Assembly (NCBI RefSeq): GCF_963457605.1
Contig: NZ_OY735139.1
Location: 124,001 to 188,000, forward strand
Length of the DNA stretch: 64,000 nucleotides
Direction: 5' to 3'
Origin: an uncultured Gellertiella sp.
Lineage (GTDB): Bacteria; Pseudomonadota; Alphaproteobacteria; Rhizobiales; Rhizobiaceae
The position numbers and the translations under genes are program-made. Under the pieces are notes generated by a model. The model made no database searches. It saw nothing but the letters and a program-made list of their open reading frames with translations, and was not told the DNA's origin. Below, piece by piece: positions 1 to 64,000 of this stretch (position 1 is the stretch's first letter; each line of letters opens with the position of its first letter).

Positions 1-538
1 CATCCACCAGCGTTTTCGGCGGCACAAAGCCGCCGGATATCGCGTCATAGATCTGGCTGCGCATCGCAATCTTGCTGCGTTCATTGATGTAATCATTCGG
101 CAGCAGGCCCGAATTGCGGAGACGCGCGTCGAAGATCTGCCGGTCAAACTGGCCGTTGACCGACTTGAAGGCCGGGTCCTCGGCAATCAGTCGCGCCAGG
201 CGGTTCTGCGACAGGCCGAGCTTCATGTCCTTTGCCAGCTGGTCCATTGTGGCTCCGGCCGAGAGCTGCGCAAAGACCTGCTGCTCGACACCAAAGGCCT
301 TGGCCTGCTCGGTCGACAACTGGCTGCCCAACTGCTGGCTGAGATTCGAGACCTGGCTCTGGTAGGCAAAGCGGAATTCAGGGATATCGATCTCCTGGCT
401 GCCGACGGTCATCACCGTGCTCGACGTTCCATGCTCCATGCGCTGGGCCGCACCCCAGATGCCAAAGGAAGCGATCAGCAAAATGAACAGGGCTTTCGCT
501 ACATATGTCTTGGCAGCTTTTCTCAGCAGATCGAGCAT
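1..538 (-). CDS. ppiD: PpiD/SurA-like periplasmic folding factor, N-terminal part
   Basis: The first 179 codons are in the window; the rest lies beyond position 1. The protein begins with a short basic stretch and one membrane segment (about residues 12-30), then a periplasmic SurA_N-type helical region containing the family signature around DPAFKSVNGQFDR. This fits PpiD, an inner-membrane-anchored peptidyl-prolyl isomerase/chaperone that helps outer-membrane proteins fold. The parvulin domain is not visible because it lies outside the window. The ATG at 536-538 has a GAGG Shine-Dalgarno about 11 bases upstream. The family assignment is good; whether the full protein keeps an active isomerase domain cannot be judged. 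Confidence 0.85.
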   Translation of the reverse strand, partial: MLDLLRKAAKTYVAKALFILLIASFGIWGAAQRMEHGTSSTVMTVGSQEIDIPEFRFAYQSQVSNLSQQLGSQLSTEQAKAFGVEQQVFAQLSAGATMDQLAKDMKLGLSQNRLARLIAEDPAFKSVNGQFDRQIFDARLRNSGLLPNDYINERSKIAMRSQIYDAISGGFVPPKTLVD

Positions 539-908
539 CGGATACCATACCTCGCAAACAAATGATTTTGGCCGCCCGGGCAGCCGCAAATACAGTTCCT
601 TAGAGGAAACTGCGGCGGAAATGAAGCACCCAGCTGCCGAAAAGCGCCGGGGACACGGAGCCACGGCGAAAAGGCCGGATCCGGTTGCGCAAAGTCCTGC
701 GGCACCTGTTTTCCGGGAGGGAACGTATTCGCAGTTTGCGCGACCACCTTCAGCGTCCGGAAGTGGACGATGTGCGGGTCCGTCATCCGAAATACTACCT
801 TTGGGATGTTAAATTGGCTGGACATCAGCCTCGCACAACCATAATTACCCAGAAAGAACAGGGAACCTATCCCGTCGCGAGACGTTGTGTGGGCCGATAG
901 GGAGCCGC
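539..908. other. Intergenic region, no gene recognised
   Basis: About 370 bases lie between the divergent ppiD-like and DUF982 genes. Open frames on both strands are short and lack family resemblance. The region presumably holds the two divergent promoters, but no convincing -35/-10 pair or operator is visible. Confidence 0.5.
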
Positions 909-1205
909 ATGAATATGTCGAATAATGGAATACCTTTTGCCCAGCCCTTTACCCTGAAAATGCAGTGTGGATTGGAGCACACATTTATCAATGCCTATGA
1001 TGCACTGGATTTTCTGGAGAATGAATGGCCGTTGCGCACCGGCACCAGCTACGCCCACGCGGTTGCCGTGCTTGGCGACGTGCTCGCGGGCAGGCGGGCG
1101 AGCCGGGCTGCCCGTTCGGCGCTGATCAGCGCCTGCCACGAGGCGGGCCTGACGCCCGTGATCGTCGAGCTTTCCGGCAACGGATCGCGGCCCAACGCCG
1201 CCTGA
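909..1205 (+). CDS. DUF982 domain protein
   Basis: A 98-residue soluble protein matching the DUF982 pattern seen in many copies in rhizobia: a beta-rich start, a middle block with the AldFLxxxWP motif, then an A-R-x-A-x-x-x-A helix near the C-terminus. The function of the family is unknown. Two in-frame ATG codons (909 and 915) follow the GGAG at 901-904; the second has the better spacing, so the start could be six bases later. It is followed by a hairpin terminator shared with the convergent aldehyde dehydrogenase gene. Confidence 0.75.
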   Translation: MNMSNNGIPFAQPFTLKMQCGLEHTFINAYDALDFLENEWPLRTGTSYAHAVAVLGDVLAGRRASRAARSALISACHEAGLTPVIVELSGNGSRPNAA

Positions 1206-1250
1206 CCTCCCGCCGACGCCGCGACCGGCTCAAGCCACGAGGACGAAAAT

Positions 1251-1292
1251 AAGCCTGCCCGGGAGTACGCCCATGGCAGGCTTCCTGCTTTT
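1251..1292. terminator. Bidirectional intrinsic terminator
   Basis: A perfect 9-bp stem (AAGCCTGCC at 1251-1259 with GGCAGGCTT at 1275-1283) lies between two convergent genes. T-rich bases follow on the plus strand and A-rich bases precede it, so it can serve the DUF982 gene and the aldehyde dehydrogenase gene. Confidence 0.6.
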
Positions 1293-1321
1293 CCCCGATC
1301 CAGAATGGCGGGCAGGCCGGA

Positions 1322-2815
1322 TCAGTCGACGAGTTTCATCGTCACCGATTTCAGCTTGGTATAGGTCTTCATGCCTTCAAAACCCTTGGCGCGGCCAAAG
1401 CCGGACTTGCCATTGCCGCCAAAGGGCACTTCGACGCCAGCCGCGAAATACTCGTTGACATAGATCTGCCCGGCATCGACATCACGGGCGAAACGCACGG
1501 CCTTCGAGAGATCGGCGGTATGGATGCAGGCCGCCAGCGCATAGTCGGTGCCATTGGCAAGCGCCACGGCATGGTCGAAGTCGTCGGCAACCTGCAGGGC
1601 GAGAACCGGGCCGAACACCTCTTCCTGCACGATCGGATCGGCGGGATCGCTGGCTTCGACCACGGTCGGGGCGAAATACCAGCCGTCGCGGGCATCTTCC
1701 GGCGCAACCCGGCTTCCGCCTGAGATGATCCGGTCGCCGCGGGCTTCGGCACGCTGCACATGGCCTTCGATGCGGGCCAGCTGTTCGGCGGAATTGACGG
1801 CGCCGACATCGAGATTGTCGAGCCCGTGGCCGACCTTGAGATGCGCCATCGCCGCCTGCAGGCGTTCGACCACCTGGTCACGGATCGACGCCTCGACGAT
1901 GATGCGCGAGCCTGCCGAGCAGATCTGCCCGGCATTTTCGAAGATCGCCCCCATCGCGTCGGGAATGGCGTGGTCGAGATTGCAGTCGGCCATCAGCACA
2001 TGCGGCGACTTGCCGCCAAGCTCCAGCGTCACGCGGGTGATGTTGCGCGCCGCTTCCGCCATCACCCGGCTGCCCGTCGGGACGGAGCCTGTGAACGTGA
2101 TGTGGTCGATGTCGGGATGGGCGGTCAGCGGCCCGCCGACCGATGCGCCGGTGCCGGTGACGACATTGAACAGGCCTGCCGGAAGCCCGGCCCGGACACA
2201 GATTTCAGCCAGCAGCAGCGCGGTGAACGGCGTCTGTTCGGCAGGTTTCAGCACCACCGCGCAGCCGCAGGCAAGCGCCGGTGCAACACCGCGCACCGCC
2301 GAGGTCAGCGGATAGTTCCAGGGGATGATCTGGCCGACCACGCCCACCGGTTCGTTGATCGTATAGGCGAGATAATCCGTTCCGACCGGGATCTGCGATC
2401 CTTCCAGCTTGTCGGCTGCACCGGCATAATATTCGAAGGTGCGCGCGGCACTCTTCACGTCGCCTTCGGCTTCGCTCAGCCGCTTGCCCGCATCGAACAT
2501 TTCGACGAGTGCCAGCCGCTTGCCCTCGGCGCGGATCATGTTGGAGATCGCAAGCAGGATGCGGCCCCGTTCGGGAGGAGGCGTCAGCTGCCAGGCGCGC
2601 TGCGCCTTGCGGGCCGATTGCACCGCACGGTCGACATCATCGGCAGTGCCGTTGGCAAATGAGGCAAAGGCCTTGCCCAGACCGGGATCGAAACTGTCCA
2701 TCTGGTTGCCGGCGGACGGCGTCACGAAGGTGCCGTCGATGAAATGGCCGCGCGGCAGGCGTGCGATCCCGGCGGCATCCCGGGCTTCGGCCAGACGGGT
2801 CTTGAGGTCGCTCAT
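1322..2815 (-). CDS. NAD(P)-dependent aldehyde dehydrogenase
   Basis: A 497-residue enzyme of the aldehyde dehydrogenase superfamily, full length for the family. The general-base glutamate is E265 in LELGGKSP and the catalytic cysteine is C299 in NAGQICSAG; the cofactor-binding IIPWNYP segment and the FTGS loop are also present. The start overlaps the stop of the enolase-superfamily gene by four bases (ATGA), so the two are co-translated. This pairing suggests oxidation of an aldehyde made from a sugar-acid or hydroxy-acid dehydration product, for example a semialdehyde step. The exact substrate cannot be read from the sequence. Confidence 0.88.
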   Translation of the reverse strand: MSDLKTRLAEARDAAGIARLPRGHFIDGTFVTPSAGNQMDSFDPGLGKAFASFANGTADDVDRAVQSARKAQRAWQLTPPPERGRILLAISNMIRAEGKRLALVEMFDAGKRLSEAEGDVKSAARTFEYYAGAADKLEGSQIPVGTDYLAYTINEPVGVVGQIIPWNYPLTSAVRGVAPALACGCAVVLKPAEQTPFTALLLAEICVRAGLPAGLFNVVTGTGASVGGPLTAHPDIDHITFTGSVPTGSRVMAEAARNITRVTLELGGKSPHVLMADCNLDHAIPDAMGAIFENAGQICSAGSRIIVEASIRDQVVERLQAAMAHLKVGHGLDNLDVGAVNSAEQLARIEGHVQRAEARGDRIISGGSRVAPEDARDGWYFAPTVVEASDPADPIVQEEVFGPVLALQVADDFDHAVALANGTDYALAACIHTADLSKAVRFARDVDAGQIYVNEYFAAGVEVPFGGNGKSGFGRAKGFEGMKTYTKLKSVTMKLVD

Positions 2816-3918
2816 GATCTTGTCTCACTCATTCTGTAGGCCGCCTTGTCGAGCCAGGCGGGATTGATCTCCACGCCCCAGCCGGGCGCGTCGGTAACGG
2901 TGACCTTGCCATCCTCGACCCGGTAGGGATCAAAGGTGAACAGATCCTGTTGCCAGGGGTAGTAGTCCGGTCCCTCGATGGAAAATTCGAGGTATTTCCC
3001 GGCATTCGGAATGGCCAGCAGCAGATGCATGGTGCATAGCGTCACCAGCGACAGGTTGGCCGCATGCGGCGTGACCGGCAGACCCGCCGCCGCTGCCATC
3101 CGCGCCACTTCAAGTGTCCGCACCATGCCGCCCATATACATCACGTCGGGCTGGACGATATCGACGGCGCCCATGCCGATCATGGCCTTCCAGACCGTAT
3201 ATTCGCAATCCTGCTCGCCGCCCGTGACATCGATGGCCAGCGCCTCGGCGACTTGCCTGGTCTGCTCCAGCTCCCAATAGGGGCAGGGCTCCTCGAAATG
3301 GCCTATGCCATGGTCCTGCAACAGGCGTCCGACTTCGATGGCGCGTTGCGGAGAATAGCAGGAATTGGCATCGACCAGCTTGTCAATTCCGTCGCCAAGT
3401 GCGCTGGAAACGGTCTTGATGATCTCTTCCGTGCGGCCCGGCCATTCGTCGCAGTCGCGCCCGCATTCCGAGCCGACCCGCCATTTGAAGGCATCGAAAC
3501 CATGACGGTCGCGCAGTGCCACCAGCCGTTTGGCCTCGTCTGCGGGCGTGATGTCGCGACGCATCGAGCTGGCATAGGCGCGCAGTTTTCCCGGCTTGCC
3601 GCCAAGCAGGCTGACCACCGGCAGGCCCTCGATCCTGCCCCGGAGATCCCACAATGCGGTATCGAGCCCGGTCATGGCGCGGCGGAGATAGGAGCCCGGA
3701 TATTTGTGCTCGCGCTCGCCGATCAGCTGCAACGTATCGGTAAAGTCCAGCGCATCGGTGCCCAGTGCATGCGGGGCGATCTGGCGGTGGAAGATCTCGC
3801 AGGTAATGTCGGCATTATAGGTGGAGACCTGTCCCCAGCCCTGATGGCCGCTGTCGGTCGTTACCCGGACAAAGCCGACGAATTCGTTGCAAAAGGTTTC
3901 GAGCCTGCTGATTTTCAT
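2812..3918 (-). CDS. Mandelate racemase/muconate lactonizing enzyme family protein
   Basis: A 368-residue member of the enolase superfamily. The metal ligands are visible as D183 (LVDAN), E209 (HFEEP) and E235 (TGGEQ). The second-strand catalytic pair is K145-W-R147, and the opposing base is H285 (TPHAAN). The KxR/H arrangement fits acid-sugar dehydratases or racemases of the mandelate racemase subgroup. I chose the start at MKISRLE because a longer in-frame extension upstream shows no family resemblance. It is the first gene of an operon with the aldehyde dehydrogenase. A role in sugar-acid catabolism is inference; substrate unknown. Confidence 0.82.
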   Translation of the reverse strand: MKISRLETFCNEFVGFVRVTTDSGHQGWGQVSTYNADITCEIFHRQIAPHALGTDALDFTDTLQLIGEREHKYPGSYLRRAMTGLDTALWDLRGRIEGLPVVSLLGGKPGKLRAYASSMRRDITPADEAKRLVALRDRHGFDAFKWRVGSECGRDCDEWPGRTEEIIKTVSSALGDGIDKLVDANSCYSPQRAIEVGRLLQDHGIGHFEEPCPYWELEQTRQVAEALAIDVTGGEQDCEYTVWKAMIGMGAVDIVQPDVMYMGGMVRTLEVARMAAAAGLPVTPHAANLSLVTLCTMHLLLAIPNAGKYLEFSIEGPDYYPWQQDLFTFDPYRVEDGKVTVTDAPGWGVEINPAWLDKAAYRMSETRS

Positions 3919-4070
3919 GGGGGCAACCGGGTTCTGGCCTCGATTGGGCCTCTGACTTGAGGGCCGCACCCTATGCCAGAAGCCGCCAGCCTGCCTAGCG
4001 GAGCGGGCCGGTTCCGGGATCAAAATTAACTGCATGTAGGCTCAGGATTTTTTGAACATGCGAACGTTGT

Positions 4071-4847
4071 TCAGCGCTGCTGTCCGGCAGCGCCAAACCG
4101 GACGCGGCTTTTGCCGGGGTCGATGAAGGCCTGTTGAACGGTGACATCAAGTGCCCCGGTTTCCGCAGCCACCGCGAGGCAATGACCGGGAGCAAGCAGC
4201 TGGCTTAAGAAGCTCCAGCGGGCCGGATCGTCATCCGCCGGTGCGTCAAAGTGGACGGTCCCGTTGCTGGAAATCAGCGAAAAGCCTTGCAGATCAAGGC
4301 GGAAGCCGAGGCCTCTGGCCTTGATATAGGCTTCCTTCAATGTCCAGATGCGAAAGAAGGCCTCCGTCGCCGCCTGCGCCGGGAAGGCGGCAAGATGGGC
4401 CTGCTCGCCGGGTGAAAACAGGTGCCGCGCAAGATCCCGGTCTGCGGCATCGGCTTTTATCCGCTCGACATCGATGCCGCACCGTGCGCCGGTGGCAATA
4501 CATGCGGCGACCATCCCTGATGTTTGCGTGCGGGAGAAATACACCGGGGCGGGGATATCCCGATGCATCGCCACCGGTGCGCCAAGCGCATCATGGGAAA
4601 TGCCGACAGTCCGGGGATCGGCATCAAGTGTTTCCGCGAGCAAGGTTCTCGCAAGCATCGCACCCGCGATTTTCTGCTGTTGCAGGTGGGAAAGGGGCAG
4701 GCGCGCAATGCGTGCCTTTTCCGCAGGCAGCAGCTCCGCCTTCAGCCGCTCGAAGGTGTCGGCATCAAGACCTTCAAGCGCCAGGAATGCCGCTCTCAGA
4801 CGAACCGGGCCCGTCGTGGGCCCGGCATGCTGCAAAGGGGAAGTCAT
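4071..4847 (-). CDS. Sfp-type 4'-phosphopantetheinyl transferase
   Basis: A 258-residue protein with the two hallmark motifs of the Sfp/AcpT family: GIDVE (magnesium ligands D126 and E128) and FFRIWTLKEAYIKARG (W168, K171, E172). It would move the phosphopantetheine arm of coenzyme A onto the carrier domain serine of a synthetase. It starts three bases after the stop of the upstream synthetase gene, so the two are almost certainly one operon and this enzyme is the likely activator of that synthetase. It may also serve other carrier proteins. Confidence 0.92.
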   Translation of the reverse strand: MTSPLQHAGPTTGPVRLRAAFLALEGLDADTFERLKAELLPAEKARIARLPLSHLQQQKIAGAMLARTLLAETLDADPRTVGISHDALGAPVAMHRDIPAPVYFSRTQTSGMVAACIATGARCGIDVERIKADAADRDLARHLFSPGEQAHLAAFPAQAATEAFFRIWTLKEAYIKARGLGFRLDLQGFSLISSNGTVHFDAPADDDPARWSFLSQLLAPGHCLAVAAETGALDVTVQQAFIDPGKSRVRFGAAGQQR

Positions 4848-4850
4848 CGC

Positions 4851-7800
4851 TCAGCGGCGCGGCAGGGCAACCGGGATCAGTTGCTTGCCGGCCAGCGCCT
4901 GACGACGGGTGGCGGGAGCGCCATGCCATTCGGAATTGGCCGGAATGCGCTCGCCCTTCATCACGATGGTGAGCGGCCCGAGCCGGGCGAAGTCGCCGAC
5001 ATGGCTGTCATAGAGCACGGTGGAGCCGCATTCGACGCTGACGCCCTTGCCGACCGAGACCCGGCCGATCTTCATCACCCGGTCTTCGTAAAGATGGGTC
5101 TGCAGCGCCGCGAAGGCATTGACCGAGACGTAATCGCCGACATTGATGCAGTCGAATTCGGTGATATCGGTCATGTCGAGATAGACACCCTTGCCGAATT
5201 TCGCCCCGAACAGGCGCAGAACCCAGGGCAGGAAGGGCGTGCCGCGCAGGAAGTCGAGCAGCATGCGGGCGGCCATGCCGGAATACATCACGGCAATCGC
5301 TTCGGTGCGCAGCGCCCACCACGACCACATCGGCTTTTCACGCGGCACATAGGTGCCCATCATCAGCCATTTCAGGCCAATGACGATCAGCGTCATGGTC
5401 ACCGACATCCCGAGCCCCAGCGCCACGAAAGTGCCCGCAGCGGCCAGGTAATCGCCATTGGTGATGGGGTCGGCCATGATTTCGATGGCCACGGTCCCGA
5501 AGGTGATCATCGACACGGTCGGCACCGAGAGGTTGAAGAAGGCTTCGAAACCGGCGCGGCCGAGCTGCCGCCAGATCGACGGGGTGAAGGTGCGGTTGGC
5601 ACCGCCATCGAAGCGCTGGCGCACCGGCAGCTTGATCGACGGGCTGCCGAACCAGGTGTCGTTTTCGCTCATCAGTTCATTGGCCGGCGGCTTGGACTTG
5701 ATGCCGATCAGCGTGCCTGTCGGAATATCTGCACCTGCGCCCACCACGGAATTGTTGCCGACAAATACCCGGTCGCCGGTGCGCACCTTCTTCAGCGTCA
5801 TCCAGCCGCGGCGCACATCTTCCTCGCCGAGCATCGCTTCGTCGGCGATGAAGCAGTTCGCCCCGACCTCGACCAGATCATAGCGACCCGACAGGCTGGT
5901 GGAGATTTCCGCACCCTTGCCGATCTTTGCGCCCATCAGGCGATACCAGCCGCGCATGTAGACCGTCGCATAGAGCGAGGAGAGGGTTTCGAGCGCCACT
6001 TCGCTGGCAAGCGACACTATCCATTTGCGGACATAGACGCCGCTGTGGACCGAATAGGTGCCTTCTTCGAGGCGGGGCAGGAAGATCCAGCGGATGGCGA
6101 CGATCGAGGCAACCGTCATGGCAACCAGGCTCAGGGCAGCGGGAAGCGCGATCAGCGGCAGGAACCAGTGATAGTCGATGGTGGTGGACTGTTCGAGCAG
6201 GCCATCGGCCCAGTCGAAGATGTAGAAGGCAGGCACCAGCGGCATCAGGCCGATGGAGGGAACGGTGAGGGCGGCGAGCAGATAGAACAGGATGTTGCGG
6301 GCCCGGACGGCACGGCTTGCGGTCGCCGGTGCGGGAAGTTCCGAGACATCGACAGTCCCGACCCGGCGGGCCGGCGATCCGTCCCATTTTTCAAAGGCAC
6401 CGATGACCGAATCGTTGCCGATGGCGGTGAGGTCGGCCATCTCGGCGCTTTCGCCGATGGTGACATTGCCGCCGATGACGCAGGACGAGCCGATATAGGC
6501 ATCGTCGCCGATGGTGATCGGACCAATCACCAATTCATTGCCGATCACCTGTGCATTGGCAAAGCCGCAATGGCCACCGATGGAGACACCATTGCCGATG
6601 TCGAGCAGGTCGACGGCGCCGGCTTCCACTTCATAAAGCAGCGTATCCTTGCCGATCCGGGCTCCGAGCAGGCGCAGCACGACGATCAGCAGCGGCGTGC
6701 CCTGCACCCATTTCATGTGGATGAGCGAGGTCAGGCGCTGCACCAGCCACCAGCGGTAATAATAGCTGCCCCAGAGCGGATAGCGACCGGGTCTGGTGCG
6801 GCCAAGGATCAGCCATTTCGCGCCGATGACGATGGCGGTGGTCAGGAGATTGATGGCAAGGAAGACACCCGCCATGCTGAGCGTCTCGACATAGAAGGGA
6901 GTCTCGTCGGAATTCAGCAGCATGTAGGAGACAAAGACGCCCAGCCACTGGGCGGTCATCAGGCTGATGATGACAGGCAGGGCGGCAGCCTGGGCGGCCC
7001 CGCAGAGGAAACGGCGCAAAAGCGGCACCGGCGTGAAGGTGAGATCAACCCTGGCCGCATTCGGATCCAGCTCGGCATCAAGCCTTGCCGACATCGCGCG
7101 GATGGTGCGGTCACGATAGACGTCCTGCAAGCCGAGGCCGGCCTGATCGGCCTTCTCGCGCACGATGGAGATGAAACGGGCCGCCAGCAGCGAATGGCCG
7201 CCGAGATCGGTGAAGAAATCCGCGTCCAGCGGGATCGCCGAACCGGGGAAGATTTTTTGCGCGGCGGCGTGGAGAACAGCTTCGGTCGGGGTGCGCTCCT
7301 CATCGACCGTGGCGGAGATTTCCGGCGCGGGCAGGTCGCGCGCCATCAGCGCCTTGCGGTCGGTCTTGCCGGAGACCATGACCGGCAGGTGATCGAGCGG
7401 GATGATGCGGGCCGGGACCATATAGGCCGGAACCGTCAGCGCCAGCGCGGCGCGCAGCGCCTTGACGTCAGGCGTGACATGGGCGGCAGGCACGATGAAG
7501 GCGACGAGCTGGTCGACGCCATTGTCCGACCGCAGCACCACGGCGGCCTGCAACACCTCGTCCATGCCACTGAGCCGGGCTTCGATTTCGCCGAGCTCCA
7601 CGCGGAAACCGCGAATCTTGACCTGGTCATCGAGACGTCCATGGAAACGGATATTGCCGTCAGCGTCGACGCTGACCGCATCGCCGGTCCGGTAGAGGAC
7701 CGGGTCCATGCTGCTGAGCGGGAAGGGATTGGCAATGAATTTGGCAGCGGTGAGGTCTGGACGCTTCAGGTAGCCGCGGGCAATGCCGGGGCCGCCGATC

Positions 7801-8897
7801 AGCAACTCGCCTTCGGACCCTTCCGCCACCAGTTCCAGGGCCTCATTGACGACGTAGCAGCTGTAATTCGGGATCGGACGGCCGATGGTGACATCGGCAC
7901 CGGGCAGGATTTCCGCGACCGTCGCCACCACCGTTGCTTCCGTCGGGCCATAGCTGTTGAACAGCTGGCGACCGGGCCGGGCAAAGCGCGCGGCAATCGA
8001 GGGCGGGCAGGCTTCACCGCCAAGGATGATGATGCGCAGGCTCGGCACATCCTCGGAAAACAGCGAGAGCAGGGTCGGCACCGTGTCGATGACGGTTACG
8101 CCATACTGGCGCAACACGCCGGGCAGCGCCTCGATGTCGGACATGATGGCGGGATCGGCGACAAACAGCGACGCACCCGCGACATAGGGCAGCCAGATCT
8201 CTTCCATCGACAGGTCGAAGGCGGCAGACGCGCCCTGGAACACGATATCCTGTTCATTGACACCATAGACCTCACGGGCGGCGCGCAGGAAATGGCAGAT
8301 GTTGCGATGGGTGACCTCGATGCCCTTCGGCGTGCCGGTCGAGCCCGATGTATAGATGTAATAGGCCGCATGATCGGCGGTCAGGCCGAGGCTGCGCGGA
8401 TTGGCCGGAGCCTGGCCGCGCAGCGCGATTGCCTTGTCGACGAATATGCTGAGGCCGAGGCCATCGAGGGACGGGGCGAGGTGCGCTTCGGTGAGGATAC
8501 CGCGTGCATCCGCATCGCTGAGGCAGGCATTGATCCGCTCGGCCGGCGTATCGGCATCGAAGGGCAGCCATGCAGCACCGCTGCGGGTAATCGCAATCTG
8601 CGCCGTCAGCAGCGCCACGCCGCGCCGGAACCACAGACCGACGACATCGCCGGGGCCAATACCCTTCTGCTGGAGGCCTGCCGCAAGCGCATTGGCGGCT
8701 TCATCAATGTCTCGATAGGAAAAGCGCTTCGCCGGCGTGATATAGGCGGTGCGATCCGGCCCCCTTTCGACGGCCTCATTGAAAATGTCCGGCAGCACGT
8801 CGTCCCGCAACAGATCCGGCCGGCTGTCGCCCAAAAGCAGGGATGCGGCGGGATGGCGGGCTGGAGAAAAGCGCGGGCTGACATTCATAAGGTTCAT
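4851..8897 (-). CDS. Pls/PosA-family membrane-bound non-ribosomal peptide synthetase
   Basis: A 1348-residue single-module synthetase. An adenylation domain covers about residues 30-540, with the ATP loop YTSGSTGTPKG near 182 and NSYGPTEA near 315. A carrier domain follows with phosphopantetheine attachment at S569 (DLGGHS). There is no usual condensation or thioesterase domain. Instead the C-terminal half has three pairs of membrane segments (about 632-697, 869-938 and 1118-1180), each followed by a hexapeptide left-handed beta-helix domain. This is the architecture of epsilon-poly-L-lysine synthetase (Pls) and the PosA-type poly-ornithine enzymes, in which the three tandem soluble domains join identical amino acids into an isopeptide chain. 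The predicted specificity residues include acidic positions, which suits a basic substrate. The phosphopantetheinyl transferase gene lies 3 bp downstream. The start has only a weak Shine-Dalgarno. Confidence 0.9.
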   Translation of the reverse strand: MNLMNVSPRFSPARHPAASLLLGDSRPDLLRDDVLPDIFNEAVERGPDRTAYITPAKRFSYRDIDEAANALAAGLQQKGIGPGDVVGLWFRRGVALLTAQIAITRSGAAWLPFDADTPAERINACLSDADARGILTEAHLAPSLDGLGLSIFVDKAIALRGQAPANPRSLGLTADHAAYYIYTSGSTGTPKGIEVTHRNICHFLRAAREVYGVNEQDIVFQGASAAFDLSMEEIWLPYVAGASLFVADPAIMSDIEALPGVLRQYGVTVIDTVPTLLSLFSEDVPSLRIIILGGEACPPSIAARFARPGRQLFNSYGPTEATVVATVAEILPGADVTIGRPIPNYSCYVVNEALELVAEGSEGELLIGGPGIARGYLKRPDLTAAKFIANPFPLSSMDPVLYRTGDAVSVDADGNIRFHGRLDDQVKIRGFRVELGEIEARLSGMDEVLQAAVVLRSDNGVDQLVAFIVPAAHVTPDVKALRAALALTVPAYMVPARIIPLDHLPVMVSGKTDRKALMARDLPAPEISATVDEERTPTEAVLHAAAQKIFPGSAIPLDADFFTDLGGHSLLAARFISIVREKADQAGLGLQDVYRDRTIRAMSARLDAELDPNAARVDLTFTPVPLLRRFLCGAAQAAALPVIISLMTAQWLGVFVSYMLLNSDETPFYVETLSMAGVFLAINLLTTAIVIGAKWLILGRTRPGRYPLWGSYYYRWWLVQRLTSLIHMKWVQGTPLLIVVLRLLGARIGKDTLLYEVEAGAVDLLDIGNGVSIGGHCGFANAQVIGNELVIGPITIGDDAYIGSSCVIGGNVTIGESAEMADLTAIGNDSVIGAFEKWDGSPARRVGTVDVSELPAPATASRAVRARNILFYLLAALTVPSIGLMPLVPAFYIFDWADGLLEQSTTIDYHWFLPLIALPAALSLVAMTVASIVAIRWIFLPRLEEGTYSVHSGVYVRKWIVSLASEVALETLSSLYATVYMRGWYRLMGAKIGKGAEISTSLSGRYDLVEVGANCFIADEAMLGEEDVRRGWMTLKKVRTGDRVFVGNNSVVGAGADIPTGTLIGIKSKPPANELMSENDTWFGSPSIKLPVRQRFDGGANRTFTPSIWRQLGRAGFEAFFNLSVPTVSMITFGTVAIEIMADPITNGDYLAAAGTFVALGLGMSVTMTLIVIGLKWLMMGTYVPREKPMWSWWALRTEAIAVMYSGMAARMLLDFLRGTPFLPWVLRLFGAKFGKGVYLDMTDITEFDCINVGDYVSVNAFAALQTHLYEDRVMKIGRVSVGKGVSVECGSTVLYDSHVGDFARLGPLTIVMKGERIPANSEWHGAPATRRQALAGKQLIPVALPRR

Positions 8898-9113
8898 GGC
8901 GGTAATCCGTTCAATATGATCCGGCTGAAACGGCTCCGCAACGCAATGTCGCGACTCCTTCTTTCACCGATGCCACACCGATAGCCGATCACGCATTACC
9001 TTCCCCTGACGCGCCCTGACGGTGTTTTGTAATCTTTCTTCCACTAGGATAGTGTTTCGTGGCGAGATCCGCGCCGGACCCGCCGCAGACAACCCGAGGC
9101 ATTGTTACCATTG

Positions 9114-9476
9114 ATGAGAAGCATTGTGGCCATAGCGCAAGGCGTGCTGTTAGCGGGTGCGGTGGTGACCATGGTGCCCGGCGTGAATGCAGCGCCCAAC
9201 CACCGCCCGCAGGTGCACACGCCGCCGTCTGCGGATGACCATTCCCGCCAGTCCTTTGCCGACCTGGTGCGCAGCCTGGTGGCGGCAGGCGAGGTCCAGC
9301 CGCTGCATGAAGTGCTGGAAATCGCCCGCAAGGCCAGTCCCGGCGAGATCGTCAGCATCAAGCTCCGGCACCAGAAAAACCATTGGGTCTATCATGTCCG
9401 CATCCTGAAAAAGGAAGGCCGGCGCACCGAACTGTCCATCGATGGCAAGAGCCTGAAGATTGTCGAGAGGAGATAG
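9114..9476 (+). CDS. feuN: FeuN-like periplasmic PepSY protein
   Basis: A 120-residue protein with an N-terminal signal sequence (hydrophobic stretch, cleavage near VNAAP) and a single PepSY-like region toward the C-terminus. It lies directly ahead of the feuP and feuQ homologues with a 3-bp gap. In Sinorhizobium meliloti the small periplasmic protein FeuN, encoded upstream of feuPQ, holds the FeuQ sensor in check; the same role is inferred here from order and size. I chose ATG 9114; TTG codons at 9102 and 9111 are possible alternatives. Confidence 0.72.
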   Translation: MRSIVAIAQGVLLAGAVVTMVPGVNAAPNHRPQVHTPPSADDHSRQSFADLVRSLVAAGEVQPLHEVLEIARKASPGEIVSIKLRHQKNHWVYHVRILKKEGRRTELSIDGKSLKIVERR

Positions 9477-9479
9477 GCC

Positions 9480-10166
9480 TTGCGCGTTCTGATCGTGGAA
9501 GACGAGCTGCGGCTGGCCGAAGACCTGGGCCGTGCGCTTGAAGCCCAGAACTATGTCGTCACCCATTCAAAGGATGGCGAGGACGCCTGGTTCCGGGGCG
9601 ATTCGGAAGATTTCGACCTGGTGATCCTCGATCTCGGCCTGCCAAGGATGGACGGCTTTTCCGTGCTGAAACGCTGGCGGGCCTCGGGCCGCACGATGCC
9701 GGTTCTGATACTCACCGCGCGGGAGTCCTGGCGCGACAAGGTGGATGGCATCGATGCCGGCGCGGATGACTACCTGACCAAACCGTTTCGCATGGAAGAA
9801 CTGATGGCGCGGGTGAGGGCGCTGTTGCGCCGCTCCGTCGGCCAGGCCTCGCCGGTGCTGGTGAATGGCGATGTCGAAGTCGACACGCGGCTGCGAACGG
9901 TGACCTATCGCGGCACTCCCGTGACCCTCACACCGCTGGAATACCGGTTGCTCACCTATCTCATGCACCATGCCGGACGGGTCGTGTCGCAAACCGAGAT
10001 TTCACAACATATCTACGAGGAAGACATCGACCGGGATTCCAATGCCGTCGAGGTGGTGATCGCAAGGCTGCGGCGCAAGCTCGGCGGTCCCGTCATCGAG
10101 AACAAGCGCGGCCAGGGCTATTTCATTGCCGCCGATGGCGACAGATTGACCGGATCGCCCCGGTGA
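9480..10166 (+). CDS. feuP: Two-component response regulator, OmpR family (FeuP-like)
   Basis: A 228-residue OmpR/PhoB-type regulator: receiver domain with acidic pocket E7/D8, phosphorylation site D51 (LVILDLGLP) and the conserved K in LTKPF, then a winged-helix DNA-binding domain ending near GQGYF. The start is TTG at 9480, preceded by a GAGAGGAG Shine-Dalgarno that overlaps the end of feuN. Its stop overlaps the sensor gene by four bases. In rhizobia FeuP controls cyclic glucan export (ndvA) and osmoadaptation; conservation of that target set here is inference. Confidence 0.9.
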   Translation: MRVLIVEDELRLAEDLGRALEAQNYVVTHSKDGEDAWFRGDSEDFDLVILDLGLPRMDGFSVLKRWRASGRTMPVLILTARESWRDKVDGIDAGADDYLTKPFRMEELMARVRALLRRSVGQASPVLVNGDVEVDTRLRTVTYRGTPVTLTPLEYRLLTYLMHHAGRVVSQTEISQHIYEEDIDRDSNAVEVVIARLRRKLGGPVIENKRGQGYFIAADGDRLTGSPR

Positions 10167-11533
10167 GATTGCGCTCCCTCCGGTTCCGTCTGGCCTTTGG
10201 TGCGCTTGCGGCGATTGCCGTCGCCTTCGCGCTGGCGGCGATTGGTCTCGAATTCATTGTCGGCCGCACCGTGGAACGGGTGGCACTGTTTTCCATCGAA
10301 GACCAGATGCGGGTGCTGGTGGCCAATATCGAAGTCGGCGAAGACAACAGGCTGATTCTGGCGGATGAACCCAAGGACCCCCGTTTTTCCATGCCCTATG
10401 GCGGGTTTTACTGGCAGATCGGGCGCGGCGACAAGCCGGAGCTGCGCTCGCAATCGCTCTGGGACCAGACCCTGCCATGGTCGCATACCGGCAAGACCAG
10501 CAAGGCCAGCGTGCATCTGAACGGACCGAATGGCATCGCGCTTCTCGGGTCGCAGCAGGATATCGTGCTTGGCACCGCCAATGGCGATGAATCCGTCAGC
10601 ATTCTTGTCGCGCTGGACGACAGCCAGATCCGCGCGGCGCGGCGCGAATTTCTCTATGCCATGGCACCCTCGCTGGTGGTTCTGGCGCTGGCGCTGACGG
10701 GGGCGGTCTGGACCTTCCTGCGCTACGGCCTTGCACCGCTCGACAGCCTGAGAACGGCACTCGGTGCCGTCCATGGCCGCAATGCACGATTGATCGAAGG
10801 CGAATTTCCGACCGAAATCCAGCCGCTTGTCGACGACCTCAATGCCCTGATTCTCCGGCGTGACTCGCAGCTGACGTCGGCCCGCGCCCGGGCCGGCGAT
10901 CTCGCCCACGGGCTGAAGACGCCGCTTGCCGTTCTCGACGCCATCGCCCGCGAGCTGGAACGGCGCGGCAGCGGCGAGGAAGCCGGCGTCATCCGCGGCG
11001 AAGTCTCGCGGATGGACGCGCATGTGCGGCGCACGCTGGCCCAGGCCCGCGCCGGCCTTGCGGCAGCCCAGTCAAAAGTCAATGTCGATCTGGTGGTCTC
11101 CACCAGCCAGCTGGTCAGCACCATGCGCCGCATTGCCTCCAATCGCGGACTGAGCTTCAATCTCACCGCCCCGGAAAGCCTGCCTGCCAACATGGATGAA
11201 GCCGACTATATGGAGATCTGCGGAAACATTCTCGACAATGGCCGCAAATGGGCAAATTCCGTGGTGAATGTCACGCTCGCGCAGGTCGGCAACCGGGTGA
11301 TCCTCACCGTCGATGACGACGGTCCGGGCCTGCCGGAAACGGAAGGGGTGCTGGATGTGGCCCGTGGCCACCGTCTCGACGAAGCCGTCGCCGGCACCGG
11401 CTTCGGCCTGGCCATCGTGAAAGATCTGGTCGAAGCCTATGACGGCCACCTCAACTTCGACCGCTCCCCCCTCGGCGGCTTCCGCGTCACGGTCAATTTG
11501 CCCGGAAATGCGCTGGTGACATCAATGGGCTGA
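10163..11533 (+). CDS. feuQ: Sensor histidine kinase (FeuQ-like)
   Basis: A 456-residue membrane kinase. One membrane segment at about 10-33 and another at about 168-188 flank a periplasmic sensor domain of roughly 130 residues, where FeuN would act. A HAMP-like linker follows, then the H-box with H249 (DLAHGLKTPL), the N-box (NILDNGRKWA) and glycine-rich ATP-binding motifs (DDDGPGL, GTGFGLAI). The GTG start overlaps feuP by four bases. An ISAs1-family element has inserted 17 bases beyond the stop codon without harming the gene. Confidence 0.9.
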   Translation: MRLRSLRFRLAFGALAAIAVAFALAAIGLEFIVGRTVERVALFSIEDQMRVLVANIEVGEDNRLILADEPKDPRFSMPYGGFYWQIGRGDKPELRSQSLWDQTLPWSHTGKTSKASVHLNGPNGIALLGSQQDIVLGTANGDESVSILVALDDSQIRAARREFLYAMAPSLVVLALALTGAVWTFLRYGLAPLDSLRTALGAVHGRNARLIEGEFPTEIQPLVDDLNALILRRDSQLTSARARAGDLAHGLKTPLAVLDAIARELERRGSGEEAGVIRGEVSRMDAHVRRTLAQARAGLAAAQSKVNVDLVVSTSQLVSTMRRIASNRGLSFNLTAPESLPANMDEADYMEICGNILDNGRKWANSVVNVTLAQVGNRVILTVDDDGPGLPETEGVLDVARGHRLDEAVAGTGFGLAIVKDLVEAYDGHLNFDRSPLGGFRVTVNLPGNALVTSMG

Positions 11534-11540
11534 CACCTGG

Positions 11541-11550
11541 GGCTGACGCC
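11541..11550. repeat. Left target-site duplication of the ISAs1-family element
   Basis: GGCTGACGCC occurs here and again at 12804-12813, exactly bordering the terminal inverted repeats. A 10-bp duplication is within the range of the ISAs1 family. Confidence 0.88.
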
Positions 11551-12803
11551 CAGGGGAATCGGGTGAACGCATTATCCGGTGATGATGCGGACGAGGAAGT
11601 CGTCGTCCCAGGCTGCGGAGTGTCGGGCGAGATTGACGGACAGCTTGCCCTTTCCGCGCCGGATGAGGTTCAGGGCCATGTGCTTGATGGTTGTGAAGTT
11701 GGCGGGGGCGTGATCGGTTCGCACGCGGCATTCGTCGTCGCGGAACGTCATATCCATGACCCAATGCAGGCTGTTTTCGACTGTCCAATGGCTCCGGACG
11801 ACCGGACCGATGGCGCAAGCCGGGAGATTGAGCGAAGTGATGTAGAGGCGCGTCTCTCTCGTTTGGACCCCGGCGATTTCCCGGATGGTGTCGATCATGA
11901 CGATGCTTTTCAAGGCAGGCCAGTCATGCCGCTCCCGAAGCCATGCAGCGTCGTGGATCACGGTCGTTGTTCTGGTCTCGATGCGGCCATGATCCGCATC
12001 GACGGTTTCGTCGCGACTGACGACGGTGTCCTTGAAATCGCACGCCTTTTGTTCAGCGACGAAGAGTTTGACGTCCTCTTGCAAGCTGCTCTGGTTACCC
12101 TTGAGCGCCAGGACGTAATCGGCTTTCTTGTCGACGATCTTCTGCGCGACCGCGCGCTGGCAGCCGATCGCGTCGATGGTCACGATGGCACCTTCGATTG
12201 TCAGCATGTCCAGCAGTTTGGGGATGGCGACGATTTCGTTGGACTTCTCGGCCACCTTGACCTGACCCAGCACCAGGCGCTGGCGTGCGGCGAAGGCAGA
12301 GACCATATGAATGGCTGCGATCCCCCTGGACCGGTTATGCGAGCGGCGCACCGTCTTGCCGTCAATGGCGATCACGCCCTCCGGAATGCCGGCGACGGTT
12401 GCGACCCAGGTTGTGAAACAACGCTGGAATTGCTCGGCATCGAGCGAGGCCAGAATATCGCCGAGATGGTCGTGGGCAGGCGTTCCATTCTCGAATGCCG
12501 CCAACCGGCGCAGCAAACCCAGCCTCTTCGCGCCGAACAGGGCAATCGCGGTGATGCTCTCGGCACCCGCTACCACAGCCGTGAGGCATAGCAGCAGAAT
12601 CTCCTGAAGCGGGTAAACCACCTTGCCCCGCTGACGCGGGTCTTCCAGTTCCGCAAAATGCTTCAGAAAAACAACCGTTTCCTCAAACGCCGGGCACATC
12701 GCTGCCGTATCGTCCATACCATCCCCCAAAAAGCAAATCAGAGGAAAGGTACAGATTCAGCAAATCAGGCGTTTGTCACCTCCTCATTCACCCGATTGCC
12801 CTG
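11551..12803 (-). mobile_element. ISAs1-family insertion sequence, 1253 bp
   Basis: The element is bounded by 17-bp terminal inverted repeats (CAGGGGAATCGGGTGAA on the left; the right end reads CAGGGCAATCGGGTGAA on the opposite strand; one mismatch) and flanked by a perfect 10-bp direct repeat. It carries one intact transposase gene. The perfect duplication and intact gene suggest a fairly recent insertion, between feuQ and the displaced tRNA-Ser fragment. Confidence 0.92.
11572..12717 (-). CDS. ISAs1-family DDE transposase
   Basis: A 381-residue transposase that catalyses cut-and-paste movement of the surrounding element. The acidic triad is visible in VIAIDGKTVRRS, IVTIDAIGCQ and the VENSLHWVMDMTF(R)DDE block typical of the family. 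The N-terminal part carries the LEDPRQRGKV motif common to ISAs1 transposases. The ATG at 12715-12717 follows a GGGGGA Shine-Dalgarno; a TTG four codons upstream is possible. The frame is uninterrupted. Confidence 0.93.
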   Translation of the reverse strand: MDDTAAMCPAFEETVVFLKHFAELEDPRQRGKVVYPLQEILLLCLTAVVAGAESITAIALFGAKRLGLLRRLAAFENGTPAHDHLGDILASLDAEQFQRCFTTWVATVAGIPEGVIAIDGKTVRRSHNRSRGIAAIHMVSAFAARQRLVLGQVKVAEKSNEIVAIPKLLDMLTIEGAIVTIDAIGCQRAVAQKIVDKKADYVLALKGNQSSLQEDVKLFVAEQKACDFKDTVVSRDETVDADHGRIETRTTTVIHDAAWLRERHDWPALKSIVMIDTIREIAGVQTRETRLYITSLNLPACAIGPVVRSHWTVENSLHWVMDMTFRDDECRVRTDHAPANFTTIKHMALNLIRRGKGKLSVNLARHSAAWDDDFLVRIITG

Positions 12804-12813
12804 GGCTGACGCC
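12804..12813. repeat. Right target-site duplication of the ISAs1-family element
   Basis: Second copy of GGCTGACGCC, directly abutting the right terminal inverted repeat. Confidence 0.88.
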
Positions 12814-12844
12814 GCCATCCGGTATTTACGCATGGATAATTCAG

Positions 12845-12912
12845 TTATGGCGGAAGAGGTGGGATTCGAACCCACGGTACGGTCTCCCGCACGCCGGTTT
12901 TTAAGACCGGTT
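12845..12912 (-). repeat. Left attachment repeat: displaced 3' part of tRNA-Ser
   Basis: Bases 12848-12912 match the 3' 65 bases of the tRNA-Ser at 18368-18457, including CCA, T-arm, variable arm and anticodon stem-loop. The single mismatch (12902 against 18422) lies in the anticodon, TAA instead of TGA. The 5' half is missing, so it is not a functional tRNA. Confidence 0.9.
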
Positions 12913-12958
12913 TAAAAATATTGATTAACTTGCACTTTTTCTCTATTTCTGTCACATG

Positions 12959-12975
12959 TTGCAGCATTGTTGCAG
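12959..12975. repeat. Candidate integrase arm site, left end
   Basis: TTGCAGCATTGTTGCAG, containing two TTGCAG units, lies 47 bp inside the left attachment repeat and just upstream of the integrase start. The same 17 bases occur at 18269-18285 near the other end of the island. Confidence 0.5.
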
Positions 12976-12993
12976 AAATCAGGGAGAAGCTGC

Positions 12994-14088
12994 ATGGCAA
13001 GCCTCGTCAAACGCGGATCGAAATGGACGGCGACAGCCCGCCTTCCGGACGCGTTCAACGGGCCGTGCAAGTCCCGATCGATCTCGGCCACCTTCAAATC
13101 CAAGCGGGACGCGACGCTGTGGAAAGACGCGACGGAATCGGCAATGCGCCTGGGCACATGGAAAGACCCGCGCCTTGAGCCGAAACCGGGATCTTCGAAG
13201 GGATACCTAGAGCGCCCCTTCAAGGAGGTTCTGGAAGACTACCGCGATCTCGTCACGCCGGAGAAGATGGGTGCGGCTCAGGAGGTCGCGATGCTTAACA
13301 TGCTTGCCCGAATGGACTTCGCTTTGAAGACCGTCCGGGAGCTGTCGGTGCAGGACTTTGCGGATCTCCGCGACGCCCGCTTGAAGGAAGGGCTTAAGAA
13401 CTCCACCGTCCGGAACAACCTCAACACCCTCTCGGCGATATTCGAATGGCTGATCCACGAGAAGTCCGTGCAGACGTCGAATCCTATCGCTGGCCTGCGG
13501 AAGCGGAAGCGCGGCATTCCCCAGCCCGGCGCCGGGCGCGAGCGTCGTCTTCGTCCCGGTGAAGACGACCGGATATGGAAGGCCCTTACCGGAGAGACTT
13601 GGCAGAATCGCCAATGGCAGGCCCTCTACCCTGTCTTGCTCGACACCGCGATGCGCGCTGGGGAAGTCCGCAAGATTCTGGCAGGTTGGGTTCGGCAGGA
13701 GTACGGGTTCATCATCATCCCGAAGAGCAAGAACGGTGAAGCGAGGCATGTCGCCCTTTCGGATCGTGCCTACGAAGCCCTACTTAGTCAGGCAGAAGGG
13801 GAGCCTGACGATGCGACCGTGTTCAAGATGACGAAGAACTCCGCCGAACACGAGTGGCAGAAAATACGCATCGTTGCAGGTTGCCCCGACCTTCGGATTC
13901 ACGATCTCCGACATGAAGCTCTGAGCAACATGGCCGCGAACGGGGCTGACCTCCGGACACTGATGCGGCAGTCCGGACACAAGAGTGTCTCCGTTCTCAT
14001 GAGGTACTTGAATCCCACGAAGGAGGAGCAGAGGGCTCGGCTGTTCGGAAAGAAGGCGCCCGCACCAGAACAACCCGAGGCGCCGTGA
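12994..14088 (+). CDS. Tyrosine recombinase/phage-type integrase
   Basis: A 364-residue integrase: N-terminal arm-binding region (about 1-65), core-binding helical domain (about 70-170) and catalytic domain (about 185-350). The catalytic residues R221, H303, R306, H329 and nucleophile Y338 are all present (TAMRAGEV, HDLRH, GHKSVSVLMRYL). The ATG start at 12994 follows AGGGAGAA; an upstream TTG lacks a ribosome site. It lies directly inside the left attachment repeat, as expected for an element that uses tRNA-Ser, and should cut and join DNA within the repeated region. Confidence 0.95.
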   Translation: MASLVKRGSKWTATARLPDAFNGPCKSRSISATFKSKRDATLWKDATESAMRLGTWKDPRLEPKPGSSKGYLERPFKEVLEDYRDLVTPEKMGAAQEVAMLNMLARMDFALKTVRELSVQDFADLRDARLKEGLKNSTVRNNLNTLSAIFEWLIHEKSVQTSNPIAGLRKRKRGIPQPGAGRERRLRPGEDDRIWKALTGETWQNRQWQALYPVLLDTAMRAGEVRKILAGWVRQEYGFIIIPKSKNGEARHVALSDRAYEALLSQAEGEPDDATVFKMTKNSAEHEWQKIRIVAGCPDLRIHDLRHEALSNMAANGADLRTLMRQSGHKSVSVLMRYLNPTKEEQRARLFGKKAPAPEQPEAP

Positions 14089-14105
14089 ATCCCTTCAGGC
14101 GCCTG

Positions 14106-14522
14106 CTAGGGCCTGTCCGCGTCAAGAACGAAAGATTTTAGTTTTTCCCGAAGCTTTTCGAGGTCTGAGATTTCGCACTGCCACAGAACTAGAACCGACC
14201 AACCAAATTCTTCCAGGGCGTCAATATTCCGTGCGTCTCTGGCGACATTTGCATCAAATTTGATTTGCCAGAAGTCCGCTCTGCTCTTCGGTGTACTGGC
14301 CAGCCGGCACCCAGCGTGGCGATGCCAAAAACAGCCGTGAACGAAGATCGCCTTCTTCTGTCGGGGAAACACGACGTCAGGAGACCCAGGTAGGTCTCTC
14401 CGATGAAGCCTGTACCTGAACCCCATCGCGAACAGCGCGCGCCGGACTGCCATCTCGGGCTTTGTGTCTTTGCCCTTGACGCGCGCCATGAGTGACGATC
14501 GTTTCGGGTCGATTTCACTCAT
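14106..14522 (-). CDS. vsr: Very short patch repair endonuclease (Vsr)
   Basis: A 138-residue protein of the Vsr family, which nicks DNA at T:G mismatches left by deamination of 5-methylcytosine. The conserved PGSPDVVF (D49), FVHGCFWH (H62, W66, H67), E23 and zinc-type Cys/His residues are visible, so it looks active. Vsr genes usually accompany a cytosine methylase, but none is present: 39 bp upstream of the start is the end of an IS21-family element. It converges on the integrase gene with a 17-bp gap. The remaining upstream bases form an open frame whose stop overlaps the vsr start, which could be the tail of a lost partner gene. Confidence 0.92.
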   Translation of the reverse strand: MSEIDPKRSSLMARVKGKDTKPEMAVRRALFAMGFRYRLHRRDLPGSPDVVFPRQKKAIFVHGCFWHRHAGCRLASTPKSRADFWQIKFDANVARDARNIDALEEFGWSVLVLWQCEISDLEKLREKLKSFVLDADRP

Positions 14523-14633
14523 GCCGGAACCGGTCGCCTATTCGGTTCAAGGAATTCATGTTGTTGGTTTTCACGCGGAACTGAGCCGGTTTTTCCACCG
14601 AGAAATGAGCCACCTCTGAGTATGGTTTTCTGA

Positions 14634-15428
14634 TCAGGGTTTGGTCAAGGGATTGGCTTTTTCTCCTCTCTTGTGTGCTGCGGCAGCCGAGCTGGCTTTA
14701 AAGCGGAAGCTGTCGTTCCCGGTTTCCAGGATATGGCAACGATGGGTCAAACGATCGAGCAGGGCGGTCGTCATCTTGGCGTCGCCGAAGACGGTTGCCC
14801 ATTCGCTGAAGCTGAGGTTGGTGGTGATCACCACGCTGGTCCGCTCGTAGAGCTTGCTCAACAGGTGGAAGAGCAGCGCTCCGCCGGACGCGCTGAAGGG
14901 AAGATATCCCAGTTCGTCCAGGATCAGCAGATCGAGGCGAACCAGCGTCTCGGCGATCTGGCCTGCCTTGCCTTTGGCCTTCTCCTGTTCGAGAGCATTG
15001 ACCAGTTCGATGGTCGAGAAGAAGCGGACCTTTCGGCGATGATGCTCGATGGCCTGGATTCCGAGAGCGGTCGCGACATGCGTTTTGCCAGTGCCAGGGC
15101 CACCGATAAGGACAACGTTCTGCGCCCCATCCATGAACTCGCATCGGTACAGTTGGCGCACGGTGGCCTCGTTGATCTCGCTGGCGGTGAAGTCGAAGCC
15201 GGAGATGTCTTTGTACGCAGGAAAGCGGGCAGCCTTCATGTGGTAGGCAATAGAGCGTACCTCGCGCTCGGCCAATTCGGCCTTCAGCAACTGGGACAGG
15301 ATGGGCACGGCCGCATCAAAAGCCGGAGCACCTTGCTCGATCAGATCCGTGACGGCTTGGGCCATGCCATACATCTTCAGGCTCCGCAGCATGATGACGA
15401 CGGCGGCGCTGGCGGGATCATGACGCAT
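14634..15428 (-). CDS. istB: IS21-family helper ATPase IstB
   Basis: A 264-residue AAA+ ATPase that assists the IstA transposase in target selection. Walker A is GGPGTGKTH, Walker B is LLILDELGY, and the C-terminal arginine-rich region [13 protein letters not shown] is typical. The start ATG at 15426-15428 follows an ideal AGGAGG ribosome site; the gene overlaps the end of istA by 11 bases. The frame is intact. Confidence 0.95.
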
Positions 15429-16950
15429 GGCGACCTCCTGCGATCCGGGCGCGTAGGCCATCATAGCGTTCGACATTGGCTTTGGGTTCACGCAGCAAAG
15501 CCAGCGCCTGTGGCGTATCGATGTCGGGACCGTCGGTCGTCTTGCCGTCGATCAGCCGGTGCAGCAGGTTCAGCACATGCGTTTTCGTTGCCACGCCGGC
15601 ATCCAAGGCCAGTTCCACAGCCCTGAGTACGACCTGTTCGTCATGCTGAAGGACGAGGGCAAGGATGTCGGCCATCTCACGATCACCGCCGGGGCGGCGA
15701 AGCATCTGGTCTTGCAACTGCCTGAAGGCAGTCGGCAATTCCACAAACGGTGCGCCATTGCGTAAAGCGCCGGGCTTGCGCTGGATGACCGCAAGGTAAT
15801 GCCGCCAGTCGTAAATCGTTCGTGGCGGTTTGTCGTGGCTGCGCTCAATGATCCGCACATGTTCGCATAGGATATTGCCCTCGGCCGCAACGACCAGTCG
15901 GTCGGGATAGACCCGCAGGCTTACGGGCCGGTTCGCAAACGACGCAGGCACGCTGTAACGGTTCCGCTCGAAGGTGATCAGGCAGGTGGGCGAGACGCGC
16001 TTGCTTTGCTCGACGAAGCCGTCAAAAGCGGGAGGCAGTGCCATCAACGCGGCCTGTTCTGCGACCCAGACGTCGGCGATCGAACCGGGTAATGTGTTGT
16101 GTGCAGTCTCGCGCCACAGATCCTGGCAATGCTGTTCCAGCCAGGCGTTCAGCGCTGCCAGATCAGGGAAGCTTGGCATCTGTTGCCACAGGCGTGGTCG
16201 GGCATCCTGGACGTTCTTCTCGACCTGCCCCTTCTCCCAGCCCGCAGCGGGATTGCAGAACTCAGGCGCGAAGACGTAATGGTTCGTCATCGCGAGGAAA
16301 CGGATATTGACCTGTCGCTCCTTGCCGCGGCCGACGCGATCGACCGCCGTCTTCATGTTGTCATAGATTCCCCGCGATGGCACACCGCCGAACACGCGGA
16401 ATCCGTGCCAATGGGCATCGAAGAGCATCTCGTGCGTTTGCAGCAGGTATGCCCTGACCAGAAAAGCCCGACTGTGCGATAGCTTGATATGTGCGACCTG
16501 AAGCTTCGTGCGCTCGCCGCCGATCACGGCATAATCTTCACTCCAATCGAATTGGAATGCTTCGCCTGGGCGGAATGACAGCGGAACGAATATGCCACGG
16601 CCCGTCGTCTGCTGCTCACGTTGCCGATCAACTCGCCACTCACGGGCGAAGGCGGCGACCCGACCATAGGAGCCGGTAAAGCCGAGAGCCACCAGGTCCG
16701 CATGAACCTGCTTCAGCGTTCGGCGCTGCTTGCGCGACTTCCCGGCCTCGGTCTTCAGCCAGCCAGCCAGTTTGTCGGCAAAAGGATCAAGCTTGCTCCG
16801 TCGTTCCGGTACCGTGAACGTCGGCTCGATCGTGCCGGCGCTCAAATACTTCGCGATCGTGTTACGCGACAGCCCAGTGCGCCGGCTGATCTCGCGGATC
16901 GACTGCTTCTCGCGAAGCGCCATCCGACGAATAATGTTTAAAAGTCCCAT
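15418..16950 (-). CDS. istA: IS21-family transposase IstA
   Basis: A 510-residue DDE transposase with an N-terminal helix-turn-helix ([18 protein letters not shown]), an integrase-core domain beginning near FQFDWSEDY, and a C-terminal beta domain ([15 protein letters not shown]). The start [10 protein letters not shown] matches related IstA proteins and follows ACGGAG. Together with IstB it can move the surrounding element. No frameshift or stop was found. Confidence 0.94.
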
Positions 16951-17118
16951 GTGGATCACTCCGTTGCCCCCGTCGCTCACCGCGTTGGGGGGAAGGTTCA
17001 CATGGCTCAGTTCTCAATGGAAATTATGCGCCTAACCGGCTCAGTTCTGCGTGGAAATCAACACTCCTTGCCCCATGGTCACTGAATGGTGAACGGACTT
17101 TCAAAAGATGATCCATCA

Positions 17119-17361
17119 TCACTGCCCCGGACGGAATCGGTCGAAGACACGCAGGCCATCCTTCCGGATCGACGCCGCCAGTTCGTCGGCGGCTCCGGGC
17201 AGTCGCGTCTTCCGGACAAGCTGGGCCTCCTGCTTGCCGCGCTCCCTGACATAGATGGCGGCGAGGTACCACAGGCGCCCGCCCTGTGCGTCGTGCGACT
17301 TCGCTTCCTCGACGAGGATGTCGAACGTGAGGCCACGAAAGGTTATGGTCTTGATTTCCAT
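17119..17361 (-). CDS. Small hypothetical protein of the island
   Basis: An 80-residue soluble protein of mixed composition, starting MEIKTITFRGLTFDIL and ending RFRPGQ. A GGAG ribosome site stands seven bases before the ATG, and the predicted beta-alpha alternation looks protein-like. I do not recognise the family. It lies between the IS21-family element and the structured non-coding part of the island. It may be cargo or an accessory regulator; no function is claimed. Confidence 0.6.
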   Translation of the reverse strand: MEIKTITFRGLTFDILVEEAKSHDAQGGRLWYLAAIYVRERGKQEAQLVRKTRLPGAADELAASIRKDGLRVFDRFRPGQ

Positions 17362-17766
17362 CTTTTAACTCCATGAAAACATAGAATTTTTTATCATTTC
17401 TGGAAGTGCGGGCCCAGGACGATCCGGGAAGAGGACCAACGAAGATCTAACGCGGATCGTCCGACTCGGCGGTCTCCCCAGAGCGGCAGGTCGGTCAATA
17501 AGAATCGATGGGAGCGGGTGCGGCCCGCAGGAAGCCGCAGGCGAGCGAGGACACGGTCCCGTCTATTCCTGTTGACGGGCCGAAGCGACTCAATCCTAGC
17601 TTGGCCGGGGGCAGACAGAAGGGAGAAAAGGCCGAAGGCCGCACCCTTGTGCCTGCCCCTGGACTAGATCAGTCGGATCATGCCGACCGGAGGCAGGGCA
17701 AGCCAAAGGCGCGCCAGGAGGCAGGAGCCTCCGCGAGCATCAAGGGGACGATGAGCGTATCGGAGA

Positions 17767-17784
17767 CGTCAGCATAGCGCCGCC
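17767..17784. repeat. 18-bp direct repeat, copy 1
   Basis: CGTCAGCATAGCGCCGCC, repeated at 17841-17858 with a start-to-start distance of 74 bp. Both copies run into a GC-rich inverted repeat and the sequence GGGACG. Confidence 0.75.
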
Positions 17785-17840
17785 CTGCGGGACGTCGGGA
17801 ATTCGCGCATGCTTCGGCGGGTTCGAGGCAGCCGCAGGAG

Positions 17841-17858
17841 CGTCAGCATAGCGCCGCC
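17841..17858. repeat. 18-bp direct repeat, copy 2
   Basis: Second copy of CGTCAGCATAGCGCCGCC. It lies in the loop of a long imperfect hairpin formed by 17809-17830 and 17881-17897. Confidence 0.75.
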
Positions 17859-17937
17859 AAGGGCGGGACGCGGGGCCGACTGCCTCCGTCGAAGCATTCC
17901 GCTCGTCAACTTCTCCACTCGATCATCCGGAAGGTGA

Positions 17938-18165
17938 CACGTCCAGCTCGACAGCTCGGCGAAGCTCACCTTCGAAGTCAGCGACGGCGTCCGACCGAAG
18001 CTCTACTACGCGTCCTTGCCGACGTTCCGGGCCGGAGGCGACCATGTCGAACTGCTGCCGCGTCCGGCAAGCTGCAAGCCGCGTGACCGCTGGTTGGAAG
18101 AGAACACGAAAGAGGCCGCTGCCTGCTGCGGTCCAGCCGCCTCCAAAAGCGGCTGCTGCGCGTAG
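17938..18165 (+). pseudogene. Unrecognised gene remnant, 3' part only
   Basis: After a stop at 17935-17937 a frame of 75 codons runs to TAG at 18163-18165. Its third codon positions are strongly G/C, as in real genes of this DNA, and it reads as a plausible protein (KLTFEVSDGVRPKLYYASLP, then a cysteine-rich tail CCGPAASKSGCCA). No ATG, GTG or upstream ribosome site opens the frame, so it is probably the end of a gene whose 5' part was lost. Family unknown. Confidence 0.4.
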
Positions 18166-18268
18166 TCCCAAAGGGGAAGAAAAGGGACATAGGAGGGGCG
18201 GATTCCGCCGCCTCTCATCGCACTGCCCGCTGCAACAAGAATCGGGCGCTCCTGCAACACGTATGCAG

Positions 18269-18285
18269 TTGCAGCATTGTTGCAG
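18269..18285. repeat. Candidate integrase arm site, right end
   Basis: TTGCAGCATTGTTGCAG, identical to 12959-12975, lies 80 bp inside the right attachment repeat. Further TGCAG-like units occur nearby (CTGCAAC at 18252 and ATTGCAG at 18300), as expected for a cluster of arm-type binding sites. Confidence 0.5.
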
Positions 18286-18364
18286 GTAATTGTTGACAAT
18301 ATTGCAGACTGGCCCTGATCGACGCCAATCACGTCAACAAAAATTGCCAAACACTCTCAAAGGC

Positions 18365-18432
18365 TTATGGCGGAAGAGGTGGGATTCGAACCCACGGTAC
18401 GGTCTCCCGCACGCCGGTTTTCAAGACCGGTT
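18365..18432 (-). repeat. Right attachment repeat, inside the intact tRNA-Ser
   Basis: 68 bp, 67 identical to 12845-12912. Identity ends at 18432, a few bases past the anticodon stem, so the crossover probably lay in or near the anticodon loop. Confidence 0.9.
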
Positions 18433-18457
18433 CCTTAAACCACTCGGACACTCTTCC
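18368..18457 (-). tRNA. tRNA-Ser(TGA)
   Basis: A 90-base class II tRNA with encoded CCA. The acceptor stem GGAAGAG pairs with CTCTTCC; the anticodon stem-loop CCGGT-CTTGAAA-ACCGG gives TGA; a long variable arm (GCGTGCGGGAGACCGTACC) and the T-loop GGTTCGAATCC are present. It reads UCA-type serine codons. Its 3' two thirds were supplied by the integrated island; the displaced original lies at 12848-12912. It is followed by rlpA on the opposite strand. Confidence 0.96.
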
Positions 18458-18744
18458 GTGGCGAGGCTTATTGCCTGAATGGGGGCGAATTGCAAGATGG
18501 GGCGGGGTGGGGATTTCGGCTGGAGGGCAGGGCTGTCCCGGGGCGGGGGGCGCCGAACACAGGCAGGAGCATCGCTAAGCATCTGTTAACCATGGCGTCA
18601 ACTATACCGACATTCTCCACAATTTTATTCGCATTTTCGCCATCTTCGAAGCATGCTCTGGTGTGAGCCCGCGCATCCGGCAAGACCTCCATGAAGGGGG
18701 CGGTGGATAAGCGGGTATCCTGTATTGCGTTGAGGGTGACAGAG

Positions 18745-19821
18745 ATGGACGGGGACATGAAGGGCTTTGCGGCCACACGCGCACATTTGCGCTGGATTGC
18801 GCTTGGCGCACTTTGTGTCGGCCTTGCCTCCTGCGGCACGACGCATGCTCCGCGTGGTCATGGCAAGCATGGCAAGGAATATTTCTCCGAATCCGAATAT
18901 GGCGTGAAGGCCAGCCCGCGCGTTGCCTATGGACGCAATATCCCGAAGGGCGGCGGGCGCTATCTGGTCGGCAATCCCTATGTGGTGCGTGGCAAGCGCT
19001 ACGTGCCGAAAGAGGATTTCGGCTATAACAAGATCGGCATCGCCTCCTGGTACGGGTCGGCCTTTCACGGTCGCAAGACGGCCAATGGGGAAGTCTATGA
19101 CCTCTACGGCCTGTCTGCGGCCCATCCGACCTTTCCGCTGCCCAGTTATGCCCGTGTCACCAATCTGGACAATGGCTCGTCGATCATCGTGCGGGTCAAT
19201 GACCGTGGTCCCTACCATTCCAACCGGATCATCGATCTCTCCGGCAAGACCGCCGACATGCTCGACCTGAAGCACAGCGGCACCGGCAAGGTGCGGGTGC
19301 AATATGTCGGCAAGGCCCGGATGGACGGGCATGACATGCCCTATCTGATGGCCTCCTACCAGCCGAAGGGCAGCCGCTTCCCGAGCGTCAACCCCGAGGG
19401 CCAGATCGCAACCGGCGTGATGGTTGCCTCCAACCAGCCGCTGCGCAAGCAGGTCCAGACGCTCGACAACCAGGCGGATGCCATCGGCTATGGCGGCAAT
19501 ACGCCGAGCGCTGCCTATGGTGACGGCACGGCCTCCCAGCCCTTCGCCGCCCTGCCTGCCGCCGCCCCACTGCCGCTTGCCGGTCCCGTCGGCACGATGA
19601 ATGCGGGCGGCGAACTCGCGAGCTTCCCGGTCCTGCCGCAAACCGGGCCTTTCCCCTACGAGCGCCCCGGCTTTACGCCGGGCACGCTTTCGGCAGCCTC
19701 TGCCTATGTCGATGTCCCCGACAATGCAAATGCCCCCTTTGATGCGGTACTGCATTTCAAGGGCGACCTGACGCCTGAATCCATTCTTGCCGCCTGGCAC
19801 CGGCAACATGTTGCAAAATAA
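18745..19821 (+). CDS. rlpA: RlpA septal ring lytic transglycosylase, lipoprotein
   Basis: A 358-residue outer-membrane lipoprotein: signal peptide with lipobox LASC (C30), a spacer, then the double-psi beta-barrel domain (IASWYGSAFHGRKTANGE to VRVNDRGPYHSNRIIDLS, about residues 110-200) that cleaves denuded glycan strands. The C-terminal 150 residues are Pro/Ala/Gly-rich and no clear SPOR domain is visible. The ATG at 18745 has GAGGGTGA upstream; ATG at 18691 or 18757 are alternatives. The next gene downstream encodes a D-Ala-D-Ala carboxypeptidase, so the pair serves peptidoglycan remodelling. Confidence 0.92.
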   Translation: MDGDMKGFAATRAHLRWIALGALCVGLASCGTTHAPRGHGKHGKEYFSESEYGVKASPRVAYGRNIPKGGGRYLVGNPYVVRGKRYVPKEDFGYNKIGIASWYGSAFHGRKTANGEVYDLYGLSAAHPTFPLPSYARVTNLDNGSSIIVRVNDRGPYHSNRIIDLSGKTADMLDLKHSGTGKVRVQYVGKARMDGHDMPYLMASYQPKGSRFPSVNPEGQIATGVMVASNQPLRKQVQTLDNQADAIGYGGNTPSAAYGDGTASQPFAALPAAAPLPLAGPVGTMNAGGELASFPVLPQTGPFPYERPGFTPGTLSAASAYVDVPDNANAPFDAVLHFKGDLTPESILAAWHRQHVAK

Positions 19822-19911
19822 GGCCATCGCTGCGGTTGCGGCGCGCGCTCTACTTGGCAGGCGTGTTGCGTTTCGATACAGCTGGCATCCCGATGCCTGA
19901 CGGGAACTGCC

Positions 19912-21102
19912 ATGAAAAAACTGCTGGTTACGCTTTCTGTCCCGTTGTTTGCCGGGTGCCTGTTCTTGACAGGACTGCTGGTTTCAACACCCACGTCTGC
20001 CGCCGAAAGCGCCACACCACCCGGTTTTGAAACCAGGGCCGCCGAGGCCTATATGATCGAGGCCCGCACCGGAACGGTGCTGCTCGCCAAACAGGAAGAC
20101 AAGCCGGTTTCCCCGGCTTCCCTTGCCAAAATCATGGTGGCCGAGACGATTGCCGGCGCACTCGCCCATAATGAGGTCTCGCTCGATACGGTCTATCCCG
20201 TCTCCGAACATGCCTGGCGAACCGGGGGGGCACCCTCCGGCACCGCGACGATGTTTGCAGCGCTGAAATCCACCATCCGCATCGATGATCTCCTCAAGGG
20301 CGTCATGGTTCTGTCGGCCAATGATGCCTGCATCATTCTGGCTGAAGGCTTGAGCGGCAGCGAGGCGCAATTTGCCGAGCGGATGACCAATCGCGCCCAT
20401 GATCTCGGAATGAAACAGACCGTGTTCCGCAATGCCACCGGCCTTCCCGATCCGCAGAACCAGGTGACCATGAAGGACATGGTGACCCTCGCCCGGCATG
20501 TCGAGGCGAGCTATCCGGAACTCTACAGAAATTATGCCGCGCCGGATTTCCAGTGGAACAGCATCCGCCAGCGCAACCGCAACCCGCTGGCAAGCCAGAA
20601 CCTTGGCATCGACGGGCTGGCGACGGGCTTTACCGAAGGCGAGGGCTACGCGATCACCGCCTCGGTCGAGCGGGATGGCAAGCGGCTGTTTCTGGCGCTG
20701 GGCGGGCTTGCCAGTGACAAGGAACGGCAGGAGGAAACAAAACGGGTGCTCGACTGGGGACTTTCCAGCTTCGACTATCGCAAGCTGTTTCTCCGTGGCG
20801 AACCGGTCGGCGAGGTCAGTGTCTATGGGGGCGTCCAGTCCTCCGTCGAGGTGGTTGCGAAAGAGCCGGTCGACATTTTCGTTCCTGTCAGCAATCCGGA
20901 ACGGATCAGCGGCCGTATCACCTATGGCTGGCCGATCTATGCACCGGTGGTTGCCGGTCGCGAAGTGGGCAAATTGTCCCTCTACAGTGGCCAGAGGCTG
21001 ATTCAGGAGGTGCCGCTGTTTACCCGTGCGCCGGTGGCCGAAGCCGGCCTGTCGAAAAAGGCCTTCGATGCGATCAAGGAACTGGTGCTTTTCTGGTGGT
21101 GA
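19912..21102 (+). CDS. dacF: D-alanyl-D-alanine carboxypeptidase (penicillin-binding protein, DacF type)
   Basis: A 396-residue S11-family peptidase with a signal peptide (about 1-30). The catalytic S70-L-A-K73 (PASLAK) and S135-A-N137 (VLSANDA) motifs are in place. The third motif, normally KTG, reads A237-T-G here (GIDGLATGF); the substitution is plain in the DNA (GCG codon). The protein has a C-terminal PBP5-like beta domain (about 290-370) and a weakly amphipathic end. It would trim the terminal D-Ala from peptidoglycan stem peptides in the periplasm. The effect of the missing lysine is unknown; it might be a lineage feature. Confidence 0.92.
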   Translation: MKKLLVTLSVPLFAGCLFLTGLLVSTPTSAAESATPPGFETRAAEAYMIEARTGTVLLAKQEDKPVSPASLAKIMVAETIAGALAHNEVSLDTVYPVSEHAWRTGGAPSGTATMFAALKSTIRIDDLLKGVMVLSANDACIILAEGLSGSEAQFAERMTNRAHDLGMKQTVFRNATGLPDPQNQVTMKDMVTLARHVEASYPELYRNYAAPDFQWNSIRQRNRNPLASQNLGIDGLATGFTEGEGYAITASVERDGKRLFLALGGLASDKERQEETKRVLDWGLSSFDYRKLFLRGEPVGEVSVYGGVQSSVEVVAKEPVDIFVPVSNPERISGRITYGWPIYAPVVAGREVGKLSLYSGQRLIQEVPLFTRAPVAEAGLSKKAFDAIKELVLFWW

Positions 21103-21218
21103 TCGGCAGAAAGGCCGGTCATGACCCGGCCGGAACGGTTTCCCTCATCATGATCTTCCATTAAAGAAGGACCCGACGCAGCCCCAACGGGGCTGCCTGA
21201 CGCAGGAAGTGGCATTTC

Positions 21219-21902
21219 GTGAATCATTCCGGCCTGTTCATCAGCTTTGAGGGAGGGGAAGGGGCTGGCAAGTCCACCCAGATCCGCCGCCTTGCGGGCA
21301 CCCTTGCCGGACGCGGGCTGGATGTGGTGGTGACCCGCGAGCCAGGCGGTTCGCAAGGCGCGGAGGCGGTGCGCCATGTGCTGTTGTCGGGGGCCGCCGA
21401 GGCCTTCGGGACCCGGATGGAAGCGCTGCTGTTTGCCGCTGCCCGCAGTGACCATGTCGAACAGGTGATCCGACCGGCACTGGCGCGGGCTGCGATTGTC
21501 ATCTGTGACCGCTTCATGGATTCCTCGCGGGTCTATCAGGGTGTTACCGGCAATCTCGAGCCCGACTTCATCGAGGCGCTGCAAAGGGTCGCCATCAACG
21601 GCGTCACCCCGGACCGCACCATCATTCTCGACATCCCGGCGGAAATCGGACTGGAGCGTGCCCGCAGCCGGGGGCAGGCGGCGAGCACGGCCCCGGATCG
21701 CTACGAGAAGGAACAGCTCGAAACCCACGAGAAGCGGCGCGACGCCTTTCTGGATATCGCCATTCGCGAGCCCGGGCGCTGCCGGGTGGTGAATGCCGCG
21801 CGCGACGAGGACCAGATCGCTTCGGAAATCATCGGGCTTGTCGACGTGATGCTTCGGCCGCGCAGCCAGCGACCGCAGAAAACCGCGGAAACCGGACGAT
21901 GA
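21219..21902 (+). CDS. tmk: Thymidylate kinase
   Basis: A 227-residue P-loop kinase that phosphorylates dTMP to dTDP. The P-loop is [11 protein letters not shown], the DR(F) motif is ICDRFMDSS, and the lid region is [15 protein letters not shown]. The start is GTG at 21219 with AGGAAG upstream. A GC hairpin (GCAGCCCC/GGGGCTGC, about 21179-21196) sits just before the ribosome site. The stop overlaps holB by four bases, the usual arrangement in rhizobia. Confidence 0.95.
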
Positions 21903-22921
21903 GCAGCGAGGATCCCGCCCTGCTCGATGGCGCGATTGCGCCTGCGGAAAATACCCGGCTTTTCGGCCATCAGGGGGCAGAGGCATTTCTCGCGCAGAGC
22001 TACCGCTCGGGCAAGGGCCACCACGCCATTCTCATCGAAGGCCCGGAAGGGATAGGCAAGGCAACCCTGGCCTGGCGTTTCGCCAGTCACGTGCTCAGCC
22101 ATCCAGATCCCGCCACCGCCCCGGACCACCTCGGCGATCCCGATCCCGACAGCGCCATCAGCCGCCAGATTGCCTCCGGTGCCTCGCACAATCTCCTGCA
22201 TCTCAGCCGCCCCGTCGACGAAAAATCCGGGCGGCTGAAGACGGCGATCACGGTGGATGAAATCCGCCGGGCCTCGAAATTCTTCAGCCAGACATCCGGC
22301 ACCGGCAACTGGCGCATCGTCATCATCGATCCCGCCGATGACATGAACCGCAATGCCGCCAATGCGGTGCTGAAAATTCTGGAAGAGCCGCCGAAGCGGG
22401 CGCTGTTTCTGGTGCTTTCCCATGCGCCGGGCAAGTTGCTGCCGACCATCCGCTCGCGCTGCCTGCCGCTGAAACTCGAGCCGCTGGACGATACCGCCAT
22501 GGCCGAAACGCTCGGTCACCTCCAGGTGACCTTGCCGCCAGCGCAGCGGCAGGCGGTCTTCGAGGCGGCCAGGGGCAGCGTGGCGACGGCGCTGAAGCTG
22601 ATCAATTACGGTGGCGCCGATATCGTCGCGGCCTTTCAGGATGCGCTGGCCGCGCAAGGGCCGGGGGCAAGGCGCAAGATGCACAGGCTTGCCGACGTGC
22701 TGTCGGCCAAGGATGCCGAGACGATTTTCGGCTTCTTCATCGACCATGTCACCGATGATCTGGTGGCGCGGGCCAAGCAGGCGGCCCATTCCGGCGATCT
22801 GGCGCTGGCCAACCGGCTCGCCCGCCTGTCGGTCGAGATCGGCGAGAAGATCACGGTCGCCCAGGCCTATAATCTCGACCGCAAGCAGACGATTATTTCC
22901 GTGCTTGAATCGATTGCCTGA
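21899..22921 (+). CDS. holB: DNA polymerase III subunit delta'
   Basis: A 340-residue clamp-loader subunit of the AAA+ fold. The region [13 protein letters not shown] corresponds to the P-loop, and [14 protein letters not shown] and the SRC-like sensor ([11 protein letters not shown]) are typical of delta'. The cysteines of the zinc module seen in E. coli are not obvious. Translation is coupled to tmk (ATGA overlap). It acts with tau/gamma and delta in loading the beta clamp. Confidence 0.93.
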
Positions 22922-23008
22922 CGACAGGCAAAGTTGAGGTTTCGCAGACGCTCAACATCGGGTAAGAGCAGCCGCAGAGATTTCATGACCAGTGGACCGA
23001 CGAGACCG

Positions 23009-24553
23009 ATGACGGATAAAGCGCCCTTTTACATCACCACCGCAATTTCCTACCCGAATGGCAAGCCGCATATCGGCCATGCCTACGAGCTGATTGCGAC
23101 CGATGCGATGGCGCGTTTCCAGCGGCTGGATGGCCGCGAGGTGTTTTTCCTGACCGGGACCGACGAACATGGCCAGAAGATGCAGCAGACGGCGCGGGCC
23201 GAGGGCATTACCGCCCAGGAACTCGCCGACCGCAACACGGCCGAATTCCAGGCGATGACCACGCTGCTCAACGCCTCCAACGACGATTTCATCCGCACCA
23301 CCGAAAAACGGCACCATGCCTGCGTGCAGGATTTGTGGCGGCGCATGGAGAAGAACGGCGACATCTACAAGGACAGCTATGCCGGCTGGTATTCGGTGCG
23401 CGACGAGGCCTTCTATGCCGAAGACGAGACGGAACTGCGCGCCGATGGCCTGCGCTACGGACCGCAGGGAACGCCGGTCGAATGGGTGGCGGAGGAAAGC
23501 TATTTCTTCCGGCTTTCCAAATACCAGGACCGGCTGCTTGCCCATTACGAGGCCAATCCGGATTTCATCGGGCCTGCCGAACGGCGCAATGAAATCCTGT
23601 CCTTCGTCAAATCCGGCCTGAAGGACCTGTCGGTATCGCGCACCACCTTTGACTGGGGCATTCCGGTGCCGGGCGATCCCGCCCATGTCATGTATGTGTG
23701 GGTCGATGCGCTCACCAACTATCTGACCGCGACCGGCTGGATCGACGGGGGGCCGAGGGCAAAGTTCTGGCCCGCCAATATCCACATCATCGGCAAGGAC
23801 ATCATCCGCTTCCACGCGGTCTATTGGCCGGCCTTCCTGATGTCGGCGGGCGTGCCGCTGCCGGAACGGGTGTTTGCCCATGGCTTCCTGCTCAACAAGG
23901 GCGAGAAGATGTCGAAATCGCTCGGCAATGTGGTCGATCCCGTCAATCTGGTCCAGCATTTCGGGCTCGACCAGGTGCGCTATTTCTTCTTGCGCGAGGT
24001 CTCCTTCGGCCAGGACGGCAGCTACAGCGAGGAACAGATCGGCATCCGGATCAATGCCGATCTTGCCAATGGCATCGGCAATCTCGCCAGCCGTTCTCTG
24101 TCGATGATCGTCAAGAATTGCGATGGCCGTATCCCGGAGATGGGGACGCTGACGGAGACCGATCAGGCGATGCTCGACCAGGCGGACGCCATGCTGGCTG
24201 TTGCCCGCGAGGAGATGAACCGGCAGATGATCCACAAGGCGCTGGCCGCCATCATCGCCACCGTCTCAGAGGCCGACCGCTATTTCGCCGGGCAGGAGCC
24301 ATGGGCGCTGAAAAAGACCGATCCGGCCCGGATGGCAACCGTGCTTTACGTAACGGCAGAGGTGGTGCGCCAGATTGCAATCCTGCTGCAACCCTTTGTT
24401 CCGGCTTCCGCTTCCAGGCTTCTGGATCTCGTCGCCATCCCGGCAGAAGCGCGTGATTTCGCCCATCTTGGCGCGGCGGGACGGCTGATCTCCGGCACGG
24501 AACTAGTCGCGCCCACGCCGGTTTTCCCGCGTTACGTGGCACCGGAGGCCTGA
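23009..24553 (+). CDS. metG: Methionyl-tRNA synthetase
   Basis: A 514-residue class I synthetase that charges tRNA-Met. HIGH is read as PHIGHAYE near residue 15 and KMSKS as EKMSKSLGN near 300. The DEHGQK segment and the anticodon-binding helical domain (ending with the [10 protein letters not shown] motif) are clear. Length fits the short bacterial form without a C-terminal EMAP-like domain. The start [12 protein letters not shown] fits relatives; ATG 22985, eight codons earlier, is an alternative. It lies 87 bp after holB and 4 bp before tatD. Confidence 0.95.
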
Positions 24554-24557
24554 GACC

Positions 24558-25337
24558 GTGCTGATCGATACCCATTGCCATCTCGACTTTCCGGATTTTG
24601 CCGAAGAGCTCGATCAGGTCATCTCCCGCGCCCACGAGGCGGGCGTCAGTCAGATGGTGACCATCTCGACACGGGTGCGCAGGCTGCCGCAGCTGCTGGA
24701 GATCTGCGCGCGGTTTCCCTCGGTCTACTGCTCCGTCGGCACCCATCCGAACAATGCCGATGAAGAGCTGGATGTGACGGCCGCCGAACTGGTTTCGCTC
24801 GCCGCCCATCCGAAGGTGGTTGCCATCGGCGAGGCCGGGCTCGACTATTTCTACGATACGCAGAAGCCGGAAGACCAGAAATCCGGTCTTGCGCAACATA
24901 TCGCCGCCGCTCGCCAGACGGGCCTGCCGCTCGTCATCCACAGCCGCTCGGCAGACGGGGACATGGCTGATATCCTGCAGCGCGAGACAGGGAAGGGGGC
25001 CTTCCCCTTCATCCTGCACTGCTTTTCCTCCGGGGCGGAGCTGGCGCGGGTGGGGGTCGAACTCGGCGGCTATGTGTCGTTTTCCGGCATCCTGACCTTC
25101 CCGAAATCGGAAGAGCTGCGCGACATCGCCAGAACCATTCCGATGGAGCGGCTGCTGGTCGAGACCGATGCGCCGTATCTGGCGCCGAAGCGCTGGCGCG
25201 GCAAGCGCAACGAGCCATCCTATGTGGTCAATACCGCCGAGGTTCTGGCCGAGGTCAAGGGCGTGTCCGTGTCCGGGATGGCGGCTGCGAGCACGGAAAA
25301 TGCCTGGCGGCTGTTTTCTAAGCTGCCGAGGATCTGA
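24558..25337 (+). CDS. tatD: TatD-family metal-dependent hydrolase/DNase
   Basis: A 259-residue TIM-barrel hydrolase. Metal ligands are visible in DTHCHLD (H6, H8), GEAGLDYF, IHSRSA, LHCFSS and ETDAPYL. The family removes 3' nucleotides and acts in DNA or RNA repair. The GTG start lies 4 bp after metG and the stop 4 bp before the next gene, so tmk through the beta-lactamase-fold protein probably form one operon. Confidence 0.93.
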   Translation: MLIDTHCHLDFPDFAEELDQVISRAHEAGVSQMVTISTRVRRLPQLLEICARFPSVYCSVGTHPNNADEELDVTAAELVSLAAHPKVVAIGEAGLDYFYDTQKPEDQKSGLAQHIAAARQTGLPLVIHSRSADGDMADILQRETGKGAFPFILHCFSSGAELARVGVELGGYVSFSGILTFPKSEELRDIARTIPMERLLVETDAPYLAPKRWRGKRNEPSYVVNTAEVLAEVKGVSVSGMAAASTENAWRLFSKLPRI

Positions 25338-25341
25338 CCCG

Positions 25342-26160
25342 GTGGCAACGGTCCGGCGCTTCACCATCCTTGGCTGCGGCTCATCGCCCGGCGTGCCGCG
25401 CATCACCGGCGACTGGGGGGCCTGCAACCCGGAAAACCCCCGCAACCGGCGGCTAAGGGCATCGTTTCTGATCGAACAGACCGGCGCGGATGGCGGCGTG
25501 ACAACCGTGGTCATCGACACCGGACCGGATTTTCGCCAGCAGATGATAGCCGCCGGTGTCCAGCATATCGATGCCGTGCTCTACAGCCACGCCCATGCCG
25601 ACCATCTGCACGGGATCGATGATCTCAGGGGCTATTTCCACCAGTCCCACCAGCGCATCCCGATCCATGCCGAACCCTTTACGATGGAAAGAATCCGCCA
25701 GGGCTTCGGCTATTGCCTCGAAACACCCGAAGGCTCCAGCTATCCGCCGATCGTCAAGCCGCATCTGATCGAGGATCTCGATCATCAGGTGGTGATCGAG
25801 GGAGCTGGCGGAACCCTGTCGTTTCTGCCGCTGAAGCAGATCCATGGCGACATCATCTCGCTCGGCTTCCGGATCGGCAATCTGGCCTATTGCAGCGATG
25901 TCAGCGACTTTCCCGCAGAGACCGTCGCCAAGCTCGCAGGCCTCGACGTACTGATCCTCGACACCCTGCAATACCGCTTTCATCCGAGCCATCTGTCGAT
26001 GGAACAATCTCTGGCCTGGATCGCCCGCATCAATCCCAGACGTGCTATCCTGACCCACATGCATATACCGCTCGACTACAACAAGGTGATGGCCGAAACC
26101 CCGGACCATGTCGAACCGGCCTATGACGGTCTTGTCGTGGAATGCAGCCTGGACGACTGA
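25342..26160 (+). CDS. MBL-fold metal-dependent hydrolase (PhnP-like)
   Basis: A 272-residue metallo-beta-lactamase-fold protein with the binuclear zinc motif HAHADH at H83-H88, and later ligands in SDVSDF and LTHMHIP. The opening LGCGSSPGVPRI...NRRLRAS is typical of the PhnP-type phosphodiesterase subgroup that follows tatD in many alphaproteobacteria. The GTG start is chosen because it opens the family-conserved region; the ribosome site is weak. Substrate unknown. Confidence 0.9.
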   Translation: MATVRRFTILGCGSSPGVPRITGDWGACNPENPRNRRLRASFLIEQTGADGGVTTVVIDTGPDFRQQMIAAGVQHIDAVLYSHAHADHLHGIDDLRGYFHQSHQRIPIHAEPFTMERIRQGFGYCLETPEGSSYPPIVKPHLIEDLDHQVVIEGAGGTLSFLPLKQIHGDIISLGFRIGNLAYCSDVSDFPAETVAKLAGLDVLILDTLQYRFHPSHLSMEQSLAWIARINPRRAILTHMHIPLDYNKVMAETPDHVEPAYDGLVVECSLDD

Positions 26161-26218
26161 CCGGCAACTGGCTGGCTCATGGCGGGATCAGCCGTGCCGC
26201 CGGATTTAGAATATCCAA

Positions 26219-26246
26219 AAGTTCCATAATCTATCTTATGCGATTT
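26219..26246. other. dif-like 28-bp XerCD-type sequence
   Basis: AAGTTCCATAA, six bases, TTATGCGATTT has the CATAA-N6-TTATG geometry of Xer recombination sites. The outer arms match the chromosomal dif consensus only partly. It lies in the gap between the MBL-fold gene and the ABC transporter operon. Might be chance or a related repeated motif. Confidence 0.3.
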
Positions 26247-26371
26247 ACGGGTGGGGTTGTGAAGGCAGCTTTGCCGCGGTTCCGCATGTTGGATAGTCCG
26301 GTTCCCCGCCTCCGCAGCATGGCAAAGCACGCCGCGATTTGATGCGGTTCAGCGCACGGCCAGAACGATGG

Positions 26372-26396
26372 TTGACAGTGTCAAAAGCGCTTGATA
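26372..26396 (+). promoter_or_regulatory. Possible promoter element and LacI-type operator for the ABC operon
   Basis: TTGACA at 26372-26377 is followed at 26383-26393 by AAAAGCGCTTG, whose core AAGCGCTT is a perfect palindrome of the kind bound by LacI/GalR-family sugar regulators. No good -10 box stands at the ideal spacing. It lies 70-95 bp upstream of the binding-protein gene. No regulator gene is nearby. Confidence 0.35.
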
Positions 26397-26466
26397 CGCC
26401 TAGTATATTAGAGTCGCCTTATTATATTAAAGCAGTTGCGGCTCGAATAATATTGGGAGAATACAT

Positions 26467-27438
26467 ATGTTGATTGAACGTAATGCAATCCGTTCGAATG
26501 CCCGTCGCGACATGCTGAAACTTGGTGTTGCCGCATCGCTGATTGTCGCCGCCTCCCTTTCGTTTGGCGCGAATGCGGCTTTTGCGGCGAGCAAGCCGAA
26601 AGTCGGCCTGATCATGAAATCGCTGTCGAACGAGTTCTTCAAACAGATGAAGGCCGGTGCCGATGCCTATGCGGCCAAGAATGCCGACAAGTTCGATTTC
26701 AAGGCGGTCGGCATGAAGGACGAGCGCGATTTCGCCTCTCAGGTCGATGCGGTCGAGAATTTCGTGACGCAAAAATATGACATCATCGTCGTCGCCCCCG
26801 CCGATTCCAAGGCCATGGTCACGCCGCTTGCGAAGGCGGTGATGGCGGGCGTCACGGTCATCAATATCGACGTGCCTCTCGATGCGGATGCCAAGAAAGC
26901 CGCCGGTATCGATCTTGCCTTCTTCGGCCCTGACAACCGCGACGGGGCCAAGCTTGCCGGTGATGCGCTGGCAAAGGATCTTGGCAAGGGCGGCAAGGTG
27001 GTGATCCTCGAAGGCAATCCGGAAGCCGACAATGCCAAGGAACGGGCGAAAGGCTTCGGCGATTCGATCAAGGCGGGCGGCCTGCAGTTGCTCGACAGCA
27101 AGACTGCCCATTGGGAGACCGAAGAAGCCAATACGGTAATGACGAACTTCCTCACCCAGTATCATGACATCCAGGGTGTCATGGCTGCGAATGACTCGAT
27201 GGCCCTCGGGGTTGTCAAGGCACTCGATGCGGCGGGTCTCAGCGGCAAGATCAAGGTAGTCGGCTTCGACAACATTCCTGCGGTCAAACCGCTGATCGAG
27301 AACGGCAAGATGCTGGCTACCGTCGAGCAGTATGGTGCCCAGATGGCGGCGATGGGCATCGACTACGGCCTGCGTGAGGCGAAGGGCGAAAAATTCACCG
27401 GCTGGGTGAAGACCGACGTCAAGCTCGTCACGAAGTAG
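26467..27438 (+). CDS. Sugar ABC transporter, periplasmic substrate-binding protein
   Basis: A 323-residue RbsB-like (Peripla_BP_4) protein. A signal peptide with arginines and a hydrophobic core ends at AAFAAS (about residue 38). The mature part begins KPKVGLIMKSLSNEFF and has two alternating alpha/beta lobes, including AANDSMALGVVKAL and VVGFDN, which line the sugar pocket in this family. GGGAGA precedes the ATG. It is the first gene of a binding protein-ATPase-permease operon. The substrate is likely a pentose, hexose or polyol, but cannot be named. Confidence 0.9.
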   Translation: MLIERNAIRSNARRDMLKLGVAASLIVAASLSFGANAAFAASKPKVGLIMKSLSNEFFKQMKAGADAYAAKNADKFDFKAVGMKDERDFASQVDAVENFVTQKYDIIVVAPADSKAMVTPLAKAVMAGVTVINIDVPLDADAKKAAGIDLAFFGPDNRDGAKLAGDALAKDLGKGGKVVILEGNPEADNAKERAKGFGDSIKAGGLQLLDSKTAHWETEEANTVMTNFLTQYHDIQGVMAANDSMALGVVKALDAAGLSGKIKVVGFDNIPAVKPLIENGKMLATVEQYGAQMAAMGIDYGLREAKGEKFTGWVKTDVKLVTK

Positions 27439-27467
27439 TTCGTCACGACCAGGCGCCCGGCACGGAC

Positions 27468-27499
27468 GGGTGCGCCATCTCCAGGGCCTCGGCGCACCC
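27468..27499 (+). terminator. Stem-loop after the binding-protein gene
   Basis: A perfect 9-bp stem (GGGTGCGCC at 27468-27476 with GGCGCACCC at 27491-27499) lies 30 bp past the stop. No T-run follows, so it may rather stabilise the upstream message or reduce read-through, which would give more binding protein than ATPase. Confidence 0.45.
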
Positions 27500-27669
27500 T
27501 GCCCTCACCGGATATTTCCCTAGATATCGCTGAACGTCCCGGTGAACAGCCACCCTTTGCGTCGGCTTTTCCGGTTGATCCCTGTCGCGTGTAGTCGTGA
27601 GCGCGGTTTATCGGCACAGCCAGACTTTTGCGATGAATATATGCATAAAAACAATAACCTAAAGCGTGG

Positions 27670-27950
27670 GGGCTAATACCAGGGATCACTGATGGGAACC
27701 CATTCGATGGCGTGGAAACGGATACCGGGTAGGAGAATACCGCAGGTCGATGCTTTGAGCATCGACCGAGGATTTCGACGCCCTCCGGTGGCCGAATTCC
27801 ACGCCACCCGGAGGGCCGGTCGCTTTTGACGTGCGGACGGCGTCGAAAATCCCCGCCGGACCGGTAGGTCCGACTGCGGTTTTCTCCTGGCCGCAAGCCA
27901 AAATCGATCCGGTCGAATGGGTTCCCATCAGTGATCCTTGGTATCAGCCC
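27670..27950. repeat. 281-bp palindromic intergenic element (MITE-like or RIME-like)
   Basis: A 38-bp terminal inverted repeat (27670-27707 with 27913-27950, two mismatches) encloses several nested hairpins: a perfect one at 27745-27767 (GGTCGATGC/GCATCGACC), CCCTCCGG/CCGGAGGG at about 27781-27815, TGGCGTGGAA paired with TTCCACGCCA, and GATTTCGACGCC paired with GGCGTCGAAAATC. No transposase is encoded. An 80-codon frame on the minus strand inside it looks like a by-product of the repeat. It separates the binding-protein gene from the ATPase gene of one transport operon. Confidence 0.85.
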
Positions 27951-27991
27951 GAGAGATCGCGATATGCTTCAATAACCGTGCGGATGAAACG

Positions 27992-29527
27992 ATGCATGAG
28001 GTCGACGTGGCAGACGAAACCGAAAACACCATTCTGCGGCTTGAGGGGATCGGCAAGCGATTTCCCGGCGTTGTCGCCCTCAACAATGTCTCCTTCGATA
28101 TCGCCAGGGGCCGGGGACATGTTTTGCTGGGCGAGAACGGTGCGGGAAAATCGACGCTGATCAATCTTCTCGGCGGTGTCTTCAGGCCGGATGACGGGCA
28201 GATCCGGTTCGATGGCAAGCGCTACGAGCCGCACTCGCCGCATCAAGCCTTTCAGGCGGGCATCCGCATCGTTCACCAGGAACTTCATCCGCTGTCCAAT
28301 CTGACGGTGGCGGAAAACCTGCTGTTCGAGAACCTGCCCCGCCGTCGCGGGCTGGTGGATTTCCGCCAGATGAACCGCCGGGCCGCCGAACTGCTGGCTG
28401 AAGTCGGGCTGGACATGGCGCCGACCACGCAGGCGGCCAGGCTCAGCGTCGCGCAGCTGCAGCTGCTCGAGATTGCCAAGGCACTCTGCTACGAGAGCAG
28501 GTTTCTGGTTCTGGATGAACCGACCGCGACCCTGACCTCGAAGGAGGTCGACCGGCTGTTTGACATCCTCAGGCGGTTGCGCAGCCGTGGCGTCACGACG
28601 CTTTATATTTCCCATCGTCTGGAAGAAATTTTTGAGGTCGGCGAGAACGTCACCATCCTGCGCGACGGGCAGCATGTGATCACCCGCCCCCTCGCCGGTC
28701 TTGGCATTCCCGATATCGTCGAACTGATGGTCGGTCGCACCATTGCCGATCTCAACGTCTTTCGCGGCAACAGCCCGGTCGCGGGCGAGGCGCTCGGCGT
28801 TTCGGGCCTGAAGGTCACCCGCCACAGTCCGGAGCTCTCCTTTTCCGTCCGCAAGGGGGAGATCGTCGGCATTGCCGGGCTGGTCGGCAGCGGTCGCACC
28901 GAGGCGGTCAGGGCACTGTTCGGGGCCGATACCAGAGCAGCCGGCGAGATCCGCATCGACGGTGTCGCGGCGGTGATCAACACGCCGAAGGATGCGGTGG
29001 CTGCCGGTCTGTGCCTGGCGACGGAAGACCGCAAGATGCAGGGGCTGATGCTCAACATGAGCTGCGCCGAGAACACGACCATCACCGACCTGCGCAAGAT
29101 CTCGGGCCGGGGCCTGATCCGGAGAAAGGCGGAAGAAGGCCATTCCGGCCGGCTGGTCAAGGAACTGCGCATCAAGACCCCCTCGATCCACCAGCCCGTT
29201 CGCACCTTTTCCGGCGGCAACCAGCAGAAGGTCGTCATCGCCAAATGGCTGTTTCGCGGGCCGAAGGCACTGATTTTCGACGAACCGACCCGCGGTATCG
29301 ATGTCGGGGCCAAGGCGGAAATCTACGATCTGCTGTGGAAGCTTGCCGCAGAAGGCAAGGGGGTGCTGGTCGTCTCCTCCGACCTTCCTGAACTCATGGG
29401 GATCTGTCACCGCATCATCGTTTTTTCAGCCGGTAAGATAGCCGGAGAAGTGCCTCGCGAAGAGTTTGACGAGAGCCGGATTCTGTCGCTGGCCTACAAG
29501 GAGTACAGTCGTGTCAGAGAGCATTGA
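27992..29527 (+). CDS. Sugar ABC transporter, dual-domain ATPase (RbsA-like)
   Basis: A 511-residue ATPase with two fused ABC domains. Domain 1: Walker A GENGAGKST (residues 47-55), signature near LSVAQLQ, Walker B LVLDEPTAT. Domain 2: a degenerate Walker A GLVGSGRTEAV, signature FSGGNQQK, Walker B LIFDEPTRGID. This is the sugar-type layout that energises uptake with the permease. The start may be ATG 27992 or GTG 28007; the latter has the better spaced GAGG. The 281-bp palindromic element ends 41 bp upstream. Confidence 0.92.
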   Translation: MHEVDVADETENTILRLEGIGKRFPGVVALNNVSFDIARGRGHVLLGENGAGKSTLINLLGGVFRPDDGQIRFDGKRYEPHSPHQAFQAGIRIVHQELHPLSNLTVAENLLFENLPRRRGLVDFRQMNRRAAELLAEVGLDMAPTTQAARLSVAQLQLLEIAKALCYESRFLVLDEPTATLTSKEVDRLFDILRRLRSRGVTTLYISHRLEEIFEVGENVTILRDGQHVITRPLAGLGIPDIVELMVGRTIADLNVFRGNSPVAGEALGVSGLKVTRHSPELSFSVRKGEIVGIAGLVGSGRTEAVRALFGADTRAAGEIRIDGVAAVINTPKDAVAAGLCLATEDRKMQGLMLNMSCAENTTITDLRKISGRGLIRRKAEEGHSGRLVKELRIKTPSIHQPVRTFSGGNQQKVVIAKWLFRGPKALIFDEPTRGIDVGAKAEIYDLLWKLAAEGKGVLVVSSDLPELMGICHRIIVFSAGKIAGEVPREEFDESRILSLAYKEYSRVREH

Positions 29528-30533
29528 AACCAAGGGCGGCGCACGGCAGGTTCCGTTGCTCGACACCATCATCCGGATATCGATGCGCGAGGCGGGTGTG
29601 GCGATTGCGCTCGTCGTGCTCGTCGTCTTCTTCTCCATCGCTGCCCCCTATTTCGCGACGCCGGAAAACTTCCTGAAGATATTCGTGCAGATCGCCATCA
29701 ATACCGTTCTGGCCTCGGGCATGACCTTCGTCATTCTCGTCGGCGGCATCGATCTTTCCGTGGGGTCGCTTCTGGCGCTCTGCACGGTCGTCGGTGCCAG
29801 CATCATGATCGATCCCGGCCTTTCCCCCTGGCAGGCCATCCTGCTTGCAAGCCTTGCCTCGATGGGCGTTGGCGTTGCGCTCGGGGCGCTGAACGGCTGG
29901 ATCTGCGAAAGATGGAAATTGCCCTCCTTCATCGTCACCCTCGGCATGCTGAATGTCGCCAGCGGCCTTGCCCGCGTGGTCAGTGACAATTCGACGATCA
30001 CCGGTCTGCCGCAGCCCTTCGTCGATTTCGGCAATCTGATCTTCTGGAGTGTCCTGCCGTCGATTTTCCTGATTGCAATGATCGTCGTGCTCATCGGCTG
30101 GTTCATCCTGCGCTACTCAGTGTTCGGGCGCTTCGTGTTTGCCATCGGCACCAATGAAGAGGCGGTACGGCTCTCCGGGCACACGCCACGCCGGTACAAG
30201 ATCGCGGTTTTTGCGATTTCCGGACTGACATCCGGCATCGCGGCCATGGTCTATCTGCTCCGGCTGAATGTCGGCAGCCCGGTTGCGGGCATTGGCTACG
30301 AACTGAATGCCATTGCCGCCGTCATCATCGGCGGCACCAGCCTCTCGGGGGGCAAAGGTTCGATTATCGGCACGCTGGTGGGTGCCTGCATCCTGCAGGT
30401 CCTGTCGACCGGCCTGCAATTGATGGGTGCCGACGATAACGTCAAGCCGATCGTCATCGGCGTGGTCATCGTGCTCGCCGTCATCGGCGACAGCTATCGC
30501 GGCAAATTGCTGGGCTTTCTGGAAACGAGATAG
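29511..30533 (+). CDS. Sugar ABC transporter permease (RbsC-like)
   Basis: A 340-residue inner-membrane protein with about eight to ten hydrophobic segments, belonging to the BPD_transp_2 family. Landmarks are GGIDLSVGS and the C-terminal GYELNAIAAVIIGGTSLSGGKG block found in ribose-type permeases. The GTG start has AAGGAG seven bases upstream and overlaps the ATPase gene by 17 bases, so the two are coupled. It forms the membrane channel of the transporter. Confidence 0.92.
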   Translation: MSESIETKGGARQVPLLDTIIRISMREAGVAIALVVLVVFFSIAAPYFATPENFLKIFVQIAINTVLASGMTFVILVGGIDLSVGSLLALCTVVGASIMIDPGLSPWQAILLASLASMGVGVALGALNGWICERWKLPSFIVTLGMLNVASGLARVVSDNSTITGLPQPFVDFGNLIFWSVLPSIFLIAMIVVLIGWFILRYSVFGRFVFAIGTNEEAVRLSGHTPRRYKIAVFAISGLTSGIAAMVYLLRLNVGSPVAGIGYELNAIAAVIIGGTSLSGGKGSIIGTLVGACILQVLSTGLQLMGADDNVKPIVIGVVIVLAVIGDSYRGKLLGFLETR

Positions 30534-30653
30534 GCTGAACCGGATCACGGCCCGGGCGAACCGTTTGAGGAGAAGGAGTGTGCACCCGGGCGGATCTAGC
30601 CGAAGCGAGGCAACTGCCCTAGATTGGCTGTATCCTCGCTGGAGATACAAGCC

Positions 30654-31088
30654 ATGCGCCACCGGTTCCAGTCTGCCCTCCTCCTGGCAATTCCGCTGCT
30701 TGGCCTCATGCTGACCCCGGCAGGTGCGGCAGATCCCGTGCCGCTCGCGCAAACCGTGATCAAGAACCAGATCGCGGCCTTTCTGGCGGATGATGGTGCT
30801 GCGGCCTATGGTTTTGCGTCACCGAATATACAGAAGCTCTATCCCGACAAGGACCGCTTCTTCGCCATGGTGAAGAGGAGCTATCAGCCGGTCTATCATC
30901 CCGGCAATTTCGCCTTTGGCCGCTCGAAGGTTCTCGGCGATGGCGCCACGGTCCTCCAGGAGGTGCTGATTTCCGGCGATGCGGGCGATGACTGGATGGC
31001 GGTCTATGAGCTGGAGCGCGAGCCGGATGGCAGCTACAGGATCAACGGCGTGCAGATGTTGCGCAACACCGCCAGCAAGGGAATCTGA
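30654..31088 (+). CDS. DUF4864 secreted protein
   Basis: A 144-residue protein with a signal peptide (MRHRFQSALLLAIPLL..., cleavage near GAAD) and a DUF4864-like, SnoaL/NTF2-type fold: IKNQIAAFLADDGAAAYGFASPNIQ at the start and VYELEREPDGSYRINGV near the end. GGAG stands nine bases before the ATG. The family has no defined function. It converges on tgt. Confidence 0.8.
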   Translation: MRHRFQSALLLAIPLLGLMLTPAGAADPVPLAQTVIKNQIAAFLADDGAAAYGFASPNIQKLYPDKDRFFAMVKRSYQPVYHPGNFAFGRSKVLGDGATVLQEVLISGDAGDDWMAVYELEREPDGSYRINGVQMLRNTASKGI

Positions 31089-31148
31089 CCTTTCCTCGCG
31101 TCAGGGCAGGTGAGGCCCCTGCCCTAACCTGATGCTTTTCTTGTCTTT

Positions 31149-32315
31149 TCAGAGTGCGTCTATATCGCCGCGCGCCCAGTTTTCCTGGGTTTCGGCCATG
31201 AAATCGGCAAACCGGCCTTCGGCGATGGCCTGGCGGATTCCCTGCATCAGCTCCTGGTAATAGGCGAGATTGTTCCAGGAGAGCAGCATGCCGCCGAGCG
31301 CCTCATTGGCGCGCACGAGATGGTGGAGATAGGCGCGGGAATAGTCGCGTGCCGCCGGGCAGCTCGATTGCTCGTCCAGGGGACGGATATCTTCGGCATG
31401 GCGGGCATTGCGGATATTGACCTTGCCGCGCCGGGTGAAGGCAAGGCCGTGGCGGCCGGAGCGGGTCGGCATCACGCAGTCGAACATGTCGATGCCGGCG
31501 GCCACCGATTTCAGGATATCGTCCGGCGTGCCGACACCCATGAGGTAGCGCGGCTTTTCTGTCGGCAGTTCCGGCAGCGTGACATCCAGCATCCGCAGCA
31601 TCACCTCCTGCGGCTCGCCGACCGCAAGGCCGCCGACGGCGTAACCCTTGAGGTCGAGGCCCTTCAGCCCCTGGGCCGAACGTATCCGGAGGTCCTCGAT
31701 ATCGCCGCCCTGGACGATGCCGAACATCGCCTTGCCGGGCTGATCGCCAAAGGCGACCTTGCAGCGTTCCGCCCAGCGCAGCGACATTTCCATCGCCCGC
31801 TGGATTTCCTTCGGCTCTGCGGGAAGTGCGACGCATTCGTCGAGCTGCATCTGGATATCGCTGTCGAGCATCCCCTGGATTTCAATGGAGCGCTCCGGCG
31901 ACATGTGATGTTCGCGCCCGTCGATATGGCTCTTGAAGGTCACGCCCTGCTCGTTGAGCTTGCGCAGGCCGGAGAGCGACATCACCTGAAAACCGCCGCT
32001 GTCGGTGAGGATCGGCTGTGGCCAGCGGATCAGTTCGTGCAGGCCGCCAAGCCTCGCCACCCGTTCCGGGCCGGGCCGGAGCATCAGGTGATAGGTATTG
32101 CCAAGAATGATATCGGCACCGAGGTCGCGGACCTGGTCGAGATACATCGCCTTGACCGTGCCGACGGTGCCGACAGGCATGAAGGCGGGCGTGCGGATCG
32201 TGCCGCGCGGCATGGTGATTGCCCCCAGCCGCGCCCGGCCATCGGAGGCCTTCAGGCGAAACTGGAACGTGTCGGTGGCGGGATCGAGGGTCTTGTCGTC
32301 ATAAAGCGTGGTCAT
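31149..32315 (-). CDS. tgt: tRNA-guanine transglycosylase lacking most zinc ligands
   Basis: A 388-residue Tgt that exchanges guanine-34 of GUN-anticodon tRNAs for preQ1, in queuosine synthesis. The barrel core is complete: [54 protein letters not shown]. The structural zinc site is not. The usual CxCxxC reads S317-S-C319-P-A-A322, and the later histidine (IHN in E. coli) is N348 (SWNNL). Three of the four ligands are therefore absent, apparently together. The gene overlaps queA by four bases. Activity is expected from the intact catalytic part, but this is inference. Confidence 0.95.
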
Positions 32316-33397
32316 CGGTCTTCCCGGAACAGCAGGCTGGCATCGCCATAGGAGTAGAAGCGGTAGCCATCGGATATGGCATGATCATAGGCGTCGCGCA
32401 TGGATTTCTGGCCGGAAAAGGCGGATACCAGCATGAACAGCGTGGAGCGCGGCAGATGGAAATTGGTCATCAGCATGTCGACCGCCCTGAAGCGGTATCC
32501 GGGGGTGATGAAGATCTCGGTCGCCCCGGACCAGGCCGCAAGCCTGCCGTCGTCACCGGCGGCACTTTCCAGCAGCCGTAATGACGTGGTGCCGACAGCG
32601 ATGACCCGCCCGCCCCTTTCCCGGACCGCGTTCAGCCGCGCAGCCGTTGCGGCACCGACATGGCCGATTTCCGCGTGCATCCGGTGATCGGCGGTGTCTT
32701 CCGCCTTGACCGGCAGGAAGGTGCCCGCGCCGACATGCAGGGTCACGAAATGCCGCTCGATACCGGCAGCGTCGAGCGCGCCAAACAGGTCCGGGGTAAA
32801 ATGCAGGCCGGCGGTGGGGGCTGCAACGGCCCCCTCCTCCCTTGCGTAGATGGTCTGGTAGTCGCGCCGGTCGCGTTCGTCCTCATGCCGCTTGGCGGCG
32901 ATATAGGGCGGCAGGGGGATATGGCCGACCGTGGCAATTGCCTGGTCGAGATCGGGGCCAGAGAGGTCGAAGGCAAGATCGATTTCACCCGCCTCCCCCT
33001 TGGTCGCGACCGTGGCTGAGAGCGTGCCGAGCAGGCAGGCCCCGCCCCCGTCGCCAAAGTCGATCCGGTCGCCCGGCTTGATGCGCTTGCCGGGCCGGGC
33101 AAAGGCCTTCCAGCTGCTGGCACCGGTGCGCATGTGCAATGTGCAGGAGACCGGTGTCCTCTCTGCCCCCTCGCGCAGGCGAACACCTTCCAGCTGGGCG
33201 GGGATAACCCTGGTATCGTTGAACACCATGGCATCGCCCGGGCGTAGCCAGGAAGTGAGGTCGCGCACATGTCCGTCGGTTAGTTCAGGCGTTTGTCCGG
33301 GCCGGACAACGAGCAGCCGGGCGCTGTCGCGCGGTTCGGCGGGGCGAAGCGCGATATTCTCATCGGGCAGGTCGAAATCGAACAGATCGACGCGCAT
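32312..33397 (-). CDS. queA: S-adenosylmethionine:tRNA ribosyltransferase-isomerase
   Basis: A 361-residue enzyme that transfers the ribosyl part of S-adenosylmethionine to preQ1 in tRNA, giving epoxyqueuosine, the step after Tgt. Typical blocks: [23 protein letters not shown] at the start, [35 protein letters not shown] and [12 protein letters not shown]. Start [11 protein letters not shown] is chosen; ATG or GTG codons 6-9 bases earlier lie nearer GGAGG. The overlap with tgt shows a shared transcript. Confidence 0.95.
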
Positions 33398-33424
33398 CGG
33401 CACCATGCCTCCCCAAACGCGAAA

Positions 33425-33455
33425 CCCGCCCTGAAGTCACGGACATCAGGGCGGG
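33425..33455 (-). terminator. Stem-loop between ppiB and queA
   Basis: A perfect 10-bp stem (CCCGCCCTGA at 33425-33434 with TCAGGGCGGG at 33446-33455) lies 22 bp past the ppiB stop. Only a short T-run follows on the minus strand, so it may be a partial terminator or processing site within the operon. Confidence 0.45.
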
Positions 33456-33476
33456 CCTCATTAATCCTGTCAGATC

Positions 33477-33986
33477 TCAGAGATCGGCGGCAACGCGAAC
33501 GGAGACGATGCTGTCGGGATCCTTGACCGGCTCGCCCTTCTTGATCTGGTCGACCACATCCATGCCTTCGATGACCTGGCCCCAGACCGAATATTGCTTG
33601 TTCAGCCAGGGTGCATCGGTGAAGCAGATAAAGAACTGCGAATTGGCCGAATTCGGGTTCTGGCTGCGGGCCATCGAGCAGGTGCCGCGCACATGGCTCA
33701 TGTTGGAGAATTCCGCCTTCAGGTCCGGCTTGTCGGAGCCGCCCATGCCGGCACGGGCCGGGTTGAAGCTGTCGCCGCCCTGCTTGCCATACTGGACGTC
33801 GCCGGTCTGGGCCATGAAATCCGGGATGACGCGGTGAAAGACCACGCCGTCATAGGCCTTCTCGCGCGACAGTTCCTTGATGCGGGCAACATGGCCGGGC
33901 GCAAGATCGGGCAGAAGCTGAATGACAACCTTGCCCTTGGTGGTTTCCATCACGATGGTGTTTTCCGGATCCTTGATCTCGGCCAT
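33477..33986 (-). CDS. ppiB: Cytoplasmic cyclophilin-type peptidyl-prolyl isomerase
   Basis: A 169-residue cyclophilin without a signal peptide. The active-site set is readable: FHRVIPDFMAQTGD, SMARSQNPNSANSQFFIC and the final QIKKGEP. It speeds cis-trans isomerisation at proline in the cytoplasm. The ATG at 33984-33986 stands seven bases from AAGGAG. It forms a pair with a secreted paralogue immediately upstream, which looks like a tandem duplication. Confidence 0.93.
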   Translation of the reverse strand: MAEIKDPENTIVMETTKGKVVIQLLPDLAPGHVARIKELSREKAYDGVVFHRVIPDFMAQTGDVQYGKQGGDSFNPARAGMGGSDKPDLKAEFSNMSHVRGTCSMARSQNPNSANSQFFICFTDAPWLNKQYSVWGQVIEGMDVVDQIKKGEPVKDPDSIVSVRVAADL

Positions 33987-34043
33987 GTTCATTCTCCTTG
34001 AAATGCGGGCAAACCTGCCCGGAAATGCGGGGGGGACCCGCCG

Positions 34044-34601
34044 TTACTTGCTGACGGTGACCTTGATCATCCGGTCGGGATCAGTCACTTCGCCATTGCC
34101 GCCATCGCCAAGCTTGATCTTGTCGACGGCTTCCATGCCCGACACGACCTTGCCAACGACCGTGTACTGGCCGTTCAGGGACTCGCCGGGGGCAAACATG
34201 ATGAAGAACTGCGAATTGGCGGAATCCGGATCGGAGGCGCGGGCCATGCCGACCGTGCCCCGCTCAAACGGTTTGTCAGAGAACTCGGCCTTGATATTCG
34301 GCAGATCTGAGCCGCCGGTTCCGGCCAGCTGTGCATCGTAACCCTTGGCGGCATTGCCGAACTGCACGTCGCCGGTCTGCGCCATGAAGCCGTCGATCAC
34401 CCGGTGGAACACGACATTGTCATAGGCACCCTTGGCGGCCAGCGCCTCGATCTGGGCGACGTGCTTCGGGGCAACATCCTTGGCAAGCTCGATGACAACA
34501 GGGCCGTCCTTAAGCTGGATGGTCAACGTGTCGGCAAGCGCCACGGAGGCGAAGGATGCGGCAGCGAGCATGCCGGCAATGGCAAGTTTGAAAATCTTCA
34601 C
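34044..34601 (-). CDS. ppiA: Periplasmic cyclophilin-type peptidyl-prolyl isomerase
   Basis: A 185-residue cyclophilin with an N-terminal signal peptide (VKIFKLAIAGMLAAASFASV, cleavage after ALA). FHRVIDGFMAQTGDVQ and MARASDPDSANSQFFIM carry the active-site residues. The GTG start at 34601 follows GGAG; a TTG six codons upstream is less likely. It is 57 bp from ppiB and 27 bp from coaD, in one operon with queA-tgt. Confidence 0.93.
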   Translation of the reverse strand: MKIFKLAIAGMLAAASFASVALADTLTIQLKDGPVVIELAKDVAPKHVAQIEALAAKGAYDNVVFHRVIDGFMAQTGDVQFGNAAKGYDAQLAGTGGSDLPNIKAEFSDKPFERGTVGMARASDPDSANSQFFIMFAPGESLNGQYTVVGKVVSGMEAVDKIKLGDGGNGEVTDPDRMIKVTVSK

Positions 34602-34628
34602 GAAAACTCCACGGCTCAAGGGGTTAAT

Positions 34629-35126
34629 TCAGGGTTTTGACAATTTCAGCTTCAGGGCCGCCAGAACCTCCGGCGGTACGAAGGGACTGACATCGCCGCC
34701 CATCATCGCGATCTGGCGAACCAATGTGGCGGTTATGGGTCGCGTGGCCGTTGCCGCGGGCAGAAAGACGGTCTGCACATCCGGCGCCATCTGGCTGTTC
34801 ATGCCCGCCATCTGCATCTCGTAATCGAGGTCGGTGCCATCCCGCAATCCCCGGATCAACACAAGCGCGCCATGCTGGCGTGCCGCATCCACCACGAGAC
34901 CGGAAAAAGAGACCACCGAGACCCTGCCCTGCGCCTCCGGCAGGCGTGCGGCAAGCGACCGCGTCACCAGGTCGGCGCGCTCGTCAAAGCTGAACATCGG
35001 CACCTTGCCGGGATGAATGCCAATGGCAACCACGAGCCTTTCGGCAATGTTCAGGGCTTGAACAAGCACATCCATATGGCCTGATGTCAGCGGGTCGAAC
35101 GAGCCCGGATAGAAAGCTGTGGTCAT
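34629..35126 (-). CDS. coaD: Phosphopantetheine adenylyltransferase
   Basis: A 165-residue nucleotidyl transferase that makes dephospho-CoA from ATP and 4'-phosphopantetheine. The nucleotide-binding start [17 protein letters not shown] contains the T/HxGH-type motif, [13 protein letters not shown] is conserved and the ISST-like end reads [10 protein letters not shown]. Length is normal. It heads the operon coaD-ppiA-ppiB-queA-tgt, a known order in rhizobia. Coenzyme A is also the donor for the phosphopantetheinyl transferase in this window. Confidence 0.95.
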
Positions 35127-35504
35127 TGTCGGTCCGATTGTGCGTCAGGCACGCCTTTTGTCATGGATGCGCCCGTCCTGCAAGTCTGGCTTGCCACGCC
35201 CGTTAATCGGATGCGGGAAGCGAACCGGGCAATATGAACGCCAGATGAACGGAGCATTCAAGATGGTTTCAGACGCCACATGATTAAACGACACTCAAGG
35301 AACCAAACGCGTACTGCGGGTGTTTACCGTCTGAATTCACCGATTGTTAAGGTCTGGCCGGGTGGCAATCCGGCGGGACGGCAGGGATCGGAAAAAAGCT
35401 GCATATGCTTAACGTATTACCAAGGAACCATAGCATAGTTTGCCGCGGTTTCGGTGACGGTCTGGACACCATGCACGTTAAAATTATTCTGGAGGATCAA
35501 AAGG
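35127..35504. other. Intergenic region, no gene recognised
   Basis: About 380 bases upstream of coaD and of the first small membrane-protein gene, which point away from each other. Both promoters should lie here. Only very short frames are present (for example 12 codons near 35234). No clear operator or RNA structure was identified. Confidence 0.5.
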
Positions 35505-35645
35505 ATGCCTGACAAAATTACCGTGATCAGCCTGTGCTGGATGACCCTGATGGGCGTCATGTTCGCCGCTTTGTTCACCCTGGGCGAGGCAAACCAGCCC
35601 GCCATGCAGCATTCCACATCCCGGGACGTAACCGCCCATTCATAA
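35505..35645 (+). CDS. Small membrane protein, 46 residues
   Basis: Starts MPDKITVISLCWMTLMGVMF with one hydrophobic helix (about residues 6-25) and a short polar tail ending DVTAHS. GGAGG stands nine bases before the ATG, which together with the helix makes it a credible gene. No family recognised. A second small membrane protein follows 58 bp downstream and both stop ahead of a strong terminator, so they may share a transcript. Confidence 0.55.
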   Translation: MPDKITVISLCWMTLMGVMFAALFTLGEANQPAMQHSTSRDVTAHS

Positions 35646-35703
35646 TCGCGACCCATCCTTTCCCGGGACAGGTCGTCACCACCTGCAACACGGAGGGAAA
35701 GAG

Positions 35704-35838
35704 ATGGTATTGATTACGACAATGCTCGCAGCCCTTATTGGCCTGATGTTTTTCGGAAGCATGGCCACGGCCTTTTCCGAAATGCACCGCGAACGCGCCG
35801 AGCGGGATGCGGACCCGCACCCGCTGCACCTCCGCTGA
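35704..35838 (+). CDS. Small membrane protein, 44 residues
   Basis: Starts MVLITTMLAALIGLMFFGSM: one membrane helix over about residues 3-22, followed by a charged tail (HRERAERDADPHP). A GGAGG ribosome site lies 7 bases before the ATG, and a strong terminator begins 34 bp after the stop. Too short for routine gene callers. No function known. Confidence 0.6.
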   Translation: MVLITTMLAALIGLMFFGSMATAFSEMHRERAERDADPHPLHLR

Positions 35839-35872
35839 TCTTTTGCGGTCGCATTTACTTTCTGCCACAAAC

Positions 35873-35903
35873 AAAAAGCCGGAGGCTTCCCCTCCGGCTT
35901 TTT
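35873..35903. terminator. Strong bidirectional terminator
   Basis: A perfect 13-bp stem AAAAAGCCGGAGG/CCTCCGGCTTTTT (35873-35885 with 35891-35903), loop CTTCC, with T-runs on both strands. It serves the small-protein genes on the plus strand and gyrA on the minus strand. Confidence 0.92.
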
Positions 35904-35977
35904 TGCATCCGTTCATCACCCGGTTTGAAGGCGGGCATCGTCGCGCGGGCCAATGACCCGCGCAATGAATGAGACTG

Positions 35978-38773
<2,796 letters not shown>

Positions 38774-39101
38774 TTGGGATCACAATCTCTGTCTAGAATC
38801 ACTCTTGTTTTTATAGCGGAAAGCGCCGTTTCGCGCCAATTTCGCTGAAGGTTTTGAACAACCTTTCAAGGTTTTGCACCAAAACCGGGCCGATTCCAAG
38901 GCATTTAAAATTATTCTTATAAAACAACATATTATCCGGCTTTTTTATCCTGCCCCGCGCGGGTTGGAACCGGTTCTCCCGTAAAGCCCGAAAGGGCTGC
39001 GCAAAAGGTGCAAAGGGATCGCACTCGCCCTATAGTCCGGCAAAGGCCAGGGTAGGCGCGATTCTCGCCGCAAGCCTCGCCAACGGGAGGGGATATCATC
39101 C
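38774..39101. other. Divergent intergenic region between gyrA and marC-like gene
   Basis: About 330 bases with AT-rich patches (38905-38950) and a small inverted repeat AAGGTT/AACCTT near 38855-38873. It should contain the gyrA promoter and that of the MarC-like gene. No gene or known operator is seen. Confidence 0.5.
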
Positions 39102-39728
39102 ATGGAAACGCTGCTGAATGCCTTCACCACCCTGCTGGTGACGCTCGATCCGCCGGGCATGGCACCGATTTTCCTCGGACTGACTGTCGGCATGACCCGC
39201 GACCAGCGCAAGCAGGTGGCGCTGCGCGGCAGCACCATCGCCTTCTGCATTCTCGCCGTCTTTGCCCTGTTCGGGGCCAAGGTGCTGGGCACGCTGGGCA
39301 TTTCCATCGGTGCCTTCCGGGTGGCGGGCGGCTTGCTGCTGTTCTGGATCGCCTTTGAAATGATTTTCGAAAAGCGCCAGGAGCGCAAGGAAAAGACCTC
39401 GGAAGTGGCGATCAGCAAGGATCACATCCACCATGTCGCGGTCTTCCCCCTCGCCCTGCCGCTGATTGCCGGCCCCGGCGCGATTTCCGCCACCATCCTG
39501 ATTTCGGGCGCGATGTCCGGCACATTCGAGCGCCTGCAGTTCCTCGGGGTGATTGCCGTGTCGATTGGCCTGCTGTTCTGCGTGATGCTGATTGCCGACC
39601 GCTTCGCCAAGCTGCTGGGCGTTACCGGACGGGCGATCATGACCCGCCTGCTCGGCGTCATTCTCGCCGCCCTTGCCGCCCAGTTCGTCATCGACGGCGT
39701 CAAGTCAGCCTTTCACATGATAGGCTGA
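39102..39728 (+). CDS. MarC-family integral membrane protein
   Basis: A 208-residue protein with six hydrophobic segments, matching the MarC/UPF0056 family: LVTLDPPGMAPIFLGLT near the start and the conserved FPLALPLIAGPGAIS after a polar loop (about 95-115). Members are inner-membrane proteins of uncertain function; a link to multiple antibiotic resistance was not upheld in E. coli. GGGAGGGG precedes the ATG. Confidence 0.9.
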   Translation: METLLNAFTTLLVTLDPPGMAPIFLGLTVGMTRDQRKQVALRGSTIAFCILAVFALFGAKVLGTLGISIGAFRVAGGLLLFWIAFEMIFEKRQERKEKTSEVAISKDHIHHVAVFPLALPLIAGPGAISATILISGAMSGTFERLQFLGVIAVSIGLLFCVMLIADRFAKLLGVTGRAIMTRLLGVILAALAAQFVIDGVKSAFHMIG

Positions 39729-39769
39729 GGCGGGACGGACACAGGCCTCGGCGGGAATGGAAATACGCG

Positions 39770-40039
39770 TCAAGCCGTATGGCGCTGCTGCCGGATCTCG
39801 ACGCATTGCGGCAGGCTCGACAGCACCCGCTCGGGCGATGCCGGATATTTCACCAGAAGTTCCGCCGGGCGGATGGGCCGGTCAATCAGATTGCCGCCGC
39901 AATTCGGGCAGCGACCGGACAACGGACCGGCAGCGCAGCTCCGGCACCAGGTACATTCGAAGGAACAGATCAGCGCATCGCCACTGTCGGGTGGAAGATC
40001 CCGGTCACAGCATTCGCAATTGGGTCTGAGTGCCAGCAT
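39770..40039 (-). CDS. DUF1272 cysteine-rich protein
   Basis: An 89-residue protein whose first 50 residues match DUF1272: RPNCECCDRDLPP..ALICSFECTWCRSCA....CPNCGGNL. The eight or so cysteines probably bind one or two zinc ions. The function is unknown. It lies 15 bp downstream of the small membrane-protein gene at 40055-40309, so the two are likely co-transcribed after ssb. Confidence 0.82.
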   Translation of the reverse strand: MLALRPNCECCDRDLPPDSGDALICSFECTWCRSCAAGPLSGRCPNCGGNLIDRPIRPAELLVKYPASPERVLSSLPQCVEIRQQRHTA

Positions 40040-40054
40040 GCAGCCATCCCCGGT

Positions 40055-40309
40055 TCAGCGGCGGGCCTTCAGGATATATTTCCACAGCGTGCTGCCGAAA
40101 AACCGGTTGGCAATGACGAAATAGGCGATGATCAACGCAAAAGCGATGAAAGCGGGCAGACCGTTCAACCGAAAGCCGTCGGCGGTCCGGCCGCCGGAGA
40201 TGCTGGCCACCACAAAGCCCATGACGATAAAGGCGGTCAGAAGGTCAAGAAAAAAGGCCAGTATGATCCGCCAGCTGGCTGGCACCGGCTTCGTTTCTGC
40301 ATCACTCAT
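40055..40309 (-). CDS. Small RDD-like membrane protein
   Basis: An 84-residue protein with two hydrophobic helices (about 14-38 and 52-70) and a conserved-looking end FFGSTLWKYILKARR, similar to the last part of RDD-family proteins (GGTLWQRIL). It may be a short member of that family. The function is not known. ssb lies 48 bp upstream and the DUF1272 gene directly downstream. Confidence 0.6.
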   Translation of the reverse strand: MSDAETKPVPASWRIILAFFLDLLTAFIVMGFVVASISGGRTADGFRLNGLPAFIAFALIIAYFVIANRFFGSTLWKYILKARR

Positions 40310-40357
40310 CGCATCCCGCCCCCGTTACAGTCTCACCTGTGCAAAACCATCCCGTTC

Positions 40358-40891
40358 TCAGAACGGGATGTCATCATCGAGATCGCGCGAGAAGCCGCCG
40401 CCGGAGGCCGGAGCGGAGCCGCCGCGACCGGAGGAACCGCCGCCACCCGAGCCATAGTCATCGCCATAGCTGCCGCCGTAATCGCCGCCCGCAGGCGCGC
40501 CGCCACGGGCGCCGCCCGCACCGGCACCGCCGCCATCGCCGCGGCCGCCAAGCATGGTCAGCGTCGAGTTGAAGCCCTGCAGCACCACTTCGGTCGAATA
40601 GCGGTCCTGGCCATTCTGGTCCTGCCACTTGCGGGTCTGCAGCTGGCCTTCGATATAGACCGTCGAGCCCTTCTTCAGATATTGCTCGGCAACCTTGCAG
40701 AGGCCTTCGTTGAAGATCACCACGGTGTGCCATTCGGTCTTTTCACGGCGCTCGCCGGAATTGCGGTCGCGCCAGGATTCCGAGGTGGCAATCCTGAGGT
40801 TGGCAATCGGCCGACCGTCCTGCGTGCGCCGGATTTCCGGGTCAGCCCCGAGATTGCCGACCAAAATGACCTTGTTTACGCTACCAGCCAT
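40358..40891 (-). CDS. ssb: Single-stranded DNA-binding protein
   Basis: A 177-residue SSB: OB-fold domain ([21 protein letters not shown]... to about 115), a Gly/Ala/Ser-rich disordered linker and the acidic protein-interaction tip DLDDDIPF. It coats single-stranded DNA in replication and repair. The start at MAGS fits relatives; an upstream extension is not needed. It is divergent from uvrA, and an SOS box lies between them, so damage induction through LexA may act on either gene. Confidence 0.96.
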
Positions 40892-41031
40892 ATCAAACCA
40901 TCCCTGTCTGCCCCGTCGGGCAGCTTCCTGTCTCGCCCGCCATCCCGGCGGTTCCTTCAAATCCAGTCGGCACCATAGACCATATGGCGGGTCTATGGCC
41001 TCACCGGAGGCTTAACCCACAGGTCTTTTTC

Positions 41032-41046
41032 GTTCTTTCTTTGTTC
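41032..41046. promoter_or_regulatory. LexA (SOS) box between ssb and uvrA
   Basis: GTTCTTTCTTTGTTC is an exact match to the alphaproteobacterial LexA site GTTC-N7-GTTC. It lies 141 bp before the ssb start and 184 bp before the uvrA start, in the divergent promoter region. uvrA is a classic SOS gene. Confidence 0.82.
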
Positions 41047-41230
41047 TAATCTTCCGCTAAGATCGTGTCAACCGAATCGTTGTGCGCGAGGCGCGGCATC
41101 AGTTTTCCCGGGAAACGATTCGCTTTCCCGGGGCAAATCCGGCGTTGCCGCTCGACACCGGGCATGGGATCACTACATAGGAAGCTCCACGCCATCACCC
41201 CAAGCGGCGACCTGTCTGAAGCGGAAGATC

Positions 41231-44149
<2,919 letters not shown>

Positions 44150-44171
44150 GCTCGAAACCGGGAGGGGCAGC

Positions 44172-44995
44172 ATGACGAAAGCGGGCGAAATCAGGGTCGG
44201 GATCGGCGGCTGGACCTTCGAACCCTGACAGGGCACCTTCTATCCGGCGGATCTGAAAGCGAAGGATGAACTGCATTCCGCCAGCCGCCAGCTGCGCACG
44301 ATCGAGGTCAACGGCACCTATTACAGCACCCAGAAACCCGCGACCTTCGCCAGATGGGCCCCGACGTGCCGGACGATTTCGTCTTCAGCCTGAAGGCGAG
44401 CCGCTATGCAACCAATCGCAAGGTGCTCGGCGAGGGTGGTGACTCCGTCAGCCGCTTCCTCGATTCCGGCATTTCGGAGCTTGACGATCACCTCGGCCCC
44501 ATCCTCTGGCAATTCATGGCCACCAAGAAGTTCGAGCCGGAGGATTTCGAGGACTTTCTGAAGCTGCTGCCGGAAAAGCAGGATGGTATTGTCCTTCGCC
44601 ATGTGGTCGAGGTCCGCCATCCCTCCTTCATCGTTCCCGAATTTGCAGCGCTGCTGGAGAAATACGCGGTCGGGCTGGTGGTGGCCGATCATGCCGATTA
44701 TCCCCTGATGGCGGATGTCACGGCGGATTTCGTCTACCTGCGCCTGCAAACCGGTTCGGATGACGTGGCGACCTGCTATGACGCGGCGAGAATGACGACC
44801 TGGCAGAAACGGATCGAGACCTGGGCTGCTGGCGGAACGGTCGGGGATCTTACCCTCGCCGCGCCAGGGCGGCTGGCCGAGCCCGGGCGTGCGAAGAAGA
44901 AGCAACCAAGGGATGTGTATTCCTATTTCATCACGGAGGGAAAAGTGAATGCGCCTGCAGGTGCAAAATACCTTCAACACCATCTAAACAGGTAA
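44172..44995 (+). pseudogene. Broken DUF72-family gene
   Basis: The reading frame begins MTKAGEIRVGIGGWTFEP, a DUF72 start, but the next codon is TGA (44226-44228) where the family has tryptophan. Past a stretch that still reads GTFYPADL...EVNGTYYST, a one-base loss near 44358 shifts the frame. The remainder (44354-44995, DDFVFSLKASRYATNR... YSYFITEGKVNAPAGA) is well preserved. Two lesions make it a recent pseudogene of a TIM-barrel protein of unknown function. Sequencing errors could mimic the shift but hardly both lesions. Confidence 0.85.
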
Positions 44996-45222
44996 TTTTC
45001 AAGGTTTTCCCGGTCTTTTCCACCCGGTGCATCTTTTTTGAACCAGATTTTTTCCTTAGCCGCCTACGCACGTGACGGTTAGTAAATTGTGACAATGTCG
45101 TGAATACGGTACTGTGTGTCGCTAGACTCACCGCAGGGCTCGCTTTAAAAGCAGAGTTTCGCGCGTCTCATGTTTTTTTCATAAGCGGACGCAATTGTCC
45201 GCATTCCCTCGCAAGGCCCGCC

Positions 45223-46878
45223 ATGACCGGTTCCATCGTCTTCATCAATCTTGCCGGTGCCGTGGCGCTGCTGCTCTGGGCCACCCGCATGGTGCGCACC
45301 GGCGTGGAACGCGCCTATGGCAGCCTGTTGCGCGACAAGCTGCGGCTGGCCATCGGCAATCGCTTCACGGCTGCCGTCGCCGGGTTTTTCCTCGCCATCG
45401 GCCTGCAGAGCGCAACGGCAGTGGCGCTGATCGTCTCCGGCTTTGTTGCGGCCAGCTATGTCTCGACGACGATAGGGGTCGCAACCCTGCTCGGGGCCGA
45501 TTTCGGCTCGGCCTTCGTGGTCCGTCTGCTCCGGCATGACCTGTCGCTGCTGGTGCCGATCCTGATGCTGCTCGGTACCGTTGCGTTTCGAGCCAGCGAG
45601 GCGCGCAACTGGCGGCAGGTGGGCCGCATCTTCTTCGGTCTCGGCCTGCTGCTGCTGTCGCTGCGGCTGATCGGCGAAGCCTCCGATCCGCTGAAGCACA
45701 GCGATCTCCTGCCGATTGTCATCAACTACCTGTCGAAGGACTGGATCACCGCCTTTCTGCTGGCCGCGCTGCTCGCCTGGGCGTTCCATTCCAGCGTCGC
45801 CTCGATCCTGCTGTTTGCCTCGCTGGCCGACCGGCAGTTGCTGACGCCGGAGCTGGTCATTCCTCTGGTGCTGGGGGTGAATTTCGGCGGCGCGGTGATC
45901 GGTGCCATGCTGACCCGGGGAGACGAGCCCTCGGCGCGCATCGTGCCGCTCGGCAATGTGGTGATCCGCGGCTTCGGCACGGTGATCGCGCTGGTGCTGC
46001 AACTGGTCTTCCAGATCAAGCCCACGGTTTTTGCAGAACATCCCGGCGATGCCGTGGTGCTGGTGCATATGGCGATGAACCTGGCGGTAATCGTGCTCGG
46101 CCTGCCGCTCTGCCATCTGGTGGCAAAGGCGCTCGAGCGCTATCTGGCGAAGCCCGCAACCGCCGCTGCGGACCGGCCCGGCGATGACCGGATTTCGGCG
46201 CTGAGCCCCGCCGACCTTGCCAATCCGCGCCAGGCCATCAACAACGCCACCCGTGAGGTGATGACGGTCTGCGACAAGATCGAGGTGATGCTGACCAAGA
46301 TCCCCGATGTCTTCGAAAACCCGGATGAGGTCAGGATGGCGCGGATCGAGGCACTTGACGACGAGGTCGACAGTACCCATCGCGACATCAAGTTCTATCT
46401 GGCCCGCATTTCGCAGACGGCGCTGGACCCGAAGTCGGCAGCCCAGTGCCAGGATCTGCTCGGCGCGACCATCAAGCTCGAACAGACCGCCGACATCATC
46501 TCGCAGAACATGCTGACCCGCGCCCGCAAGAAGGCCGCCCGCAAGATCGCCTTTTCCGCCGAGGGCTGGAGCGAGCTGAAGCAGATGCATGACGAAGTCC
46601 TGCACAATGTCCGCATGGCCTTCAACCTGCTGGTCAATCCCGATGTCGAACATGCCCGCCAGCTGGTGGCGCAAAAGGAAATGGTGCGCGCGCTGGTGCG
46701 CACCAGCGAGGAAAAGCACCTGCAACGCCTGCGTGACGGCAATATCGCCAGCTACGATTCCTCCTCCATCCATATCGATACGATCCGCGACCTGAAGGAG
46801 ATCAACTCGCTGGCCGTGTCGATTGCCTATCCGGTACTGGAAAGTGCCGGCATGCTGCGCCAGAGCCGCCTGCTGTAG
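45223..46878 (+). CDS. Na/Pi cotransporter family protein
   Basis: A 551-residue protein. The N-terminal 330 residues carry about eight to ten membrane segments with two Na_Pi_cotrans repeats (the QSATAVALIVSGF and HSSVASILLFASL pair). The C-terminal 200 residues form a helical PhoU-like domain (IEALDDEVDSTHRDIKFYLARIS). Such proteins take up or export phosphate with sodium. The start ATG 45223 lies just before the first membrane segment; ribosome site weak. Confidence 0.9.
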   Translation: MTGSIVFINLAGAVALLLWATRMVRTGVERAYGSLLRDKLRLAIGNRFTAAVAGFFLAIGLQSATAVALIVSGFVAASYVSTTIGVATLLGADFGSAFVVRLLRHDLSLLVPILMLLGTVAFRASEARNWRQVGRIFFGLGLLLLSLRLIGEASDPLKHSDLLPIVINYLSKDWITAFLLAALLAWAFHSSVASILLFASLADRQLLTPELVIPLVLGVNFGGAVIGAMLTRGDEPSARIVPLGNVVIRGFGTVIALVLQLVFQIKPTVFAEHPGDAVVLVHMAMNLAVIVLGLPLCHLVAKALERYLAKPATAAADRPGDDRISALSPADLANPRQAINNATREVMTVCDKIEVMLTKIPDVFENPDEVRMARIEALDDEVDSTHRDIKFYLARISQTALDPKSAAQCQDLLGATIKLEQTADIISQNMLTRARKKAARKIAFSAEGWSELKQMHDEVLHNVRMAFNLLVNPDVEHARQLVAQKEMVRALVRTSEEKHLQRLRDGNIASYDSSSIHIDTIRDLKEINSLAVSIAYPVLESAGMLRQSRLL

Positions 46879-46968
46879 GCGCGGGCAGAGATCGGATTAT
46901 CCAGTCGCATCAACTGACTGGACGCATTGCTGAAATGAGGGTCTTCCGACTTGCGGCCCTGCCTTCCG

Positions 46969-48441
46969 TTACGGCAGTGGATAAAGATGCTCCGGCAGGT
47001 CCTCCGCCGTCAGGCCCGGGCCTGCCCGCTCGCCGGCCTTGCCATGCAGGAAGACCCCGGCGGAAGCTGCGTCGAAGGCGGGCATGCCCTGCGCCATCAG
47101 GCCACCGATCAGCCCGGCCAGCACATCGCCGGAGCCGGCGGTGGCAAGCCAGGGCGGGGCATTGGTGTTGATCCGTGCGCGGCCATCGGGTGCCGCGATC
47201 ACGGTATCGGCCCCTTTGCAGACGATGACGGCGCGGGCGCGGGCGGCGGCGGCCTGCGCCTTTTCGACCTTGCCGGGACCGGGGTCGGCGGCAAGGTCGG
47301 GAAACAGCCGGGCGAATTCCCCCTCATGCGGAGTCAGCACCATCGTCGGCGCCTCCATGGCCGCGTAGAGCGAGAACAGCGCCTGCGGCCTGTCGCGCCA
47401 GGCGGAAATGCCATCCGCATCGAGCACCAGCGGTCGTCCCGCGATCAGCTCCACCAGAGACCGGATCGTCTCGCCGGAGCTAAAACCCGGACCCAGCACG
47501 AAGGCACTTAGCCGCCGATCGGCGATCCAGTCGGCCACCGCCTTCAGGTCCGCCAGCACCTTCACCATGATCGCCGTCAGATGGCTGGCAACGACAGCGG
47601 CGGCGTCAGGCGGCACGCCAAGCGTCACCAGCCCGGCCCCGGCCTTGAGCCCGGCCCGGGCGGAAAGCCGTGCGGCACCCGATGTGGTGGCCCCGCCGGA
47701 AAAGACCCCGAGATGGCCACGGCGAAACTTGTGGCTCTCCGGCCCGGGGACCGGGAGCTGCCAGAGTGACGGATCATTCCGCCGGATCTGCCCGGCACAG
47801 GCGGAGAGAATGCGGTGCGGAATGCCGATATCGAAAATCTCGGTCGGGCCGCAGAGGGCCCGCCCCGGCAGCAGGAGATGGCCGGGCTTCAGCGCCATGA
47901 AGGTGACGGTATGGCTGGCCTGAAAGGCAGCACCGCGCACCATGCCGGTGCGCCCGCAGAGGCCGGAGGGCAGGTCGACCGCGACCACCGGCAGGGCTCG
48001 TGCCGTGACGGTGTCGATCACGGCTTTCACATCCTCCGGCACCGGTTTGGAAAGACCCGCACCGAACAGGGCGTCGATGATGACATCGCCGGTTTCGGCC
48101 TGATACTGGTCAAGCGGCAGACTTTTGGCGGCAACACGAGCCCGGGCGGTGGCGGCATCGCCCTTCAGCCGTTCGGGATCACCAAGATGGAAGATCTCGA
48201 CCCTTGCACCGGACGCGCTGAGCGCCCCTGCCGCGACATAGCCATCGCCGCCATTGTTGCCGGGGCCGCAAAACACGACAAAGCGCAAGGTAGCGGGATA
48301 AAGCCGAAGCGCCGCCGCCGCCACCGCCTGCCCTGCCCGCTCCATCAGCCCAAAGCTGTCGATACCGGAGACAGCTGCCGCACGGTCGGCGGCGGCCATT
48401 TCATCGGGGGTGAGAAGCAGGGTCGGGAGCGCATCAGCCAT
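46969..48441 (-). CDS. nnr: Bifunctional NAD(P)H-hydrate epimerase and dehydratase
   Basis: A 490-residue fusion that repairs hydrated NAD(P)H. The N-terminal YjeF-type epimerase part (about 1-215) has GPGNNGGDGYVAA and the C-terminal ADP-dependent carbohydrate-kinase-like dehydratase (about 225-490) has HKFRRGHLGVFSG, LTPHEGEFARL and NAPPWLATAGSGDVLAG. The ATG at 48439-48441 begins MADALPTLL. It is divergent from glnB, a neighbour seen in other rhizobia. Confidence 0.93.
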   Translation of the reverse strand: MADALPTLLLTPDEMAAADRAAAVSGIDSFGLMERAGQAVAAAALRLYPATLRFVVFCGPGNNGGDGYVAAGALSASGARVEIFHLGDPERLKGDAATARARVAAKSLPLDQYQAETGDVIIDALFGAGLSKPVPEDVKAVIDTVTARALPVVAVDLPSGLCGRTGMVRGAAFQASHTVTFMALKPGHLLLPGRALCGPTEIFDIGIPHRILSACAGQIRRNDPSLWQLPVPGPESHKFRRGHLGVFSGGATTSGAARLSARAGLKAGAGLVTLGVPPDAAAVVASHLTAIMVKVLADLKAVADWIADRRLSAFVLGPGFSSGETIRSLVELIAGRPLVLDADGISAWRDRPQALFSLYAAMEAPTMVLTPHEGEFARLFPDLAADPGPGKVEKAQAAAARARAVIVCKGADTVIAAPDGRARINTNAPPWLATAGSGDVLAGLIGGLMAQGMPAFDAASAGVFLHGKAGERAGPGLTAEDLPEHLYPLP

Positions 48442-48508
48442 GTCACCATTTGAAACCAATTCACAGCCAAGGCAATCCCTGACAAGGTGGGAGGTGCTTG
48501 TTCAAGAA

Positions 48509-48524
48509 TTGTGCAAATGCACAA
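48509..48524. promoter_or_regulatory. 16-bp perfect palindrome upstream of glnB
   Basis: TTGTGCAAATGCACAA is a perfect inverted repeat in the nnr-glnB gap, about 170 bp upstream of the sigma-54 promoter. The arms face the wrong way for the classic NtrC site (GCAC...GTGC), so its regulator is unknown. Confidence 0.4.
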
Positions 48525-48559
48525 AAAACAGGCAAATTGCAGGATATATTCGCACCTGA

Positions 48560-49096
<537 letters not shown>

Positions 49097-49160
49097 TCTG
49101 CCGGTGTCGGGAACGGCACCGGTAACCACTCGTTGTTTAATCTCTCAAGGAAAACGTCAA

Positions 49161-50570
49161 ATGACGACTGCAGCAGACGTTCTGAAGCAAATCAAAGATA
49201 ACGACATCAAGTTCGTTGACCTCCGCTTCACCGACCCCCGGGGCAAGCTCCAGCACGTAACCATGGATGTTGGTATCGTGGACGAAGACATGTTCGCCGA
49301 CGGCGTCATGTTCGACGGCTCGTCCATCGGCGGCTGGAAGGCCATCAACGAGTCCGACATGGTGCTCATGCCCGATCTCGATTCCGTCCACATGGACCCC
49401 TTCTTTGCCCAGTCGACCATGGTCATCCTCTGCGATATCCTGGATCCGGTCTCCGGCGAAAGCTACAACCGCGATCCGCGCGGCACTGCCAAGAAGGCTG
49501 AAGCCTATTTGAAGGCATCGGGCATCGGCGACACCATCTTCGTTGGTCCGGAAGCCGAATTCTTCGTCTTCGACGACGTCAAGTACAAGGCCGACCCCTA
49601 CAATACCGGCTTCAAGCTCGACAGCTCGGAATTGCCGTCCAACGACGACACCGACTATGACACCGGCAACCTCGGCCACCGTCCGCGCGTCAAGGGCGGC
49701 TATTTCCCGGTTCCCCCGATCGACAGCCTGCAGGACATGCGTTCCGAAATGCTGACGGTCCTGTCGGAAATGGGTGTCACCGTTGAAAAGCACCACCATG
49801 AAGTGGCCGCTGCCCAGCACGAGCTTGGCGTCAAGTTCGACACCCTGCTGCGCAATGCCGACAAGATGCAGATCTTCAAATATGTCGTGCATCAGGTCGC
49901 CAATGCCTATGGCAAGACGGCAACCTTCATGCCGAAGCCGATCTTCGGCGACAATGGTTCGGGCATGCATGTCCACATGTCGATCTGGAAGGGCGGCAAG
50001 CCGGGCTTTGCAGGCGACGAATATGCGGGCCTGTCGGAAAGCTGCCTGTTCTTCATCGGTGGCATCATCAAGCATGCCAAGGCGCTGAACGCCTTCACCA
50101 ACCCGTCAACCAACTCCTACAAGCGTCTGGTTCCGGGCTATGAAGCCCCGGTTCTGCTGGCCTATTCCGCCCGCAACCGTTCGGCCTCCTGCCGCATTCC
50201 GTTCGGCTCGAACCCGAAGGCAAAGCGCGTCGAAATCCGCTTCCCGGATGCGACCGCCAACCCCTACCTCGCCTTCGCCGCCATGCTGATGGCTGGCCTC
50301 GACGGCATCAAGAACAAGATCCATCCCGGCAAGGCCATGGACAAGGATCTCTATGATCTGCCGCCGAAGGAACTGAAGAAGATCCCGACCGTCTGCGGCT
50401 CGCTGCGCGAAGCACTCGAAAGCCTCGACAAGGACCGCAAGTTCCTGACCGCTGGCGGCGTTTTCGACGAAGACCAGATCGACAGCTTCATCGAGCTGAA
50501 GATGGCGGAAGTCATGCGTTTCGAAATGACCCCGCATCCGGTCGAATTCGACATGTACTACTCGGTCTGA
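49161..50570 (+). CDS. glnA: Glutamine synthetase, type I
   Basis: A 469-residue GSI subunit that condenses ammonia and glutamate. The sequence shows [10 protein letters not shown], the metal-binding [28 protein letters not shown] and [11 protein letters not shown], and the adenylylation site Y398 ([10 protein letters not shown]). It is therefore under GlnE control. An AAGGA ribosome site precedes ATG 49161. It is co-transcribed with glnB from the sigma-54 promoter and followed by a strong terminator. Confidence 0.98.
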
Positions 50571-50623
50571 TCGACCCTCAATCGTGCGATCCGGTGTCCC
50601 GCGGGCCACCGGATCGCCATCAA

Positions 50624-50662
50624 AAAACCGGCCCTCTGCATGACGGGCCGGTTTTCGTTTTT
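50624..50662 (+). terminator. Terminator after glnA
   Basis: An 11-bp perfect stem AAAACCGGCCC/GGGCCGGTTTT (50624-50634 with 50645-50655) with a T-rich tail (CGTTTTT) 54 bp past the glnA stop. It can also act on the minus strand, below the broken gene at 50708. Confidence 0.88.
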
Positions 50663-50707
50663 CAGTGTCTGTCGTGTCGCATCGGGAAAATCGTCGTCTT
50701 TTGATCC

Positions 50708-51066
50708 TCAATAGTCGTCACAAAATCGTTCCCAGATGATTGTACGGAAATCTCCTGCCAAATAGATTGTCCCCATACGGCCATAATCAAAACCCTCCTG
50801 CTCCAGTGCGATGATCAATGGCATTCCACCGTCGCGCAGTTCAGGAAGATCCTCAACCTCGCTTCGCACGAGGCGCGCGAAGAGCTCCGGGCGCTTTTGT
50901 TCAATAGTATCGACGGCGCGCAGCAGGTCTTCGGGCGTTTAGAGTCTGTCAGGTTCTTACTGAACCAGACAGACTCTAATATTCTTTGTTTTCGTTTGTC
51001 TTTTCGGGAAAACCGGATTCCACTTTTCCCTGACAAACTCTAGGGTCTTTTGTATCGCGCACTCAT
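50708..51066 (-). pseudogene. Small gene interrupted by a palindromic repeat
   Basis: On the minus strand ATG 51066 (GAGG eight bases upstream) opens MSARYKRP and then runs into the repeat at 50940-51042. Directly after the repeat the frame resumes TPEDLLRAVDTIEQKRPEL... IIWERFCDDY to a stop at 50708. Removing the repeat with one TA copy restores the same frame, though with a TAA codon at the junction, one base from a sense codon. The reconstructed protein would have about 84 residues. I do not recognise its family. Confidence 0.6.
50940..51042. repeat. Dispersed palindromic repeat, copy A
   Basis: About 103 bp with inverted ends (TAGAGTCTGTCAGG against CTAGAGTTTGTCAGGG on the other strand), a first hairpin (AGAGTCTGTC...GACAGACTCT) and the conserved stretch GGGAAAACCGG-TTCCACTTTTCCC. 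TA dinucleotides stand at both edges. A longer related copy is at 57172-57292. Such sequences are typical rhizobial intergenic mosaic elements. Confidence 0.85.
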
Positions 51067-51120
51067 GGTCAAAACCTCGACTGTTGCTTCGCGAAGTGCG
51101 GGGCGGAGCGGAGCATCGCC

Positions 51121-52149
51121 TTACGGCCGTTTCAGCCGGTCTTTCAGCAGTTTCAGATAATCGTCATTCGCCCCGGAGCTAAAGTCCTGCGCCTGTCCCT
51201 TGCATTGCGGATCATAGGCCGGGGCCATCCCGAGTTTGACGCAGGTCGCGACTTTCCAGCCGGGCGGCAGGGCTGCGAGGTCGACGGCTTTCCATTTCGG
51301 GTGACCTGACTGTTTCAGCGCGTCGAGATGCGAGAGCACGAGGCTTGCGACATCCGACACCGCCCGGCAGCTGTCGCGCTGATAGGCCTTGCCTCTGGGG
51401 TCATAATCGAAGGTCATCAGCACCGCCTTGACCGCGACGGCATCAACCGGTTCCTTCTGGAACGGATAGGTGCCTGCCGGGATGGTCGCCGCCGTGTAGC
51501 TGGCCAGAAGCGGCGCATCGGTGACCGGCAGCAGATGAAACTTTGCGGCATCGATATCCGGCGACTGGAAAAGTTTTGCCGGCGCACCCGCCACATAGAA
51601 CAGCGCATCGATCTCGCCTGCGAGCAGCTTCGGCAGCGCCGCGTCGGGATTGATCGCCTCCCGTTCTCCGCCCTTGACCTGCAGGATATCCAGCATCAGC
51701 GACGAGGTCAGATAGGTGCCGCTGTCCTTTGTGCCGACGGCAATCTTCCTGCCCGCGAGATCCTTCAGCGAGGCGATGTCGCGGCGGGCGAGCACGTGGA
51801 CTTCCTCATTATAGAGCGGAAACATGATGCGCACGCCGCGCACCGCCTTCTGCACCTCCGCATCATCCGCCTCGAAGGTCTTGAGATAGTCGAGCACATC
51901 GCTCTGGACGATGCCGAACTGGGTGTTGCGGCGATTGCGCACGCCGGCGAAATTTTCAAGCGAACCGGCGCTTTCCACCACGTTCAGCGGTTTGCCGCAG
52001 GTCTCGGCGAGCTTTGCGATATCACGGCCGATCTGGATATAGGTGCCCTTGGCCCCGCCGGTCATGATGTTGCGCGGGACGTCATCCGCCAGCGCCGCGC
52101 CGCCAAGGACCGTGAGGGAGGCAATCGTCAGAAGCGTGCGAAACAGCAT
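51121..52149 (-). CDS. TAXI-type TRAP transporter solute-binding protein
   Basis: A 342-residue periplasmic binding protein with a signal peptide (cleavage near GGAALADD). The TAXI-family pattern is clear: IMTGGAKGTYIQIGRDIAKLAE, QFGIVQSDVL, AGRKIAVGTKDSGT. These proteins bind carboxylates such as glutamate or 2-oxoglutarate and normally work with a fused DctQM membrane protein. None is in the neighbourhood, so this one is an orphan or has another partner. ATG 52149 is preferred; ATG 52158 abuts the AAGGA site. It follows the coiled-coil gene by 16 bp. Confidence 0.85.
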   Translation of the reverse strand: MLFRTLLTIASLTVLGGAALADDVPRNIMTGGAKGTYIQIGRDIAKLAETCGKPLNVVESAGSLENFAGVRNRRNTQFGIVQSDVLDYLKTFEADDAEVQKAVRGVRIMFPLYNEEVHVLARRDIASLKDLAGRKIAVGTKDSGTYLTSSLMLDILQVKGGEREAINPDAALPKLLAGEIDALFYVAGAPAKLFQSPDIDAAKFHLLPVTDAPLLASYTAATIPAGTYPFQKEPVDAVAVKAVLMTFDYDPRGKAYQRDSCRAVSDVASLVLSHLDALKQSGHPKWKAVDLAALPPGWKVATCVKLGMAPAYDPQCKGQAQDFSSGANDDYLKLLKDRLKRP

Positions 52150-52165
52150 GTCCGTCATTCCTTTT

Positions 52166-53146
52166 TCAGCAGGGACTGTCGAGATCCCGGATCAGGGCGC
52201 GCAGGGTCAGCACCGGCACCCGTGGGAACAGGTCTTCAAGCGCATCGGTGACACAGGCCCCGGATTCCAGGTGTTTGGCAAGCGTGTCGCGATCAGCAAG
52301 TGTCAGACCCTTGAGGCCGGGGGCCCGCGCCAAAGCGTTTTCAACGGCAAGCCGCAGGCGCTCCGGGCCCTTGACGGGACCTGACGGGGTCTCGGCCGGA
52401 GCCGTCGATTGTTCAGACTCGGGGGCCAGGACCGTCGTCTCAGACTTTGCCGATTTCAGCGCCACCGTGAGGGTCTCCACCTGCGTCTTCAATGCGGCAA
52501 GGTCAGCGGCCGCCGCCGCCTTTTCCTCCGTGAGGGCAAGGATGCGGGCATTGGCCGCTTTCATCTGCGCCTGGCTTGCCTGATCATGCAGGCTGACATT
52601 CTGGTTTTCCGTCTCCAGTACGCCGATCCTGGCCGAGAGACCCGAGAGCTTCAACTTGAGATCGCTGGCATCGCGAAGCGCCTGTTCGCGGCTTCGGGCA
52701 AGTTTTGCCGCCGCAGCCGCCGTTTCGGCCACCTGGTCCTTGAGGTGGTCCCGTTCCAGGGAAAGGGCCTCCAGCCGCCTGCGCAAATCCGCATCCCCGG
52801 TCCCGGCGGCAGGGCCGTCCCCGGCTGGAGCCCCGGCTTTCAGGGCGGATAGCGAAGCCTCGAGCGCGGCGCTGTGGGCGCGCGATTCCGCCAGCGCCAT
52901 CCTGAGATCGCCCGCCTCGCGGCTGGCACTCTCGCGCGCCTTCAATGTCTCGCTGTAGAGCTGGTAGAGCGGCCCATCCGCCACCTGACCCGGTGCGCCT
53001 GGCTCATGGCCAAGAACGCGGGCAAGCCCGTAGCCCCCGGCACCACCGAAGACCAGAGCCAGCAACGACGCCAGAATGATAGGTCCGGTGCGGCTGCCGC
53101 GACCGGGGCGCTGGCCATCCCGCCCCCATTGATTGACCACTGTCAT
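52166..53146 (-). CDS. Membrane-anchored coiled-coil protein
   Basis: A 326-residue protein: a basic cytoplasmic start (MTVVNQWGRDGQRPGRGSR), one membrane helix (about 22-45), and then a long Ala/Leu/Glu-rich coiled coil (about 65-240) followed by a Pro/Ser/Thr linker and a small C-terminal domain (about 270-326, PERLRLAVENALARAPGLKGLTLAD). No known family. It ends 16 bp before the TAXI binding-protein gene, so the pair is probably one operon; a shared function is suggested but not proved. Confidence 0.75.
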   Translation of the reverse strand: MTVVNQWGRDGQRPGRGSRTGPIILASLLALVFGGAGGYGLARVLGHEPGAPGQVADGPLYQLYSETLKARESASREAGDLRMALAESRAHSAALEASLSALKAGAPAGDGPAAGTGDADLRRRLEALSLERDHLKDQVAETAAAAAKLARSREQALRDASDLKLKLSGLSARIGVLETENQNVSLHDQASQAQMKAANARILALTEEKAAAAADLAALKTQVETLTVALKSAKSETTVLAPESEQSTAPAETPSGPVKGPERLRLAVENALARAPGLKGLTLADRDTLAKHLESGACVTDALEDLFPRVPVLTLRALIRDLDSPC

Positions 53147-53318
53147 TCCGTTCGCCCTCACGTTCCGGTTCGGGGTAGCCGAAATTCTCCACCCGTGCAA
53201 GCAAGGCGCGAGTGGAAGGGTGATTGGCGGAATTCAGCGGATAAACCGGTCTGACAGATGTCAAACCCTTGATGTCCGGCACCGATGTCACCACATTGTC
53301 ATGGAAAGGAAGCGCCCA

Positions 53319-53645
53319 ATGAAACAGCGAACAGCCAAATACCGCATCGGTGAAATCGTCAAGCACCGGGTTTTTCCGTTCCGTGGCGTCATTTTTGACG
53401 TGGATCCGGAATTTTCAAATACCGAGGAATGGTGGAACTCCATTCCCGCCGAAGTACGCCCGGCCAAGGACCAGCCCTTTTATCACCTCTTGGCCGAAAA
53501 CGACCAGAGTGAATATGTCGCCTATGTCTCCGAACAGAATCTTGTGTCGGACGAAAGCCGCGAGCCGTTGCGAAACCCCAATATCGACCATATATTCGAA
53601 GGCACGCCTGGCCAGTACAAATCGAAGCTGACCACAGCCCACTGA
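53319..53645 (+). CDS. hspQ: Heat shock protein HspQ
   Basis: A 108-residue protein of the HspQ/YccV family: KYRIGEIVKHRVFPFRGVIFDVDPEFSNTEEWW and PFYHLLAEN are diagnostic. HspQ binds hemimethylated DNA and acts as a Lon specificity factor in E. coli. AAAGGA precedes the ATG at 53319. It converges on the IalB-like gene at a strong shared terminator. Confidence 0.93.
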   Translation: MKQRTAKYRIGEIVKHRVFPFRGVIFDVDPEFSNTEEWWNSIPAEVRPAKDQPFYHLLAENDQSEYVAYVSEQNLVSDESREPLRNPNIDHIFEGTPGQYKSKLTTAH

Positions 53646-53671
53646 ACGGGTCGGCTCAGGTCTCGAAACGG

Positions 53672-53707
53672 AAAATCCCGCTGCCGGTCATCCGGCAGCG
53701 GGATTTT
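53672..53707. terminator. Bidirectional terminator between hspQ and ialB-like gene
   Basis: A perfect 16-bp stem AAAATCCCGCTGCCGG/CCGGCAGCGGGATTTT (53672-53687 with 53692-53707) with a T-run after it on the plus strand and on the minus strand. Confidence 0.92.
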
Positions 53708-53735
53708 TGTTTTCGGCGTTGCCGATGGCAGAAGT

Positions 53736-54374
53736 TTACTGGGCCGTTGCCTTCTTCTGGGCGTCTTCCAGTTTCTTGCGGGCCTCTTCAGCCTTCTTCT
53801 GCAGGCCTTCTTCCAGCGAGCGCTGGGTTTCGGCGAGCTTCGATTCAGAAATCGGATCGCCATCATAAACGCCGCTGAAGCCATCCAGCGAAATCTTGAT
53901 CGGGTTCGGCGAGCGGCGGAAATTCATCGAGGTCAGAACCATCTCGTTGCCCTTCTTGATCGAGGCAAGCATGCCATCGGTCAGCGGCACTTCGGCGGTG
54001 CAGCGATCCGGAAGGCAGACGACATAGTCGAGCTTGGCACCCTTGCCGCCATCGATCTGCATCACGATGCCCGACGGAATAAGACGGGCGGAGGGAACAG
54101 ACACCTGAAGGATCTTGCGGTTGACCTTGCCGGTGACCGAGATCAGGCCGACGGCAGTGATCATCTGGCCATTGTTGGCGCGCTGGATGTTCTGGACCGC
54201 GCAGATATCATTGTCTTCCTGCTTGGCACAGGTCTTGTACCAGCCGAAGGGCTGCTGGCCCTGTCCGGCGGCGGCATCCTGCGCCACGGCAAAAGTCGGG
54301 GCGGTTGCGGCTGCCGCGCTGACTGCGAGCGCGCAAAGTGCTGTTTTGAACATGTTGTCTGCCTTGAAGATCAT
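53736..54374 (-). CDS. Invasion-associated locus B (IalB) family protein
   Basis: A 212-residue secreted protein: signal peptide ending near FAVAQD, then an IalB-type domain with the paired cysteines WYKTCAKQEDNDICAVQ and VVCLPDRCTAEVPL, and a charged, helical C-terminal tail (EEGLQKKAEEARKKLEDAQKK). The name comes from Bartonella, but the family is widespread in free-living rhizobia where its role is unclear. The start could be ATG 54374 or 54353. Confidence 0.9.
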   Translation of the reverse strand: MIFKADNMFKTALCALAVSAAAATAPTFAVAQDAAAGQGQQPFGWYKTCAKQEDNDICAVQNIQRANNGQMITAVGLISVTGKVNRKILQVSVPSARLIPSGIVMQIDGGKGAKLDYVVCLPDRCTAEVPLTDGMLASIKKGNEMVLTSMNFRRSPNPIKISLDGFSGVYDGDPISESKLAETQRSLEEGLQKKAEEARKKLEDAQKKATAQ

Positions 54375-54657
54375 AACGATATCCGTCTCCTGAAATCCTT
54401 GCACCAGTTCCGAAATCGACCAGACCATCTGTCGTGATCTTCCGGTTGGGCCTTTCCTGTTCACCTGTCGGGCAAATGAGGCATTTGAATGACCCGGCTG
54501 TTTCGGCCTCCTGTTACATTGCCGCCGACGCGATATCCAGTGTTTCTTTGGCCAGAGGTGGAGCCCGGACGCACATTTCCTTGCGGGCGTGTTGGAATTG
54601 AAACGCCCATGCTACGATTTGGTTCGAATCAAGACATTTCATAAAGGGCGTCCAGAC

Positions 54658-56463
54658 ATGCGCGGCTGGTTCATTTGTTTGTTTTTGCTGGCTTTCCCGG
54701 CAGCTGTTGTCGCCGGGCCGCTGCATGGCATTGCCATGCATGGTGCCCCTTCCCTTCCGCCTTCCTACCGCAGCTTTTCCTATGTGAAGCCGGATGTGAA
54801 GAAGGGCGGCGAGATCAATTACGGCGTTGTCGGCACCTTCGACAGCCTGAACCCCTTTATCCTCAAAAGCATGCGGACGACGGCCCGGGGCCTGTGGGAT
54901 CCGGATTACGGCAACCTGGTCTTCGAATCGCTGATGCAGCGTTCGCGCGACGAGGCCTTTTCCGTCTACGGACTGCTGGCCGAGACCGTGGAATGGGATG
55001 AGGCCCGCAGTTTCATCCAGTTCAATCTCAATCCCGACGCAAAATGGTCGGATGGCCAGCCGGTGACGCCCGAGGACGTGATCTTCACCTTCCAGCTGTT
55101 GCGCGACAAGGGGCGCACTCCCTTTTCCAAACGGCTTGATACCGTCGCCAGAATGGAGAAGATCGGCCAGCATGGCGTGCGCTTCACCTTCAATGACAAG
55201 GCCGACCGCGAGACCCCCCTGATCCTCGCGCTGTCGCCGGTGCTCCCCCGTCACGCGACCCGGACAGACACATTCGACACATCCTCGATGGATATTCCGG
55301 TCGGATCCGGTCCCTACAGGATCACGTCGGTCAATCCCGGCAATTCCATCCGATTTGAGCGCGATCCCGGCTACTGGGGCAAGGACCTGCCCTCCAAGAC
55401 CGGCTTCGACAATTATGACGAGATCAACGTCACCTACTTCCTTCAGGAAAACGCCCTGTTCGAGGCGTTCAAGAAGGGGGATGTCGACATCTACCAGGAT
55501 GGCAGCCCGATCCACTGGGCGCGGGCCTATGATTTTCCGGCGGTCAAATCCGGCGCGGTGGTCAGGCAGGAGTTCAAGCCGCAACTGCCGTCGGGCATGA
55601 CGGGTTTCGTGTTCAACACCCGCCGCCCTGTTTTTGCAGACATTCGCGTGCGGGAGGGCCTGTCGCTCGCCTTCGATTTCGAATGGGCCAACAAGAACCT
55701 GTTTGAAGGGGCCTATGAACGCACCCAGAGCTTCTGGCAGAATTCCATGCTCTCAAGCTATCACCTGCCCGCAAGCGACGCGGAAAAAGCGCTGCTCGGC
55801 CCCGCCCTTGCGAAGGTGGAACCGGCGCTGGTCGACGGCAGCTACAGCCTGCCGGTCTCCGATGCCTCGGGCCGCGACCGGAAGATCCTGCGCCAGGCGG
55901 TCGATCTCCTGAAAAGCGCGGGCTACAGCATCAAGGGCTCGCAGATGGTGGATGCCTTGGGCAAGCCGCTGGCCTTCGAGATCATGACCCAGAATATCGA
56001 CCAGGAGAAGCTGGCGCTGGCCTATCAGCGCTCGCTGAAGTTGATCGGCGTCAATGCCGCCATCAGAACCGTGGATGACAGCCAGTATCAGAGCCGCAGC
56101 ATCAGCTTTGACTATGACATGATCCTGAAGAGCTTCACGTCCTCGCTGTCGCCGGGCGTGGAACAGATCGGCCGCTGGGGCTCGTCCACCCGTGACCGGC
56201 AGGGCAGCGAAAACTTTGCCGGCGTTGCCGATCCCGATATCGACCGGCTGATCGACGCCATCCTGCGGGCGAGGAGTGACGCGGAGTTCCAGACCGCAAT
56301 CCGCGCCTATGACCGGCTGCTGATCTCTGGTCACTATCTCGTTCCGCTCTATTTTTCTCCGCTGCAACGGGTTGCCTGCCGCGCCAGGATCGGGCATCCC
56401 GACAAATTGCCGCTCTACGGCATTCAGCTTTCCACATGGTGGGACAACAGCGCCCAGAAATAG
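54658..56463 (+). CDS. Peptide ABC transporter substrate-binding protein (SBP family 5, YejA-like)
   Basis: A 601-residue periplasmic binding protein. A signal peptide (MRGWFICLFLLAFPAAVVAG) precedes a cluster-C fold typical of oligopeptide binders: GTFDSLNPFILKS, LNPDAKWSDGQPVTPEDVIFTF and GPYRI. The HGIAMHG and FSYVKPDVKKGG segments resemble YejA, the microcin C and peptide receptor. The permease and ATPase genes that usually follow are absent; a DsbA-family gene comes 17 bp later. AAGGG precedes the start. Confidence 0.9.
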   Translation: MRGWFICLFLLAFPAAVVAGPLHGIAMHGAPSLPPSYRSFSYVKPDVKKGGEINYGVVGTFDSLNPFILKSMRTTARGLWDPDYGNLVFESLMQRSRDEAFSVYGLLAETVEWDEARSFIQFNLNPDAKWSDGQPVTPEDVIFTFQLLRDKGRTPFSKRLDTVARMEKIGQHGVRFTFNDKADRETPLILALSPVLPRHATRTDTFDTSSMDIPVGSGPYRITSVNPGNSIRFERDPGYWGKDLPSKTGFDNYDEINVTYFLQENALFEAFKKGDVDIYQDGSPIHWARAYDFPAVKSGAVVRQEFKPQLPSGMTGFVFNTRRPVFADIRVREGLSLAFDFEWANKNLFEGAYERTQSFWQNSMLSSYHLPASDAEKALLGPALAKVEPALVDGSYSLPVSDASGRDRKILRQAVDLLKSAGYSIKGSQMVDALGKPLAFEIMTQNIDQEKLALAYQRSLKLIGVNAAIRTVDDSQYQSRSISFDYDMILKSFTSSLSPGVEQIGRWGSSTRDRQGSENFAGVADPDIDRLIDAILRARSDAEFQTAIRAYDRLLISGHYLVPLYFSPLQRVACRARIGHPDKLPLYGIQLSTWWDNSAQK

Positions 56464-56480
56464 GGCGGGAAAGGTACGGG

Positions 56481-57152
56481 ATGGAAACCATCGTCATCGA
56501 CGTGATATCGGATGTCGTCTGCCCCTGGTGCTATCTCGGCAAGGCGCGACTTGATCTGGCCGTGGCCGAAGTGCTCGATACGGTCAGCGTCGAGATCAAC
56601 TGGCGGCCCTACCAGCTCAATCCCGACTATCCGCCGGAAGGCGTCGATCACCGCAAGGCGCTGGCCGCCAGGCTGGGCGGGCAGGAGACGGTCGACAAGG
56701 CTCATGCGGTGCTGACCGGGCTTGGCCGGGAAGTCGGCATTTCCTTCGATTTCGATGCGGTGAAGATCGGCCCGAACACGATGGATGCGCATCGCCTGCT
56801 GCTCTGGGCCCATTCGGAGGGCCGGGAGATGCAGAACCGGGTGGCGATGGCGCTGTTCAGGGCGAATTTCGAGGAGGGGCGCAATGTCGGCGATCCCGAC
56901 GTGCTGCTCGACATCGCCGAAAAGGCCGGGCTCGACCGGGCCGTCATCGCCCGGCTGCTTGCGTCGGACGCCGACCGCGACACGATCAAGGCCGAGATAT
57001 CAGCCGCCCGGCAGATGGGTGTCTCCGGCGTTCCCTTCATGGTCTTCGACCAGCAATATGCGATCAGCGGTGCACAGATGCCCGATGTTATCGTCGGGGC
57101 GCTGCGCGATATCGCCCGGATGAAGGCAGAGGCCCGCGCGGCCGCAAACTGA
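56481..57152 (+). CDS. DsbA-family oxidoreductase (FrnE-like)
   Basis: A 223-residue thioredoxin-fold protein with active site CPWC (SDVVCPWCYLGK, residues 14-17), a helical insert and the cis-proline loop GVSGVPFMVF. No signal peptide is present, which fits the cytoplasmic FrnE/2-hydroxychromene isomerase-like branch. Role probably in disulfide exchange. It follows the peptide-binding protein and ends 19 bp before a palindromic repeat. Confidence 0.9.
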   Translation: METIVIDVISDVVCPWCYLGKARLDLAVAEVLDTVSVEINWRPYQLNPDYPPEGVDHRKALAARLGGQETVDKAHAVLTGLGREVGISFDFDAVKIGPNTMDAHRLLLWAHSEGREMQNRVAMALFRANFEEGRNVGDPDVLLDIAEKAGLDRAVIARLLASDADRDTIKAEISAARQMGVSGVPFMVFDQQYAISGAQMPDVIVGALRDIARMKAEARAAAN

Positions 57153-57171
57153 CCGCCCGCCGGACTCGCCC

Positions 57172-57292
57172 AGGGTCTGTCAGGTTCAGATTGACCCTGA
57201 CAGACCCTGGCTCTCCTTCTTGTCGTTTGTCTGTTCGCGCGAACACGTTCGCGCGGGAAAACCGGTTTCCACTTTTCCCTGACAAACTTTAG
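57172..57292. repeat. Dispersed palindromic repeat, copy B
   Basis: Related to copy A at 50940-51042 over its whole length, but with an extra 18-base palindrome GCGCGAACACGTTCGCGC (57237-57254). The first arm is again a hairpin (AGGGTCTGTCAGG...CCTGACAGACCCT). Its last bases overlap the final codon and stop of mfd. Confidence 0.85.
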
Positions 57293-60200
57293 CCCTTCAC
57301 CAGCCCTGCCAGCTGCGTCATCACCACTGCCGCGCCGGACAACCGCTTTTCCGGTGTCGGCAGGTCGCGGGCGAGGAAGACACTGTGGTCGGCGCGGATC
57401 TTGGCCATCGAGCCCTGCTTGCCGATATAGCCGACCAGCGCTGCGGGATTGGGGAATTCGCGGTTGCGGAACTGCACCACCACACCCTTCGGGCCTGCCT
57501 CCAGCTTCTCGACATTGGCGGTGCGGCAGAGCGACTTGATATAGACGATTTTCAGCAGATGCTGCACCTCGATCGGCAGCGGGCCGAAGCGGTCGATCAT
57601 CTCCGCGCCGAAACTGTCGATTTCCGAGAGTTCGGTGATCTCGCCGAGGCGGCGATAGAGGCCGAGCCGCAGATGCAGGTCCGGTACATAGTCGTCGGGG
57701 ATCATCACCGGCGTGCCTACCGATATCTGCGGTGACCAGCCGGTATCGCGGACCTCCTCGTCCCCCTTCACCTCGGCCACCGCCTCTTCCAGCATCTGCT
57801 GGTAAAGCTCGAAGCCGACTTCCTTGATATGGCCGGACTGTTCCTCGCCGAGCAGGTTGCCCGCACCGCGGATATCCAGATCGTGGCTGGCAAGCTGGAA
57901 GCCTGCCCCCAGCGTATCGAGTGACTGCAACACCTTCAGGCGGCGTTCCGCCGTCGTCGTCAGCACCCGGTTGACCGGCAGGGTGAAGAGCGCGAAGGCC
58001 CGCACCTTCGACCGTCCGACCCGGCCACGCAGCTGGTAGAGCTGGGCAAGGCCAAACATGTCGGCGCGGTGGACGATCAGCGTGTTGGCGGTCGGGACAT
58101 CGAGACCGGATTCGACGATGGTCGTCGACAGCAGCACGTCATAGCTGCCGTCATAGAAGGCATTCATCACGTCCTCGAGCTCGCCCGCCGCCATCTGTCC
58201 ATGGGCGACGGCCACCTTCAGCTCCGGCACGTCCTGTTGCAGGAAATTCGAGATTTCCTCGAGATCGGCGAGCCTTGGGCAGACATAGAAACTCTGGCCA
58301 CCGCGATAATGCTCGCGCATCAGCGTCTCGCGGATCACCAGCGGATCAAAGGGCGAAATGAAGGTGCGCACCGCCATGCGGTCGACGGGGGGCGTGGTAA
58401 TCAGCGACAGCTCGCGCACGCCGGTCATCGCCAGTTGCAGGGTGCGCGGGATCGGCGTTGCCGACAGCGTCAGCACATGCACGTCGGATTTCAGCTCCTT
58501 CAGCCGTTCCTTGTGCTTGACGCCGAAATGCTGTTCCTCGTCGATGATCAGCAGGCCGAGATTGGCAAACCTGATGCCGGAGCCGAGCAGCGCATGGGTG
58601 CCGACAACGATGTCGGTCCTGCCCTCCGCCACTTCCTTCTTGGTCAGCGCCAGTTCCTTCGAACCCACCAGCCGCGAGGCCTGGGCAAGCCGGATCGGCA
58701 GGCCACGGAACCGCTGGGAGAAGGTTTTGAAATGCTGGCGGGCGAGCAATGTCGTCGGTACCACCACCGCCACCTGCACGCCGTTCATCGCCGCAAGGAA
58801 GGCCGCGCGCAGCGCCACTTCCGTCTTGCCGAAGCCGACATCGCCGCAGACGAGCCGGTCCATCGGACGTCCCGCGCCAAGATCCTCGCGCACCGCCTCG
58901 ATGGAGTTCAGCTGGTCCTCCGTCTCGTCATAGGGGAAGCGGGCGGCAAATTCGTCATAGAGGCCGTCGGGGGCGACCAGCACCGGCGCATGGCGCACCA
59001 GCCGGGCGGCTGCAATCTTGATCAGGCCATCGGCCATGTCGAGCAGGCGCTTCTTGAGCTTGGCCTTGCGCATCTGCCAGGCGCCGCCGCCGAGCTTGTC
59101 GAGCGCGCTTTCATTGCCCTCCGATCCATAGCGCGACAGGAGATCGATGTTTTCGACCGGCAGGAACAGCTTGGCCTCGTCGGCATAGACCAGTTCCAGG
59201 CAGGCATGCGGCGCACCTGCGGCCTCGATGGTGCGAAGCCCGATGAACTTGCCGATGCCGTGCTGGGCATGGACGACGAGTGCGCCCTCTTCCAGACCCG
59301 CGACCTCGGCGATGAAATCCGCGCCCCGCTTGCGGCGCCTGGAGCGGCGCACCATGCGGTCGCCGAGAATGTCCTGTTCGCCGATCACCACCAGATCGCC
59401 GGTCTCGAAGCCCGCTTCAAGGCTGAGCACGGCCGAGGCCGCCTCGCCCTTCGCCAGCCGGTCGAGATCGGCAAGCGCCTTCACCGGCCTGATCTTTTCC
59501 AGCCCGTGCTCGTTCAGCACCTGCAGCAGCCGGTCGAGCGAGCCTTCCGTCCAGGCGGAGATCAGCACCTTCTTGCCGCGCGCCCGGCGTTCGGCGATAT
59601 GCTTGACGGCGAGATCGAAGACATTCAGCCGCTCGGCATCGGAACTGTCGGGCACGGCCTTTGCCCAGCGCGGACCGGAGGCCGCGTCCACGGACATCAC
59701 CTTGCGCCCGCCGCTTTCCAGCTCGTTGAACGGGCTGAGCCGAATGGCACCGCGTGCTTCCAGCACGGCGGCAAAATCCTTCGGTGCCAGATAGAGCTGG
59801 CCGGGGGAGACGGGCTTGTAGGGCGTACTGTTGCCGAGCGAGCCCTTCTTCTGTTCGCCCGACTGCTGGCGCGCCTCGTAATAGTCATGCACGAGCTTCG
59901 AGCGTTCTTCCGCAGCCTCACGTAACGTATGATCCGTGACGATACGAAAACCATCGAGATAGTCAAAGACCGTCTCCAGATGCTCGTAGAAAAGCGGCAG
60001 CCAGTGTTCGAGACCGGCATAGCGGCGGCCTTCGGACACGGCGGCATAGAGCGCATCATCGCGATTGGCCGCGCCGAACATCGAGAGATAGCGGGTGCGA
60101 AACCGCGAGATCGTGTCCGGGGTCAGCGACACCTCGCTCATCGGGTTGAGATCGAGCGAGCGGGCCTGACCCGTGGTGCGCTGGCTGGCGGGATCGAAGG

Positions 60201-60807
60201 TGCGGATCGATTCCAGCGTATCGCCGAAGAAATCGAGCCGCACCGGCTCTTCCTGACCGGGCACGAAGACATCGAGAATGCCGCCGCGCACCGCGAATTC
60301 GCCGACCTCACGCACCGTCGACACCCGGTCGAAGCCGTTGCGGTCGAGCCGCGCGGCAATGTCGTCCATCTTCAGCTGGTTGCCGGGACGGGCGGAAAAG
60401 GCGAGGCTTTCGATCACCTCGCGCGGTGCCACCTTCTGCAGCATCGCATTGGCGGTGACGAGCACGATGGCCGCATGCGGCTTTCGGGCATGGGCGATCA
60501 GGCCCGTGAGCGCGGACAGCCGGCGCGCGGAGGTGTCGGCACTGGGCGACACCCGGTCATAGGGCAGGCAGTCCCAGGCGGGCAGCGACAGGACGGGAAT
60601 ATCGGGTGCGGCAAAGGCCAGCATCTGCTCGACATCCTGCATCCGCTGGCTGTCCGACATGACATAGGCCACTGGCGCACCCGCGCGGGCAAGCTCGGCA
60701 AGGATGAAGGGCTCCATGCCGGCAGGCACATTGGCAATGGTCACAGGCATATGGGCGACCGAGCCCGCGGGCGCGGTGAGCTTGCTGATATCGAGTCCGG
60801 CAATCAT
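57289..60807 (-). CDS. mfd: Transcription-repair coupling factor
   Basis: An 1172-residue helicase that removes stalled RNA polymerase and recruits UvrA. The UvrB-like N-terminus, CarD-like RNA-polymerase-interaction domain (about 500-570, VVHAQHGIGKFIGL), RecG-like translocase (CGDVGFGKTEVALRAAF, DEEQHFGVKHKE, LSATPIPRTL, QLRGRVGRS) and C-terminal TRCF domain are in order. Start overlaps sdhE by four bases. Its stop codon lies inside the edge of a palindromic repeat. Confidence 0.98.
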   Translation of the reverse strand: MIAGLDISKLTAPAGSVAHMPVTIANVPAGMEPFILAELARAGAPVAYVMSDSQRMQDVEQMLAFAAPDIPVLSLPAWDCLPYDRVSPSADTSARRLSALTGLIAHARKPHAAIVLVTANAMLQKVAPREVIESLAFSARPGNQLKMDDIAARLDRNGFDRVSTVREVGEFAVRGGILDVFVPGQEEPVRLDFFGDTLESIRTFDPASQRTTGQARSLDLNPMSEVSLTPDTISRFRTRYLSMFGAANRDDALYAAVSEGRRYAGLEHWLPLFYEHLETVFDYLDGFRIVTDHTLREAAEERSKLVHDYYEARQQSGEQKKGSLGNSTPYKPVSPGQLYLAPKDFAAVLEARGAIRLSPFNELESGGRKVMSVDAASGPRWAKAVPDSSDAERLNVFDLAVKHIAERRARGKKVLISAWTEGSLDRLLQVLNEHGLEKIRPVKALADLDRLAKGEAASAVLSLEAGFETGDLVVIGEQDILGDRMVRRSRRRKRGADFIAEVAGLEEGALVVHAQHGIGKFIGLRTIEAAGAPHACLELVYADEAKLFLPVENIDLLSRYGSEGNESALDKLGGGAWQMRKAKLKKRLLDMADGLIKIAAARLVRHAPVLVAPDGLYDEFAARFPYDETEDQLNSIEAVREDLGAGRPMDRLVCGDVGFGKTEVALRAAFLAAMNGVQVAVVVPTTLLARQHFKTFSQRFRGLPIRLAQASRLVGSKELALTKKEVAEGRTDIVVGTHALLGSGIRFANLGLLIIDEEQHFGVKHKERLKELKSDVHVLTLSATPIPRTLQLAMTGVRELSLITTPPVDRMAVRTFISPFDPLVIRETLMREHYRGGQSFYVCPRLADLEEISNFLQQDVPELKVAVAHGQMAAGELEDVMNAFYDGSYDVLLSTTIVESGLDVPTANTLIVHRADMFGLAQLYQLRGRVGRSKVRAFALFTLPVNRVLTTTAERRLKVLQSLDTLGAGFQLASHDLDIRGAGNLLGEEQSGHIKEVGFELYQQMLEEAVAEVKGDEEVRDTGWSPQISVGTPVMIPDDYVPDLHLRLGLYRRLGEITELSEIDSFGAEMIDRFGPLPIEVQHLLKIVYIKSLCRTANVEKLEAGPKGVVVQFRNREFPNPAALVGYIGKQGSMAKIRADHSVFLARDLPTPEKRLSGAAVVMTQLAGLVKG

Positions 60808-61145
60808 CCGTGGTCTTTCATCGTCCCGGCGCGATCAGGCGACAGGCTTTCCATTGTCACAAGGTCGAAATCCGGGCTGTAGCTGGCGATCCGGGCAAAG
60901 AGCGGCGTTGCGTAACGCTGGGGCAGCGGATCGGCGCCGGTGACCCAGCGCACGAGGTCATGATCTTCCTCGGCCATGATGATTTCCAGCTCGTCGAGGG
61001 CCTGATCGTCGAGGCCGGCAATTTCCGCCTCGGCGAACTGGCCAAGCACCAGATCCATCTCGCGGATGCCGCGATGCCAGCAGCGATAGAGAATGCGGCG
61101 GCGGCGCGGGTCGAGATCGGCGCTGGTGCGGGTCAATCCGGTCAT
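60804..61145 (-). CDS. sdhE: Succinate dehydrogenase assembly factor SdhE
   Basis: A 113-residue protein of the Sdh5/DUF339 family. The conserved RGIREMD motif (R25-D31), which contacts the flavin-bearing SdhA, is present, along with DLVRWVTG. It promotes covalent FAD attachment to succinate dehydrogenase. The overlap with mfd is a conserved alphaproteobacterial arrangement. Divergent from recG. Confidence 0.93.
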   Translation of the reverse strand: MTGLTRTSADLDPRRRRILYRCWHRGIREMDLVLGQFAEAEIAGLDDQALDELEIIMAEEDHDLVRWVTGADPLPQRYATPLFARIASYSPDFDLVTMESLSPDRAGTMKDHG

Positions 61146-61241
61146 GTCTCACGGCCCTTCCTGTTGATGCGCTTCTATAACCGCTGGTTTCTGATTTGTC
61201 AGCCTTGCCAAGGCCCCATTTCCCGTCGCAATTTGGCAGCC

Positions 61242-63347
61242 ATGCGCCCTGCCCTGCTTGATCCCCTGTTTTCGCCGATCACCACCCTCCCAGGGGTCGG
61301 GCCGAAACTTGCGCAACTGCTCGCCCGGCTGTTTGGCCGCGAGGAGGTCGAGGAGTGCCGGGTAATCGACCTGGTCTTCCACGCCCCCTCCTCGCTGATC
61401 GACCGGCGCAACCAGCCGGGAATTGCCCTGTCACCGCAAGGTGTCATCGTCACCATCACCGCCCGCGTCGACCGCCACCAGCCGCCGCCGCGCGGCAAAA
61501 GCAATGTGCCCTACCGGGTGTTCCTGCATGACGATACCGGCGAACTCGGGCTGGTCTATTTCAAGGGCAACGGACAATGGCTGGAAAAGGCGCTGCCGGT
61601 CAATGAAACCATCGTCGTCAGCGGCAAGGTCGACTGGTTCAATGGCCGCCCGTCGATGGTGCATCCGGATTATGTGGTGCTGCAATCGGCTGCCGAAACC
61701 ATGCCGCTGGTCGAGCCGATCTATCCGCTGACCGCCGGCCTGTCGCTCAAGTTCCTGCGCAAGGCGATTGGCGAGGCCGTTGCCCGGGTTCCCGACTTTG
61801 CCGAATGGGACGATGCGGAGCTCACCCGCCGGCAGGGCTTTCCCCCGGTGAAGCAGGCGTTTCTGGCGCTGCACAGCCCGCGCGATGCCGGCGATCTCGA
61901 CCTTCAGGCCCCTCACCGTCGCAGGCTTGCCTATGACGAGTTTCTGGCCGGTCAATTGTCGCTGGCTCTGGTGCGCCAGAGGTTGCGCCGGGTACCGGGC
62001 GTGCCCGTTGTTGCAACCGGTGCCGTCAGCCGCCCGATCCTTGCCGCCCTGCCCTTTTCGCCCACCGCCAGCCAGACAAATGCCGTTGCCGAGGTGCTGG
62101 CCGACATGGCGGGCGACCAGCGGATGCTCAGGCTGTTGCAGGGCGATGTCGGTTCCGGCAAGACGCTGGTGGCGCTGCTGTCGATGGCAGCGGCGGTGGA
62201 AAGCGGCGGGCAGGCGGTGCTGATGGCACCGACCGAAATCCTCGCCCGCCAGCACCATGCGACCATCTCGAAAATGGCGGCGGCGGCGGGCCTGACGGTG
62301 GAAGTCCTCACTGGCCGCACCAAGGGCCGTGAGCGGGACGCCATCGTCGAGCGCATCGCCAGCGGCGAGGCCCAGATCGTCATCGGCACCCATGCGCTGT
62401 TCCAGGACAGTGTCACCTACCGCAACCTGCTGCTGGCGGTGGTGGACGAGCAGCACCGGTTCGGTGTACACCAGCGGCTGCGGCTGACGGCCAAGGGCAT
62501 TTCGCCCCACATGCTGGTGATGACCGCAACCCCCATTCCGCGCACCCTCGTTCTTGCCGCCTTCGGTGACATGGATGTCTCGAAACTCACCGAGAAACCG
62601 GCGGGCCGCAAGCCGATCCAGACCATCACCGTGCCGATGGAGCGCACCGGCGACATTATCGACCGGCTCCGCTCCGCCCTTGCCGAGGGCAAGAAGGCCT
62701 ACTGGATCTGCCCGCTGGTCGAAGAATCCGACGTGTCCGACCTGATGTCGGTGGAGGAGCGGTTTGCCGTGCTGGAAAAGGCGCTGCGGGTGCCCATCGG
62801 CCTTGTCCATGGCCGGATGGCGGGGACGGAAAAGGATGCGGTGATGCAGGCCTTCAAATCCGGCGAGACCCGCCTGCTGGTCGCCACCACCGTGGTCGAG
62901 GTCGGTGTCGACGTGCCGGATGCGACGATCATGGTGATCGAACATGCCGAACGCTTCGGGCTGGCGCAATTGCACCAGCTGCGCGGCCGGGTCGGGCGCG
63001 GCGACGAAGCCTCGACCTGCATCCTGCTCTACAAGGGGCCGCTGGGGGAAACCGGCAAGGCGCGGCTGTCGATCCTGCGGGAATCCGAGGACGGATTTCT
63101 GATCGCCGAGGAAGACCTGAAGCTGAGGGGCGAAGGCGAATTGCTCGGCACCCGCCAGTCCGGCACGCCCGGCTTCCGGCTGGCCAGCCTTGAGGCCCAT
63201 GCGGATCTGCTGGAAATCGCCCGGAAGGATGCCGCCTACATGATCGAGCGCGATCCCGACCTCGCCAGCGCGCGCGGCGAAGCCCTGCGCACCCTGCTCT
63301 ATCTCTACCGCCGCGACGAGGCGATCCGCTTTTTACGCGCCGGGTGA
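61242..63347 (+). CDS. recG: ATP-dependent DNA helicase RecG
   Basis: A 701-residue helicase for stalled replication forks and Holliday junctions. An N-terminal wedge (OB-fold) domain is followed by the helicase core: GDVGSGKTLVALL, VDEQHRFGVHQ, MTATPIPRTL, VVEVGVDVPDAT, QLRGRVGRG. Start MRPALLDPLFSPITTLPGVGPKLA is family-typical; the frame is open further upstream without similarity. The 3' end overlaps the convergent DUF502 gene by 15 bp. Confidence 0.97.
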   Translation: MRPALLDPLFSPITTLPGVGPKLAQLLARLFGREEVEECRVIDLVFHAPSSLIDRRNQPGIALSPQGVIVTITARVDRHQPPPRGKSNVPYRVFLHDDTGELGLVYFKGNGQWLEKALPVNETIVVSGKVDWFNGRPSMVHPDYVVLQSAAETMPLVEPIYPLTAGLSLKFLRKAIGEAVARVPDFAEWDDAELTRRQGFPPVKQAFLALHSPRDAGDLDLQAPHRRRLAYDEFLAGQLSLALVRQRLRRVPGVPVVATGAVSRPILAALPFSPTASQTNAVAEVLADMAGDQRMLRLLQGDVGSGKTLVALLSMAAAVESGGQAVLMAPTEILARQHHATISKMAAAAGLTVEVLTGRTKGRERDAIVERIASGEAQIVIGTHALFQDSVTYRNLLLAVVDEQHRFGVHQRLRLTAKGISPHMLVMTATPIPRTLVLAAFGDMDVSKLTEKPAGRKPIQTITVPMERTGDIIDRLRSALAEGKKAYWICPLVEESDVSDLMSVEERFAVLEKALRVPIGLVHGRMAGTEKDAVMQAFKSGETRLLVATTVVEVGVDVPDATIMVIEHAERFGLAQLHQLRGRVGRGDEASTCILLYKGPLGETGKARLSILRESEDGFLIAEEDLKLRGEGELLGTRQSGTPGFRLASLEAHADLLEIARKDAAYMIERDPDLASARGEALRTLLYLYRRDEAIRFLRAG

Positions 63348-64000
63348 CGGCAGGTCTGCGACAGATTGGGATCTGGGCGCGGCGGCCCCTTCGCGGGGCT
63401 TGAAATCCGGGGTGATCAGGCCGCCTGAGAGCAGCACCTTGGCGGCATCCTCCGGGCTCATGTCCAGCATGACGATCTTGCGTTTCGGCACGAAGATCAG
63501 GAAGCCTGCGGTCGGGATCGGGGTTGGCGGCAGGAAGACGGCCACCATGTCTTCGCCCATTTCATTGAATTTCGCGCCGATCTCGCCCTTCGGCTGCGAG
63601 GAGATGAACACCAGCGCCCAGAGGCCAGGGCCGGGATATTCGATCAGCCCGACCCGCTTGAAGGACGAGGACTGGTCCTTCAGCACCGATTCGAAGATCT
63701 GCTTGACGCCGCGATAGATGGAACTGACCAGCGGCATGCGATGCACGAGGCGTTCGCCGAATTCGACGATGCTGCGGCCGATCAGGTTCTTGCCGAGCAG
63801 GCCGACGACGGTGATCAGAACCACCGCAATCAGCAGGCCGAAGCCCGGAATGGCGAATTTTAGGTAACTTTCCGGGTTGTAACGGTAGGGAATATAGGGA
63901 TTGACCCAGCTGTCGGCCCAATGGATGAAGGTCCAGGTCAGCCAGATCGTGATGGCAATCGGCGCACAGATGATCAGCCCGGTCAGAAAATTGTTCCTGA
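63333..64000 (-). CDS. DUF502 membrane protein, partial at the window end
   Basis: The last 222 codons of a protein that starts beyond position 64000. The visible part begins in a membrane segment (NNFLTGLIICAPIAITIWL), has a second (AIPGFGLLIAVVLITVVGLLG) and a soluble domain with the DUF502 motifs MPLVSSIYRGVKQIFE, YPGPGLWALVFIS and PTPIPTAGFLIFVP. The family is of unknown function. The gene overlaps the end of recG. Confidence 0.88.
   Translation of the reverse strand, partial: RNNFLTGLIICAPIAITIWLTWTFIHWADSWVNPYIPYRYNPESYLKFAIPGFGLLIAVVLITVVGLLGKNLIGRSIVEFGERLVHRMPLVSSIYRGVKQIFESVLKDQSSSFKRVGLIEYPGPGLWALVFISSQPKGEIGAKFNEMGEDMVAVFLPPTPIPTAGFLIFVPKRKIVMLDMSPEDAAKVLLSGGLITPDFKPREGAAAPRSQSVADLPSPGA

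Follow-up and report, generated by a model that had tools for sequence, protein, structure and literature searches.

A Pls/PosA-family synthetase with a DLED-type substrate pocket stands divergent from a PepSY/two-component module in an uncultured Gellertiella genome

Six cationic homopolymers are known from the Pls/PosA family of synthetases, in addition to delta-poly-L-ornithine, and interest in them centers on antimicrobial activity (PMC10522769). The delta-poly-L-ornithine synthetase of Acinetobacter baumannii, PosA, yields free 7-12-mers in vitro (PMC10522769). The same account describes how these enzymes read their substrates—a family-conserved Asp (pocket position 1) and Glu (position 3) make the alpha-amine and side-chain-amine contacts, and position 2 sets chain length, with Phe for Dap/Dab, Met for ornithine, and Ala for lysine. 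One further code, ‘D L E D I G T V T/V/I K’, is singled out as a unique signature in Archaea, Rhizobia, and Methylobacterium, substrate unassigned (PMC10522769, Patel & Gulick 2023). From a different field, the DbfQRS system of Vibrio cholerae is switched on by polymyxin B and by damage to the outer membrane (PMC12714742). Here, we describe a rhizobial locus in which features of both kinds of system are found side by side.

The stretch that we analyzed, hereafter the window, comprises 64,000 nucleotides (region G000:C2:124001-188000) of a 4.17 Mb, two-contig genome from an uncultured Gellertiella sp. A reading of the letters alone (the original prediction) had proposed a Pls/PosA-type homopolymer synthetase operon there, and its two open reading frames, of 1348 and 258 residues, are indeed present on the minus strand with a gap of 3 bp (Table 1). 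Pfam agrees with the proposed layout of one adenylation domain (AMP-binding at residues 39-377, 3e-79, plus AMP-binding_C) and one PP-binding carrier domain, adds Hexapep matches, and finds no condensation or thioesterase family in the 1348-residue protein at E<=1. The family assignment also held, as the NCBIfam model TIGR02353 (‘Pls/PosA family’) spans residues 635-1329 with 581 bits against a cut-off of 423. The probable phosphopantetheine site is Ser569 in LGGHSL; among aligned rows with a letter at this position, at least 97% have serine.

The C-terminal half consists, as predicted, of three tandem repeats. Comparisons between repeats with HHalign, on a 22-sequence alignment, gave E-values of 1.5e-24, 1.7e-22, and 3.7e-13, and in the AlphaFold2 prediction for residues 600-1348 (mean pLDDT 76.6, pTM 0.81; pLDDT 55-67 over most of the third beta-helix and lowest at both termini of the modeled range) two long helices followed by beta-helix strands occur three times over. 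Because both methods recover the repeats, in a region covered by TIGR02353, this half does not read as an unrelated acyltransferase lacking them, the outcome that had been named as telling against the proposal. Foldseek searches against the PDB matched it best to hexapeptide acyltransferases, e.g., galactoside O-acetyltransferase; the top match had an E-value of 2.5e-6 and TM-scores of 0.54 (by target) and 0.15 (by query). Across 89 C-terminal rows—a count that leaves out the divergent L027 and includes some rows duplicating one genome—41 positions are conserved at 97% or more, among which Q1266 (89/89), H1268, E1271, and K1276 (88/88 each) form a dense polar group. By analogy with the catalytic sites of hexapeptide acyltransferases, these four residues in the third beta-helix make up a putative catalytic site of polymerization; mutational work on the three Pls domains was reportedly carried out by Kito in 2013. 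Overall, the window protein shows the features of the Pls/PosA family at the level of sequence and structural model, namely the TIGR02353 match, an adenylation and a carrier domain without condensation or thioesterase domains, the three repeats, and the pocket Asp1 and Glu3.

Table 1. Coordinates of the features described, in window positions
Feature	Position	Strand	Basis
sfp-like 4'-phosphopantetheinyl transferase (PPTase), 258 aa, motifs GIDVE and WTLKEAYIK	4071..4847	-	PF01648
pls, Pls/PosA-family synthetase, 1348 aa, DLED-type	4851..8897	-	TIGR02353, 581 bits; full-length homologues
Membrane/beta-helix repeat 3, residues 1099-1334	4896..5603	-	HHalign, AlphaFold2
QTHLYEDRVMK motif, residues 1266-1276	5070..5102	-	Alignment conservation, third beta-helix
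Membrane/beta-helix repeat 2, residues 856-1095	5613..6332	-	HHalign, AlphaFold2
Membrane/beta-helix repeat 1, residues 619-855	6333..7043	-	HHalign, AlphaFold2
Carrier (PP-binding) domain, residues 551-606	7080..7247	-	Pfam
Adenylation domain, PF00501 residues 39-377 and PF13193 residues 437-511	7365..8783	-	Pfam; 8g95 match
Substrate-pocket region, residues 228-324	7926..8216	-	79-row alignment, columns checked against PosA numbering
Conserved box TTACAAAACACCGTCAGGGCGCGTCAGGGG, pls/two-component intergenic region, candidate response-regulator site	9003..9032	-	5-genome alignment
Small PepSY-domain protein, 124 aa	9102..9476	+	PF03413, 24.7 bits (cut-off 24)
OmpR-type response regulator, 228 aa	9480..10166	+	Best NCBIfam PmrA, 207 bits (below cut-off 330)
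Sensor histidine kinase, 456 aa	10163..11533	+	Best NCBIfam PhoQ, 134 bits (below cut-off 497)

We mapped the ten specificity columns on a 79-row alignment (in which L023 and L025 duplicate the genomes of L044 and L045) and checked them by way of the 8g95 alignment, using the PosA numbering printed in PMC10522769. The pocket of the window protein reads D228, L229, E232, D271, I291, G293, S315, V323, and V324, with K511, or DLEDIGSVVK. The pattern DLED[ILV]G[ST]VVK is shared by 53 of the 79 rows, all at least 47% identical to the window protein, and is absent from the remaining 26, among which are four PosA-like rows (DMEHNGTVSK), 15 rows with DFEALGTVTK and one with DFEAMGTVTK (the canonical Rhizobiaceae type), two with DFECLSAVTK (L022, L024), and one with DSECYGGVTK (L102), the code of a Bdellovibrionales enzyme with modest arginine activity (PMC10522769). 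Rows added later brought in DAESVGTVVK (L138, L139, L142, L143) and DGESVSVVNK, a single residue away from the beta-lysine code of PMC10522769. The original prediction had called the product unexplored in this rhizobial setting. This stands for the product itself, in that we found none reported for any DLED-clade enzyme in the literature searched, mainly open-access, but not for the code, which is nearly identical to the DLEDIGTV[TVI]K signature already flagged as unique. Position 4 is Asp in DLED enzymes and His in PosA.

What, then, might the enzyme polymerize? Both amine-contact positions are retained (D228 and E232), and the PosA-specific residues M218, H260, N280, T304, and S313 are replaced by L229, D271, I291, S315, and V324. 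With L229 at position 2, the protein has neither the Ala that marks epsilon-poly-lysine synthetases nor the Phe of poly-Dab synthetases, and its own genome gave no match to the Dab-aminotransferase models TIGR00709 and TIGR02407 at an E-value limit of 1e-80. Extending this search to 47 genomes with various pls types, we saw neither TIGR00709 (dat) nor TIGR02407 (EctB) reach its cut-off in any of the 31 DLED genomes, compared with three (TIGR00709) and one (TIGR02407) of the 16 others. Both models do detect a gene directly adjoining pls in G022 (code DFECLSAVTK); two TIGR00709 matches in the DLED genome G486, at 277 bits, fall under the cut-off of 402. Dab is thereby lowered as a candidate, though it might come from an aminotransferase outside these two families. 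Leu at position 2, read under the chain-length rule, would thus point to ornithine or a slightly shorter monomer, and the lack of Dab-forming aminotransferases over cut-off in DLED genomes likewise led us to guess at one of ornithine size. However, PosA S313A loses about 180-fold in kcat/KM (PMC10522769, Table 1), and DLED enzymes have Val at this ninth position as well as Asp rather than His at position 4, so ornithine is not assured; we would put it at roughly even odds. A chain of some basic amino acid, as originally predicted, is the likely product, although the pocket is unlike those of the characterized enzymes.

The smaller gene gave a clear PPTase match (PF01648, 8.3e-20, 71 bits against a cut-off of 25), in agreement with the Sfp-type enzyme predicted 3 bp downstream of pls. 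The description of the synthetase as having ‘its own’ PPTase fared less simply—the gene adjoins pls in all five loci of the genus (in L045 of G. hungarica an in-frame stop interrupts it), yet the pairing is nothing special to this locus, and the genome holds two more PF01648 genes. A profile built from seven of the PPTases found in this analysis, which match by construction, was run over 59 pls loci; in 18 of them, spread over several lineages and differing in orientation, a PPTase lies no more than 2 kb from pls. It lies downstream on the same strand in the five genus loci, L121, L122, L127 (526 bp away), L128, L129, and L131 (where the start of the open reading frame is ambiguous); L125 and L145 have it immediately upstream; in L124, L138, and L139 it is convergent; and L137 and L140 have it divergent, some 1.5-1.7 kb away. 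All 15 of these PPTases included in a Pfam scan (that is, all except L043, L044, and L045) exceeded the PF01648 cut-off. None was found beside pls in nine loci of family sample f42 or in the 18 loci L046-L063, some of them on short contigs. The pairing is therefore a recurrent but optional habit of the family.

We also asked how widely the enzyme is distributed. One scan of genome contigs recovered 23 loci with homologues, of which four (uncultured Rhizobium MAGs and G. hungarica) were 72-76% identical and 19 were 53-63% identical, the latter from Methylocapsa, Methylocella, a Methylovirgula MAG, other Beijerinckiaceae/Methylobacteriaceae, and Rhizobiales/Hyphomicrobiales MAGs. The C-terminal half is present in all five genomes of the genus, with 74-79% identity in the four others. 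In f42, a family sample around G312 that, judged by similarity, is probably the Beijerinckiaceae as GTDB defines them, this half is matched by 101 of 149 genomes—99 at 476 bits or more, and two at about 160 bits, the range of distant types. Within the genome's own family, by comparison, 15 of 199 genomes exceed the TIGR02353 cut-off, three from this genus and 12 with other types about 30-33% identical to the window protein; the order sample yielded one more DLED-bearing Rhizobiaceae genome, G582. The DLED type thus looks rare in Rhizobiaceae and common elsewhere, and a near-uniform pocket clade in 99 of 149 f42 genomes suggests that such a polymer may belong to routine physiology there rather than serve as an occasional weapon. 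In a FastTree phylogeny of 70 rows (supports are FastTree local values), the 41 rows of the DLED clade all have DLED codes and group with support 100, and their sister is the four PosA-like rows (node support 99). Among loci L046-L063, a gene that we take from its sequence to be fabI precedes pls in 16 of 18 and one that we presume to be aroC follows it in eight of 18, recurrent neighbors that suggest an old, fixed place for pls in that family.

Upstream of pls and divergent from it lies a three-gene unit for a small PepSY protein, a response regulator, and a histidine kinase, an arrangement like that of DbfQRS. The original prediction had described the enzyme operon without this two-component system. 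The PepSY label is marginal for the window protein and weak in L042, L121, L123, and L132, where the small proteins score 14-23 bits, below the cut-off of 24. By BLAST, response regulator and kinase genes are divergent from pls in nine of the 59 loci: the window, L042, L044, and L045; L121 from another Rhizobiaceae genus (G582); and L123, L131, L132, and L133 from one genus of family f50. L043 is uncounted because its sequence stops ahead of the response regulator. Every one of the nine pls genes has the DLED code. The kinase is 66-69% identical in the four other genus genomes and 52-54% identical in five further genomes, each time beside a DLED pls, whereas identity reaches at most 38% in 36 relatives outside the genus (six gave no match at all) and at most 43% (G486, followed by G465 at 40%) in 28 DLED genomes lacking the linkage, a gap of about ten points. 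In the genomes searched, kinases above 50% identity therefore occur solely beside DLED pls genes, in the genus and two further lineages, indicating from sequence comparison that the module goes with pls, though most pls genes stand without it. Indeed, most DLED loci examined have neither a linked PPTase nor a linked two-component system, so both are optional. The idea that the module is the core FeuPQ system was set aside given the low kinase identity (at most 38%) in the 36 relatives outside the genus.

The intergenic region between pls and this module contains a conserved box. In the alignment of the five genus loci, 42 of 261 columns are invariant, and 18 of these fall within one 30-column stretch, a density reached by none of 10000 column shuffles. 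Four genus genomes contain a single copy of the core TTACAN6CGTCAG, at the box, and the fifth contains two, one of them at the box; a reversed control pattern occurred 0 to 3 times per genome. Since the pattern was drawn from the same five loci, only its rarity elsewhere is informative, and at this strictness no wider regulon is visible in the five genomes. The G582 and f50 promoters resemble the box only loosely, with GCTTGCA repeats 11 bp apart in L123 and L132 (f50) and TTACA and TGACA 11 bp apart in L121 (G582), both read partly by eye; we do not claim a box common to all linked lineages and treat the likeness in spacing as suggestive.

Taken together, we consider it probable that the locus encodes a membrane-bound, single-module synthetase that joins a short diamino acid into an isopeptide-linked homopolymer, armed by its PPTase and controlled by the divergent PepSY/two-component module. 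The adenylation domain would activate the monomer, most likely L-ornithine or one of similar size, and the PPTase encoded 3 bp downstream would arm the carrier domain, which would hand the aminoacyl thioester to the C-terminal domain, with its six helices and three beta-helices, for repeated joining of side-chain amines to carboxylates, so that a polycation of perhaps 7-35 units exits. In this genus the regulator of the module, which is of an envelope-stress kind resembling DbfQRS and PhoPQ-PmrAB, probably recognizes the repeated box that separates the two units and controls both. The comparisons show directly the family, domains, repeats, pocket residues, gene spacing, and the conserved divergence and box; enzymatic activity, the monomer and polymer, binding by the regulator, and any role at the envelope or against competitors are what we infer from them. 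Two neighboring genes, for an MR/MLE dehydratase and an aldehyde dehydrogenase (1322-4035), lie close to pls-sfp on the same strand; not being seen behind pls-sfp in the other four genus loci (the L043 contig is short), they were excluded from the system.

Several other readings deserve weight. The polymerase may use another monomer—L-lysine, D-/L-Dab, or a modified or unusual diamino acid read by E232 and D271—and we regard this as a serious contender, if slightly short of an even chance. The DLED pocket also resembles DAESVGTVVK, whose Ala at position 2 is the residue of epsilon-Pls (PMC10522769), and the published near-identical signature lacks an assigned substrate; against this, Leu is nearer in size to the Met of ornithine enzymes than to Ala under the chain-length rule, and neither dat nor EctB appeared over cut-off in DLED genomes. 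A more radical departure would make the enzyme no polymerase at all, its beta-helix domain moving single aminoacyl groups onto an envelope lipid or glycan in the manner of DltA. The Foldseek matches to O- and N-acyltransferases, matches of D-alanine ligase models to the adenylation domain (below cut-off), and the housekeeping role suggested by the enzyme's spread through one family (99 of 149 genomes) are in keeping with such transfer, but the TIGR02353 domain is complete, the family-invariant C-terminal residues are retained, and the sister clade is PosA-like, PosA itself giving free oligomers in vitro (PMC10522769). We think this reading very improbable.

The module, for its part, could be a chance neighbor left by gene order. 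The five genus rows and the three other linked rows fall in separate subclades of an unresolved fork, such that the linkage may have arisen once or twice and may be an ancestral arrangement that was later lost in places, and it is missing from most DLED loci. In the genomes searched, the low identity of kinases found away from pls (at most 38% or 43%), the pls-adjoining copies at 52-54% in another Rhizobiaceae genus and a third lineage, and the conservation of the intergenic box all speak for more than accident, making chance an unlikely explanation. We infer that polycation synthesis is regulated in the genus, and the linked system offers a handle on the timing and reason of synthesis. By analogy with DbfQRS, a sensor of cationic stress beside a polycation synthetase could serve as self-protection or as a trigger; an antimicrobial or adhesive use of the product is speculation. 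It is a doubtful idea that DLED enzymes make an undescribed cationic homopolymer and that, in Gellertiella and the other linked lineages, the PepSY/PhoQ-like kinase senses the polymer or the envelope damage it causes and feeds back on pls, forming a self-sensing circuit.

Among characterized enzymes, PosA has the same domain layout as the window protein, and its adenylation domain (8g95) matches in one stretch at 404 bits; LgrA and 8xjz_C chains score higher but through two stretches. The two pockets share D, E, G, and V, plus a hydroxyl residue at position 7, and differ in reading DLEDIGSVVK here and DMEHNGTVSK in PosA-like rows. Pls of Streptomyces albulus likewise has an adenylation domain, a carrier, six TM helices, and three tandem soluble domains (PMC10522769), but its adenylation domain (7wew) is a weaker match at 259 bits and has Ala rather than Leu at position 2; we recognized no two-component link for it in the literature searched. 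Canonical Rhizobiaceae enzymes (L012-L021) belong to the same family, and in the two loci inspected (L127, L128) a PPTase follows pls, yet they form a distant clade about 30-32% identical, with the code DFEALGTVTK (DFEAMGTVTK in L016) and thus the Phe that marks Dap/Dab (PMC10522769). DbfQRS resembles the window module in gene content, a comparison made above the level of residues, in that a PepSY protein, response regulator, and kinase form one unit; the available text of PMC12714742 does not mention a polycation synthetase, unlike the pls-linked module here, and no link of such a module to a Pls enzyme was found in the literature searched, mainly open-access. Since the family is known and a PPTase recurs beside its members, the architecture and the PPTase pairing are ordinary; beyond the original prediction lie the DLED clade defined by its pocket and the divergence of pls from a PepSY/response regulator/kinase module across a conserved box.

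Downstream of the synthetase gene (pls) and its phosphopantetheinyl transferase (PPTase) gene, a dehydratase-like gene of the enolase superfamily (MR/MLE) and an aldehyde dehydrogenase gene follow after a gap of 35 bp; neither was found at the equivalent place in the four other loci of the genus, one of which (L043) lies on a short contig. On the other side, mobile elements begin immediately behind the sensor kinase gene. The in-frame stop in the G. hungarica PPTase gene may reflect real decay or else a sequencing error. In the window's own genome, several other adenylate-forming enzymes are encoded at about 592-604 kb of the same contig (C2), ~18 kb away from a further PPTase-domain gene, with which they possibly form another nonribosomal-peptide-type cluster.

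Coordinates of features around pls and in related loci
Feature	Location	Remark
MR/MLE dehydratase-like and aldehyde dehydrogenase genes	window 1322-4035	strand of pls (-)
DDE transposase, phage-type integrase, Vsr endonuclease, IS21-type IstB, Mu-type transposase	within window 11572-17001	mobile-element cluster
tRNA-Ser (one)	window 18368-18457	
PPTase adjoining pls, G. hungarica	L045 12072-12755	in-frame stop splits gene
Additional PF01648 gene	own genome C2:574536	
Pls (pocket code DFECLSAVTK) and aminotransferase	L126 (G022) 6477-12049	

Among the relatives, the L126 Pls, with a Dab/EctB-type aminotransferase gene immediately downstream, is likely a poly-Dab synthetase in Rhizobiaceae. A very divergent relative, L027 (G021; code DGSFIATTDK), scored 165 bits against TIGR02353, below the cut-off of 423 bits. 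Three further loci (L137, L140 and L141) share the code DGESVSVVNK, with a divergent PPTase nearby at L137 and L140; this code differs by one residue from the epsilon-poly-beta-lysine code reported in PMC10522769.
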